Shown: in pieces, positions 1 through 43,087 of the stretch
Layout: the number at the start of each line of letters is the position of its first letter
Numbering within the stretch: the first letter of the stretch is position 1
Virus record (IMG/VR): IMGVR_UViG_3300035698_004852
Coordinates: 1 to 43,087 of that record
Strand: one strand, 5' to 3'
DNA from: a virus
DNA: 43,087 nucleotides
Translations under genes and position numbers: made by a program
Notes under the pieces: generated by a model
Databases searched by the model: none
What the model was told of the DNA's origin: nothing
What the model saw: the letters and a program-made list of their open reading frames with translations, nothing else

Positions 1-39
1 TCGAAGGGAAATGCGTGTGAGAGCAAACCTGAGGGGTAA
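1..39 (+). CDS. 3' end of a gene cut by the window edge (uncertain)
   Basis: Frame 1 is open from the edge to a TAA at 37-39, six bases before the next ATG at 45, which matches the tight gene packing elsewhere. Frame 2 is also open, to a TAA at 71-73, and cannot be excluded. The visible residues are too few to name a product. Confidence 0.25.
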   Translation, partial: SKGNACESKPEG

Positions 40-44
40 TATTG

Positions 45-146
45 ATGGTATTGACCAAAAATTTAATAATTAAGATATTTGTGGTTATATTTGCGCTTTT
101 AGTAATGGGCTTTTCATTATGGGCTGGAACGACTCCTATAGTATAA
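45..146 (+). CDS. 33-residue single-span membrane peptide
   Basis: An ATG at 45 follows a GAGGGGT Shine-Dalgarno at 31-37 with normal spacing. The product begins MVLTKNLIIKIFVVIFALLV and continues hydrophobic to about residue 26, ending GTTPIV. This is one transmembrane segment with a positively charged start, as in tiny membrane peptides or uncleaved signal anchors. No family is recognised. Its neighbour on the left is cut by the edge, and a repeat-rich non-coding patch lies to the right, so its operon is unknown. Most likely a short membrane protein of the virus. Confidence 0.5.
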   Translation: MVLTKNLIIKIFVVIFALLVMGFSLWAGTTPIV

Positions 147-310
147 CAGTAACTGTTACTGTCAGAATATGTCCTTATAGCTGTTACAGCTTATACAGGA
201 GTATACACTGGTTAGTTACTGGTTGGTACTGGTGTAATAAGGTGTATACTGGTTGTATAAGGTGTGTTACTGGTGTTGTAGATATAAAAACAAACCAGTA
301 TAAGGTGTAG
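146..310 (+). repeat. Non-coding patch with palindromes and iteron-like short repeats
   Basis: Two short dyads open the region: ACAGTAA-CTG-TTACTGT (146-162) and AGCTG-TTA-CAGCT (179-191). ACTGGT then occurs at 207-212, 218-223, 228-233, 248-253 and 269-274, with an inverted ACCAGT at 294-299. TAAGGTGT occurs near 238, 258 and 301. The units are imperfect and about 10-20 bases apart. A 63-codon open frame crosses the patch but has a repeat-driven, Trp/Tyr/Cys-rich translation and no ribosome-binding site. Iterons for a replication origin or a cluster of operators are both possible. Confidence 0.5.
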
Positions 311-349
311 TATAGTGTTTGTACATACTACTGTTATAAGGAGATATAA

Positions 350-574
350 ATGGGATTAAATATATCTAAAAAATATTCATGTGTGAGAATAATTTTTCAT
401 TTTATTTGGGGATTAGCTCAATTAATCCTAATATCAATCCTTACAATCAATCCTGATATAATAAATATTATTGCTTGGATATTATTATCAAATTTAATAA
501 CAGGAGTATGTTCATATTATAACGGTAAGAATATTAAATATATTAAAAAAATAGAAGAAGGCGAAAAGAAATGA
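350..574 (+). CDS. Small two-span membrane protein
   Basis: The ATG at 350 follows AAGGAG at 338-343. The 74-residue product has two hydrophobic stretches, roughly residues 12-34 and 37-57, and a lysine/glutamate-rich tail (KKIEEGEKK). This is a hairpin-type membrane protein without a recognised family. Its stop overlaps the next start (ATGA at 571-574), so it is translated with the following cysteine-rich mini-protein. It is the first gene after the repeat patch and probably the first of the accessory operon. Confidence 0.6.
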   Translation: MGLNISKKYSCVRIIFHFIWGLAQLILISILTINPDIINIIAWILLSNLITGVCSYYNGKNIKYIKKIEEGEKK

Positions 575-723
575 CAAAATGTGATATATGTAATAAAGAA
601 ATGAAACCTAGAGAAGAATGTTTTGAAATTTCTCACGGTACATATTTGGAAGATGAATTTGGCGGTAAAGGATTTAAAAGTGGTAATACTCCAAACGGAG
701 TAATACATTATGATTGTTTATAA
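571..723 (+). CDS. 50-residue zinc-binding-type mini-protein
   Basis: The start at 571 overlaps the preceding stop (ATGA). The product begins MTKCDICNKEMKPREECFEI and ends VIHYDCL. A CxxC pair near the N-terminus and an HxxxC at the C-terminus could together bind one zinc ion. Family unknown. Small zinc proteins of this kind recur in this accessory region (1265, 2063, 2259, 8867, 8995, 9149, 11230). Confidence 0.55.
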   Translation: MTKCDICNKEMKPREECFEISHGTYLEDEFGGKGFKSGNTPNGVIHYDCL

Positions 724-738
724 AATGAGGTAATGAAA

Positions 739-948
739 ATGATTACTAAAAAAACAGCAATAAAAAGAGTATCGTATATAGGATTACTATATGATGCAGG
801 AAAATACGCTTGGGGTATGGAAAATGAATTACCGTTCTTTACAAGAATTTATAAATATAAAATGGAACGAATGATAAGTGATGCTTACATGGAAGGACGT
901 AAACACGGAAGAAAAGAAGTCATTAAAATAATTTATGATAAAAAATGA
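739..948 (+). CDS. 69-residue basic protein, unknown
   Basis: ATG codons at 733 and 739 are in frame. The GAGGT at 727-731 gives normal spacing only to 739, so that start is chosen. The product is lysine- and arginine-rich (MITKKTAIKRVSYIG... EGRKHGRKEVIKIIYDKK), largely helical in character, and has no recognised motif. The stop overlaps the next start at 945 (ATGA). Confidence 0.5.
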   Translation: MITKKTAIKRVSYIGLLYDAGKYAWGMENELPFFTRIYKYKMERMISDAYMEGRKHGRKEVIKIIYDKK

Positions 949-1268
949 GCGTTGGAGAATTGATAGGTGGGCTGTTGATAGTATGTTTTTTAGCTGTCTA
1001 TGGAATGGCGACTTTAGTTGCTGTAATAGGATTTGGTGATTTAATTAAATATTGGATAGGTGAGAGAATGAAACTAGTCAAGATAGGAAGTAAATATGCT
1101 ATAAGAAGTAAATTTTTATGGTATAAAACTTATAAAGATTTAGATAGACCTTATACATCGTGGGTAAATAGAGATTGTGACAGATTTCAATATTGTTTAG
1201 GAACTAAAGAAGAATGTTTAAAACAACATAATGAAATGAATGATGAGGTTATCCAAAAATTAAAATGA
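945..1268 (+). CDS. Membrane-anchored small protein with a likely internal start
   Basis: The 107-residue product has one or two hydrophobic segments in residues 6-34, then a soluble part with three cysteines (DCDRFQYC, EEC). An in-frame ATG at 1068 is preceded by a strong AGGTGA at 1058-1063 with a 4-base spacer. A second, soluble 66-residue form starting MKLVKIGSKY may therefore be made from the same frame. Both ends overlap neighbours by ATGA. Function not recognised. Confidence 0.5.
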   Translation: MSVGELIGGLLIVCFLAVYGMATLVAVIGFGDLIKYWIGERMKLVKIGSKYAIRSKFLWYKTYKDLDRPYTSWVNRDCDRFQYCLGTKEECLKQHNEMNDEVIQKLK

Positions 1269-1462
1269 GTTATGATGAAAAAACACACAATGTTGATGAC
1301 TGTGACAGGTGTTTAAAACGTGTAGGATTTGAAAAATTACATAAACTTCCTTTCATATATCTTGATAGGAATGACAAAGTTCATCCAGACGCGGTGTCTT
1401 GGGACCCTACATATAAAGATTATAAACAATATTACGTATGTAATGATTGTAAAAGAAAATAA
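1265..1462 (+). CDS. 65-residue zinc-finger-like protein
   Basis: The start overlaps the previous stop (ATGA at 1265). A CDRC pair lies near residue 13-16 and a CNDC pair at the C-terminus, spaced like a split zinc knuckle. The middle carries aromatic residues (FIYLD, DYKQYYV). Such proteins often bind nucleic acid or bridge proteins, but no family is recognised. Confidence 0.55.
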   Translation: MSYDEKTHNVDDCDRCLKRVGFEKLHKLPFIYLDRNDKVHPDAVSWDPTYKDYKQYYVCNDCKRK

Positions 1463-1482
1463 ATAAAGTGAAAGAGGTAAAA

Positions 1483-1746
1483 ATGAGTAACGAAACAGAA
1501 CTGGATAAGGAGAATCAACTTGTTAGCAGTTTAGAGAATAAAATAAAAATAGGAATGGCTTTAATGGTAAAAAATTCTATCTTAACAAATAAAGCTAAGC
1601 CTGATAAATACGGAGAATATAAATTACAATTATTTGAATATATGCCGTTACATTGGTTAGTGACAGATAAATCATTTAATAATACAGGTATATTATGGGG
1701 CGACTGGAGAACAGGAGAACTATATTATCAAACAAGAGGTCAATAA
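1483..1746 (+). CDS. 87-residue protein, unknown
   Basis: A GTG at 1468 and an ATG at 1483 share the frame. The GAGGT at 1474-1478 sits correctly for 1483, which is preferred. The product starts MSNETELDKENQLVSSLENK, with a short amphipathic helix, followed by a tryptophan-rich C-terminal half (LHWLVTD, ILWGDWRTGELYY). Not recognised. Confidence 0.5.
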   Translation: MSNETELDKENQLVSSLENKIKIGMALMVKNSILTNKAKPDKYGEYKLQLFEYMPLHWLVTDKSFNNTGILWGDWRTGELYYQTRGQ

Positions 1747-1748
1747 AA

Positions 1749-1969
1749 ATGAATGATATAGATTGGTGAGAACACTTGAGAAATGAATTAGGAAGTTATC
1801 AAAAAGCAGATAAAAAAATAAGAGAAATAAAGAAATAACATTTACAATCGAAGATGGTAATAAACAAACAATTCATAACATCATACCTTGTTTTTTCAAT
1901 AGTTATGACAGTTATGGTTGTGGGTTGTTATTTACAAGTTTCATAATCGAAGATGGTAAAAGAAACTAA
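1749..1969 (+). pseudogene. Interrupted small gene: in-frame TGA plus a -1 frame break at a poly-A run
   Basis: From the ATG at 1749 the frame reads MNDIDW, meets TGA at 1767, then continues EHLRNELGSYQKAD to a TAA at 1836. Slipping -1 on the seven A residues at 1812-1818 (A-AAA-AAA) opens a second frame to 1969 that reads KEITFTIEDG ... SFIIEDGKRN and has no start codon of its own. The second segment contains a 14-base direct repeat (ATCGAAGATGGTAA). Two interruptions point to a decayed gene or assembly errors. A recoded gene is less likely. Confidence 0.4.
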
Positions 1970-2066
1970 AAAACAATGGTTTAAGAACTTGATTCGTAAT
2001 CAAATAAAACTTGGTCAAGAATACGCAGAACAACTTAAAAGACCTAATAAACCTTGGAGAAAATGA
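1953..2066 (+). CDS. 37-residue basic peptide
   Basis: The ATG at 1953 lies inside the tail of the interrupted frame and opens a short basic product (MVKETKKQWFKNLIRNQIKL ... PNKPWRK). Its TGA at 2064-2066 overlaps the next start in an ATGA arrangement, which supports real translation. There is no good Shine-Dalgarno, so it could be read by coupling. Function unknown. Confidence 0.35.
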   Translation: MVKETKKQWFKNLIRNQIKLGQEYAEQLKRPNKPWRK

Positions 2067-2266
2067 TAATGGTAAGAAGAAAAGAAACAATAATCAAAGA
2101 AAAATCATTAGGATTTATAGGAAGAACTGAAAAAGGAAGTTCTATAGTATGCTGTAATAAATGTGGTAAACCTACTTATTTTAGGTCTGATGGAAAATTT
2201 ACAGATAAAAATATTAAAAACAATTTAACTTGTAAAAAATGTAAAAAGGGCGTTATAAATGACTGA
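2063..2266 (+). CDS. Zinc-ribbon mini-protein
   Basis: The start at 2063 overlaps the preceding TGA; ATG at 2069 is an alternative. The roughly 67-residue product has CNKC and CKKC pairs about 28 residues apart (CCNKCGKPTYFRSDG, LTCKKCKKG). This is a textbook zinc-ribbon spacing with a basic surface. It could bind nucleic acid. It overlaps the next zinc protein at 2259. Confidence 0.6.
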   Translation: MIMVRRKETIIKEKSLGFIGRTEKGSSIVCCNKCGKPTYFRSDGKFTDKNIKNNLTCKKCKKGVIND

Positions 2267-2465
2267 TAAATTAAATATAAAATGTTACATTTGTGGTCAT
2301 GGAACATTGAAAATAGGGAAAGTAAAATATAAGATACAATATGATGAAAGTGATGAAGTTATATTAAAATGCTCACAATGCGGATATACTATGTGGGCAT
2401 ATATTGCTAGAAAAGGATGGAACATGAGTTCTAAATCTCCAATTCCTGGAAAACCTATATGTTAA
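2259..2465 (+). CDS. Second zinc-ribbon protein
   Basis: The 68-residue product has CYIC (residues about 9-12) and CSQC pairs separated by about 25 residues, followed by GYTMWAYIARKGW. That is a zinc-ribbon layout. The start overlaps the end of the preceding zinc-ribbon gene, and the two may be partners. It is the last gene before the promoter at 2480, so it closes the first operon. Confidence 0.6.
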   Translation: MTDKLNIKCYICGHGTLKIGKVKYKIQYDESDEVILKCSQCGYTMWAYIARKGWNMSSKSPIPGKPIC

Positions 2466-2479
2466 TCCTAAGTAAAATA

Positions 2480-2493
2480 GAAACATTTATAAA
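2480..2493 (+). promoter_or_regulatory. Archaeal promoter (BRE/TATA)
   Basis: GAAACATTTATAAA lies in the 77-base gap before the gene at 2543. The same core GAAACATTTATA occurs at 3733, and a closely related core with ACAAACATTTATATA occurs at 23560 and, inverted, at 40861. Transcription would start about 25 bases downstream, leaving a short leader. Confidence 0.6.
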
Positions 2494-2542
2494 GATTAAA
2501 AATAATATATTATTGTTAGTTAAAATATTGTAGTGATACATA

Positions 2543-2896
2543 ATGAAACGAAAAACTAAACAGGAAAAAATTAATACTTGTTTGAAACTAACAGATTCTT
2601 CATATAAATTAGTTAAAGACTATGTTAAACCTCACATTCACAATTCAACTGAACATGAAACAGCAAAATTTCTTAAATGTTTAGAATTAATGAGAGACGG
2701 TCTAGAAATATATACTGAGGTCAGATTTGCTAATAATAAAGGAAGAGCAGATATATTAATTCCTGAACGATTTCAAGTTATAGAAATATTAGGCTCAGAG
2801 ACTGAGGAAGAATGTTTATCAAAAACAGAGAAATATCCTTTCGCTCTAGATATAATAACAGTAGATGCTAAGGAGGTTCTAAATGGAATCAAATGA
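2543..2896 (+). CDS. PD-(D/E)XK nuclease-like protein
   Basis: The 117-residue product carries a motif seen in restriction-endonuclease-like folds: an acidic strand (YTEVRF), then GRADIL with the metal-binding aspartate, then VIEIL with the glutamate of ExK. The lysine of ExK is replaced by leucine here, though a lysine follows 8-10 residues later (CLSKTEK). The N-terminal 40 residues are basic and helical. It may be a nuclease or an inactive DNA-binding relative. It is the first gene after the promoter at 2480. Assignment is from the motif only. Confidence 0.45.
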   Translation: MKRKTKQEKINTCLKLTDSSYKLVKDYVKPHIHNSTEHETAKFLKCLELMRDGLEIYTEVRFANNKGRADILIPERFQVIEILGSETEEECLSKTEKYPFALDIITVDAKEVLNGIK

Positions 2897-3149
2897 AAAT
2901 ATGGAACAATTTAGTAATAATTATTATGGTGTGTCAAGACAACTTGGTAATAATTATTCTTTATTACAGTCTTTAATGAGGTTACAATGGCAAAATGATA
3001 GTATAAAATTTCAACAAGAATATTTTGATAAAAGAGTACACCAAGTAAAGGATGATATGTCAGATGCTATGTGTATGAGTCAAAATAAAACATTTATAGG
3101 TGGTTACATAGAGCGTAAATTAACATGGAAGGAGAAATTAGGAGAATGA
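2883..3149 (+). CDS. 88-residue protein, unknown
   Basis: The start at 2883 follows AGGAGGT at 2872-2878 and overlaps the end of the preceding gene. The product is rich in Asn, Gln and Met (MESNENMEQFSNNYYGVSRQ), with a helical second half (QQEYFDKRVHQVKDDMSDAM). No family recognised. Coupled to the next gene by ATGA at 3146. Confidence 0.5.
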   Translation: MESNENMEQFSNNYYGVSRQLGNNYSLLQSLMRLQWQNDSIKFQQEYFDKRVHQVKDDMSDAMCMSQNKTFIGGYIERKLTWKEKLGE

Positions 3150-3430
3150 CATTTGATAAACAATTTCCAGATATTGGGAAAAAGAAACTAATTATTTTAG
3201 ATAAAAGAATTGTTATTGAAGCTAATGATGTTTTTGAATATTGTTTATCTAAACAAAAGGTTAAAGAAGCTTTAGGAAAGATTCACACCTGTGAAAAGAC
3301 CACAAGTAATGAAATGAAATCTGCAAATGAATTATGTAAGAAAATAAATAAAATTAGAGAACATGCAGGATTAGATGTTGAAGACGAATATTGTGAAGCT
3401 TGTGCGTTAGAAAAGGAGTTGGGACTATAA
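3146..3430 (+). CDS. 94-residue protein with C-terminal CxxC
   Basis: ATG at 3146 is preferred to an in-frame ATG at 3125 because it follows GGAG and overlaps the previous stop. The product starts MTFDKQFPDIGKKKLIILDK with a beta-rich N-terminus, then a helix (CKKINKIREHAGL) and an EYCEACALEKEL ending. The CEAC pair could bind metal with an upstream HTCEK. Not recognised. Confidence 0.5.
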   Translation: MTFDKQFPDIGKKKLIILDKRIVIEANDVFEYCLSKQKVKEALGKIHTCEKTTSNEMKSANELCKKINKIREHAGLDVEDEYCEACALEKELGL

Positions 3431-3747
3431 TGGAATTCTTATACGAAAACGATTTACAAGATATGATTAAAAGCTGTAAGTTTTTGTTTCCTCATGGTTT
3501 AACAGACGTTAGAGGCTTTACTCTAGCAGATGGTAACATATTAATCAATTTAAGTGCTAAACAATGGAAAAACTTATCAGAAGATAATATCATAAAGGAA
3601 ATTAACAAAACCATTACACACGAGCTAGGACACAGTGAGATACGTCTTGGATTAAATCGCTCTAATTTTTCAGATGAAAAGGAAGAGAAGGCTGTCTCTG
3701 ACTTCGCAGAACAATTCAATCCTTTATTAATCGAAACATTTATATAG
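3430..3747 (+). CDS. Small HExxH metalloprotease-like protein
   Basis: The start at 3430 overlaps the previous TAA, after GGAG at 3416-3419. The 105-residue product has ITHELGHSEIRLG at about residues 60-72, a zincin HExxH motif with the following glycine, and a downstream EEKAVSDFAEQ helix whose glutamate could be the third zinc ligand. The length fits minimal metallopeptidases found in phages and archaea. Target unknown; it could act on a host or viral protein. Its 3' end overlaps a promoter (3733-3746). Confidence 0.6.
   Translation: MEFLYENDLQDMIKSCKFLFPHGLTDVRGFTLADGNILINLSAKQWKNLSEDNIIKEINKTITHELGHSEIRLGLNRSNFSDEKEEKAVSDFAEQFNPLLIETFI
3733..3746 (+). promoter_or_regulatory. Archaeal promoter (BRE/TATA)
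   Basis: GAAACATTTATATA lies inside the last codons of the metalloprotease-like gene, 41 bases before the start at 3788. It shares the GAAACATTTATA core with the site at 2480. A second AT-rich box (GTATATAAG) follows at about 3761. Confidence 0.6.
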
Positions 3748-3787
3748 TTGAAGTGACATTAGTATATAAGTAAACACAGGTGAGACT

Positions 3788-4057
3788 ATGGAAATAATAC
3801 TAAGTAAGGATGACATTGTGGCTCTCATTAAAAAAGCGTATTTTGGAGTTAAAGAAGTTAAGTTTAACACTAAAACTCTAAAAATTACATTAGATGTGAC
3901 ACCGCAAGAATTTTTTGCCAACACACAAGCAACTCAAGCTTCTACACCGATAATACCAGCTAAGGTATTAACTGATGAAGAAAAGCGAATGTTAGCTTTA
4001 AAAAAAGGAAATATGATGCCTGGTGGCAGAGAAAGAAATATTAAACATATGGGGTAA
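3788..4057 (+). CDS. 89-residue protein, unknown
   Basis: ATG at 3788 follows AGGTGA at 3779-3784. The product begins MEIILSKDDIVALIKKAYFG, continues with a beta stretch (VKFNTKTLKITLDVTP), an Ala/Thr/Pro linker and a basic tail with PGGRERN. It is the first gene after the promoter at 3733. No family recognised. Confidence 0.5.
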   Translation: MEIILSKDDIVALIKKAYFGVKEVKFNTKTLKITLDVTPQEFFANTQATQASTPIIPAKVLTDEEKRMLALKKGNMMPGGRERNIKHMG

Positions 4058-4061
4058 AAAA

Positions 4062-4196
4062 ATGAATCTATTAGAACGTAGAATGTTTAAAATTTTTTCA
4101 TTCACTGATATAAAAACTATTTGTGGAATTTTGTTTTTTAATGCTATTATGTTATGTTTAATATTTATATCAATATTATTTAGATGGAGAATTTAA
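4062..4196 (+). CDS. 44-residue single-span membrane protein
   Basis: ATG at 4062 starts MNLLERRMFKIFSFTDIKTI, followed by a hydrophobic segment (ILFFNAIMLCLIFISILF) and RWRI. This is one transmembrane helix with an N-terminal basic region. The stop precedes the next preferred ATG by two bases. Function unknown. Confidence 0.45.
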   Translation: MNLLERRMFKIFSFTDIKTICGILFFNAIMLCLIFISILFRWRI

Positions 4197-4198
4197 AA

Positions 4199-4537
4199 AT
4201 GGTTAAAACAAAAGAACAGTGTGGCCGCTCGCAGACACCGGCTACTAAAAAGAAGATAGCTGCCGCAATGACGGGTAAGGGAAACCCTCAGTATAAAGAC
4301 GGCAGACGAAGTTATCGTAATGTAGCTAATGCTAAACCAGGAGAAGGCGTAGACCATATTAATGGAGATAGTAAGGACAATAAACCTTCTAATTTAAAAA
4401 AGTACAAACTTAAAGGACCTAGCAGAAGCGCCCACGAACGTAAACATGACAGAGGACAGAATGCTCTTAAAAAGAATCAAGGAACTGGAAGAAAAAAAGT
4501 TGCAAGAGGCTATGTAGCCAGGAGAAATAAAAAATGA
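4199..4537 (+). CDS. HNH-type endonuclease-like protein
   Basis: ATG at 4199 is preferred over 4184 because GGAG at 4186-4189 is correctly spaced. The 112-residue, very basic product contains GEGVDHINGDSKDNKPSNLK, the classic HNH pattern (DHxNGxxxDNRxxNL), and then HERKH, which could supply the last histidine. The region before it (QTPATKKKIAAAMTGKGNPQ) resembles the modular NUMOD-type DNA-binding segment of phage homing HNH enzymes. Likely a free-standing nuclease or a packaging-associated HNH. Confidence 0.65.
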   Translation: MVKTKEQCGRSQTPATKKKIAAAMTGKGNPQYKDGRRSYRNVANAKPGEGVDHINGDSKDNKPSNLKKYKLKGPSRSAHERKHDRGQNALKKNQGTGRKKVARGYVARRNKK

Positions 4538-4624
4538 AAGATGTAATATCAGGTAATTAAAATGGTAAAAATAACAGGCATATTTTCAGGAAATTAAAAA
4601 ATGAGTAAAAGTTTAAAAAAGTAA
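4534..4624 (+). other. Three tandem tiny ORFs (8, 11 and 7 codons)
   Basis: Between the HNH gene and the next gene are ATG-to-stop frames at 4534-4560 (MKDVISGN), 4562-4597 (MVKITGIFSGN) and 4601-4624 (MSKSLKK). The first two share the ending SGN. None has a strong Shine-Dalgarno. They may be leader peptides or remnants of duplicated small genes. Confidence 0.25.
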
Positions 4625-4635
4625 AGGTGAGACAA

Positions 4636-4899
4636 ATGACAAGACAAACAAATATAAATAAAGCAAGTAATTTACGTAGAAAAGTAATACCTAAAGAAAT
4701 GAGTGATTGGATTGAACAAAACACAATATGGGATTCTATACCTATAACACATACTTCTGATGGAGTAACTGCTAACGGATACATTATGAAATCTGTAGAT
4801 TGTGCTATGATATTTTTTCCTAATTGGAATTGTAATCAACAAGTAGCTGATTTAGTAGAATTATTTGATAAGAAATCTAAAAAACAAACTTACTTATAA
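4636..4899 (+). CDS. 87-residue protein, unknown
   Basis: ATG at 4636 follows AGGTGA at 4625-4630; an upstream GTG at 4627 lies inside that site and is not used. The product has a basic N-terminus (MTRQTNINKASNLRRKVIPK) and a compact domain with aromatic residues (MIFFPNWNCNQQVADLVELF). Not recognised. Confidence 0.5.
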   Translation: MTRQTNINKASNLRRKVIPKEMSDWIEQNTIWDSIPITHTSDGVTANGYIMKSVDCAMIFFPNWNCNQQVADLVELFDKKSKKQTYL

Positions 4900-4912
4900 T
4901 AAAGGTGAAAAA

Positions 4913-5134
4913 ATGACAGTTAAATTATATGGTACATTAGGATGTCCATCCTGTTTATTAGCTAAACGATATCTTGATGATAACGGAATAGACTATATGT
5001 ATATAGTTATAGGACAAGATATGGATGTTGTTGCGTTCATGGAAGAATTTAATACAACAAGCGTTCCTGTATTAGTGAACGGAAAAAACAAAGTGTTAGG
5101 ATATTCTCCTGAAGAATATGATAAAATAATTTAA
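4913..5134 (+). CDS. Glutaredoxin/NrdH-like redox protein
   Basis: ATG at 4913 follows AGGTGA at 4903-4908. The 73-residue protein begins MTVKLYGTLGCPSCLLAKRY, with the CPSC dithiol after the first beta strand, then the cis-proline segment TTSVPVLV and a closing GYSPEEYDKII. Length and motif order fit glutaredoxins and NrdH redoxins. Such proteins re-reduce ribonucleotide reductase, and this window encodes a class II reductase at 12593, so that is the likely partner. A T-run and a promoter-like box follow the stop. Confidence 0.8.
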   Translation: MTVKLYGTLGCPSCLLAKRYLDDNGIDYMYIVIGQDMDVVAFMEEFNTTSVPVLVNGKNKVLGYSPEEYDKII

Positions 5135-5160
5135 TTTTTTTTCTTAATTTTATAAATATA
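5135..5160 (+). promoter_or_regulatory. T-run terminator followed by TATA-like box
   Basis: Eight T residues directly follow the glutaredoxin stop (5135-5142), as in archaeal oligo-T termination. TTTATAAATATA at 5149-5160 is TATA-like but lies only about 16 bases from the next ATG at 5176. Its role as a promoter is less certain than the GAAACATTTATA sites. Confidence 0.4.
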
Positions 5161-5175
5161 GTGTAGGTGATAATT

Positions 5176-5424
5176 ATGTTAGATAATATAGAAAATATAA
5201 AAGTAACTATCAACTATAACAACAATAATTCTGTTACTTATACTCTTGGCAATGCAGACTTTAATATGGACGTTACACACTCTCCATTAAATGTGTTAAT
5301 AGATACTAGTATGGCTGTTATTCCTCCAATAAGAGCAAGAACTATATTATCAGTATCAGGAGAAATAGAGGAAATGAGTACAACAGAACCAATTAACGAT
5401 TGGAAAAATAAAATAGATGGGTGA
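5176..5424 (+). CDS. 82-residue beta-rich protein, unknown
   Basis: ATG at 5176 follows AGGTGA at 5165-5170; the upstream GTG lies within that site. The product starts MLDNIENIKVTINYNNNNSV and is beta-rich (VTYTLGNADFNMDVTHSPLNV), ending in an acidic tail. No motif recognised. First gene of the replication block. Confidence 0.5.
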   Translation: MLDNIENIKVTINYNNNNSVTYTLGNADFNMDVTHSPLNVLIDTSMAVIPPIRARTILSVSGEIEEMSTTEPINDWKNKIDG

Positions 5425-5428
5425 AAAT

Positions 5429-5797
5429 ATGACCGATGAAAAAATAGATGAAGAAATAGAAAAAGTTATTGAGGAAAGTCTTGAAAAAGACGTAACTCAA
5501 GCAGATAAGATTGATGAAAGTGTGGACACACATCTTCAAGAAATGGGATTCTTATGGGATAGAGTTCAGAATAAACTGAGACAAGACAATGTAGATTTTC
5601 AGACTAAACAACCTTTAACAACTAAAGAAGGCGAAGATATAAAGATTAGAGTTCTTGAACTTAATAGTGTAGAACCTGGAGTTGTAGCGTTTTGTTCTGT
5701 TTCAGAAGAAAGTTTTAACGTTTTACAAAAAAAATATGAAGAAAAAATTAAAGAAGCACCAAAAGAAAAAGTAGAGGAGGATAAGAAAAATGGATGA
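5429..5797 (+). CDS. 122-residue acidic protein, unknown
   Basis: ATG at 5429 is preferred to 5417 because GGGTGA at 5419-5424 fits it. Both ends are strongly charged and helical (EEIEKVIEESLEKD; EEKIKEAPKEKVEED). The middle carries a small beta domain (IKIRVLELNSVEPGVVAFCS). It immediately precedes the candidate ssDNA-binding protein and overlaps it. An acidic partner of that protein is possible but unproven. Confidence 0.5.
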   Translation: MTDEKIDEEIEKVIEESLEKDVTQADKIDESVDTHLQEMGFLWDRVQNKLRQDNVDFQTKQPLTTKEGEDIKIRVLELNSVEPGVVAFCSVSEESFNVLQKKYEEKIKEAPKEKVEEDKKNG

Positions 5798-6344
5798 AGA
5801 GCGAGAACAGTGTCCAGCATTAGAATTTAAAAGCATTTCTGCTAAAGAATCTTTTAAAATGAAGTTAGATTGTGCTAAAGCAATCAAGGAAGGACAGAGC
5901 GAATATGGTACTTGGAGATTATGGTTTGGATTTGTTGAAAATGCTAAAGTTGTAGAAGGCAGAGGCAAGGACAAGAAAGATATAGAAAATTTCTCTGGTA
6001 AAGTAATATTCTTTCCAACCGATAACGTGAACGAACAGCTTTTAAAAGCTACTGGTGGAACAAATACAGGAGTAGAAATAGAGATAACTAAAACTTTTGA
6101 AGAAGGACCTAAAGGACCTTACAGAAAATATATAGTTACTAAAATTACTGACGGAACCCCCGTCAGTAGTTCTTCTTCTGCCTTACCTCCAACAGAAAAG
6201 AAACTTGTTGATGATGCTCAAAGTATTATTAATGATGGTATAGAGATTGATGAGGACGCATTTGTTAAAGCTTCTGGCGAGCCACAATACGAAGGAAAGA
6301 TTAATCAAGAACGAGCTAAAGAACTATACAAACTATTAAAATGA
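5790..6344 (+). CDS. Possible OB-fold single-stranded DNA-binding protein
   Basis: ATG at 5790 follows GGAGG at 5775-5779. The 184-residue product has a beta-rich core, about residues 25-120 (WRLWFGFVENAKVVEG, GKVIFFPTDNVNEQLLKAT, GVEIEITKTFEEGPKGPYRK), then a serine/proline linker and an acidic helical tail. A beta domain with a flexible acidic tail, next to an ATPase, RadA and PCNA, fits an SSB-like protein. No diagnostic motif is present, so this rests on layout and context. Confidence 0.4.
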   Translation: MDEEREQCPALEFKSISAKESFKMKLDCAKAIKEGQSEYGTWRLWFGFVENAKVVEGRGKDKKDIENFSGKVIFFPTDNVNEQLLKATGGTNTGVEIEITKTFEEGPKGPYRKYIVTKITDGTPVSSSSSALPPTEKKLVDDAQSIINDGIEIDEDAFVKASGEPQYEGKINQERAKELYKLLK

Positions 6345-6571
6345 ATTCTATTTTTGAAGAACTCAAAAAGAATGCTCCACCTAGTGTGGAAGGACATATT
6401 TGGTTGAATATGTTAATAAAATATAACCCAATGACAGGCAATTGCGTGATAGTTAAAAGCTTCACTAAACCTGCACAAGAAAGTAAAATTAAAGGATTAA
6501 CTAAACCTAAGAAAGATAAAGGACCTAAATTTGTTCCGGGTAAAATATCTGATACAAAAACAAAATTATAA
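6341..6571 (+). CDS. 76-residue basic protein, unknown
   Basis: The start overlaps the previous stop (ATGA at 6341). The product starts MNSIFEELKKNAPPSVEGHI, has a short beta part (WLNMLIKYNPMTGNCVIVKS) and a lysine/proline-rich disordered tail. It sits between the SSB-like protein and the P-loop ATPase, so a replication accessory role is plausible. Confidence 0.45.
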   Translation: MNSIFEELKKNAPPSVEGHIWLNMLIKYNPMTGNCVIVKSFTKPAQESKIKGLTKPKKDKGPKFVPGKISDTKTKL

Positions 6572-6582
6572 AGGTGAGAATA

Positions 6583-7719
6583 ATGAGCGAAGATAAAGAA
6601 TTTTTTTTCCATTCAGATTGTATTACTGAATTTAACAACCAACTTTTTGATGGTGTGTTCACTACTGAAAACTTAACAAGTAGAAAGAAGTGTATACCTT
6701 TAGGAAATGGCGATGATAAATTTTACGGTTATTACATGGAAAAGAATAGAGAAAGCTACTTTGCTCTTGATAACCAAGTTAAAGTCTTACCTTTTAAAAT
6801 ACTATCATCTATAGAAACAGATTATAAAGGAGATGTTTTTAAAGCTATATCTAATGTAGAACCTATTACTATACCTGCTGAAGAAAAAATGTCGTTCAGA
6901 GAATTAGTAGATGTTCTACCTGCTTTTAAACATAATAATCCAACACATTGGTTGCTTTACAAAATACTGTCCATATGTGCGTGGGCTGACAGAATAAACG
7001 CTAGAATATCCACCGATGCTGGTTTTGGTAAGGATAGTGTAGCTAATATAATCTCTGCCCTAGTTAATTCAACTTCAAATCTATATGGGGCTACATTTGC
7101 AAAGCTAGAATTCGTTTTAATGAACAGATTGATTGTTTTAAACGAATTAGGCAACTTAAAGAAAGATGATAAAATGCAAATGCAAGAGTTCTTACTAGCA
7201 GTAGGAGCTTTCTTTAATGATTACACTAAAAGAACTAGAAAAACTAATACCACCCAAGAACAGTATGATATTAGTAAATTGAGCTTATTAATATTTTACA
7301 ACTTGCCTGAATATTATATTCGTAAAGGTCAAGAATACTTTGACCAAATGTTTCAGCCTGCTGTTATTAATAGAATGATGCCTTTTGTGTTTAGAGGACA
7401 ATTAACTACAGCCTTTGAAACAAACATTAATCCTAAAGAAATAGTGGGAGAAAACGAAGAATTTTATAAGGATGTAATAGCAACTCTTAATCATTATAAA
7501 GAGAATAATGTTATGGATATTAAATGGAAGGTGAACAGTTCTTACTTTAAGTTTAGTGAAGACCTTAAAAGATATGAAAGAACATTCACTACTATTCTAA
7601 AATATGTGTCAGAATATTCAAACAGTCAAGAAGAATTCGATACGTTAAGTAAGGAGTTATACGACAGTTACACTTCCTATGATGACCTTATTAATAAAGA
7701 AAAATTATTGATGAAATAA
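6583..7719 (+). CDS. P-loop ATPase, candidate replicative helicase
   Basis: ATG at 6583 follows AGGTGA at 6572-6577. The 378-residue product has STDAGFGKDSVANII as a Walker A (GxxGKDS), RLIVLNELG as a Walker B with glutamate, and a later VINRMMPFVFRG arginine segment that could be an arginine finger. The order and spacing resemble AAA+ or superfamily 3-type viral helicases. Neither MCM nor DnaB signatures are seen. Its position between the SSB-like protein and RadA supports a helicase or loader role. The family remains open. Confidence 0.5.
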   Translation: MSEDKEFFFHSDCITEFNNQLFDGVFTTENLTSRKKCIPLGNGDDKFYGYYMEKNRESYFALDNQVKVLPFKILSSIETDYKGDVFKAISNVEPITIPAEEKMSFRELVDVLPAFKHNNPTHWLLYKILSICAWADRINARISTDAGFGKDSVANIISALVNSTSNLYGATFAKLEFVLMNRLIVLNELGNLKKDDKMQMQEFLLAVGAFFNDYTKRTRKTNTTQEQYDISKLSLLIFYNLPEYYIRKGQEYFDQMFQPAVINRMMPFVFRGQLTTAFETNINPKEIVGENEEFYKDVIATLNHYKENNVMDIKWKVNSSYFKFSEDLKRYERTFTTILKYVSEYSNSQEEFDTLSKELYDSYTSYDDLINKEKLLMK

Positions 7720-7795
7720 TGACTTCATATTAAACTAAGACAGAAAATACATGACGCATATAATAGCACAAGATGAAAGTATGTGAGGTAACAGA
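7720..7795 (+). other. Short gap with no clear gene
   Basis: This 76-base gap holds only very short frames (the longest, at 7751, is 11 codons: MTHIIAQDESM). GAGGT at 7784-7788 serves the mini-gene at 7796. No clear TATA box is visible. Confidence 0.3.
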
Positions 7796-7921
7796 ATGAA
7801 AAAAGTTCAAATAATATATACAGATAATCAAGGATATAATCAACATTTGTTTGTGGATTGTACTAATATAAAAGAGATTGTAGGAGTGTATTTCATTGAA
7901 ACTAAATCAGAAGAGGTATAA
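7796..7921 (+). CDS. 41-residue protein upstream of radA
   Basis: ATG at 7796 follows GAGGT at 7784-7788. The product starts MKKVQIIYTDNQGYNQHLFV, passes a VDCTNIKEIVGVYFI segment and stops one base before the radA start. The alternating hydrophobic pattern suggests a small beta-alpha-beta unit. Not recognised; probably coupled to radA. Confidence 0.5.
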   Translation: MKKVQIIYTDNQGYNQHLFVDCTNIKEIVGVYFIETKSEEV

Positions 7922-7922
7922 A

Positions 7923-8870
7923 ATGTCAGAACTAGAACAATTAATCGGGGTAGGCCCTGCAACTATAACCAAGCTTGATGATGCCGGAATTTGCACACTG
8001 ATGAATTTAGCTGTATGCAGTCCACCAGAAGTAGCAGACACTGCAGGAATAAGCGAATCTGTAGCAAGAAAGTTAATCAAACAATGTAGAGACTTACTAA
8101 AGTTAGGCTTTGAAAAGGCTAAAGATTACGCTCATAAAAGAGATAAAATTCAAAAGATAAGTACAGGATGTACTAATTTTGATAACATATTAGATGGTGG
8201 ATTTGAAAGCGGAGCAATTACAGAAGCTTACGGGCAGTTCGGAAGTGCTAAGACACAACTATCACATATAACAGTAGTTAATGCGTTGGTAGAAGATAAA
8301 GATAATAAAGCAATATTTATAGATACAGAGAATACTTTTAGAGCTGACAGAATTAAAGACTTCGCAGAAGCTAACGACTTAGATGTAGAGGATGCACTAG
8401 ATAGAATATATGTAGCTAGAGCTTATAACTCAGACCATCAAATGCTTTTAGTGGATGAGGTTGAAAAAATGTTGCAGAGTGACGCCGGTTACAGAATAAT
8501 TGTTGTGGATTCACTTACCTCACATTTCCGGTCAGAATTCGTTGGTAGAGGAATGTTAGCACCAAGACAGCAAAAATTAAACAAGCACATGCATCAGCTT
8601 CTTAAACTAGCAGATTTATATAACTTAGTTGTTCTAGTAACAAACCAAGTAATGAGTAACCCTGCACAGATGTTTGGAGACCCAACAAAACCTATAGGAG
8701 GTCACATTGTTGGACACAACTCAACATTTAGATTGTATATGAGACCGGGCAAAGATAAGTCTATACATGTAGATTTAACAGACAGTCCTAACTTACCTAA
8801 TGGAGAATGTAATTTCTGGATAACTAAGGACGGTTTCGCTGAAGAAAAACCTAAAGAAGCCAAAAAATGA
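7923..8870 (+). CDS. radA: RadA-family recombinase
   Basis: ATG at 7923 follows GAGGT at 7912-7916 and gives a 315-residue protein, close to archaeal RadA. An N-terminal helix-hairpin-helix (IGVGPATITKLDDAGICTL) is followed by the FxxA polymerisation motif (GFEKA). The Walker A is GQFGSAKTQ (residues 104-112; archaeal RadA usually has GSGKTQ) and the Walker B is IIVVDSLTSHF. The L1/L2 region includes MSNPAQMFGDPTKPIGGH. It forms filaments on single-stranded DNA and drives strand exchange, so it would support recombination-dependent replication and repair. The Gly-to-Ala change in the P-loop is unusual. Confidence 0.92.
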   Translation: MSELEQLIGVGPATITKLDDAGICTLMNLAVCSPPEVADTAGISESVARKLIKQCRDLLKLGFEKAKDYAHKRDKIQKISTGCTNFDNILDGGFESGAITEAYGQFGSAKTQLSHITVVNALVEDKDNKAIFIDTENTFRADRIKDFAEANDLDVEDALDRIYVARAYNSDHQMLLVDEVEKMLQSDAGYRIIVVDSLTSHFRSEFVGRGMLAPRQQKLNKHMHQLLKLADLYNLVVLVTNQVMSNPAQMFGDPTKPIGGHIVGHNSTFRLYMRPGKDKSIHVDLTDSPNLPNGECNFWITKDGFAEEKPKEAKK

Positions 8871-8986
8871 AAAGACAGAATACTAAAAACGTAAAGTGTA
8901 TTTACAATCCTGATTTGGAGTGTGTTCAATGTGGAATGTTTGATGAATGTTTTCCTAAAAAATCAAAAAGAAAACATACAATTTAG
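8867..8986 (+). CDS. Cysteine-rich mini-protein, copy 1
   Basis: The start overlaps the radA stop (ATGA). The 39-residue product has KCIYNPDLECVQCGMFDECF followed by PKKS. Four cysteines in C-x7-C-x2-C-x5-C order could bind one metal ion. The next gene encodes a similar peptide, so this is a tandem pair. Confidence 0.5.
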   Translation: MKRQNTKNVKCIYNPDLECVQCGMFDECFPKKSKRKHTI

Positions 8987-8994
8987 GTGGAAGA

Positions 8995-9147
8995 ATGAAA
9001 TTTTACAAAGCTAAAAATCCAGAATGTATTAATAACACAGATTGTTTTCAATGTCATTTTTTAAGCGATTGTTTTCCTAAAACTTATAAATTAAAAATGG
9101 AAGCAATTGATAAAAAATGGAAAGATAAATATGGTGATGAATTTTAA
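8995..9147 (+). CDS. Cysteine-rich mini-protein, copy 2
   Basis: ATG at 8995 follows TAGGTGG at 8984-8990. The 50-residue product has ECINNTDCFQCHFLSDCFPK, the same C-x(5-7)-C-x2-C-x5-C-FPK pattern as the peptide at 8867, then a charged helix. This looks like a divergent tandem duplicate. Probable metal-binding protein, function unknown. Confidence 0.5.
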   Translation: MKFYKAKNPECINNTDCFQCHFLSDCFPKTYKLKMEAIDKKWKDKYGDEF

Positions 9148-9148
9148 A

Positions 9149-9337
9149 ATGTGTGAACCTATAGATGATAAGCGTTGTACTTGTTGGGATGGAAAAACAT
9201 TCGTGGTGACTTGTATATGTGGTATATGTCCCGAGTGTGGTAGAAAAATACATCGTCCCAAAACTAAAAAAATGACTCCTGAAGAGGAAGATGAACTCAA
9301 TAGAATTATGGACGAAGGTGAGAACTATGAAAATTAA
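9149..9337 (+). CDS. 62-residue zinc-ribbon protein
   Basis: ATG at 9149 lies directly after the preceding stop, with GGTGAT at 9133-9138; ATG at 9131 and 9137 are in-frame alternatives. Cysteines occur as CTC, CIC and CPEC (KRCTCWDGKTF, TCICGICPECGRKIH), a rubredoxin- or zinc-ribbon-like set, then an acidic helix (TPEEEDELNRIMDEG). It overlaps the start of the PCNA gene by 11 bases, so translation is coupled. Confidence 0.5.
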   Translation: MCEPIDDKRCTCWDGKTFVVTCICGICPECGRKIHRPKTKKMTPEEEDELNRIMDEGENYEN

Positions 9338-10034
9338 TGCTAAACTATTAGAAAGATTTATAAATAAAGCCAGTCTAATTAATCAAGTGCTTACTATTAA
9401 TTTAGACTTCAACGAAGAAGGACTTAAAACATCTATAATGGATGGTGGCAATACGGTTCTTACTATTACAACACTTCCTAAAGATAAGTTTGAAGACTAC
9501 GAAGCTATTGGAAGAATATATATTAAAAGTGCAAGAGACTTACGAAAGTATTTAAGTTCTTTTGATGGAATAGTAACTTTAGAAAAAACAGATGATTACA
9601 CTCTTAAATTACTTAATGATGAAAGAGAAGCATACGTTATTTTAGGCTCTGATAAAATAGTAGAACATATTTGGGATAAAGACCCTCCAGAGATTCAATT
9701 CAATTCTGTGTTTACGGTTTCTAAATCAGTATTAACAAATTCTTTAAAAGACATGGATAATGCTGGAACGCCTGTAGTTACACTTACTAAAACAAAAGAC
9801 TTGTTTAGCATGGAAGTTGGAGATAAAGGAACAACAGATTACTTTGTAAATAAGTTCTTTGTTGAAGGAGATGCCACAGCACAAACAAAACTAGGATATG
9901 TAGTTATTAGTTTGATTAAGGTGTTAGATTCAAATGTTGAAATAAGTATTGGAGATAATGTACCTGTAGTGTTTAAAGAAGTATCTGATGGAATTACTTT
10001 CTATTGTATGATAGCTCCGCGGGTGGACTCATAA
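9327..10034 (+). CDS. pcn: PCNA-type sliding clamp
   Basis: ATG at 9327 follows AGGTGA at 9316-9321. The 235-residue length fits archaeal PCNA (about 245). The two-domain pattern is visible: an N-terminal DNA-facing helix (AKLLERFINKASLI), a first beta sheet with SIMDGGNTV, a connecting loop around IVEHIWDKDPPEIQFNSVFT, and a C-terminal strand pair (VPVVFKEVSDGITFYCMIAP). It would ring DNA and tether the family B polymerase. Identification rests on fold pattern and the nearby RFC and polymerase genes. Confidence 0.82.
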   Translation: MKINAKLLERFINKASLINQVLTINLDFNEEGLKTSIMDGGNTVLTITTLPKDKFEDYEAIGRIYIKSARDLRKYLSSFDGIVTLEKTDDYTLKLLNDEREAYVILGSDKIVEHIWDKDPPEIQFNSVFTVSKSVLTNSLKDMDNAGTPVVTLTKTKDLFSMEVGDKGTTDYFVNKFFVEGDATAQTKLGYVVISLIKVLDSNVEISIGDNVPVVFKEVSDGITFYCMIAPRVDS

Positions 10035-10325
10035 ATGGTTAACTTTAAAAACATAACTAAATATTTACTTATTTTTATTGTTAGATTGATAGAAGTAGCG
10101 TTAATATTAGTTATTGTAAGTGGAATAATTCTTTTAAGTGTACTGATATGGGGAAAACTGTTTTCATACATTACTCATATACAATTTATTATTTCTATAG
10201 GAGTTCTAATATTATCAACATTTATATTTTCTTTAGCAAAATACTTGATTAAACTAATTTGGAACATTAATGGAGAAAAAGTAAGTATATTTATTGATAG
10301 AATTTGGGAGCGTGATAAAGAATGA
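10035..10325 (+). CDS. Two-span membrane protein between clamp and clamp loader
   Basis: ATG at 10035 begins at the end of the PCNA stop. The 96-residue product has a hydrophobic stretch at about residues 10-36 (LLIFIVRLIEVALILVIVSG) and another at about 48-72, with a charged C-terminal tail (INGEKVSIFIDRIWERDKE). The stop overlaps the RFC start (ATGA at 10322). A membrane protein inside a clamp/clamp-loader operon is unusual; it could tether replication to the membrane or be unrelated. Confidence 0.55.
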   Translation: MVNFKNITKYLLIFIVRLIEVALILVIVSGIILLSVLIWGKLFSYITHIQFIISIGVLILSTFIFSLAKYLIKLIWNINGEKVSIFIDRIWERDKE

Positions 10326-11233
10326 ATATTCCACTCAGTGAAAAATATAGACCGATAGAACTATCAGACATTTCAGGCATTGATGTGTCAGCTAAAGAAC
10401 GAATACAAAAGATAATTGATGACCCAAGTACTATGCCAAGCTTATTATTTTACGGTCCTCAAGGTACAGGAAAATCCACTCTTGCTAAAGTAATGATTTC
10501 TAAGATGAATCCTATTAATGTGCTTAGAATAAACGGTAGTGATACAACTGGTGTAGATACAATTAGAGATAAGGTTTTCAATTTTATGACTTCTATGAGC
10601 AGTGAACCTACTAAACCTAAGATTGTATGGATAGAAGAGTTTGATTTTATGAGTCAGAATGCGTATGCGGCATTAAGGTCTATGATGGAAGATTACATAA
10701 AAAATGCAAGATTTATATGTACTTGTAATTATATTAAGAAACTTCCAGAACCTATAGTTAGTAGATTCAATAGTATAGAGTTTAAAAAGATTACTGATGA
10801 AGAAATGATTAAAAGAATAGAAACTATTTCTAAGAAAGAAGAATCAATATTTGAATCTTATGTTTATACAAAGATAGCACAGTTAGCTAAAGGCGACTTA
10901 AGAAAAGGAATGAACATTCTTCAACAAGCTATAGAAACAGAAGGAGCTTCACTGGAAAAAGCAGAAACTAATGAACTGGTTAATAAAGTTTACGAAATGC
11001 TTATAAAAAGAGAATGGACTAAATTAAGATATGAGATACCTTTATTACAAGTAGATTATGTAGAATTATTTGTAGGCATAGAAAATAAAGTATTCAACTC
11101 TGATTTAACTATTATTAATAAAACTAACGTAACTGAAGTTATTAGTTCTGGATTAATGGAAATGTCTTTAAGCTTCGATGAAGATATAGTGTTTGCCGCT
11201 ATTTGTAGTAGAATTATAAAGGTGTTGCAATGA
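10322..11233 (+). CDS. rfcS: RFC small-subunit-like clamp loader ATPase
   Basis: The 303-residue protein starts MNIPLSEKYRPIELSDISGI, typical of RFC (xxxxKYRPxxLxDxxG). Walker A is GPQGTGKS at residues 45-52. Walker B is IVWIEEFD at 101-108, with Glu in place of the usual first Asp. The sensor/arginine-finger box is SRF at 147-149 (SRC in cellular RFC), followed by the lid domain (KGDLRKGMNILQQAIE). It opens and loads the PCNA clamp. No RFC-large gene is visible; a gp62-like gene at 16672 is a candidate partner. Confidence 0.9.
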   Translation: MNIPLSEKYRPIELSDISGIDVSAKERIQKIIDDPSTMPSLLFYGPQGTGKSTLAKVMISKMNPINVLRINGSDTTGVDTIRDKVFNFMTSMSSEPTKPKIVWIEEFDFMSQNAYAALRSMMEDYIKNARFICTCNYIKKLPEPIVSRFNSIEFKKITDEEMIKRIETISKKEESIFESYVYTKIAQLAKGDLRKGMNILQQAIETEGASLEKAETNELVNKVYEMLIKREWTKLRYEIPLLQVDYVELFVGIENKVFNSDLTIINKTNVTEVISSGLMEMSLSFDEDIVFAAICSRIIKVLQ

Positions 11234-11346
11234 TAGATTTTATATGTCCAATATGTACCAGAAATTTAAATAAAGAAAACGAAACATTATTATTTTGGTG
11301 TGAAAAATGTAACTGTAGAGTATATCCAACATACATAATAGTCTGA
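11230..11346 (+). CDS. 38-residue zinc-ribbon peptide
   Basis: The start at 11230 overlaps the end of the RFC gene. The product has CPIC and, 18 residues later, CEKCNC (MIDFICPICTRNLNK, WCEKCNCRVYPTYII). Spacing matches a minimal zinc ribbon. Function unknown. Confidence 0.55.
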   Translation: MIDFICPICTRNLNKENETLLFWCEKCNCRVYPTYIIV

Positions 11347-11361
11347 AATATAGGTGATATA

Positions 11362-11997
11362 ATGATAGAAGAATCAAAACAACTTATTATAGGTTGTGGA
11401 ACTGGTAGATGTGGAACAGTATCTTTAGCGGCATTACTAAACGAGCAAGAAGATTCTGATTTAAACCATGAAACAAAACCTATACTACCTTGGTTTCCAA
11501 TAAGCGAAGAACTAATGGATGAACGAATAAAGTTACTACTGGATGGTGACACTAAATTTGTTGGAGATATTGCTGGTTTTTATATTAGATATGTACCAAT
11601 GATTATTGAGAAAGTCCCTGATGTTAAGATAGTAATAATAGAACGACCAAAATGGGATGTAGTAAAAAGCTTTTTGAAGCACAGTGCAGGTAAAAACAAC
11701 TGGCAAGATAGTATAGAACCTCAAAGTGATTTTTCTATATGTACGCCCACATATGATTCAAAAATGTCTAAAATGGATGCAATAGCTTCATACGTTGATG
11801 AAATACAAACAGAATCTAAAGAACTAAAAACTAAGTACCCAGACAATGTTAAAATATTTAATATGAATTGTTTAAACACAGAAGAAGGAGTTAAAAGTAT
11901 TCTTGAATTTTGCGGTTATGACAAATTGAATATTATAACAAACGTTCATTTAAATAAATTTATAACAAGAGAAATAGAAGAAGAGGATGAAGAATGA
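11362..11997 (+). CDS. PAPS-dependent sulfotransferase-like protein
   Basis: ATG at 11362 follows AGGTGA at 11352-11357. The 211-residue product begins with a beta strand and P-loop-like LIIGCGTGRCGTVSLAALLN, which matches the 5'-phosphosulfate loop of sulfotransferases (GxxRSGTT/S type). Later VIIERPKWDVVKSFLKH fits the 3'-phosphate-binding motif (RxPxxxxxSxxxH). It would transfer sulfate from PAPS to a glycan or other surface group. Followed by a GNAT gene with overlap. Virus-encoded sulfation of surface glycans is inference. Confidence 0.7.
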   Translation: MIEESKQLIIGCGTGRCGTVSLAALLNEQEDSDLNHETKPILPWFPISEELMDERIKLLLDGDTKFVGDIAGFYIRYVPMIIEKVPDVKIVIIERPKWDVVKSFLKHSAGKNNWQDSIEPQSDFSICTPTYDSKMSKMDAIASYVDEIQTESKELKTKYPDNVKIFNMNCLNTEEGVKSILEFCGYDKLNIITNVHLNKFITREIEEEDEE

Positions 11998-12596
11998 TGG
12001 TAAATAAAGAAGACAACATTAATGACATTGTACAGTTAGAGGCAGATACTTGGCCTGAAGGAACTAGAGCAAGTAAAAAAGCGTTTGAAAACAGAATTAA
12101 AACATTTCCAAACGGAGTGATTGGAGCAAGAAATGAAGACAATAAATTAATAGGATTAGCAACCAGTTGTGTTCTTTATAAAAAAGATGTAACGCCAGAA
12201 TCAACATGGGAGTCACTTACTGATTATGGTAATATAACAACTCATAAAGAAGATGGTAAAGTATTATATATTGTTAGTTTAGGAGTGAATCCTGAGTATC
12301 AAAGAAAAGGTACAGGAAAACAATTATTATCAGCACAAAAAAAATTAGCTAAAGATATGGGATTAGAATTAGTAGTTCTTGGAAGTAGAGTGCCAGATTT
12401 TCACAAATATGATATGGACATTACAGAATATCTTGAGCGACCAGATGAAAATAATCAGTCTATTGATTCTTTAATTAGATTTTATGAAAATCAAGGATTT
12501 AAAGTAAAACATGTAATAAGTAATTATATGGAAGATGACAAAGAAAGCAGAAACTATGGCGTAGTGATGGAATATAAAACGGGTGAACAGAAATGA
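11994..12596 (+). CDS. GNAT-family acetyltransferase
   Basis: The start overlaps the sulfotransferase stop (ATGATG at 11994). The 200-residue product has the acetyl-CoA-binding motif A VSLGVNPEYQRKGTGKQLLS (R/QxxGxG/A) at about residues 96-115, then a LVVLGS strand and a late FYENQGFKV segment, the usual GNAT end. The substrate is unknown. Coupling to a sulfotransferase suggests a shared small-molecule or glycan target, but this is inference. Confidence 0.85.
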   Translation: MMVNKEDNINDIVQLEADTWPEGTRASKKAFENRIKTFPNGVIGARNEDNKLIGLATSCVLYKKDVTPESTWESLTDYGNITTHKEDGKVLYIVSLGVNPEYQRKGTGKQLLSAQKKLAKDMGLELVVLGSRVPDFHKYDMDITEYLERPDENNQSIDSLIRFYENQGFKVKHVISNYMEDDKESRNYGVVMEYKTGEQK

Positions 12597-14575
12597 AAGA
12601 AGAAGACATATTTTTTGAATTAAATGAAGATTTTATTAAAAACTATAAAGGAAAACAACCTAAATGGGGACCCTTAGGCTATGTTACTTTTAAGCGAACC
12701 TACTCTAGAAAAATTTCTGAAACTAAAACAGAAGAATATTGGCAAACATGTAAAAGAGTTGTTAATGGTGTTTATACTATTCAAAAAAGATACTGTTCTA
12801 GAAATACGTTGCCTTGGAGTCATAGAAAAGCACAAACATCAGCTCAGAGAATGTTTGAATTAATGTGGAATTTTAAGTTTACTCCTCCTGGTAGAGGAAT
12901 GTGGATGATGGGTACTGATTATATGTATAAACGTGGTGGAGCCGCATTACAAAATTGTGGACTTGTATCTACAGAAAATATTAATATAGATTTTGCAGAA
13001 CCATTCTGTTGGCTTATGGATATGAGTATGTTAGGTGTTGGTGTTGGTGGAGATACTAAAGGAGCTGATAAATTCACAGTTAAAGAACCTAAAACGGAAG
13101 ATATAAGTTATGTTGTTGCAGATACTCGTGAAGGATGGGTTGATTTAGTTAGAACGTTATTAAATGCGTTTGCTGGAAAAAATACGTTACCAACTCATAT
13201 AGACTATTCTAAAGTTAGAAAAGCAGGAGAACCTATTCATGGATTTGGAGGAGTAGCTTCAGGCCCCGGACCGTTAATTGAAATGTATGAGAGTATTAAA
13301 GATATGCTTATTAATAAAGTAGGACAAAAGTTATCATCAGTAGATATTGTTGACGTATTTAATTTAATATCTAGATGTGTGGTTAGTGGAAATATAAGAA
13401 GAAGTGCTACTATAATGTTTGGAGAACCTCATGATGAAGACTTTTTAGAACTTAAAAATCCTGATAAGTTCAAGAAAGAAATTATGCATCACCGTTGGTC
13501 GTCGAATAATTCAATATTTGCTAAGATAGGTATGGACTATTCTCATGTTGCTGAGAAAACAGCTAAGAATGGAGAACCTGGATATATGTGGCTTGATAAT
13601 GCTAAAGAATTTAGTCGTATGAAAGGATGGAAAGATAATAAAGATTACAAAATAATGGGAGCAAATCCTTGTATGGAACAATCTTTAGAAGCATGGGAGC
13701 TTTGTAATCTTGTTGAAAGTTATCCTGTAAATCATGACTCTTTAGAGGACTGGATAGAAACTTTAAAATACGCTTATTTGTATGCTAAAACAGTAACTTT
13801 AATACCAACACATCATGAGAAAACAAATTCTGTAATGCTTAGAAATAGACGTATAGGATGTTCTATTAGTGGAATTACTCAAGCATTTAAAAAGTTTGGT
13901 AGAAGAGAATTTTTAAATAAGTGTGAAACAGGATATGACGCTATCCAAAATTGGGATAAAATATATTCTGATTGGTTATGTGTACCAAGAAGTATTAAAA
14001 CAACAAGTGTTAAACCCAGTGGAACTATTTCATTACTTAGTGGTGTGACACCAGGAATACATTATCCAATCTCTGAATATTTTATTAGAAACATTAGATT
14101 TCAGGAAGGAAGTCCAATGATTGACGAACTTGAAAAAGCAGGATATAAAATAGAGAAAGATAAATATTCTATGAATACATTTGTGGTAAGTTTCCCAGTA
14201 AAACAAGAATTCTTTGATAGAGGAATTGAAGATGTTTCAATGTGGGAACAACTAGAAAACACTGCTCAAGTACAAGAACATTGGGCTGACAATCAAGTTA
14301 GTGTAACTATTTCGTTCTCTCCAGAAGAAGCGTCACAAATACAGTATGCTTTAGAACTTTACGAAACTAGATTGAAAGGAGTTAGTTTTTTACCTAAGAA
14401 AGACCACGGGTACGAACAAGCACCATACATTCCTATAGATAAAGAAATTTACGAAATATTAACGGAAGACCTTAAGAAAGTAAAGCTTAAGAACACAAAA
14501 CATGAAATAACAGAAAAATTCTGTGATAATGATTCATGTGAATTGAGGGACCTAAAAAATGCCATTAAACATTAA
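12593..14575 (+). CDS. nrdJ: Adenosylcobalamin-dependent ribonucleotide reductase (class II, monomeric type)
   Basis: The start overlaps the previous stop (ATGA). The 660-residue protein resembles the Lactobacillus leichmannii triphosphate reductase type. Visible sites: TPPGRGMWMMGT, ALQNCG with Cys122, SGNIRRSA, NPCME with Cys360 and Glu362, ELC with Cys371 exactly 11 residues later (as in C408/C419 of the reference enzyme), KPSGTISLLSGVTPG, and a C-terminal CDNDSC pair (644, 649) for thiol relay. It makes dNTPs without oxygen and needs vitamin B12 from the host. A glutaredoxin at 4913 and the dUTPase next door fit the same pathway. Confidence 0.93.
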   Translation: MKEEDIFFELNEDFIKNYKGKQPKWGPLGYVTFKRTYSRKISETKTEEYWQTCKRVVNGVYTIQKRYCSRNTLPWSHRKAQTSAQRMFELMWNFKFTPPGRGMWMMGTDYMYKRGGAALQNCGLVSTENINIDFAEPFCWLMDMSMLGVGVGGDTKGADKFTVKEPKTEDISYVVADTREGWVDLVRTLLNAFAGKNTLPTHIDYSKVRKAGEPIHGFGGVASGPGPLIEMYESIKDMLINKVGQKLSSVDIVDVFNLISRCVVSGNIRRSATIMFGEPHDEDFLELKNPDKFKKEIMHHRWSSNNSIFAKIGMDYSHVAEKTAKNGEPGYMWLDNAKEFSRMKGWKDNKDYKIMGANPCMEQSLEAWELCNLVESYPVNHDSLEDWIETLKYAYLYAKTVTLIPTHHEKTNSVMLRNRRIGCSISGITQAFKKFGRREFLNKCETGYDAIQNWDKIYSDWLCVPRSIKTTSVKPSGTISLLSGVTPGIHYPISEYFIRNIRFQEGSPMIDELEKAGYKIEKDKYSMNTFVVSFPVKQEFFDRGIEDVSMWEQLENTAQVQEHWADNQVSVTISFSPEEASQIQYALELYETRLKGVSFLPKKDHGYEQAPYIPIDKEIYEILTEDLKKVKLKNTKHEITEKFCDNDSCELRDLKNAIKH

Positions 14576-15038
14576 AGTAACAACAAAAGATATAGATAAT
14601 CAACTCATAAGTCAACAACAGCCCGGTGACGCAGGTATTGACTTACGAGCATCCGATATATGGATTAACGATTTAGATGGTAAAAAAAAAGAAATATTAG
14701 CTAATAGTTACGAACTTGCACCATCAGAACGAATACTTATTAAGACAGGTATTAATATGGCTATACCTGAAGGTTATTGGGGGAATGTTCGTGATAGAAG
14801 TGGTTTGGCTTTTAAACATGGTCTTCATGTTCTAGCTGGAGTAATTGATGAGACTTATAGAGGAGAGATTGGAGTTGTGATGGTTAATACTGGAACAGTT
14901 CCTTACACATTAGACAAGAATGAACGAGTAGCTCAGATGGTTATAAGTAAGTATGAAACTGTTTTTATAGAATATGTTGACGAGTTAGATAAAACTAATA
15001 GAGGCGATGGAGGGTTTGGTTCTTCAGGTAAAAAATGA
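14559..15038 (+). CDS. dut: dUTPase, trimeric type
   Basis: ATG at 14559 overlaps the end of the reductase gene. All five dUTPase motifs are visible in the 159 residues: PGDAGIDLRA, RDRSGLAFKHG, GVIDETYRGEIGV with the catalytic Asp, NERVAQMV, and RGDGGFGSSG. It hydrolyses dUTP to dUMP, limiting uracil in DNA; archaeal family B polymerases stall on uracil, so this protects the viral polymerase. The short insert KKKEILANSYEL near the N-terminus is a normal variable loop. Confidence 0.92.
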   Translation: MPLNIKVTTKDIDNQLISQQQPGDAGIDLRASDIWINDLDGKKKEILANSYELAPSERILIKTGINMAIPEGYWGNVRDRSGLAFKHGLHVLAGVIDETYRGEIGVVMVNTGTVPYTLDKNERVAQMVISKYETVFIEYVDELDKTNRGDGGFGSSGKK

Positions 15039-15196
15039 AACTGGAAGATTTACCTCTAGACATACAACTACAACTAAAATTAGATGCATTAATATATGGA
15101 AACGGGTATTGTGTCAAAAATGAAGATGGTACATATAAAATGTTAAATCCTTTAAAAATGACAGTAGAGTTGAGGGAAGAAAATGGGACTAAGTAA
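15035..15196 (+). CDS. 53-residue protein, unknown
   Basis: The start overlaps the dUTPase stop (ATGA at 15035) and the end overlaps the next gene by 14 bases. The product starts MKLEDLPLDIQLQLKLDALI and contains GNGYCVKNEDGTYKMLNP. No family recognised. The nested overlaps on both sides support translation by coupling. Confidence 0.5.
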   Translation: MKLEDLPLDIQLQLKLDALIYGNGYCVKNEDGTYKMLNPLKMTVELREENGTK

Positions 15197-16670
15197 TTTC
15201 TACAATCTAAAAAGCAAAGAACACAAGTTCACTGTGAACATTGAGTTCGATACTAAGATAGATGTAACTCCTAGAATTTTAGAAGTATCTGAATCGTTTG
15301 GTTTAGGCATTGATGAAATGAAGAAATTTACTGTTTATAAAGATTTCTTTATTGGTTTCAATAAAGGAGATGTAGTGTTTATTACTGGAGATAGTGGTGG
15401 TGGTAAAAGTATATTACTTAACTATATTAAAGAAAAATTAGATAACACTGTAGATTTAGCAGATATTCAACCAGACCCAGAAGAGCAAATCATTGAAAGC
15501 ATTGGTAAAGACTTAAACGAAGCAGTTTATTACTTATCAGTAACAGGATTGAATGATGCTTTCATTTTTTTAAGAAAGTTTAAAGAACTCTCAGATGGAC
15601 AGAAATATCGTTATAGATTAGCTAAAGCTTTAAGTATGAATCCTTCTTACTTATTTATTGATGAATTTTGTGCATATCTTGACAGATTAACAGCTAAAGT
15701 CATTAGTTATAACTTACAAAGAATAGCTAGAAAAAACAATATGGCTGTATTCGTAGCTACAACTCATACTGATTTATATGAAGACTTGAATCCTTCAGTA
15801 GTAGTTCGTAAGAACTTTATGAATGATGTTAAAACAGAATATATAGATTGTGTGCCTAAAAAAATTAGTTTCTATGATGAGATAACTCTTGAAAAATCAA
15901 ACATTCACGATTGGAATAAGCTTAAAAAGTATCATTATAAGAATATGCAATCTAACATTCCTTACCTAAAAATAGTCAGTGCAAAATATAAGGGAGATTT
16001 AGTTGGCGTAGCAGTGTTATCACCTCCTTTTTTACAAACCAAAGGTAGAACTATTAAGTTCAATAAAAAGTACTCACTAATGACTAAAGAAGTTGTGTCA
16101 GAAATCAACAGATTGTTTGTTCGTGGGTCTCGCTACGTCATCGCTCCTAAATACAGAGCTTGTGGTTTAGGACAAAAACTTGCTCATGATACGTTAGAGT
16201 TTGTAAGTGATAAAAAATATGTTGAAGTTATTGCGGCTATGGGCAAATACAATCCAGTGTTTGATAAGATTGGAATGGAAAAGATAGAGATTACAGAAGA
16301 AACTGATTCAGCCGCTATAAAGCTTGATAAATGGCTTAAAGAAAACGAATGTAAAATGGTTGAAATAAACAATCCAAAATATTGGGTAGAATGGATAGAT
16401 AGTTTAACTGATGAGAAAAAAATAGAATTAAAGTTATTAACAGGTAAAGTATTACATCATCCTAAGATTGGATTAAGTGGTAAAGATGGCAAACGAGCTG
16501 AAGTAGTAGCTCAAGAAAAGAGATATAAAGAAGTTGATTTTAAAACAGTTAGAAGTGAGATTATAAGTTACATACCTAAACTATACACAGGTAACACGTT
16601 ATATTATTTTATGAACAATCCATATTACAAAAAACCAGTAGAAATCAAATTAGGAGATTTTGTTAAATAA
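15183..16670 (+). CDS. ABC-type ATPase fused to a GNAT (Mom-like) acyltransferase domain
   Basis: The N-terminal ATPase has Walker A GDSGGGKS (residues 69-76), ABC signature LSDGQ (136-140), Walker B YLFIDE (156-161) and H-loop TTHTD (His195). A GNAT-like domain follows from about 240: KKYHYKNMQSNIPYLKIVSA, GDLVGVAVLSPP, then YVIAPKYRACGLGQKL with the RxxGxG acyl-CoA motif, ending near FDKIGM. This fits COG2401 (ABC ATPase fused to predicted acetyltransferase). The HY...IPY and GVAVLSP pattern also recalls phage Mom, which modifies adenine in DNA. No transmembrane segments, so it is not a transporter. The substrate is unproven. Confidence 0.8.
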   Translation: MGLSNFYNLKSKEHKFTVNIEFDTKIDVTPRILEVSESFGLGIDEMKKFTVYKDFFIGFNKGDVVFITGDSGGGKSILLNYIKEKLDNTVDLADIQPDPEEQIIESIGKDLNEAVYYLSVTGLNDAFIFLRKFKELSDGQKYRYRLAKALSMNPSYLFIDEFCAYLDRLTAKVISYNLQRIARKNNMAVFVATTHTDLYEDLNPSVVVRKNFMNDVKTEYIDCVPKKISFYDEITLEKSNIHDWNKLKKYHYKNMQSNIPYLKIVSAKYKGDLVGVAVLSPPFLQTKGRTIKFNKKYSLMTKEVVSEINRLFVRGSRYVIAPKYRACGLGQKLAHDTLEFVSDKKYVEVIAAMGKYNPVFDKIGMEKIEITEETDSAAIKLDKWLKENECKMVEINNPKYWVEWIDSLTDEKKIELKLLTGKVLHHPKIGLSGKDGKRAEVVAQEKRYKEVDFKTVRSEIISYIPKLYTGNTLYYFMNNPYYKKPVEIKLGDFVK

Positions 16671-16671
16671 A

Positions 16672-17109
16672 ATGGGAGTAATAACAGAAGAGTTCAAGAA
16701 CTTAACTAAACATCAACCTATAGATAAAGATATGTTTGTTCATATTTGGAGATGGGCTTCTGGAACTGAACGTAATATTGAATTATGTCAGAATATTAAC
16801 AAAAGATTTAAATACGTGAACCCTTATATACTAAACATGGAATTAGTTTTAGATAACAAACTCCACCATTTTATTAAATATCCAAAATCATTCAAGAACG
16901 ATGAAAAGCTTAGTTTCTTTTATAATGACATTTGTAAATACTTTGGATGGACTCTTAGAGAATTTTACAAAAATAGTAACGTAATACATCTAGAAGAGTT
17001 AAAACCTATTATCGCTAAAGAATTCGCTTACGACAGAAAGCAGAAGAGAAGTATTGGTTTACCATTAGAAGGATACGTAAATGGTGTTAAAAAAAGAAAA
17101 AAAAGGTGA
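16672..17109 (+). CDS. Candidate gp62-like clamp-loader subunit
   Basis: ATG at 16672; an upstream TTG at 16660 lies in the previous gene. The 145-residue, all-helical-looking product contains MFVHIWRWASGTERNIELCQ, NINKRFKYVNPYI and a loop HHFIKYPK, then SFFYNDICKYFGWTLREFYK. This order resembles the short T4 gp62 family (helical block, YxxL, then a KRxxKWxK-type loop and a final helix). T4 gp62 pairs with gp44, an RFC-like ATPase; an RFC-like gene is present at 10322. The gene sits directly before the polymerase. No database check was possible; a DNA-binding accessory protein remains an alternative. Confidence 0.4.
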   Translation: MGVITEEFKNLTKHQPIDKDMFVHIWRWASGTERNIELCQNINKRFKYVNPYILNMELVLDNKLHHFIKYPKSFKNDEKLSFFYNDICKYFGWTLREFYKNSNVIHLEELKPIIAKEFAYDRKQKRSIGLPLEGYVNGVKKRKKR

Positions 17110-17115
17110 ATAAAA

Positions 17116-20100
17116 ATTACGTTTCTCATTGAAGCCACTCAAAAAGAAAACCACACTGATATCTTTAGATTTTATAGAGATAAGAAGGGAGAGAAACATG
17201 TAGAAAAGATTAGTGATTTTACTCCTTATTTTTTTGTTCCAGAAAGTAGTCCTGTACCGGATGATTATAGAATAATTAATATAACTAAAGGTTTCAAAGG
17301 TCTTACTGGTGACCCTAATAATCCAACAGAACCAGTTAAGAAGATTTCACTTAAACGTTCTATGGATTGTATAGATATTAAAAAGCATTTCCCTAAAACT
17401 TACGAAGCAGATATTCCATTCCCTCAAAGATATTTAATAGATGTAGTTGGAGAAACTGACCTTTATAATTTAAGAACTCTTTATTTAGATATTGAAACTG
17501 ATGATTATGGTGGATTTCCTGATATGGAAACTGCTGATAGACAAGTTATAAGTATTTCTTTCTTAGATAGTTTTACTAAAAAGAAGTATAAGATGTTATA
17601 TAAACCAAAAGAGTGTAAAGTAAAGCTTGACGATGATATTATAGTTTTTGACACAGAAGAAGAATTATTAATGGGCATATTAGCTGTTATTAAAGACACT
17701 GACCCCGATATTATAACTGGGTGGAACGTTATTAATTTCGATTTAATATACTTAATAAGACGTATGGAACGTCTTCATGTTGATTATAGAACAATGTCTC
17801 CTCTAGGTCATGTTAGAATAGATGAGAGATATGAAGATGTTGTTATTAAAGGAAGAATAGTTCTTGATATGATGATGGCTTATAAACATTATAGGCGAAT
17901 AACTAATCAAGGACAGGCTGAAAGTTACAGTTTACAGTTTACTGGTGAAGATGTTTTAGGAGCTGGTAAGATAGAACACAAAGAAACTTTCAGAGAAATG
18001 TGGTTAAATAATACTAATAAATTAATGGAATACAACCTTAGAGATGTTGAGATGGTTTACCAAATCAACGAAAAATGTCAAATAATAGACTTCTTTAATA
18101 ATATTAGAAATAAAGCTTGTGCTCAATTAAGAAATATTTATCAAACATCAACTCTTGTTGATGGATTACTTTTAAGCAGAGTTCATAATAAAGTAGCGTT
18201 ACCTTCTAAAATAAAACATGAAGAAATACCTTATAGTGGTGCTCATGTATTCGACCCAATACCTGGGCTTTATGATGAAGTAATGGCGTTAGATGTTAAA
18301 GGAATGTACCCTAATATTATCAAGACATTTAATATTAGTTACGAAACATTCAATCCTGATGGAAATATTCAAGTACGTGAAGGTATTGGTTTTGATAGTG
18401 GAACAGGACTTATTTCTCAAACTGTTAGAGATTTAGAAAAAGAAAGAGCACATTATAAAGGATTAATGAAAGTAGCTAATGATGCAGGAAATGCTGATGA
18501 TAGACTATTATACCATTTTAGACAATACGCTGTTAAAGTATTAACAAATGCTATTTACGGATATCTTGGATTTCCTGGGTCAAGACTTTACAGACCAGAA
18601 GTTGCAGAAGCAGTTACAATTTTAGGCAGAGATTTAATTAAGTGGACAGCTATCTTTTTAGAAGATAGAAAATATAACATTGTTTACGGAGACAGCGTTG
18701 TAAAAGATACTGAAATAATTATTAAGCGTAACAATAAAATACATTTTACAACTATAGATACATTATTTAATAAAGTAGATTATGTTGATGGTAAAAAAGA
18801 ATATTGTAATGTCTATGATACTGAGAGTTTAACCATAGATAATAATGGAAAATCAGTATTTAAACCGATAAAATACGTTATGAGACATAAAACAAACAAG
18901 CAAATTTTTAAAACAAATCTCACTAACACATGGAATATAAGTACTACAGAAGACCATTCTCTAATAGGATACTTAAATTCTAATTTTTCTAACACTAAAA
19001 AAGACGCTGACAGATTAGTAGAAATTAAACCAACCGAGATTGGTGATAAAATTAAATCATTAATCTCACTAAAATATATTCCCAGAACATACATAGTTAA
19101 TAAATATCTGTCAAAAGAAGTTTATAAATTTTTAGGTTTTTTTATTGGTGATGGCTCTTTTAATAGTAAATACGGGAATAAGAATTATTATATAGGGATT
19201 TCATGTGGTAATGATGTTAGTGAAATAGAGAAAAAACTATTAATTCCTTTAAAAGAACAGAAGATTATAAAAAATTATTGGTTAAAAAAGAAAGGAGATG
19301 TAATGATTAATGGATTAGATTTTGTCAGATTTATTGAAAAAGAATGTAGAACTAAAAATGGTAAAAAGATTCCTGATTTTATGTTTTCTGAAACAAAAGA
19401 AAATATTGGATACTTTCTTAATGGACTGTTCTCAGCTGATGGTTCAGTAATGTTAAGAAATTCTTCTCCTATAATAAAGTTTTCACAAAATAATAGAAAA
19501 ATAATCAATGATTGTAGAAAACTATTATATTTTATGGGCATAGCTAATGGAGACTTTATTAATAATACAATGAATAAATATTGTGGTAAAGAACTTAATA
19601 CTTATAATTCTAATGTTACAATTTATGATAATTTATTATTCAGAGACAGTGTTGGTTTTTTATTGGATAGAAAACAGTCTAGACTTAATAATATCAAACG
19701 TAATAAAAACATAAAAAACGATTTCCATATTAAAAAAGTTATTGGAGTTGATAATATTAAATATGACGATTACGTATATGATATTGAGGTAGAAGATACT
19801 CACAGATTCTTTGCTAATAATATGTTGGTTCATAATACTGATTCTGTTTATGTTAAGGCTCAAACTAGTGGTATTTTTAAGATTCTTAAAGAAGGAAGAG
19901 ACATAGTAAAAGAAATAAATGATTCTTATTTTGATTTTGCTAAAAAATATGGGAGCGATGATTGCACTCTTGAAATGGAATTTGAGAAAATATTTAAACG
20001 AATTCTATTTGTGGGTAAGAAGGGTGGAAAAGACGAGAAGGGAGCAAAAAAAACTTACGCTTATCTTCCGTTATGGATTGATGGAAAGAAAGTAACTGAT

Positions 20101-20655
20101 AAAGTTGAATTTACAGGCTTTGCTACCGTACGTTCGGATTCACCTCGTGTTGCTAGAGAAATTCAAAAAACAGTGTTAGATATGGTACTTAAAGGACATA
20201 AAAAAGATGCTGTTATGGAATACTTGCAAAAAATAGAGAAAGGAATTCGACATAAAGAAGTTTCAGATGAAGAAATAGGATTTCCAAAAGGTATATCAAA
20301 TGAATTACATAAATATGGTGGGATTAAAACTCGTGAAGATGGTACGACTTATAAGGCCGGGACCCCTCCAGTTGTTACTGGCTCTCGCTACGCTAACAAG
20401 TATTTGGGGACTAGATTTGGTAAGGGCAGTAAACCTAAGTGGACTTACATTAAGACAGTGGCTAAGGGATATCCACCAACAAAAGTCATTGCGTATGAAG
20501 AAACAATACCTGAAGGATTCTTACCAGACTATCAAATGTTGTATGAAAGAATCTTTAAAATGAAGTTGAATCAGATATTTAAAGCGGCTGGATTTGGTGA
20601 ATTACCTGATATGGATGGAGCTAATAAGACTTTGGACAAGTGGTTTAAACAGTGA
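17116..20655 (+). CDS. polB: Family B DNA polymerase with intein; non-ATG start
   Basis: The frame is open from 17110, and residues before the first ATG (17362) belong to the fold (SDFTPYFFVPES, GFKGLTG). The only Shine-Dalgarno is AGGTGA at 17104-17109; an ATT at 17116 has ideal 6-base spacing, with ACG at 17119 as alternative. Exonuclease motifs: LDIETDD (Asp125), NVINFD, YNLRD. Polymerase motifs: DVKGMYP (Asp393), KVLTNAIYG, and YGD/TDS split by the intein. After splicing the enzyme would be about 798 residues with proofreading, the usual archaeal size. It uses the PCNA clamp at 9327. Confidence 0.93.
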   Translation: MTFLIEATQKENHTDIFRFYRDKKGEKHVEKISDFTPYFFVPESSPVPDDYRIINITKGFKGLTGDPNNPTEPVKKISLKRSMDCIDIKKHFPKTYEADIPFPQRYLIDVVGETDLYNLRTLYLDIETDDYGGFPDMETADRQVISISFLDSFTKKKYKMLYKPKECKVKLDDDIIVFDTEEELLMGILAVIKDTDPDIITGWNVINFDLIYLIRRMERLHVDYRTMSPLGHVRIDERYEDVVIKGRIVLDMMMAYKHYRRITNQGQAESYSLQFTGEDVLGAGKIEHKETFREMWLNNTNKLMEYNLRDVEMVYQINEKCQIIDFFNNIRNKACAQLRNIYQTSTLVDGLLLSRVHNKVALPSKIKHEEIPYSGAHVFDPIPGLYDEVMALDVKGMYPNIIKTFNISYETFNPDGNIQVREGIGFDSGTGLISQTVRDLEKERAHYKGLMKVANDAGNADDRLLYHFRQYAVKVLTNAIYGYLGFPGSRLYRPEVAEAVTILGRDLIKWTAIFLEDRKYNIVYGDSVVKDTEIIIKRNNKIHFTTIDTLFNKVDYVDGKKEYCNVYDTESLTIDNNGKSVFKPIKYVMRHKTNKQIFKTNLTNTWNISTTEDHSLIGYLNSNFSNTKKDADRLVEIKPTEIGDKIKSLISLKYIPRTYIVNKYLSKEVYKFLGFFIGDGSFNSKYGNKNYYIGISCGNDVSEIEKKLLIPLKEQKIIKNYWLKKKGDVMINGLDFVRFIEKECRTKNGKKIPDFMFSETKENIGYFLNGLFSADGSVMLRNSSPIIKFSQNNRKIINDCRKLLYFMGIANGDFINNTMNKYCGKELNTYNSNVTIYDNLLFRDSVGFLLDRKQSRLNNIKRNKNIKNDFHIKKVIGVDNIKYDDYVYDIEVEDTHRFFANNMLVHNTDSVYVKAQTSGIFKILKEGRDIVKEINDSYFDFAKKYGSDDCTLEMEFEKIFKRILFVGKKGGKDEKGAKKTYAYLPLWIDGKKVTDKVEFTGFATVRSDSPRVAREIQKTVLDMVLKGHKKDAVMEYLQKIEKGIRHKEVSDEEIGFPKGISNELHKYGGIKTREDGTTYKAGTPPVVTGSRYANKYLGTRFGKGSKPKWTYIKTVAKGYPPTKVIAYEETIPEGFLPDYQMLYERIFKMKLNQIFKAAGFGELPDMDGANKTLDKWFKQ
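18694..19836 (+). mobile_element. Intein with LAGLIDADG homing endonuclease in polB
   Basis: The insertion splits the catalytic YGDTDS motif between GD and TDS, a known intein site in family B polymerases. It starts with Ser (SVVKDTEIII) and ends in VHN before Thr, the splice signals of a class 1 intein. The 381 residues contain two LAGLIDADG-type motifs, FLGFFIGDGSF and LNGLFSADGSV, both with their acidic residue, plus block B (TTEDHSL) and block F (YDIEVEDTHRFFANN). The splicing and endonuclease parts appear intact. Confidence 0.92.
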
Positions 20656-20672
20656 AAAAGGAGGATAAAAAT

Positions 20673-21764
20673 ATGAACGAACAAGCAACTGTAATAAAAA
20701 AGTTCTGTGAAGGAGCTAAATTCCATATGGTCAAGTTTGAAGTTAAAGAAGGCACTGAATTTGGCAAGATATTATCTAATGATGAAGTCTTAAATATTGA
20801 TTTAGAAAAATACGAGATACATAGAAGCACAGAATTTGAGAATGATGATGTTTTATTCGTTCATAATTTAAAACCTAAAATAATTAATCATAAAGTTATG
20901 AATCCATTACAGTTATTACTTTCTAATTTAGAAGAAGCTAGAATGGTTGAAATGGTTTATCCTGGAATTTTCAAATGGGTATTTGACGGTTTAAATATTA
21001 AAGCTTACGCTATTGTACCATCTAGTGACCCTAAACAAAACTCTACTATTACAAGATATGGAGGCACTCAGAACTTTTTAAAGATATTAAATCAACACCT
21101 TATGAATATTCGTAAAATGCATAGAGGCATGACTCCTGATTACAACTTTTTAATAAATGACTTGCAAATTGAAGAAACTGAATTGGCTTTAGGAAGTATT
21201 AATATGTTTACAAAGCTTCATTGTATTGATATTGATTTAAAAATGACTTATAAAGATATTTTGTCTTACAGTAAGCATAATAAACAATTAATGAGAAATC
21301 TTAATACATTAGATATGAAGTATTGGGCTAGAGAAATAAATCCAGACTTTATTACAGAAGCTAAACACATTAAACTAGATGACGCACTATCTCTTGAAAA
21401 TTCATTTAAGTATTATCCTCCATGTATTAAGAATATTATGAAGCTTAAACATAAAGGGAACTTTAATAGGTTTTTACTTGCGAGATTTTTGTTATCAACT
21501 CATAAGCCTCATGATGCTAAGTTTATATACTTATCAGTGTTAGCAGATGAAGAAAAAACACATTTAAAAGAAGGTAATTGTAGTGGTCAATGGAATTACA
21601 TACAAAATAATATGAAGAATTATGATTGTCCTACTTGTTTGGATATGAAATCTTTTTGTAAAACAGAATGTAAATTATCACATCCTTTAGAAATAATACA
21701 AGATAAAATAAACAGGGAAAAAGAAAATGCCAAAAAAAGAAACGTTAGAAGATACAATACATAA
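20673..21764 (+). CDS. priL: Primase large-subunit-like protein (PriL iron-sulfur domain)
   Basis: ATG at 20673 follows GGAGG; the upstream GTG at 20652 is not used. The 363-residue product ends in a PriL-type domain: YYPPCIKNIM (Cys251), NRFLLARFLLSTH, then EGNCSGQW (Cys303), CPTC (319, 322) and FCKTEC (329, 333), followed by HPLEII. The PPC...C...C...C order and NRF-LARFLL helix match the 4Fe-4S domain of archaeal/eukaryotic PriL. The N-terminal 220 residues are divergent; LHCIDIDLKM recalls a PriS DxD motif but the rest of a PriS site is not seen. It would start primers for polB. Confidence 0.65.
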   Translation: MNEQATVIKKFCEGAKFHMVKFEVKEGTEFGKILSNDEVLNIDLEKYEIHRSTEFENDDVLFVHNLKPKIINHKVMNPLQLLLSNLEEARMVEMVYPGIFKWVFDGLNIKAYAIVPSSDPKQNSTITRYGGTQNFLKILNQHLMNIRKMHRGMTPDYNFLINDLQIEETELALGSINMFTKLHCIDIDLKMTYKDILSYSKHNKQLMRNLNTLDMKYWAREINPDFITEAKHIKLDDALSLENSFKYYPPCIKNIMKLKHKGNFNRFLLARFLLSTHKPHDAKFIYLSVLADEEKTHLKEGNCSGQWNYIQNNMKNYDCPTCLDMKSFCKTECKLSHPLEIIQDKINREKENAKKRNVRRYNT

Positions 21765-21954
21765 ATTAGAAAAGAAACTTCTGATGGAACAAAAATCGAA
21801 TGATTTGTTATTTAAACAACAGAAAGAGCTTAGAATACTTGCGGAAGAAGCTGGTAGTCAAATGTCAGAATTTAAACATAAATACTTAAGATTATTAGAA
21901 GAGAATGAAAAATTAAAAAATGAAATAAAATTTAACATAGGTGGTAAAAAATGA
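21727..21954 (+). CDS. 75-residue coiled-coil protein
   Basis: ATG at 21727 overlaps the end of the primase gene by 38 bases. The product is a near-continuous heptad coiled coil (LEDTIHKLEKKLLMEQKSND, HKYLRLLEENEKLKNEI) ending in GGKK. Its stop overlaps the next start (ATGA at 21951). A dimeric helper or tether is likely; the specific partner is unknown. Confidence 0.55.
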   Translation: MPKKETLEDTIHKLEKKLLMEQKSNDLLFKQQKELRILAEEAGSQMSEFKHKYLRLLEENEKLKNEIKFNIGGKK

Positions 21955-22703
21955 ACGTAAATCGTGTAACCTGCTCAAATATAACTGGTAATGAACTTGA
22001 AATTTTCTTTTTCGGAGACCAACATATAGGCAGTAAAGATTGTGATATGAATGAAATAGAAAAACAAGTTAAAAAAATGAAGAAACAAAAGAACTGTATG
22101 ATTATTCTTATGGGAGACACTATTAATTGTGGTCTTAAACATTCTATTGGCGCAGGTAGTTTTGATGATACTATGACTCCAGAAAAACAAATTGAAAAAG
22201 CTGTAGAATTATTTAAACCATTAAAAAATAAGATTATAGGAGTACATAATGGAAATCATTCTAATAGAATATCTAATGAAACAACTCTTAGTCCTGAAAA
22301 GATTATTGCAACTGCTTTAGATGTGCCTTATCTTGGAGATACTTGTTTTAGTCATTTAAGATTTAAGGATGAGACTTATATATTGTTTACAGCTCATGGT
22401 AGTACTGGTAGTACAACTGTTGCAGGAGCATTAAATTCATGTGCTAAATATGCTACATTTGCTAATGCTGACATTTATGCTATGGGACACTCTCATAAAC
22501 TAGCAACTTATAACCAAATATATAAAGAAGTATGTAAAAAAGATAAGACAGTAATTGATAAGAAGAAGCATTTCGTATTAACTGGTAGTTACGTTAAATG
22601 GAAAGATTCATATGCGGAATCTAAAAACTATGCTCCAATGAGAATGGGATGTGCAAGTGCATTAATTAAAGGTAAAGAACACGATATACTTATAAAAACG
22701 TAG
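21951..22703 (+). CDS. Calcineurin-like metallophosphoesterase
   Basis: The 250-residue protein has the complete metal-binding set: FFGDQHIG (GDxH), ILMGDTINCG (GD), GVHNGNHS (GNH), LFTAHGS (H) and YAMGHSHK (GHxH). These bind two metal ions for phosphodiester or phosphomonoester cleavage. Phage and archaeal members include nucleases, nucleotidases and Mre11-like proteins; no extra domain decides between them. It follows the primase and coiled-coil genes, which favours a DNA-metabolism role. Confidence 0.82.
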   Translation: MNVNRVTCSNITGNELEIFFFGDQHIGSKDCDMNEIEKQVKKMKKQKNCMIILMGDTINCGLKHSIGAGSFDDTMTPEKQIEKAVELFKPLKNKIIGVHNGNHSNRISNETTLSPEKIIATALDVPYLGDTCFSHLRFKDETYILFTAHGSTGSTTVAGALNSCAKYATFANADIYAMGHSHKLATYNQIYKEVCKKDKTVIDKKKHFVLTGSYVKWKDSYAESKNYAPMRMGCASALIKGKEHDILIKT

Positions 22704-22713
22704 GTGGTAAAAT

Positions 22714-23091
22714 ATGTTAATATATTTAATAACAACAGGATTGATAGTATATGTTATTATGCAGAATAAAGAATATACTAGAAAAATAAAAGAGTTAGAA
22801 AAAGTTATAGAAAAAAATGATAAGTCAAATATTCTTTTGGCACAAACTCTTAATGGATTACAAGGAGCTTTGAAAGACATTATTACAGCAGTTAAATTAC
22901 AGGCTAAGAGAATAGAGAAATTTCCGTCACCAGAAGAACTTGCTAAACAAGTGTTAAAAGTTAAGATACCTGTGGAAGAAGTTCCTCCTGATGTAATGGA
23001 AGCTATGCTTAGACAACAAGAATCTCTTAAACAAGGCGGAGAAAACATACCAACTCCAGAAGTATTAGAAAGCACAGGTTATATAGGATGA
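22714..23091 (+). CDS. Membrane-anchored coiled-coil protein
   Basis: ATG at 22714 follows AGGTGG. The 125-residue product starts with a transmembrane segment (MLIYLITTGLIVYVIM), then a coiled coil (KIKELEKVIEKNDKS ... ITAVKLQAKRIEKF) and a proline/glutamate-rich tail (KIPVEEVPPDVMEAMLRQQE). The stop overlaps the next start (ATGA). Function unknown. Confidence 0.55.
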   Translation: MLIYLITTGLIVYVIMQNKEYTRKIKELEKVIEKNDKSNILLAQTLNGLQGALKDIITAVKLQAKRIEKFPSPEELAKQVLKVKIPVEEVPPDVMEAMLRQQESLKQGGENIPTPEVLESTGYIG

Positions 23092-23540
23092 AAACAAACA
23101 CAACATGGATAAATGCTCCCATTATAACTCCAATTAATAAAATAGGTTTTGTATATCAAATAACTAATATTAAAAATGGTAAAAAATATATTGGTATAAA
23201 ACGATTTTGGAAAACAATTAAAAAGAAATATGGAAAGTATAAGAAAAAAGATGGCAAATTCGTGTATGGTAAAAATGGAAAAAGAGTGTTGGAAACACGA
23301 ATAAATAAAAAGCATATAAAAGTAGAGACTGATTGGAGAAATTACAACGGCAGTGGTAATTTCCAAAATGACATTACATTTCATCCAGAACGCTTTAAAA
23401 AAGAAATATTACAACTGTGTGACTCTATATCAGAAATGAAGCTTGAAGAAGTGTGGATTCAGCTAGATTACTGGAAATCTGGCTGTTGGAATGAATTATA
23501 CAATGAAGAAATTAATATCAGATTACGACTTCGGAAATAA
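23088..23540 (+). CDS. GIY-YIG endonuclease-like protein (SegE-like)
   Basis: The 150-residue product has GFVYQITNIKNGKKYIGIKR, the GIY-YIG motif pair (GFVY ... KYIG), followed by a lysine-rich region, TDWRNYNGSGNFQNDI and a glutamate helix (MKLEEVWIQLDYW). The WRNYNGSGN segment resembles the T4 SegE group of free-standing nucleases. It probably cuts DNA and may spread by homing. It closes the replication block and is followed by a noncoding regulatory stretch. Confidence 0.65.
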   Translation: MKTNTTWINAPIITPINKIGFVYQITNIKNGKKYIGIKRFWKTIKKKYGKYKKKDGKFVYGKNGKRVLETRINKKHIKVETDWRNYNGSGNFQNDITFHPERFKKEILQLCDSISEMKLEEVWIQLDYWKSGCWNELYNEEINIRLRLRK

Positions 23541-23555
23541 CATTATATCCTATCC

Positions 23556-23582
23556 AAAATACAAACATTTATATACTAGAAC
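23556..23582 (+). promoter_or_regulatory. Late-type promoter, 27-base copy 1
   Basis: This stretch holds ACAAACATTTATATACTAGA (23561-23580), with TATA box TTTATATA at 23568-23575. All 27 bases recur on the other strand at 40861-40887, upstream of the tail operon. It stands in the gap after the GIY-YIG gene, about 120 bases before the lipoprotein gene. Confidence 0.75.
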
Positions 23583-23600
23583 TACCATATATAGTACTAG
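23576..23600 (+). promoter_or_regulatory. 25-base dyad over the expected start site (operator candidate)
   Basis: CTAG-A-ACTA and TAGT-A-CTAG flank the 7-base centre CCATATA (A-A mismatch in each arm). The dyad abuts the TATA box and covers the region where transcription should begin. The tail-operon copy of the promoter lacks the second arm, so this control would be specific to the lipoprotein gene. Confidence 0.45.
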
Positions 23601-23611
23601 TTAAACAAAAA

Positions 23612-23670
23612 ACTACTTCTACATGAATTTTACGACGGATAATATGTCGTGCTATTCGGAAAGAAGTAGT
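23612..23670 (+). ncRNA. Structured 5' leader hairpin of the lipoprotein gene
   Basis: The stem pairs ACTACTTCT (23612-23620) with AGAAGTAGT (23662-23670), GAAT (23625) with ATTC (23654), and ACGAC (23632) with GTCGT (23646). It has symmetric 4x4 and 3x3 internal loops and a 9-base apical loop. It lies between the promoter and the AAGGTGA at 23688-23693. It could stabilise the mRNA or control translation. Confidence 0.6.
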
Positions 23671-23699
23671 AAATATTAACCAACTTAAGGTGATAACCT

Positions 23700-25361
23700 A
23701 TGGTAAAAAAACAAATAATTGCATTAATTGCAATTTTACTTATGGTATTTGCTCTAGCAACACTGTCTGGTTGTACAGACAAGATTACAGTTGAAGACGC
23801 AGATGCTCAAGTAGAAGCGGCAAAGAATGCAACAACAGAGGAGTTCACAACTAAGCTTAATGAACTCAAAACTGAGCTGGACACGAAAATAGCGGCTTTA
23901 GAAGAAGATAAAACTTCTGTCGAAAAAATGCTATCAACAGAAACAGCAGACAAAGAAGCTTTAGAAGTCGAACTTTTAGTTCTAACTGAACAATTAACAG
24001 AACTAGAAACAGCGGCTGAAACTGTGGAGGACATTTGTCAAATGGTTGAGGAATATAAGCTAAACACTGATATTAAATCAACTCTTGATGATAATGACCT
24101 TTCTAAGCTATTAGATACTAGTATAGAATTTGATGGCGCTAAATATGACGTACACGAAGAACTTAGTTTCACAACAGATGCACAAATAATGACATCTGAA
24201 AAAGGAGATGAAGATTTCGCAGATATGGCGTATTTAGTTATGAATGATGAAGACGCAATAACTTATAGATTTGTGTTTGATGACCCAGTTGACATTGACG
24301 AAATTACATATGAAGACACTCTTAAACTAAGTTTACTTGGTAAAGATGTTGAAATATCAAATGTAAAATCAGATGAATTTACGCTTATTAGCGGTAAACA
24401 ATTCACTATGGATGAAGGCGAAGTCGCTGAACTCGATTTAGATGGTGAAACCGTTAAGATAGAAGTTTTATCAATCTCAGATGGAACTGGCGAAGCTAAG
24501 TTCTTTATTGATGGCATCGAAGGTGGTGTAAGTAAAGCTATGAAATCAACAGAATCTGATAAAGTTGGAGCATACTCTATTTATGTAGAAGAATCTTTAC
24601 CTAATGAAGCTGGTGAAACAACTGGTGGAGACATTGTTGTATTTAAAATTGCTAAAGGCGATGTAGAAACTGTTGTAAAAAACGGACGCTTCTATAATGA
24701 AGACGTTGACTTATGGAAATGGAATATCGTAATTAAGAACAAAGAGCTTGTTGCTCTAGAACTTATACTTGATGAACGATTCGATGAAGTAGACGATGAA
24801 TTCCCTGCTTTTGCAGTTGGTAAATATTTATCTCTTCCAGAAGAATATCTAAGTATCGGTATTGCTGAATTAGAAGATGCTGAATATGAATCTATTGTAT
24901 TTAGCTTTGATGACAGTTACGGCGATGGCGACGTTCCAGTACTTTTAGTTGAAACTGAAGGAGATTTCCTTGAAGTTGGAGATGATGAAGTTAGTGAAGT
25001 CGGATACAATGGTAGCAAATTCATCTATAAAGACGAAGACGGAGACTGGCAAACTGCTAATAAACTCTTCTATGATACTAATGACATAAGACGTAGAGTC
25101 AAAGTTGGTGTCGTTAATGAAGTAACATTTGGAGAATTTAACATGTCTATTGACATTACAAATTCAATATTTGGTGCGTTAGAAGAAGAAGCAGAAGCTG
25201 ACGAACTGTTAATCAATGGTAAAGACTTTAGCTTTGAAGACTTAGATGTTTTAACTACTAAAGGATTTATTGTGGAAAGCCCAGAAGACGGTCTAGAAGA
25301 AGACGAAGTTTCAATACTAGTCCCTAGTGACGTTGTAAAGGCATCTCTTTGTATAAGGTAA
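23700..25361 (+). CDS. S-layer-like lipoprotein
   Basis: ATG at 23700 follows AAGGTGA. The 553-residue protein has a signal peptide with a lipobox LSGC (Cys25), then an acidic coiled coil at about residues 30-105 (heptads in LTEQLTELETAAETVEDI), then beta-rich repeats with S-layer-type phrases (LSLLGKDVEISNV, LINGKDFSFED, GDIVVFKIAKGDVETVVKNG). Such phrases are what I recall from S-layer proteins of methanogens and DPANN archaea. It would be lipid-anchored at the outer cell face on a stalk. It has its own promoter, dyad, leader hairpin and terminator. A viral coat-layer or exclusion role is inference. Confidence 0.7.
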   Translation: MVKKQIIALIAILLMVFALATLSGCTDKITVEDADAQVEAAKNATTEEFTTKLNELKTELDTKIAALEEDKTSVEKMLSTETADKEALEVELLVLTEQLTELETAAETVEDICQMVEEYKLNTDIKSTLDDNDLSKLLDTSIEFDGAKYDVHEELSFTTDAQIMTSEKGDEDFADMAYLVMNDEDAITYRFVFDDPVDIDEITYEDTLKLSLLGKDVEISNVKSDEFTLISGKQFTMDEGEVAELDLDGETVKIEVLSISDGTGEAKFFIDGIEGGVSKAMKSTESDKVGAYSIYVEESLPNEAGETTGGDIVVFKIAKGDVETVVKNGRFYNEDVDLWKWNIVIKNKELVALELILDERFDEVDDEFPAFAVGKYLSLPEEYLSIGIAELEDAEYESIVFSFDDSYGDGDVPVLLVETEGDFLEVGDDEVSEVGYNGSKFIYKDEDGDWQTANKLFYDTNDIRRRVKVGVVNEVTFGEFNMSIDITNSIFGALEEEAEADELLINGKDFSFEDLDVLTTKGFIVESPEDGLEEDEVSILVPSDVVKASLCIR

Positions 25362-25391
25362 GTTTAACTTACCAATTTTTTTTATTTTTTT
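25357..25391 (+). terminator. Terminator overlapping the lipoprotein stop codon
   Basis: GGTAAG (25357-25362) pairs with CTTACC (25368-25373) around a 5-base loop, and T-rich tracts run from 25375 to 25391. The stop codon TAA (25359-25361) sits inside the stem. The layout matches the terminator at the major tail protein gene (38322-38361). Confidence 0.7.
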
Positions 25392-25411
25392 AATTAAAAT
25401 TAGAGGAAAAA

Positions 25412-25513
25412 ATGAAAGAACAACCAAAAAAAGATGGTAGTGGTAAAGGATTAAGAGCTAATAAAGGACGTAGTGGTTGTAAAGTTAATAAACCAGTAGG
25501 TCAAGGTAAATAA
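25412..25513 (+). CDS. 33-residue Gly/Lys-rich peptide
   Basis: ATG at 25412 follows AGAGG at 25402-25406. The product starts MKEQPKKDGSGKGLRANKGR and ends SGCKVNKPVGQGK. The DGSGKG...NKGR..GC pattern is one I recall as a short conserved peptide in phages and DPANN genomes; function unknown. One base separates its stop from the next start. Confidence 0.55.
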   Translation: MKEQPKKDGSGKGLRANKGRSGCKVNKPVGQGK

Positions 25514-25514
25514 T

Positions 25515-25727
25515 ATGGCAACTAAAAAGAAACCAGTATATTCGTTTAAAATTGGATTAATCAAAAGTTTAAAAAATATAGCAGTAGCTTTTGGATTTCC
25601 AGCATTGTTAATGTTTCTTAACAGTTTAATAACTTTTGTACCATCAAATATTATGATATACATAACCCCATTTATAGGCGGATTATCTTACTATTTGAAG
25701 AACTATATAGAAAACAGAAACAAATAA
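25515..25727 (+). CDS. Holin-like two-span membrane protein
   Basis: ATG at 25515. The 70-residue product has a basic N-terminus (MATKKKPVYSFKIGLIKSLK), two hydrophobic segments (about residues 24-40 and 44-60) and a charged tail (NYIENRNK). Size and topology fit holins or small viral membrane proteins. It follows the S-layer-like gene and is closed by a terminator at 25740, so a late envelope or release role is plausible. Confidence 0.5.
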   Translation: MATKKKPVYSFKIGLIKSLKNIAVAFGFPALLMFLNSLITFVPSNIMIYITPFIGGLSYYLKNYIENRNK

Positions 25728-25739
25728 TTGAATTAACTC

Positions 25740-25780
25740 TCTAGCATTAGGAAGCTAACGCTAGACTTTTTTTCTTTTTA
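25740..25780 (+). terminator. Hairpin-plus-T-tract terminator
   Basis: TCTAGC-A-TTAG (25740-25750) pairs with CTAA-C-GCTAGA (25755-25765) around GAAG, with one A-C mismatch. It is followed by CTTTTTTTCTTTTTA. It ends the lipoprotein unit. Confidence 0.8.
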
Positions 25781-25798
25781 ACTAAAAAACATCACCGA

Positions 25799-25927
25799 AT
25801 GGTTAATTTGACTGTTTATAGTGGTGTATTTGGTTTTAATGAAAAAAACACTAAGCACAGAGCGTGTACACATTATATAATGACATCTCAGGTGCTAGTA
25901 TTAGAAAATAGTATAAAAATTAAGTAA
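25799..25927 (+). CDS. Possible 42-residue ORF upstream of the cold-shock gene
   Basis: ATG at 25799 opens a frame MVNLTVYSGVFGFNEKNTKH ... to TAA at 25925-25927, just before the AGGT that serves the cold-shock gene. No Shine-Dalgarno is seen, and the region also contains a TATA-like TTATATAAT near 25875. It may instead be the leader and promoter of the cold-shock gene. Confidence 0.3.
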   Translation: MVNLTVYSGVFGFNEKNTKHRACTHYIMTSQVLVLENSIKIK

Positions 25928-25939
25928 AGGTAAATTAAA

Positions 25940-26137
25940 ATGAAAGGAACAACAAAATTTTTTAACGAACAAAAAGGATTCGGATTTATATCCGGAGAAG
26001 ATGGAAAAGAGTATTTCGTACACATGTCAGGGCTAACTGAAGGTACAACATTAAAAGACAATGATGCAGTAACATTCGACGTAGTTGAAGGAGATAGAGG
26101 ATTAAAAGCTGAGAATGTAAGTGTTTTAACTGAGTAA
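25940..26137 (+). CDS. cspA: Cold-shock domain protein
   Basis: The 65-residue protein is a complete CSD: KGTTKFFNEQKGFGFISGED holds RNP1 (KGFGFI), followed by YFVHMS (RNP2), then the usual TLKDNDAVTFDVVEGDRGLK and AENV end. It binds single-stranded RNA or DNA and can melt RNA structures. ATG at 25940 follows AGGTA. It is the last + strand gene before the convergence point. Viral copies may help late mRNA translation. Confidence 0.93.
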   Translation: MKGTTKFFNEQKGFGFISGEDGKEYFVHMSGLTEGTTLKDNDAVTFDVVEGDRGLKAENVSVLTE

Positions 26138-26142
26138 TTTAG

Positions 26143-26165
26143 AGAGAAATTTATTTCTCTAATTT
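26143..26165. terminator. Bidirectional terminator at the convergence point
   Basis: AGAGAAAT (26143-26150) and ATTTCTCT (26153-26160) form an 8-base perfect stem with a 2-base gap, flanked by AT-rich sequence. It lies exactly between the ends of the cold-shock gene (+) and the hub gene (-). Confidence 0.6.
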
Positions 26166-26169
26166 AATT

Positions 26170-27801
26170 CTATTTATACAATACACATACGGCATCATAC
26201 TGTGGACTTGTTGCCGTTGAAGAAGCTCTACTCATATTAATTCTAAAACCTAAATGGTCTTTAACTATTTTACCAGCTGTTGAAAACGTGTGTATATCAC
26301 CACTAGCTGTAGAATACGTTTCCCAAGTATCACCGCCATCATTAGTAACTTCATAAGTATCACTATAAGTATCATAATTCTCAAAACGTCTGAATTCACA
26401 ATAAGACACGTCATAATCAGCAGTTATAATATTACTAGTTGATATACCACTAACTTGACCACTTGATAAAGAAAGTCTTCCTTCTACTTCTGTAGTATTA
26501 CTATGATTCATTATACTAGGGTCTTCACTAAAGTAAACAGTGTAACTATCTTTCATACTGTTTAAGTTAACAGTCCCTTGAACAAAATCATCAGTATTAA
26601 CAGCTGATTGAAACAAATTCTGAGTAAGTTTAAGCTCTTTACTTAATTCCACACTTGTAGTAAACGTTGACTTAATATTATGAGTAAATTTCTGAACTTT
26701 ATGTAACCCACTAATACCAGTATAAGGTATACTTACAGCTATCTTCTCTCCAGGCTTTACAGTTGGCATTCCAACAACAGTCATTCTACCAGTTGACTTA
26801 CCAGCAATACCTTGAGATAACTCATGATTAGCTTTATCTTCAGCCTCATCCATAGTATCTATACTAGTATCTTGAACTATTCTTTCTTTAATCCATAAAT
26901 CAGACTGTGAAGTTAAATCTTCTTCTGTTTTTAATAATATAATATTATCACTTTCTTTTTGACCATACACTATTATTTTATTAGCTACGTTAGCATTATC
27001 AACACCATACTCGGCAGCGTTAACTAAATTAGTACCATATCCAATATTCTCTACAGTGTTAGTAATACTATTTTCCACAAACGTTTTCAACGTCCATCTA
27101 ACACCACTCTCATCATATTCTAAATATCCATCAAGACCTGCTCTTTCAAGAGTCTCTTTAATAGTTGTCAGTCCTTTCTTATGCTGATACTTAACATTAA
27201 TAAGAGTTGTAGGAAAAGTAGGTACACTTACATCCCATGTAACCTTCTCAGTGGAAGAATTATAAGTTGATTCAGCCCATACAGTACCATTCCAAAAAAG
27301 CAGAGTAACGTCAGAATAAAAATCATACAATATCTTACCTAACACACTATCAGCTCTTGCCGCAACATGTTGAGAAGTAACAGTTCTATCTGTCATTTCA
27401 GGATAATCTCTACCATCAAGACTAATATAAAAACCGTTATTCATATTAACACCGTACTTAACATCATCAACTGTTCCGTAAAACAATAAAGTAGTAGCAT
27501 CAGTATAATCACCATACACTTTAATTATTTCACCACCATCAAATATGTCAAGAAATTGACCATCTTGATTACTAATAGTCACATTACAAGTGCTTAATCC
27601 TGTAGTTACAGGTCTAGTTACTTGAGCATCAAGCAACATATTATCACTACTAGAAGCACCAACAGTAGTATCTAAAACAGTGTACGTTGTAGTATCAGTA
27701 ATTATCTGTATTTTAAGTCTTGGTTCAGTATTAGCACTAACAGGTAAATGAATTATACCAGACTTTTTTATTGTGGTCGGACGCCGGGCTATCTTAATCA
27801 C
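26170..27801 (-). CDS. Baseplate hub / tail-tip protein
   Basis: A GTG at 27801, overlapping the end of the giant gene, starts a 543-residue protein. It begins with beta-rich domains (EPRLKIQIITDTTTYTVLDT, VTISNQDGQFLDIFDGGEII) and has LLFYGTVDDVKYGV, typical of gp27/XkdQ-like hub proteins of siphoviruses. The middle has LTTIKETLERAGLDGYLEYD and VNAAEYGVDNANVANKIIVY. A beta C-terminal domain (VEGRLSLSSGQVSG) may be receptor- or fibre-binding. It is the last gene of the tail operon, after the tape measure, as expected. Confidence 0.7.
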   Translation of the reverse strand: MIKIARRPTTIKKSGIIHLPVSANTEPRLKIQIITDTTTYTVLDTTVGASSSDNMLLDAQVTRPVTTGLSTCNVTISNQDGQFLDIFDGGEIIKVYGDYTDATTLLFYGTVDDVKYGVNMNNGFYISLDGRDYPEMTDRTVTSQHVAARADSVLGKILYDFYSDVTLLFWNGTVWAESTYNSSTEKVTWDVSVPTFPTTLINVKYQHKKGLTTIKETLERAGLDGYLEYDESGVRWTLKTFVENSITNTVENIGYGTNLVNAAEYGVDNANVANKIIVYGQKESDNIILLKTEEDLTSQSDLWIKERIVQDTSIDTMDEAEDKANHELSQGIAGKSTGRMTVVGMPTVKPGEKIAVSIPYTGISGLHKVQKFTHNIKSTFTTSVELSKELKLTQNLFQSAVNTDDFVQGTVNLNSMKDSYTVYFSEDPSIMNHSNTTEVEGRLSLSSGQVSGISTSNIITADYDVSYCEFRRFENYDTYSDTYEVTNDGGDTWETYSTASGDIHTFSTAGKIVKDHLGFRINMSRASSTATSPQYDAVCVLYK

Positions 27802-30800
27802 CCACTAACGCATCATCAACAATCAAACAATCTTCACAAAGTGTGTTAAACTCGAAATTAGGCAAACCAACAGTAGTACAACTTGTTAAATTAACCCACA
27901 TCCAAATATTACATGAACCACCAATACTCATATTATCACAAAGAAGCTGGTCTAAAGTATTACTCAAAACACTACCACCAGTATAATCATACACATTATT
28001 AGCCCACACAGTAAAACAACTATCAATACTCTCATTATAATACATGTATAAATCAAGACTGTCTTCTCCAGCATCACTATCAACACTAAATATTGGCACA
28101 GTGCTTGATTGCCCAAATGGTTGTAAATTCTTATGATTAACCGTTAAAGGATAAAAATCAACATTATAAATATTTGAAGAGCCATAACTAACATCTACAG
28201 GCGAATATCTCAAATCAAACGATTTATCATTACTACTTAAATTATATTCATCATTCTCACAACCAACAGTTATATCACCACTACCATAATATCTAACAGC
28301 TAACTCTCTAAATTCCGTAACACCAGCACTGCTATTAACACTATTATTAATAGTGCAATCTTCTTCACAAGTATCTAAGTAATCATTAATAACACTACCA
28401 CTAACTAATAACTCAGACACGCTTAATGGAAATGACAAATTATAAACAGTTAACAACCCAGAACTTCCACTTGTTCTAGAAATTATCATAGGCACGTCAC
28501 AAGTTGTTTCATCACTATCACACGAATCTCTAATATAATCAGCTAAGTAATTAGAACTAAACGAAAACGTAGCAGGAGTGTTAGTTTCATTAAGAGTACC
28601 ATCATAAGCGTAAGATGCATCATAACTAGTACTTCCAAAATAAATAGTAGCGTTAGTAACATAAGTTGCAGGAACTACAATATCAACTTCATAAACACCA
28701 CAAGGAGTTGTCTCATTATCAGTTTGGTTAATTTCTATTTTATAAGCTACTTCTGTACCTGCAACATCAAACTCCCAATAAGAACCAGTAGTAACTAACG
28801 TCCAATTAGTACCATTATTAGCAGACACATAAAAATTAATATCACAACTAGGATTAGTAAGACTATTAAACGTTGGAATTACAGAAATAGTATTATCAGG
28901 ACTAGAATTAAGCAATACTTTACTCTGATAAGTGTAAAATCCATCACTATAATTACCTGCAGATTCATTACTTCCAAACCCACCATATTGTATATCTTCT
29001 ATATATGCGATTCCAGTAGAATTACCAGCACTAGTACAAGAACCATCATATTTACAATAACCAAATGAATATGCATACCCTTCAACATTCACATTACCAT
29101 CAGGAATGTTAATAGTTTTCTTATATACATCATCCCAATACACGTTCCACTGGTCAGTTAATCCTTCTCTTATAAGACTAATATCCACATATGCGGAAGC
29201 TCCAGGTCCAGATATGTCACAAGCATCTAACGAACCTGTTTCTTCAGCATTACCATTAACACTATCACATTCTATAAGAGTAGTTCCACTAGAAGCACCT
29301 GCATCATCATTTATTAAAATTATTTTAGACCTAGCAGTAGCTTCAGAATAAGCGACACAACCGTCATTCCCAAGAGTTGAATAAGCATATAAATGAATAT
29401 CAAAATCAACACGGTCTTTATTTTCCAAATTTAAAGATTTACTATTGACCCATCCAACATTAGTCTCACCATAAGAAGATTCTCCACTAGCACTACAAAC
29501 CCCATCAGTATCAGTTTCTGATGTAGAATATACCGAGTGAGTAGCGGCGTCATATTCAGATGTAACCCCACTATCATCTTGTTCATAATTCCATCTACCA
29601 CTAACTTCTGTATAAAGATTATCCAACATAAACAACGGAAAATCACCATCTTCAGAATACGTATAAACACTACCATTCCACCATTCAGTATAATCAAGCT
29701 CTACAGGATTAGCAGATGACGCATTAATACTTAAACTAATATTATCACTAAAAGTATCAATCATGCTTAATTCAACATTTTCTGTATCAGTAGATGAACT
29801 TATTAAATCATAAACATTAACCGTAGTATCATCACTAAATCTATTCTCAGTAAGAACCGCACCAGAAAGAACACCTCTCAAGTAAAAATCTGTCACACCA
29901 TCATCTAAAATATCAATCAAGTAATCAGTCTGGTCATCATAAGCATAAACATCAAATGTAGCGTTAAGCACTTCACTCCAATTTTTCATAGTAAACCAGA
30001 AACTACTGTTACCAGATACATTATAAGCAGTAACTAAATCTCCTCCAGTTGAATTACTGAACTCGTCAATTTCCACATAAGGTATAGTAAAATTGTACTT
30101 ATAAACTCCAGCACCACTAGTATAATTATCACCATAATCTTGAAGTCCTATATTTATATCTACAATATCAGTATAATTAATAGTGCCATCAGCTTCACTT
30201 AACCAACATTTAAGTTCAGGACTAGTACCAATCTCATACTTACTATTATTATCAACATAACTTTCAATTTCAAAATTTATAGTAACGTTTTTACTAATAA
30301 CTATCGAATCACTAACCATAGTTCCATTACCAGTTCCATCATTAGGAGTTACGTTACAACTAACGTTATTAGTAGCATTAAAATAAGAACTATCAAGTGT
30401 ATCCTTTCCACTCATATTCCACCACATTGCTTCTTCGTAAGCAGGCCAAGCAGACGCTGTTGCATTTCTAATATTTATAAATTCGGAACCATTATAACAG
30501 GTTAAAGTATATATGGCATACGCATCACCATTTTTTATTTGTAGTTCTAAAGTTGAACCACTCAAACAATCTGAAGGGACTGTATGATTATCCCTTAATG
30601 TAAAGCTATCTAATTTAGTTTCCCATATTGCAGATACTAGGCCATCAGGAATAGTATAATTAATAGAAATATTTTCATTCTTATCCATAAATCCTGATGT
30701 TGTCCAAACACCATCATAAGCTCCTAAAACATCACCAGCACCAGTATAATCATAAGTTCCAGTATCAAGACCGCCACAAGCAGTACTAACATTAGCTGTT

Positions 30801-33568
30801 TCTTGATAACAATATATTGGTAGTTGTTCGCTCTGAACTAAACTATTTTCTACATACCAATCTACAAAATCATTACTGTTTGCTCCGTCCCAAGAACAAG
30901 TTAAATCCTGAGTTGAATAAGCAGGGTCAGGACTAATACTCACGTTTTCAACCCAAAAACTATTTATGCTAAAATTAGTAGTGCTACTAAAAAAATCAGT
31001 ACCAACACTATTATTACACTTAATCGTAACATTATTATCTCCCTCTAACAAATTATTATCCAGTATAGACCAATAAATCCCCTCTTCATAGAATAATGGA
31101 GCAGTTCCATCTATTGCTTCATTAAATACTTCTTGCCACCCAGTACTATTATGACAATACATTATTTCATTACCTGTATAAGTACCTGCATGCCAATCTA
31201 ATAAAACCCTTAATTGTAAAATATCCTCATCAAAACAAGAAGATGGAATGCTTGAATTTTGAGTCAATGAAACAGAACCATCAGTATTTATTTTATATTG
31301 CCAAATAGCATTTTGAGCAGTAGTTGGCTTACTGTAATTCATATATATGTTTCCTACGTGTGCGGATGAACCTCCAAGTAATTGACCATCAGTGTCCCAA
31401 TCAGCATCATAGCCATTACTGCCAGGTCTAAGAGGCCAACCACCTGTTCCATCAGTAAAATCTCCAGACCAATTATAAGCACCAGTATCAAGTCCACCAC
31501 ACGCAGTACTCACGTTTGCAGTCTCTTGATAACAATAAGAACTTGCAGTATTATTAATCGTTACAGTAACGTTCGGACTTGCTTCAGTATAACCTGCACC
31601 GTTCAAACTATAACCGCACCAATCATAATCTGTTTCGTTACGCCAATCAAAAGTAATATTAGAAGCCTGAAATGCTTCAGCTTCACTAGGATTATACAAT
31701 TCAATAACACTCTGATGAACAGTAGCAGAAGTCATACTAACAGTACTATTACCACGAACACCAAAACCCTTACAAGAATAATTAATCAAATCACCAGAAC
31801 TAACACTATAAGAAAAGTTATCAACATTAACTTTTACTCCATCCTCATATTCTTCATACTTACTGTGAACGTAAGCATTATTGTTAACCGCACCAAACAA
31901 AAAGTAATAATCATCTTCATACACTTTCCAACTTTGACTAGCGTAAACTGATTTGTAAAAAGAATTATCGCTTTCGTTAAACGCATCAACCCCTCCATCC
32001 CCACTAACGTAAACGAAGTTTCCATCACCTAAAACATCAAGAACCGAACCAGATATTCCAGTTAAAGAAGTGTTAAGAGAAAAAGCTCCAACATTATATA
32101 CTTTAACATTAGTTCCTGAATCTCCAACGTAAACATGAACTCCATTAGAATACACTGCGTCATTATCATTCGTTCCAACAATTGTATCATGCAAAGCAAA
32201 AGAAGTTCTGTTATACACGTAAGTATCATCATCCTGACTAGCACCATAATAAAAATCATCATCAGCATAAGTTGCTAAATAATAATCTCCCGCATCAGTA
32301 TTAGTAGCAACAATAGTAAACGAATCACTTTTATTCATAACCACTAATTCAGCACCTCCAACACCACAAGCTAAATACAAATAATCATCATCAACATACA
32401 TACCTTCAATTCTTCCATTAGGAGTAGTTAAATTAAATGGATTGCTCAAATCAGTAGTGTTAAAAACGTAAACATCAGCAGTGTCAGCTCCAGCATACAA
32501 ATAATCATCATCAACAACTATATCATTTATGTCACTCGCAATGTTACTTAAATTAATTACGAAAGATTTATCAGTCCTGTTATAAACAGATATTGTTGCA
32601 TTAGCAGGAGAATAATCAATTGCAAAAAATAAGTAATCATCATTACTTGCAGAAGCTTTAGGATCATCCAATAAAGCAATTGTATGAGTTAATGCGAAAG
32701 TTTCATTAGGTGAATTGCTTTCATTCAAAACATTATCGTTGTACCATTTCCTGAAGTAAGTATAATTGTTTCCATCAGGATCAGTACCATTACAATAACC
32801 AAGAATGGTTTCATTATCTAACAAGTAAGTAGGGCCTATGCTTGCAGTAACGTTGAAATCTGTAACTTCTAATAATGGGTCAAACATTCTAACATCATAA
32901 GTTTCATAACTACTAATAGGTCTGTAACGAATTAATAATTTATCAGAAGCATATTTATTCTGACGAACTTTAGCATAATAAGCACCATCTCCCCACTCAA
33001 CCTTCATTCTATGTCCAAAACTAAAAGGACTAGTAACATCTTTAGACTCGCCATCATAAGTTATTTTATCAAACTCGAATAACACAATTTTGTTCTCACA
33101 ATTAAAACACTCAGAACTAACACTTATAGGAATAAGTTCAACATCAGTTACAGAACCATCATAAGTATATGTTTCTATTGTACTTATATTCTCTTTATAA
33201 AATGAAGTTCTTATTTGTTTACTTATATTTTTAACAATCACACTATTTTCGTACACCGGAATAATAGTTGCTCTCACACTACAAACTAAATCAATAGGGT
33301 CATCATCAGTACAAATCTTCTTATCTATCTTATCATAATTACGATTCATATAAGTAGTACCATCTAACAATTTCATACGTCCTTCAGCACCTAAAACCCA
33401 CGCACCATTAGGTCGTAATACAGTGTCCTCCCAAACATAAAATTTAGTAACAGTAGGCTCAACAACAATCTTAACGTTCTCAGGCATAAAAACATAGATA
33501 GAACTAGTTAAAATAACCATTAATAAAAGTGCGCCAAGCACAATCGTTGTTTTAGCTGATTTATTCAT
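27794..33568 (-). CDS. Giant membrane-anchored surface protein with beta-propeller and sugar-binding-type modules
   Basis: The 1924-residue protein opens with a signal anchor (TTIVLGALLLMVILTSSIYV). Residues about 300-570 are a beta-propeller of six or seven blades marked by DDDYLYAGADTADVYVFNTT, DDDYLYLACG and DDDFYYGAS. Then come Ig-like stretches and two copies of YCYQETANVSTACGGLDTG about 240 residues apart (31536 and 30812). Many NxS/T sequons and paired cysteines suggest a secreted, glycosylated protein. It lies between distal-tail and hub genes, where phages carry receptor-binding proteins, yet its N-terminus would place it in a membrane. Similar modules are, from memory, common in Woesearchaeota-type surface proteins. 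Confidence 0.65.
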   Translation of the reverse strand: MNKSAKTTIVLGALLLMVILTSSIYVFMPENVKIVVEPTVTKFYVWEDTVLRPNGAWVLGAEGRMKLLDGTTYMNRNYDKIDKKICTDDDPIDLVCSVRATIIPVYENSVIVKNISKQIRTSFYKENISTIETYTYDGSVTDVELIPISVSSECFNCENKIVLFEFDKITYDGESKDVTSPFSFGHRMKVEWGDGAYYAKVRQNKYASDKLLIRYRPISSYETYDVRMFDPLLEVTDFNVTASIGPTYLLDNETILGYCNGTDPDGNNYTYFRKWYNDNVLNESNSPNETFALTHTIALLDDPKASASNDDYLFFAIDYSPANATISVYNRTDKSFVINLSNIASDINDIVVDDDYLYAGADTADVYVFNTTDLSNPFNLTTPNGRIEGMYVDDDYLYLACGVGGAELVVMNKSDSFTIVATNTDAGDYYLATYADDDFYYGASQDDDTYVYNRTSFALHDTIVGTNDNDAVYSNGVHVYVGDSGTNVKVYNVGAFSLNTSLTGISGSVLDVLGDGNFVYVSGDGGVDAFNESDNSFYKSVYASQSWKVYEDDYYFLFGAVNNNAYVHSKYEEYEDGVKVNVDNFSYSVSSGDLINYSCKGFGVRGNSTVSMTSATVHQSVIELYNPSEAEAFQASNITFDWRNETDYDWCGYSLNGAGYTEASPNVTVTINNTASSYCYQETANVSTACGGLDTGAYNWSGDFTDGTGGWPLRPGSNGYDADWDTDGQLLGGSSAHVGNIYMNYSKPTTAQNAIWQYKINTDGSVSLTQNSSIPSSCFDEDILQLRVLLDWHAGTYTGNEIMYCHNSTGWQEVFNEAIDGTAPLFYEEGIYWSILDNNLLEGDNNVTIKCNNSVGTDFFSSTTNFSINSFWVENVSISPDPAYSTQDLTCSWDGANSNDFVDWYVENSLVQSEQLPIYCYQETANVSTACGGLDTGTYDYTGAGDVLGAYDGVWTTSGFMDKNENISINYTIPDGLVSAIWETKLDSFTLRDNHTVPSDCLSGSTLELQIKNGDAYAIYTLTCYNGSEFINIRNATASAWPAYEEAMWWNMSGKDTLDSSYFNATNNVSCNVTPNDGTGNGTMVSDSIVISKNVTINFEIESYVDNNSKYEIGTSPELKCWLSEADGTINYTDIVDINIGLQDYGDNYTSGAGVYKYNFTIPYVEIDEFSNSTGGDLVTAYNVSGNSSFWFTMKNWSEVLNATFDVYAYDDQTDYLIDILDDGVTDFYLRGVLSGAVLTENRFSDDTTVNVYDLISSSTDTENVELSMIDTFSDNISLSINASSANPVELDYTEWWNGSVYTYSEDGDFPLFMLDNLYTEVSGRWNYEQDDSGVTSEYDAATHSVYSTSETDTDGVCSASGESSYGETNVGWVNSKSLNLENKDRVDFDIHLYAYSTLGNDGCVAYSEATARSKIILINDDAGASSGTTLIECDSVNGNAEETGSLDACDISGPGASAYVDISLIREGLTDQWNVYWDDVYKKTINIPDGNVNVEGYAYSFGYCKYDGSCTSAGNSTGIAYIEDIQYGGFGSNESAGNYSDGFYTYQSKVLLNSSPDNTISVIPTFNSLTNPSCDINFYVSANNGTNWTLVTTGSYWEFDVAGTEVAYKIEINQTDNETTPCGVYEVDIVVPATYVTNATIYFGSTSYDASYAYDGTLNETNTPATFSFSSNYLADYIRDSCDSDETTCDVPMIISRTSGSSGLLTVYNLSFPLSVSELLVSGSVINDYLDTCEEDCTINNSVNSSAGVTEFRELAVRYYGSGDITVGCENDEYNLSSNDKSFDLRYSPVDVSYGSSNIYNVDFYPLTVNHKNLQPFGQSSTVPIFSVDSDAGEDSLDLYMYYNESIDSCFTVWANNVYDYTGGSVLSNTLDQLLCDNMSIGGSCNIWMWVNLTSCTTVGLPNFEFNTLCEDCLIVDDALVGD
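30750..31540 (-). repeat. Duplicated cysteine-rich module in the giant surface protein
   Basis: The two module starts (YCYQETANVSTACGGLDTG) are encoded near 31536 and 30812 on the - strand. Each is followed by an IWxxK strand, a CF/CL segment and a (Y)EE...WW/YW segment. The DNA of the two starts differs at several third positions, so the duplication is old. Confidence 0.6.
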
Positions 33569-33586
33569 TGTATCATTTCTCTATAA

Positions 33587-33949
33587 TCATTCTTCAATAA
33601 GCCTGAGGCTGTAACGATTACTCATTTGATTCTCGCCCTTATCTTGAAATTTTAAACTCCCAGGTTCTAAAATATATGTGCCATTATGCAAACCATCAAC
33701 GTAAGCATGGAAATCAGAATCATCTAAAGCTTCCATATTTGCTCTATTAGTATCAACATTAGCTTTAGTTGTCCCCTTAATTATTCCTGAAATATCTAGT
33801 TCCCATTGTTTACTAGCTAACCCTATAATAGGAATTTGAGTAAGTGTCTTCCCCATAACTTGTTTAAGCTTCTTCTGTTTACTAGAAGGTGAACAAGTAG
33901 GAACATTAAGTACCACCCCATTAAATGTAATTTCTGTTGCGTATGCCGT
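33587..33949 (-). CDS. Distal-tail-like protein, start uncertain
   Basis: The frame continues without a stop from the tape-measure TAA (33964-33962) to 33587. A GTG at 33916 would start MVLNVPTC, but the 15 upstream codons read TAYATEITFNGV, a strand that fits the fold. No ATG, GTG or TTG exists there. GAGGAG at 33961-33956 is followed by ACG at 33949 with a 6-base spacer, a possible start. The protein (up to about 120 residues) has WELDISGIIKG and NGTYILEPGSLKFQDKG. Its position after the tape measure fits Dit. Confidence 0.5.
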   Translation of the reverse strand, partial: TAYATEITFNGVVLNVPTCSPSSKQKKLKQVMGKTLTQIPIIGLASKQWELDISGIIKGTTKANVDTNRANMEALDDSDFHAYVDGLHNGTYILEPGSLKFQDKGENQMSNRYSLRLIEE

Positions 33950-33961
33950 TTTAATCTCCTC

Positions 33962-36900
33962 TTATATAGCTCTTAATTCTCTACGTAAACTTTCAGCAAA
34001 CTGATAAGCGAACTCGTTTGCATCACCACTAACTCCTGAAATATTAATATTTGAAATCTGCACTCCGCTACCGCCTAATGCATCAGTATCTTTCATACCA
34101 ACAAGAGTATCATCACCACTGAAAGCTATTGGCTTTTGACCAGGTCTCATAACAAAATCATCATATTTATTTTGAATATTACTACTATAATCAGTAACAC
34201 TTCCACCAGCAGGTAAATTAGATAATTGTGATAATTCATTTTCAGAATATAAGTTTTCAGCAGTGCCTCTATTACCAGTATATGCAAAAGAATCTCTAGC
34301 TATAGTTCCAGCATCAGTAGTTATTTTAGCCAAAAATGCTTGAGGGTCAAAATTCCCCCATTTATCTACAGTGCTTCCATCAGTACTACTAGTTTCTGTA
34401 ACATCGTCAGTAGATTCAATAGATTTAATAGCTCTTGCGGCTTCTTTAGCTGACTCAACCATAACATCAAACCTATCTATAATTTTATCTATTGAAATAA
34501 CTATATCATCATAAGCAGTTTTCTGTCCTGCTAATTCTTCAGTTAATCTATTTACTTCATCTTGATGTATTTTTATAATATCTACTAACTCAGCTTGAGC
34601 TTCCCATTGTTCTTGTAAACTATCAATTACTTCCCCAGATGAATCATAAATACCATTAGCCGCTTCCTCATGCTCTTGAGCCGCGAACTTAACATCATCT
34701 TCCATTTCACCATAATACAATTTATAAGCATCACTAAGATTTCTTATAACTTCCTCAACGTTCTCATACTTATCAGTATCTGTATCATTACTGTCGTCAA
34801 ACTTAGAAGTAGATAATAACAAAGTTTGATATTTAGTAATAGCTCCAGAAACATTAGTAGCCATTTGATTACCACTAGAAACTGTTTGTCTAATAAATTC
34901 AGAAACTGTTTCAACCCAAGAATCATACGTAGTTTTACTGTTAGCAACAGCACTATCAACGTTCATAATCTCATCATATAATAATTCATAACCATGAGTA
35001 CTTCTAGCCAACATCTGTTGAATATAAGCTTGAGCATCGCCAATACCTCTATCAGAAAGTTTTTGTTGTAAAAGCCATCTTTCTCCAGCCGCCATAAGCT
35101 TTTCTGTAGCAGTCTGGTCTTCATATCTAGCACTTGTAAGATTAGAAATAAGCTTATTAACTTCTTTTAATTCTGCTTTATATTTAGATAACTCAGCTCG
35201 TTCGTCCTTTAAATCTCTAGTAGTCTCTTTAATAACAATTGCAAGTGCTGATTTATCATCTTCTAACTGTTCAAGCACAGGAATTAAATCTTCCATTTCA
35301 GTTTTAAGAGAATTAATCGCACTCCAAGCTTCTCCTAAATCTTCAGAAATATCAAACTGTTCTCCTAATTTACCTTCTTCGCCTAACATTACAGACCACT
35401 GAGCAATCTCTTCCATAGCAGTAGACACATCTTTTAAAACAGTTTTTAACGTTTCAAACTGTTTATAAGAAGATATATCTTTATACTTATCAACCAAATC
35501 TCCAGTAATATTATTAACTGCTTTTGTTCCAGCCGCTAAAGCTGTTAAATGATTTTCAGCATCAACCATTTGTTGCAAAATATATCTCCAATATTGCCTT
35601 TCTTCCAGAGATAAATCGTTTAAAACCTCTTGTCCATTAATAACGTTAATTAAAGAACTAGCTCTATCACTTATTATAGAATCAATATCATTCTGAGTGT
35701 TACCTTGTTTTTCTAAAATAGCTTGTTCTTCTTTTGACATAAAAACTATATCTGTAAGAGTTAAAGCACCATTTTCAAACGCTCTATTAACGTCAGTCAT
35801 TACTTTAGCGCCTGCTCCTTCTAATGTCGAAAACATGGCAGTAACTGCATTACTATAATCAGCAACTTCATTTCTATCAAAAATTATACCCATAGCAGAT
35901 AAATCATCTAAACTATTAAATTCTGAACCTAGATTCTTTATTGCATCCTTAACAGTCATAGTAGCCTCTCCTATTTCAATAATAGAGTCTAATTCTATTT
36001 TCTGAGTGTCTATTAATTCTTCTAGATTTTGTTTAGCAACAACAGCATTTAAAGATATCTGACCACGTTGTTCTGTTCTAGCTCTGTCCAACACTGACAT
36101 ATTCTCTGTGATTTCTTTATCCATCATAGAGAACTTTATATTATCAATACTAGTATCTCTTTCTTCCGGAGTGTCTGGAAATACCAATTTTCCTCTATTA
36201 GCTTCATATGAAGCCGTAGCCTTTTCCGTAGCATCAGAAGTGGCTAACATTTGCATCTCATTCTCTCTAAGAACAACGTTAATATCTCTAATTCTATTAG
36301 CAGTAGAACTGGCATCTATTTCTGAAAAAAAACTATCTACCCATCCTGAATTATCATCAGACAGTAATTTAACAGATGTTTTAATACCTTCAACAACTTC
36401 TTTCATTTTAAGAGAAGTAGTATCAGAAATCTCTGCCGCTTTCTCCATAGCATAAGTGCTATCATCTAAAGCCGCTGTAAATCCTTTAATACTTCCTTCA
36501 CCATCATTAAAAGACTTAGTTAACGCACTCATAGACCTTGAACCACGAGTTTGGAAAATCTCTACCAATGCCGCAGTTTTTTGTTCATCTGGAAGTAATT
36601 CTAAAACTGAACCGAACTCTGCAACAATTTGAGTCATGTCTTTCATTTCTCCCGAAGCAGTGAAGAAAGATATTCCTAAACTTCTCATAATCTTTACAGC
36701 TTTATCAGAAGGACTAATCATTTGCGTCATCATAGCCGCAAAAGAAGTACCAGCTTTAGAAGCTCCTAAACCAGTATTACTTAGAATTGCCAAAGAAGCC
36801 GCTGTTTCTTCAAAAGATAGTCCTGCTTGAGCCGCAAGAGGACCAGCATAAGACATAGAAACTCCAAACGTCTCAACATCAGCCGCACTTAAATTAGCCG

Positions 36901-37726
36901 CTTTAGCTAACACACTAGTTATTCTTTCTGCTTCACCTGCATCCAAACTAAACTGGTGCATCATCTGCGCAACCATTTCAGTAGCAGTAGCTAAATCAGT
37001 AAATCCAATAATAGCCAAATCTTGTATAGCAGGCATAGCTCTCATAGCATCTGCAGCAGAAAATCCTTGTTTTGTAAACTCTAAATATGATTCTCCTAAT
37101 TCTTCCAATGAAAAAATAGAATTTTTAGAAATAGACTCTATATTTTCTTTAATAACTTTTGCTGATACTCCCGAAACTACTTCAATACGTTTAAATAGTA
37201 ATTCAGTTTCCATGCCCCACTGAGCAAGTTTAACAAAAGGATACGCTACAGCGGCTGCCGCCATAAGAACGAAACCAACATTAACCATAGTCCAACGAAG
37301 TTCATTCATTGACTTGTTAAGATTATCAACTGCTGGAATTCCACTAAGCCACATCTTTTTATTTTTATCAAGAGATTTGGTCATAGTATTAGTAACACTA
37401 ACAGTTTTAGTTCCATCAGAATAAGATTTAGTTATACTCTTTTGGTGTGATTGTATAGCTTTAGTATTGCTATCCACCTGATTTTTATAACGTTCTGTTG
37501 TCTTACCTACTTGTTTAAATTTAGAATCTGCTTTACCAAGAGTATCAATAAGTCTTTGTTCGTCCTTAGTTAAATCCTTAACTGACTTAGTAAGTTGAAC
37601 ATTGCTTTTAGCAACCTGTTTACCACTAGCTTTAACTGCATTTAATTGTTTAACAGCGGCTGCTCCGCCTAATGTTCTAAATAGTATGTTTGTAACCAGA
37701 CTATTACTACTTCCTTCTCCTACCAT
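33962..37726 (-). CDS. Tail tape measure protein
   Basis: The 1254-residue protein starts MVGEGSSNSLVTNILFRTLG. It contains a TP901-type core: FKRIEVVSGVSAKVIKENIE, SLEELGESYLEFTKQGFSAA, AANLSAADVETFGVSMSYAG, SLAILSNTGLGASKAGTSFA, and EIFQTRGSRSMSAL. One hydrophobic stretch near residues 150-165 (MVNVGFVLMAAAAVAYPFVK) and long coiled coils follow. Its length would set tail length; by the usual 1.5 angstrom per residue it predicts a tail of roughly 190 nm. The start overlaps the stop of the frameshifted chaperone (TAATG). Confidence 0.92.
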   Translation of the reverse strand: MVGEGSSNSLVTNILFRTLGGAAAVKQLNAVKASGKQVAKSNVQLTKSVKDLTKDEQRLIDTLGKADSKFKQVGKTTERYKNQVDSNTKAIQSHQKSITKSYSDGTKTVSVTNTMTKSLDKNKKMWLSGIPAVDNLNKSMNELRWTMVNVGFVLMAAAAVAYPFVKLAQWGMETELLFKRIEVVSGVSAKVIKENIESISKNSIFSLEELGESYLEFTKQGFSAADAMRAMPAIQDLAIIGFTDLATATEMVAQMMHQFSLDAGEAERITSVLAKAANLSAADVETFGVSMSYAGPLAAQAGLSFEETAASLAILSNTGLGASKAGTSFAAMMTQMISPSDKAVKIMRSLGISFFTASGEMKDMTQIVAEFGSVLELLPDEQKTAALVEIFQTRGSRSMSALTKSFNDGEGSIKGFTAALDDSTYAMEKAAEISDTTSLKMKEVVEGIKTSVKLLSDDNSGWVDSFFSEIDASSTANRIRDINVVLRENEMQMLATSDATEKATASYEANRGKLVFPDTPEERDTSIDNIKFSMMDKEITENMSVLDRARTEQRGQISLNAVVAKQNLEELIDTQKIELDSIIEIGEATMTVKDAIKNLGSEFNSLDDLSAMGIIFDRNEVADYSNAVTAMFSTLEGAGAKVMTDVNRAFENGALTLTDIVFMSKEEQAILEKQGNTQNDIDSIISDRASSLINVINGQEVLNDLSLEERQYWRYILQQMVDAENHLTALAAGTKAVNNITGDLVDKYKDISSYKQFETLKTVLKDVSTAMEEIAQWSVMLGEEGKLGEQFDISEDLGEAWSAINSLKTEMEDLIPVLEQLEDDKSALAIVIKETTRDLKDERAELSKYKAELKEVNKLISNLTSARYEDQTATEKLMAAGERWLLQQKLSDRGIGDAQAYIQQMLARSTHGYELLYDEIMNVDSAVANSKTTYDSWVETVSEFIRQTVSSGNQMATNVSGAITKYQTLLLSTSKFDDSNDTDTDKYENVEEVIRNLSDAYKLYYGEMEDDVKFAAQEHEEAANGIYDSSGEVIDSLQEQWEAQAELVDIIKIHQDEVNRLTEELAGQKTAYDDIVISIDKIIDRFDVMVESAKEAARAIKSIESTDDVTETSSTDGSTVDKWGNFDPQAFLAKITTDAGTIARDSFAYTGNRGTAENLYSENELSQLSNLPAGGSVTDYSSNIQNKYDDFVMRPGQKPIAFSGDDTLVGMKDTDALGGSGVQISNINISGVSGDANEFAYQFAESLRRELRAI

Positions 37727-38291
37727 TATTTCTTTTTACCTTTTTTACTATTTTTTTCTAACTTCTTTTGCTCTCTATTAAACGCATCAACAAGTACGTC
37801 AATCTCACTATACGTTAAGCGTCCTAAATTGAAGAAATTATACCCATAATTATGTAAGAACAGAATTAAATCGCCTTCTTCTCGCTTTGACTTAATTCTT
37901 CGGAGTTTTTTGCAAAAGCATCCTCTCGTTCTTTCATAGCTTGTTTTTGAGTCTTACCTTTACCTATAGCTAAACCACTCTCTGATAATATTGTATTAAC
38001 TATAAGACTTACTATAGGTCTCATAAATTCAATATCTTTCTTTTCAAACTTAGGATTTAAACAATGTTTAATTATTAATTCAGCATCTTTATCTACATAA
38101 TGTTCAGTTTCTAAAACTTCTGTAGAAAGCTTTCTTAACTCACCACGCATTAACGGAGTCATAACAATAGTTTCATTCTTATACTTTTCATAATCTTCGT
38201 TGTCTTCATCAATAAACAATTCCACTTCCATAGGAATTAATTTTCCTTCCTCATCACGAGGATACAATACCGCTTCTCTCTTTAGTGTCAT
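37726..38291 (-). CDS. Tail assembly chaperone, -1 frameshift product (GT type)
   Basis: From 38291 the zero frame runs 129 codons to the slippery A-AAA-AAC (37911-37905). A -1 shift then continues 59 codons without a stop (LRRIKSKREEGDLILFLHNY, SEIDVLVDAFNREQKKLEK) to a TAA at 37728-37726. That TAA overlaps the tape-measure ATG. The layout equals lambda G/GT: a short and a long chaperone from one mRNA, immediately before the tape measure. The long form should be about 188 residues. Confidence 0.85.
37866..38291 (-). CDS. Tail assembly chaperone, unshifted product (G type)
   Basis: ATG at 38291 follows AGGTGA. The 141-residue short form has MTLKREAVLYPRDEEGKLIP, VMTPLMRGELRKLSTEVLET and VSLIVNTILSESGL, then a charged tail. 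Acidic, helical and between the major tail protein and the tape measure, it fits the G-type chaperone that coats the tape measure during tail assembly. Confidence 0.8.
   Translation of the reverse strand: MTLKREAVLYPRDEEGKLIPMEVELFIDEDNEDYEKYKNETIVMTPLMRGELRKLSTEVLETEHYVDKDAELIIKHCLNPKFEKKDIEFMRPIVSLIVNTILSESGLAIGKGKTQKQAMKEREDAFAKNSEELSQSEKKAI
37905..37911 (-). promoter_or_regulatory. Programmed -1 frameshift site A-AAA-AAC
   Basis: On the - strand the heptamer lies in codon register X-XXY-YYZ (GCA AAA AAC). The zero frame continues only 12 codons to a stop, whereas the -1 frame stays open to the tape-measure start. Confidence 0.88.
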
Positions 38292-38321
38292 TTTATTTTC
38301 TCACCTATTATTTATTTTATT

Positions 38322-38361
38322 AAAATTAAAAAAAAAGAAAAAAAAGGACTAAGTTTAGTCC
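38322..38361 (-). terminator. Hairpin-plus-T-tract terminator after the major tail protein gene
   Basis: On the - strand GGACTAA-AC-TTAGTCC (38361-38346), containing the TAA stop of the major tail protein, is followed by long T-runs to 38322. Downstream genes of the operon are therefore likely transcribed less than the major tail protein. Confidence 0.75.
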
Positions 38362-39464
38362 GAATAGTCATTCTCATTGTCAACTATATATAGCTTAGAT
38401 GCTTCAACAAAAACTCCAATGTTTTCAGTTATAATATCTTCTGGAGAACCAGCAATATTTATATCATTAAACAAGCAATTTCTTAAAACAATTCTCATCC
38501 AATCATCTGTTACCAGTTTAGGGTCTGAACCAATTGCTCCACTTCTAACAAAATCAAGCACTATACTATAAGAAGTAAGTGTAGACTGGTCAGTTGTAGC
38601 ACTCTCAGAACCTAGGAATCTCTGATACATTGTTTTATCTGCAAAGTGTAGATTCAAACTTGCTTCGTAATCTCTACCCTTTGGAATTAGTTGTTTCAAA
38701 CCTCTAAGAGTTTGATGTGTAGACGTAGTTCCTGAAACATACCAAATAGCTTCTAAGTTATTATTTACACTAACATCGAAACTATTAACTTCAGCAAGTC
38801 TAGAACCTGTACCTATTGTATCATATGATGTTATTTCACCAGTTGTTGCATATACAATTCCTTGATAAAATACATAAGGGTCGTCTGTGCTTTCTGTAAC
38901 AGAAGTTTTACCTGCTGTAGAAACCGTTACTCCCTGAGCTTGCCAATCAACACTGACTTTTACTGGTTCATCAACTGCACCACTAATACCCATTGTGTTC
39001 ACTCTACAACCATCATATAATCTATGTAAGTTTTTAGAGCTGTAATCTGCATCTCCACATGTACCTTCATCATCTGCGAATTCCAACGAGAAACTTGGAA
39101 AACAATCTACTGTAGGTGAAGCCGCGCTTCCCATTACGTGTAAATATGCTGTACCAGCTCCGCCAGTGTGAATTCTAGGACCTGAATCTACTGTTGCTGT
39201 AGTTGCTGTATCTTCTGACCATCCTTGTCTTAAGAATGTTCCGTCTTGAAGAAAATAGTCGAAACTACCTGTTATTTCAAACTTGCCAGGAACTATATTA
39301 TTATAATCTCTGGTTCCGCCCAAAGTTCTTACTTTTATAAGCGAGTTTGACTCTGTTGGATTAACTGACTGTACAAGTCCCATAGAACGATTAATCGTTC
39401 CTGATGAACCATAAGCAGTCTCATTGCCCCAAAAAAGGCTTTGTTTGTAGCCGGAATTTACCAT
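38355..39464 (-). CDS. Major tail (tube) protein
   Basis: ATG at 39464 follows GGTGATG. The 369-residue protein starts MVNSGYKQSLFWGNETAYGS, has VRTLGGTRDYNNIVPGKFEI and GSFDYFLQDGTFL, typical of tube proteins, and ends with FVEASKLYIVDNENDYSD. A mid-chain stretch (VKVSVDWQAQGVTVSTAG, VNSFDVSVNNNLEAIWYVSG) gives a second beta domain. Its place before the chaperone and tape measure supports the call. It is likely one of the most abundant proteins, which fits the terminator after its stop. Confidence 0.87.
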   Translation of the reverse strand: MVNSGYKQSLFWGNETAYGSSGTINRSMGLVQSVNPTESNSLIKVRTLGGTRDYNNIVPGKFEITGSFDYFLQDGTFLRQGWSEDTATTATVDSGPRIHTGGAGTAYLHVMGSAASPTVDCFPSFSLEFADDEGTCGDADYSSKNLHRLYDGCRVNTMGISGAVDEPVKVSVDWQAQGVTVSTAGKTSVTESTDDPYVFYQGIVYATTGEITSYDTIGTGSRLAEVNSFDVSVNNNLEAIWYVSGTTSTHQTLRGLKQLIPKGRDYEASLNLHFADKTMYQRFLGSESATTDQSTLTSYSIVLDFVRSGAIGSDPKLVTDDWMRIVLRNCLFNDINIAGSPEDIITENIGVFVEASKLYIVDNENDYSD

Positions 39465-39488
39465 TGAACATCACCACTTGTTATATTT

Positions 39489-39848
39489 TTAATTACCATT
39501 TTTATCCTCTAAATTTTTTAAATGTTCTTTTACTAATTTTTGAAGTTTCTTTACAGACATACTGTAATCCGCTTCTATTCCTTTTAGAGCCGTCCAATCT
39601 AAAAGTTCATCTTTACTCATCTCATCCACGTTTAATTCTTTAGACACTTCACACTCGTCGACTTCTTTAACTTCTTGTTTCTCTTCTATTTTATCGACAA
39701 GTTCAAAGTTTTTCTTATTAGCTAGTAATGATATACCAACTCTAGGACAAACATCTTTTGTTTCAAATCTTTTCCAATCATCAAAACGAGCACTTCCAGT
39801 GCTTACTTTACATTCATTTCTGTTTCCTATATATTTAATTAATACCAT
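39489..39848 (-). CDS. Small tail-region protein with SAP/HeH-like C-terminus
   Basis: ATG at 39848 follows GGAGGAG. The 119-residue protein starts MVLIKYIGNRNECKVSTGSA with a beta segment, passes an acidic linker (EEKQEVKEVDECEVSKE), and ends DEMSKDELLDWTALKGIEAD ... KLQKLVKEHL, which resembles a helix-extension-helix of the SAP/HeH type. Such small proteins occur between neck and tail-tube genes in siphoviruses. Role unknown. Confidence 0.5.
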   Translation of the reverse strand: MVLIKYIGNRNECKVSTGSARFDDWKRFETKDVCPRVGISLLANKKNFELVDKIEEKQEVKEVDECEVSKELNVDEMSKDELLDWTALKGIEADYSMSVKKLQKLVKEHLKNLEDKNGN

Positions 39849-39864
39849 AATTATTCTCCTCCAC

Positions 39865-40317
39865 TTAAACTACATTGAACATATTTGACCCACGCCCTTT
39901 ACTAAGTTTTGTGTTTAATTTTTTTAATTCTTCTAATGCTATTGGAACAGCCATAGTTTTTGCTTTAGTATATCCAACTTCCATAAAATGATGTCCTTCA
40001 AAACTTCCTTTACCTTCTCTAAAACTATGTCCATCATTTACTAAAGGAGCATACCATGCTATTCCTAAATCAGCATAAACTATTCCACCAACACTTGTAA
40101 GCGTACTTAGTGTAGGTTTATATAAAAAACTTTCCATAATCAAACTTTCTCCAATTGGAGTGTTAGTTGTTCTTCTTACTTTAGCATAATGCGCCTTAGC
40201 CTCTGTTATAAATACTTCACTAACTCTTTCAACAGACTTAGTTAACGCTGGAAATAACATTGCAGGAGTTAAACCTCCCAAGTTATCTTGTACTGTTATT
40301 GATGTTGCAACTACCAT
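39865..40317 (-). CDS. Head-closure/tail-completion protein (HK97 gp10-like)
   Basis: ATG at 40317; the upstream extension overlaps the previous gene and is unlikely. The 150-residue product has the pattern seen in gp10-like proteins: a helix (LFPALTKSVERVSEVFITEA), RTTNTPIGESLIMESF, then YADLGIAWYAPLVNDGHSF, and GHHFMEVGYTKAKTMAVPIA. It should link the connector to the tail. Position between the terminator-like gene and the tail genes fits. Confidence 0.65.
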   Translation of the reverse strand: MVVATSITVQDNLGGLTPAMLFPALTKSVERVSEVFITEAKAHYAKVRRTTNTPIGESLIMESFLYKPTLSTLTSVGGIVYADLGIAWYAPLVNDGHSFREGKGSFEGHHFMEVGYTKAKTMAVPIALEELKKLNTKLSKGRGSNMFNVV

Positions 40318-40318
40318 T

Positions 40319-40789
40319 TTAATTATTGAACCACGCAATTCTTATGGTTGCTGCCCCTCTATATAATTGTGTTGTTTTATCATATGCAATAGTTGTAGAA
40401 TTAATATGTTTATACATATCAGCTCCTAAATCACACAAGTCAGTAAAATGTGCTTTTAATGTTGATTTAATAAGACCTTGATAATACTCTACCACTTGAC
40501 CATTAGCATATTCTACACCACTAACTGTTATCTTAAAACCATTCTTAGAATAAAACCAGACGTTTATGAACAATTGCTCATACTCTGTATAATCAGTTCC
40601 AATATCTATTGGAACACTTGGATTGTTAATCTTCTTTAATTCAATAACTGGAAATTTATTATTAGCATGAGGCTCATCCGCCCACACCCAATCTAAACCA
40701 TCTCTTCTTCCACCAGCAGTTTCTAAAGGGTCTTGTAAGTAGCTTCTTAATGTATTTCTAACTGCCAACATTGCACTTACTGAATCCAT
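40319..40789 (-). CDS. Tail terminator-like protein
   Basis: ATG at 40789 is chosen because GGAGG sits upstream; a GTG at 40825 lies in a repeated GTGGAG leader. The 156-residue product starts MDSVSAMLAVRNTLRSYLQD, has FPVIELKKINNPSVPIDIG, YEQLFINVWFYSKNG, a helix (GLIKSTLKAHFTDLCDLGAD) and ATIRIAWFNN. The alpha/beta order fits tail terminators (lambda gpU / SPP1 gp17 class). It is the first gene after the 27-base late promoter. Confidence 0.55.
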   Translation of the reverse strand: MDSVSAMLAVRNTLRSYLQDPLETAGGRRDGLDWVWADEPHANNKFPVIELKKINNPSVPIDIGTDYTEYEQLFINVWFYSKNGFKITVSGVEYANGQVVEYYQGLIKSTLKAHFTDLCDLGADMYKHINSTTIAYDKTTQLYRGAATIRIAWFNN

Positions 40790-40799
40790 TTTTTCAATC

Positions 40800-40828
40800 C
40801 TCCACGAGGGAAATTTTGACTCCACGAG
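40800..40828 (-). repeat. Duplicated GTGGAG leader element
   Basis: CTCGTGGAG occurs twice on the - strand (40828-40820 and 40808-40800), 20 bases apart. The first copy is part of the dyad GACTC-GTG-GAGTC, and the second serves as the Shine-Dalgarno region for the ATG at 40789. It could present or mask the ribosome-binding site. Confidence 0.4.
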
Positions 40829-40860
40829 TCGAAAATAATACTTTAATATACTAATAGTGT

Positions 40861-40887
40861 GTTCTAGTATATAAATGTTTGTATTTT
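40861..40887 (-). promoter_or_regulatory. Late-type promoter, 27-base copy 2
   Basis: On the - strand this reads the same 27 bases as 23556-23582, including ACAAACATTTATATACTAGA. The TATA box lies about 40 bases upstream of the first coding start region (40825/40789). It would drive the terminator, closure, tail-tube and tape-measure genes. Confidence 0.75.
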
Positions 40888-40907
40888 ATATAACAATCGT
40901 GTACATT

Positions 40908-41066
40908 TTATTTCTTCATCTTAGGTTCGGTATTTTCTGATGTTCTAGTATTACAATCTATAGTATAATTTACAGCTACTGCTCTATCTAAATCATCTTT
41001 ACCAATTCCAAACCCTTTATACAGGTCTGTGTTTTTACGATTTTGAACCATCTTTTGTTTAACCAT
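40908..41066 (-). CDS. 52-residue protein, unknown
   Basis: ATG at 41066 starts MVKQKMVQNRKNTDLYKGFG and continues IGKDDLDRAVAVNYTIDCNT to TAA at 40910-40908. It is basic at both ends. No family recognised. It sits just after the adaptor gene and just before the promoter at 40861, so it ends the upstream transcription unit. Confidence 0.45.
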   Translation of the reverse strand: MVKQKMVQNRKNTDLYKGFGIGKDDLDRAVAVNYTIDCNTRTSENTEPKMKK

Positions 41067-41071
41067 TATAA

Positions 41072-41965
41072 TCACCATCCATAACTTGCATAATATTTAT
41101 TTCTATCAAAGTCTTGAATTACTCTAGTCATATTGACACCATATTTACTTGCATAATTCTTAAAATCTGAAGACAATATAGGAGCATTCATGTTCTCTAC
41201 CTTATCATAAATCATATCAATTCTTGCATTAATAACAGATAACTCTTTACTAGTTTCTCCACCACTAACAGTATCTACTTTCTCTAACAATCTCTGAACT
41301 GTCTTAAAAATAGCTAACTTATTATATAATCTAGGAACAAAATGAACTTCAACTTCACTAGACGTGTCCAGAGTAACAGCGGACGTGCCAGTTGTCGCTA
41401 ACCTAATCATCCCATATTCAGAATTAATATCATAACCATCAGCTAAAAACAATTCATGTTTAGTAGTTGTACCATAAAACACTCTATCAACTTTATAAAT
41501 TGGCATTTCACCAACATAATAATCAGATTGATTAACACTATTAATAGAACCAATATCTGACCATATAGCCTTAATAGGAGTTCCCATCTCATCATAAACA
41601 TCTTCAGTAACTTCTCCAATAACTTCTTCTATCTCACTGTTTCCCCATCTTCCAACAGTATTAACAACTTTCTTAACATCTGCAACATTACACAATAAAG
41701 TCTTATCTCCAGAAGTCACTGGCTCAGAATAATCTGAATAATAAGTACCATCATAATATCTTAACTTATACCAATCATTAGTATTTCCACTAGCATGAGT
41801 ATAACTTCCAACCCAATTATTACCAGTGCCTTTAGCCGCACCATCATCTGTAGCATCTAATGTAGTAGCAACTATATAGCCACCGTGTTTTATTCCAGCA
41901 AAACTAACCTCTACGTTAGTCACTGTATCGTCCAAAGGATTATCCCACAAAATCTTTCTGCTCAA
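41072..41965 (-). CDS. Head-tail adaptor with N-terminal FN3-like domain
   Basis: A TTG at 41965, after GAGGT, starts MSRKILWDNPLDDTVTNVEV. Residues 1-90 look like a fibronectin type III fold (IVATTLDATDDG, WYKLRYYDGTYYSDYSEPV). The rest is helical with CNVADVKKVVNTVGRW, EEVIGEVTEDVYDEMG and FKTVQRLLEKVDTV, as in gp6/gp15-type adaptors that dock below the portal. The 297-residue length is larger than a bare adaptor because of the added domain. Confidence 0.55.
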   Translation of the reverse strand: MSRKILWDNPLDDTVTNVEVSFAGIKHGGYIVATTLDATDDGAAKGTGNNWVGSYTHASGNTNDWYKLRYYDGTYYSDYSEPVTSGDKTLLCNVADVKKVVNTVGRWGNSEIEEVIGEVTEDVYDEMGTPIKAIWSDIGSINSVNQSDYYVGEMPIYKVDRVFYGTTTKHELFLADGYDINSEYGMIRLATTGTSAVTLDTSSEVEVHFVPRLYNKLAIFKTVQRLLEKVDTVSGGETSKELSVINARIDMIYDKVENMNAPILSSDFKNYASKYGVNMTRVIQDFDRNKYYASYGW

Positions 41966-41966
41966 T

Positions 41967-42083
41967 TTAAGTACCTCTTATAACTGGTTTTTGAAGTGAA
42001 GCTCTAGTAGTATTAACAATAGGAGAATTCAACTGTGCTCTCACAGTATTAACTACAGGTTTCTGCAATTCATTCCTTACCAT
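41967..42083 (-). CDS. 38-residue protein made of three 12-residue repeats
   Basis: ATG at 42083 overlaps the upstream gene end. The product is MVRN, then ELQKPVVNTVRA, QLNSPIVNTTRA and SLQKPVIRGT. Each unit has xLxxPxVNTxR with Pro at the same position. Its stop is two bases from the adaptor TTG, so both are coupled. It may be a small linear-motif protein that docks repeatedly on a symmetric virion part. Confidence 0.5.
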   Translation of the reverse strand: MVRNELQKPVVNTVRAQLNSPIVNTTRASLQKPVIRGT

Positions 42084-42330
42084 TTTTTAATAACTCCTTC
42101 ACATCTGCTTTAATTTCTATAATATCGTCATGCATAGACACAACTTGTGTTTCTAGTGCTATAACAGTATTTTCAGTAACATCTATATCTATAGATTGTT
42201 CTTCTAAATTTTCCACACGATTCACTAATTGTCCAAAAGTAATACTTGTACAAATTATTAAAGTTAATACTGTAATAATGATTCCTATCAATTTAATTTT
42301 ATTGTCTTTTATTATTTTAATATTCGTCAT
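42070..42330 (-). CDS. Membrane-anchored coiled-coil protein
   Basis: The start overlaps the preceding stop (TAATG at 42330). The 86-residue product has a basic head (MTNIKIIKDNKIKLIG), one transmembrane helix (IIITVLTLIICTSITFG) and a coiled coil (VNRVENLEEQSID; MHDDIIEIKADVKELLKNGK). A spanin- or holin-like role, or an anchor at the cell membrane, is possible. Family unknown. Confidence 0.5.
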   Translation of the reverse strand: MTNIKIIKDNKIKLIGIIITVLTLIICTSITFGQLVNRVENLEEQSIDIDVTENTVIALETQVVSMHDDIIEIKADVKELLKNGKE

Positions 42331-43087
42331 TAGGATAACCTCTTTATTATTGAATGGTCTCCTTTCAAGTCACTGTAAGCTACTTTATCGCCAGGGTCAA
42401 ACTCTAAAGATACATAATCTGATGTTGTATATTCATTATTTGTAAACGGGTTAGTACCTGACGCAGAACTATCTGTCAAAGTCCATTCATTATAAGCACC
42501 ACCTTTAATATATAAATATGTTAGACCATTACTTGCTCTTGTTATTTTAACTTTATACCATGTTTGAACATCAACATATCCAGCTGAACTTCTTGTTCGA
42601 GATGCTGACGCTCCACCAATTACTCTTCCTATTTCTACATATTCAGTACTACTTATGTAAAATATATAACCGTTATTAGTTGCATCTATTCTTTTATTTG
42701 CTGAACAACAAAAATTAAAAAATGTACTACTACCACCAAGGTTTTTTTTAAGCCAAAACTCCCATGTTCCATAGGCTGATTCTGTTGGTGTTTGTTGAAA
42801 TAAGCTTGTAGGCACATAACAAGTACCTGATAATACACATTCGATTACTTTCACATCTTTACCTTCTATTGTATCAGTAGTTATTTTCCATGAACCATCT
42901 ATTATTTTAAATGGTGTGTTTTCTAAGAGTCCTGTTGTTACGTTTGCGGGGCTTTCAGTTATTCCATAATCTGTGTGGAAAGTTTTAGGAGGATATGATT
43001 TGCCTAAGTCTATTACTTGAACATCATCAAATTCACAATATTCATTTCCTGTTCCAGTTCCAACTCTTAAATAAAAATTTGTACCAA
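42330..43087 (-). CDS. LamG/jelly-roll-like structural protein, 5' end outside the window
   Basis: The frame is open from 42330 to the right edge, so it is partial at its N-terminus. Two segments look like laminin-G/concanavalin folds: NFYLRVGTGTGNEYCEFDDV near the edge, and YGTWEFWLKKNLGGSSTFFN, VQTWYKVKITRASNGLTYLY, EWTLTDSSASG. Proteins of this type decorate heads or tail fibres and bind sugars. A GTG at 42854 is only an internal codon of the longer frame. Confidence 0.6.
   Translation of the reverse strand, partial: GTNFYLRVGTGTGNEYCEFDDVQVIDLGKSYPPKTFHTDYGITESPANVTTGLLENTPFKIIDGSWKITTDTIEGKDVKVIECVLSGTCYVPTSLFQQTPTESAYGTWEFWLKKNLGGSSTFFNFCCSANKRIDATNNGYIFYISSTEYVEIGRVIGGASASRTRSSAGYVDVQTWYKVKITRASNGLTYLYIKGGAYNEWTLTDSSASGTNPFTNNEYTTSDYVSLEFDPGDKVAYSDLKGDHSIIKRLS

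Follow-up and report, generated by a model that had tools for sequence, protein, structure and literature searches.

An open reading frame (ORF) at positions 23700-25361 raises the question of why a tailed virus would encode what appears to be a membrane-anchored part of an archaeal S-layer. The window, meaning the whole stretch of DNA analysed here, comprises 43,087 bases and is the full length of its source IMG/VR virus record. Its plus strand encodes RadA, an intein-bearing family B DNA polymerase (PolB), a clamp loader, a PriL-like protein and a class II ribonucleotide reductase, and its minus strand a tail tube, a tape measure and further tail genes, a combination that identifies the source as a tailed archaeal virus. 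The ORF lies on the plus strand, at the point where this replication-type block meets the minus-strand tail block. The best 80 relatives of the viral RadA in a GTDB-based collection share 50-57% identity with it and are labelled Woesearchaeota, Nanoarchaeota, Nanoarchaeia or unspecified archaeal or DPANN bins; the single Aminicenantes and single Euryarchaeota labels among them are probably binning or naming artefacts. From these relationships we infer that the host is a member of the Nanoarchaeota (GTDB sense), a tiny DPANN archaeon, and because the RadA relatives are nearly all Woesearchaeota, Nanoarchaeota or equivalent DPANN bins, it probably carries an S-layer of the PF05124 type. The intein (Intein_splicing, LAGLIDADG) splits the polymerase at window positions 17362-20655 and is apparently absent from the L007 and L145 relatives, where the ORFs are shorter. 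The reductase (12593-14575) is a class II, adenosylcobalamin-dependent ribonucleoside-triphosphate reductase; the presumed DPANN hosts often have little nucleotide synthesis of their own.

The ORF, referred to below as the mimic, and its predicted parts are as follows.

23689..23693, plus strand: ribosome-binding site GGTGA, archaeal type by sequence; L010, L007 and L145 have GGTG ahead of the start codon too
23700..25361, plus strand: S-layer mimic gene, an intact ORF with an ATG start encoding 553 amino acids
23700..23774, plus strand: signal peptide and lipobox LSGC with a predicted lipid anchor at Cys25, by sequence; lipobox retained in L010/L011
23778..24062, plus strand: predicted acidic coiled-coil stalk, residues 27-121, from heptad contrast against shuffles and AF2 helices; found in all four viral homologs
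24081..25352, plus strand: S-layer inner domain, residues 128-551, host-profile E 8.6e-58, hhalign probability 100% and E 2.5e-48; stops 2 residues before the C-terminus

The lipobox (L22-S23-G24-C25) directly follows the hydrophobic stretch at the N-terminus, where Kyte-Doolittle hydropathy in a 19-residue window reaches its maximum of 2.69 at residue 6; past residue 60 it never rises above 0.83. A viral homolog at 41% identity keeps both Cys25 and the signal peptide. The lipobox reads LAGC in L010, and a membrane anchor takes its place in L007 and L145. Residues 27-121 contain neither proline nor glycine and carry 27 acidic against 9 basic residues. Their heptad contrast is equalled by 3% of shuffled sequences for the window protein and by 0.7-1.7% for the other three viral homologs, giving the predicted coiled coil modest statistical backing. 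AF2 models built from the single sequence or from all four viral ones were poor overall (pLDDT 43.5 and 38.7); both models made residues 31-79 and 85-119/130 helical, with pLDDT mostly 55-78 there. The remainder of the protein, residues 128-551, is β-rich. A preliminary description of this DNA had proposed a signal peptide with a lipobox at Cys25 followed by an acidic coiled coil, and both elements stand on this evidence.

To place the β-rich part, we built a profile (A2) of the C-terminal portion of the viral protein from its homologs in related viral contigs. It matched proteins in 11 of 50 DPANN genomes and in 88 of 279 sampled Nanoarchaeota genomes, with a best E of 2.4e-38 and often with the whole model covered. 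The matched cellular proteins are mostly 650-900 amino acids long, with an N-terminal signal peptide followed by DLxxYPxPFVxDGxFxxxIVVG and a C-terminal region of the form VGGPCxNxxAxxLMG...VAGYxAxDTRxAA. Pfam PF05124 ('S-layer like family, outer domain') was found in all four cellular proteins tested and spans both chain ends in three of them; one of the four also reached TIGR01564. A reciprocal profile (A4), built from cellular inner regions alone and searched against a set of 500 shuffled copies together with the ORFs of the window, L010 and L007, retrieved three viral proteins (E 8.6e-58 for the window protein, 5.4e-52 and 2.1e-24) and nothing else, with none of the 500 shuffles matching. 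Profile-to-profile comparison of the viral and cellular inner regions with hhalign gave a probability of 100% and E 2.5e-48 over 420 columns, and the viral profile found no match among shuffled and reversed host proteins. By these searches in both directions, the ~430 C-terminal residues are end-to-end sequence homologs of the inner region of Nanoarchaeota/Woesearchaeota S-layer proteins. The 'S-layer-type beta phrases' of the preliminary description thus reflect true homology and not chance, and the absence of profile similarity to S-layer proteins, named beforehand as a possible refutation, is decisively contradicted (E 8.6e-58 and 2.5e-48). Its reading of a membrane-anchored S-layer-like protein was right in substance, anchor and coiled coil being kept across four viral lineages.

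More general searches did not reach this relationship. Sequence searches of the PDB, whether started from the viral protein or its profile, from an entire host S-layer protein or from the profile of the host inner domain, returned coiled-coil or chance matches only. Pfam, PHROG and NCBIfam searches with the viral protein gave nothing but weak coiled-coil or signal-peptide matches, and tblastn against annotated phage records returned no relative. A contig scan with the viral alignment was likewise empty because short conserved peptides are missing; the profile search of whole genomes did find the cellular homologs.

The viral protein departs from its cellular counterpart on either side of the shared region. 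In the cellular protein the inner region is enclosed between N-terminal and C-terminal halves of the outer domain. Neither PF05124 nor TIGR01564 matched the viral proteins, and the outer-domain motifs YPxPF (N-terminal half) and VGGPC (C-terminal half) are absent from them. The viral chains continue for only 1-3 residues past the inner domain (2 in the window protein) against a host median of 127, and in the window protein the N-terminal outer-domain half is replaced by the lipid anchor and coiled coil. Compared with the DPANN/methanogen-type S-layer protein (PF05124, S_layer_C; TIGR01564, S_layer_MJ), then, the full ~430-residue inner region is common to both in the same order and length, whereas the virus-encoded protein lacks either outer-domain half and has a stalk and a membrane anchor. 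Lacking the outer domain, the mimic is, as judged from its sequence, not a complete S-layer protein. A simple heptad measure applied to 65 inner-domain proteins scored a coiled-coil N-terminus in 4/4 viral and 0/61 cellular proteins, so that, among the inner-domain proteins examined, every stalk belonged to a viral protein. Reuse of the inner-domain module itself is not virus-specific, since some cellular proteins (for example L113, L150, L161, L164, L165 and L166) also carry it without a recognisable outer domain. What is new here is an S-layer domain on a virus-owned anchor, the S-layer inner domain itself being known; a literature search, with most subscription papers outside its reach, turned up no earlier description of such an S-layer homolog in a virus.

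Four viral lineages carry the mimic: the window, L010/L011, L007 with its copies, and L145, a 109-kb viral contig whose homolog has 565 amino acids. A further viral scan revealed no fifth lineage, and scanning viral contigs with a full-length host S-layer alignment found no complete S-layer gene by this method. Two lineages are anchored through a lipobox and the other two (L007 and L145) through a transmembrane segment at the N-terminus, while stalk and inner domain are constant. Two kinds of anchor joined to a constant stalk and inner domain, with nothing after them, argue for selection on membrane anchoring itself. The viral proteins form long branches within Nanoarchaeota S-layer diversity. 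A tree of 54 rows groups the proteins of the window, L010 and L145 with support 98/95 and places L007 nearby on a long branch; a topology uniting all four in one clade is not rejected (p-AU 0.26). The sequences are best explained by a capture long ago and descent within the virus group since then, within limits set by letter make-up and long branches. dN/dS was unusable because L014 and L015 differ by one codon. The clear cellular homologs could also point to a host S-layer gene brought in by mis-assembly or passive recent capture, but we regard this as extremely improbable given four viral contig lineages with conserved synteny, the long branches just described and a non-cellular architecture common to the viral proteins.

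The surroundings of the gene are conserved as well, as the following neighbours illustrate.

21951..22703, plus strand: metallophosphoesterase at the start of the conserved neighbourhood, matching Pfam Metallophos and a PHROG DNA repair exonuclease; 65% identical in L014
22714..23091, plus strand: small membrane protein with an FPTPEELAK-type motif, upstream of the mimic; homologs in the same place in L014, L142 and L145
23088..23540, plus strand: homing-endonuclease-like small ORF, from PHROG homing endonuclease matches; inspection suggests the GIY-YIG type, and its position is kept in L014 and L142
25515..25727, plus strand: 70-residue hydrophobic membrane protein just downstream of the mimic, a holin-like candidate from sequence alone

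Gene order is identical in the window and L014 (PolB, PriL-like, metallophosphoesterase, small membrane protein, homing-endonuclease-like ORF, mimic, cold-shock-like protein, opposite-strand tail genes), and most of it is kept in L142 and L145. Across the relatives the mimic holds a constant position, flanked by the replication block on one side and by structural genes of the other strand on the other. The small membrane protein, with a motif of the type FPTPEE-AK---K-P, occurs in all four lineages (window 22714-23091; L010 359-667; L007 15347-15616; L145 6461-6856), always between the primase/phosphoesterase genes and the mimic. A short membrane protein also occupies the post-mimic position in L010 and L007; the 70-residue protein of the window had no family match. 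A tiny basic Gly/Lys-rich ORF with GTGP/GRGxG-like repeats directly follows the mimic in the window (25408-25510) and in L010 (3328-3528).

Regulatory sequence links the mimic to the virion genes, and three features bear on its expression.

23563..23584, plus strand: 22-bp archaeal-type promoter block AAACATTTATATACTAGAACTA (BRE/TATA-like), by sequence, ending 115 nt before the mimic start codon
40859..40880, minus strand: second copy of the block, ahead of the connector/tail operon, with 2 mismatches in 22 nt and exact over the first 20
23612..23670, plus strand: 5′ leader hairpin between promoter and start codon, RNA fold z-score -4.4, with 0 of 200 shuffles as stable

At up to three mismatches the 22-mer has two copies in the window and none in 100 shuffles. 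Upstream of the mimic homologs, AAACATTTATATACTAGAACTA is exact in L014/L010 (over 20 nt in L014/L015) and has 2 mismatches in L142. Equivalents of the block precede the tail operon in L004/L006 and L005; the sequence covered for L002/L003 has no copy ahead of its tail genes, a point against late timing. A promoter block common to the mimic and the connector/tail operon suggests that the mimic is expressed together with virion genes; judged from this motif alone, such co-expression would probably be late. The conserved block AAACATTTATATACTAGAAC is common to several genes of the virus group (window 40859-40880, minus strand, and 23563-23584, plus strand; L142 7380 and 7828; L145 9513), including an HNH-like gene in L142 and the post-mimic gene in L145, and may serve this group as its own late promoter. 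The leader in L014 differs in sequence and is likewise stably folded (z -3.7); these long leaders with strong hairpins (window 23585-23699; L014 5866-6000) have little sequence similarity to each other, and the window contains no Rfam match.

The anatomy of the protein suggests how it might act. The mimic would be exported and anchored to the infected archaeon's cytoplasmic membrane, where its stalk, probably oligomeric, would lift the inner domain to the height of the S-layer. There the inner domain could pair with host S-layer subunits from below, or replace them, leaving a lattice that lacks the outer domain wherever the mimic sits, and the likeliest benefit would be that further virions and newly released progeny adsorb poorly to the changed surface. 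The virus can thus apparently alter its host's surface from below. The archaeal viruses HFTV1 and HRPV-6 use the S-layer as their receptor (PMC9973310), and SSV1 infects less well when the S-layer is depleted (PMC6805947). Since several archaeal viruses need the S-layer in this way, as a receptor or otherwise for infection, a surface altered by subunits without the outer domain could hinder re-adsorption. We give about an even chance to this reading, in which the mimic is a late host-surface protein that presents an anchored inner domain on a stalk and alters the surface so that virions bind it poorly. The broader proposal, that a conserved class of archaeal-virus proteins remodels the host S-layer from the membrane side with a captured inner domain on a new stalk, and that these proteins are made alongside those of the virion so as to govern re-adsorption, release or both, seems to us evenly balanced between right and wrong. 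Phage T5 Llp and T1 Cor offer an analogy as virus-encoded lipoproteins that likewise act on the infected host surface, and Llp blocks a phage receptor (PMC9586334). Both are small lipoproteins that differ from the mimic in having no sequence relation to it, and Llp binds an outer-membrane transporter from the periplasmic side; the hindrance to re-adsorption proposed for the mimic would thus have a parallel in Llp, which achieves it by other means. Superinfection exclusion genes are often early and not late, which counts against late masking of a receptor. Also against an exclusion role, HFTV1, an S-layer user, showed no superinfection exclusion (PMC9973310).

The closest competing idea is that the mimic loosens the lattice so that virions can get out, and one act could have both effects; this idea stands almost equal because the exit route of most archaeal viruses from S-layered cells is unknown. 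On this account, late subunits without an outer domain would poison or open the S-layer lattice and let virions leave a peptidoglycan-free archaeon, with the neighbouring short membrane protein as a possible holin. The promoter in common with the tail genes, the short hydrophobic proteins that adjoin the mimic in three viruses, the unknown means by which most archaeal viruses pass the S-layer (PMC4456609) and weak matches of the membrane-anchored coiled-coil parts to spanins (E 0.007-0.1) speak for egress. The spanin matches are confined to the coiled coil, however, and the putative holin lacks a family match, so that we treat egress as a tentative and rather unlikely account. Identity as an Rz/Rz1 spanin was considered separately and rejected, the window protein reaching E 0.095 only, through the coiled coil alone and not the functional-region profile.

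Two further accounts rank lower. A stalk resembling Sulfolobus SlaB might hold the host S-layer in place and so preserve the infected cell up to the moment of release. SlaB is a membrane-anchored trimeric coiled coil with β-sandwich domains facing the SlaA canopy (PMC10903991), and β domains held above the membrane on an anchored coiled coil are also the predicted layout of the mimic. Yet SlaB is cellular, has its own SlaA partner and runs in the opposite order (β N-terminal, coiled coil C-terminal), the likeness seen being one of layout, and these S-layers have no known need of viral support; we judge this envelope-support role improbable. The promoter in common with structural genes would also suit a protein that decorates the tail or capsid and uses its S-layer-like domains to adhere to the host, but a lipobox signal peptide or N-terminal transmembrane anchor in 4/4 lineages, and a gene on the opposite strand outside the tail operon, make this very improbable. 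Among the functions put forward in the preliminary description (rebuilding or capping of the host surface, a block to superinfection, protection of released particles), the last, if it required the protein to be built into virions, is the least likely because the protein is predicted to be exported and membrane anchored whereas the tailed virion is assembled in the cytoplasm.

If the surface-remodelling reading is true, it describes a strategy of cell-wall mimicry not previously described. The conserved swap, in which the outer domain is lost and a stalk gained, points to the part of the host protein that makes the contacts the virus needs. A virus carrying a re-engineered piece of S-layer would give direct access to the questions of how S-layers assemble and how viruses enter and leave DPANN archaea, which are mostly uncultured.

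Among cellular sequences, lipoprotein-like ORFs of Woesearchaeota/Nanoarchaeota also bear pieces of the inner domain (L108 922-2223 on the minus strand, L166 and L177) and are possible cellular accessory S-layer lipoproteins. In two other cellular proteins (L181 and L182) the inner domain is seemingly circularly permuted, with the C-terminal part first and a GGPC-like segment between.
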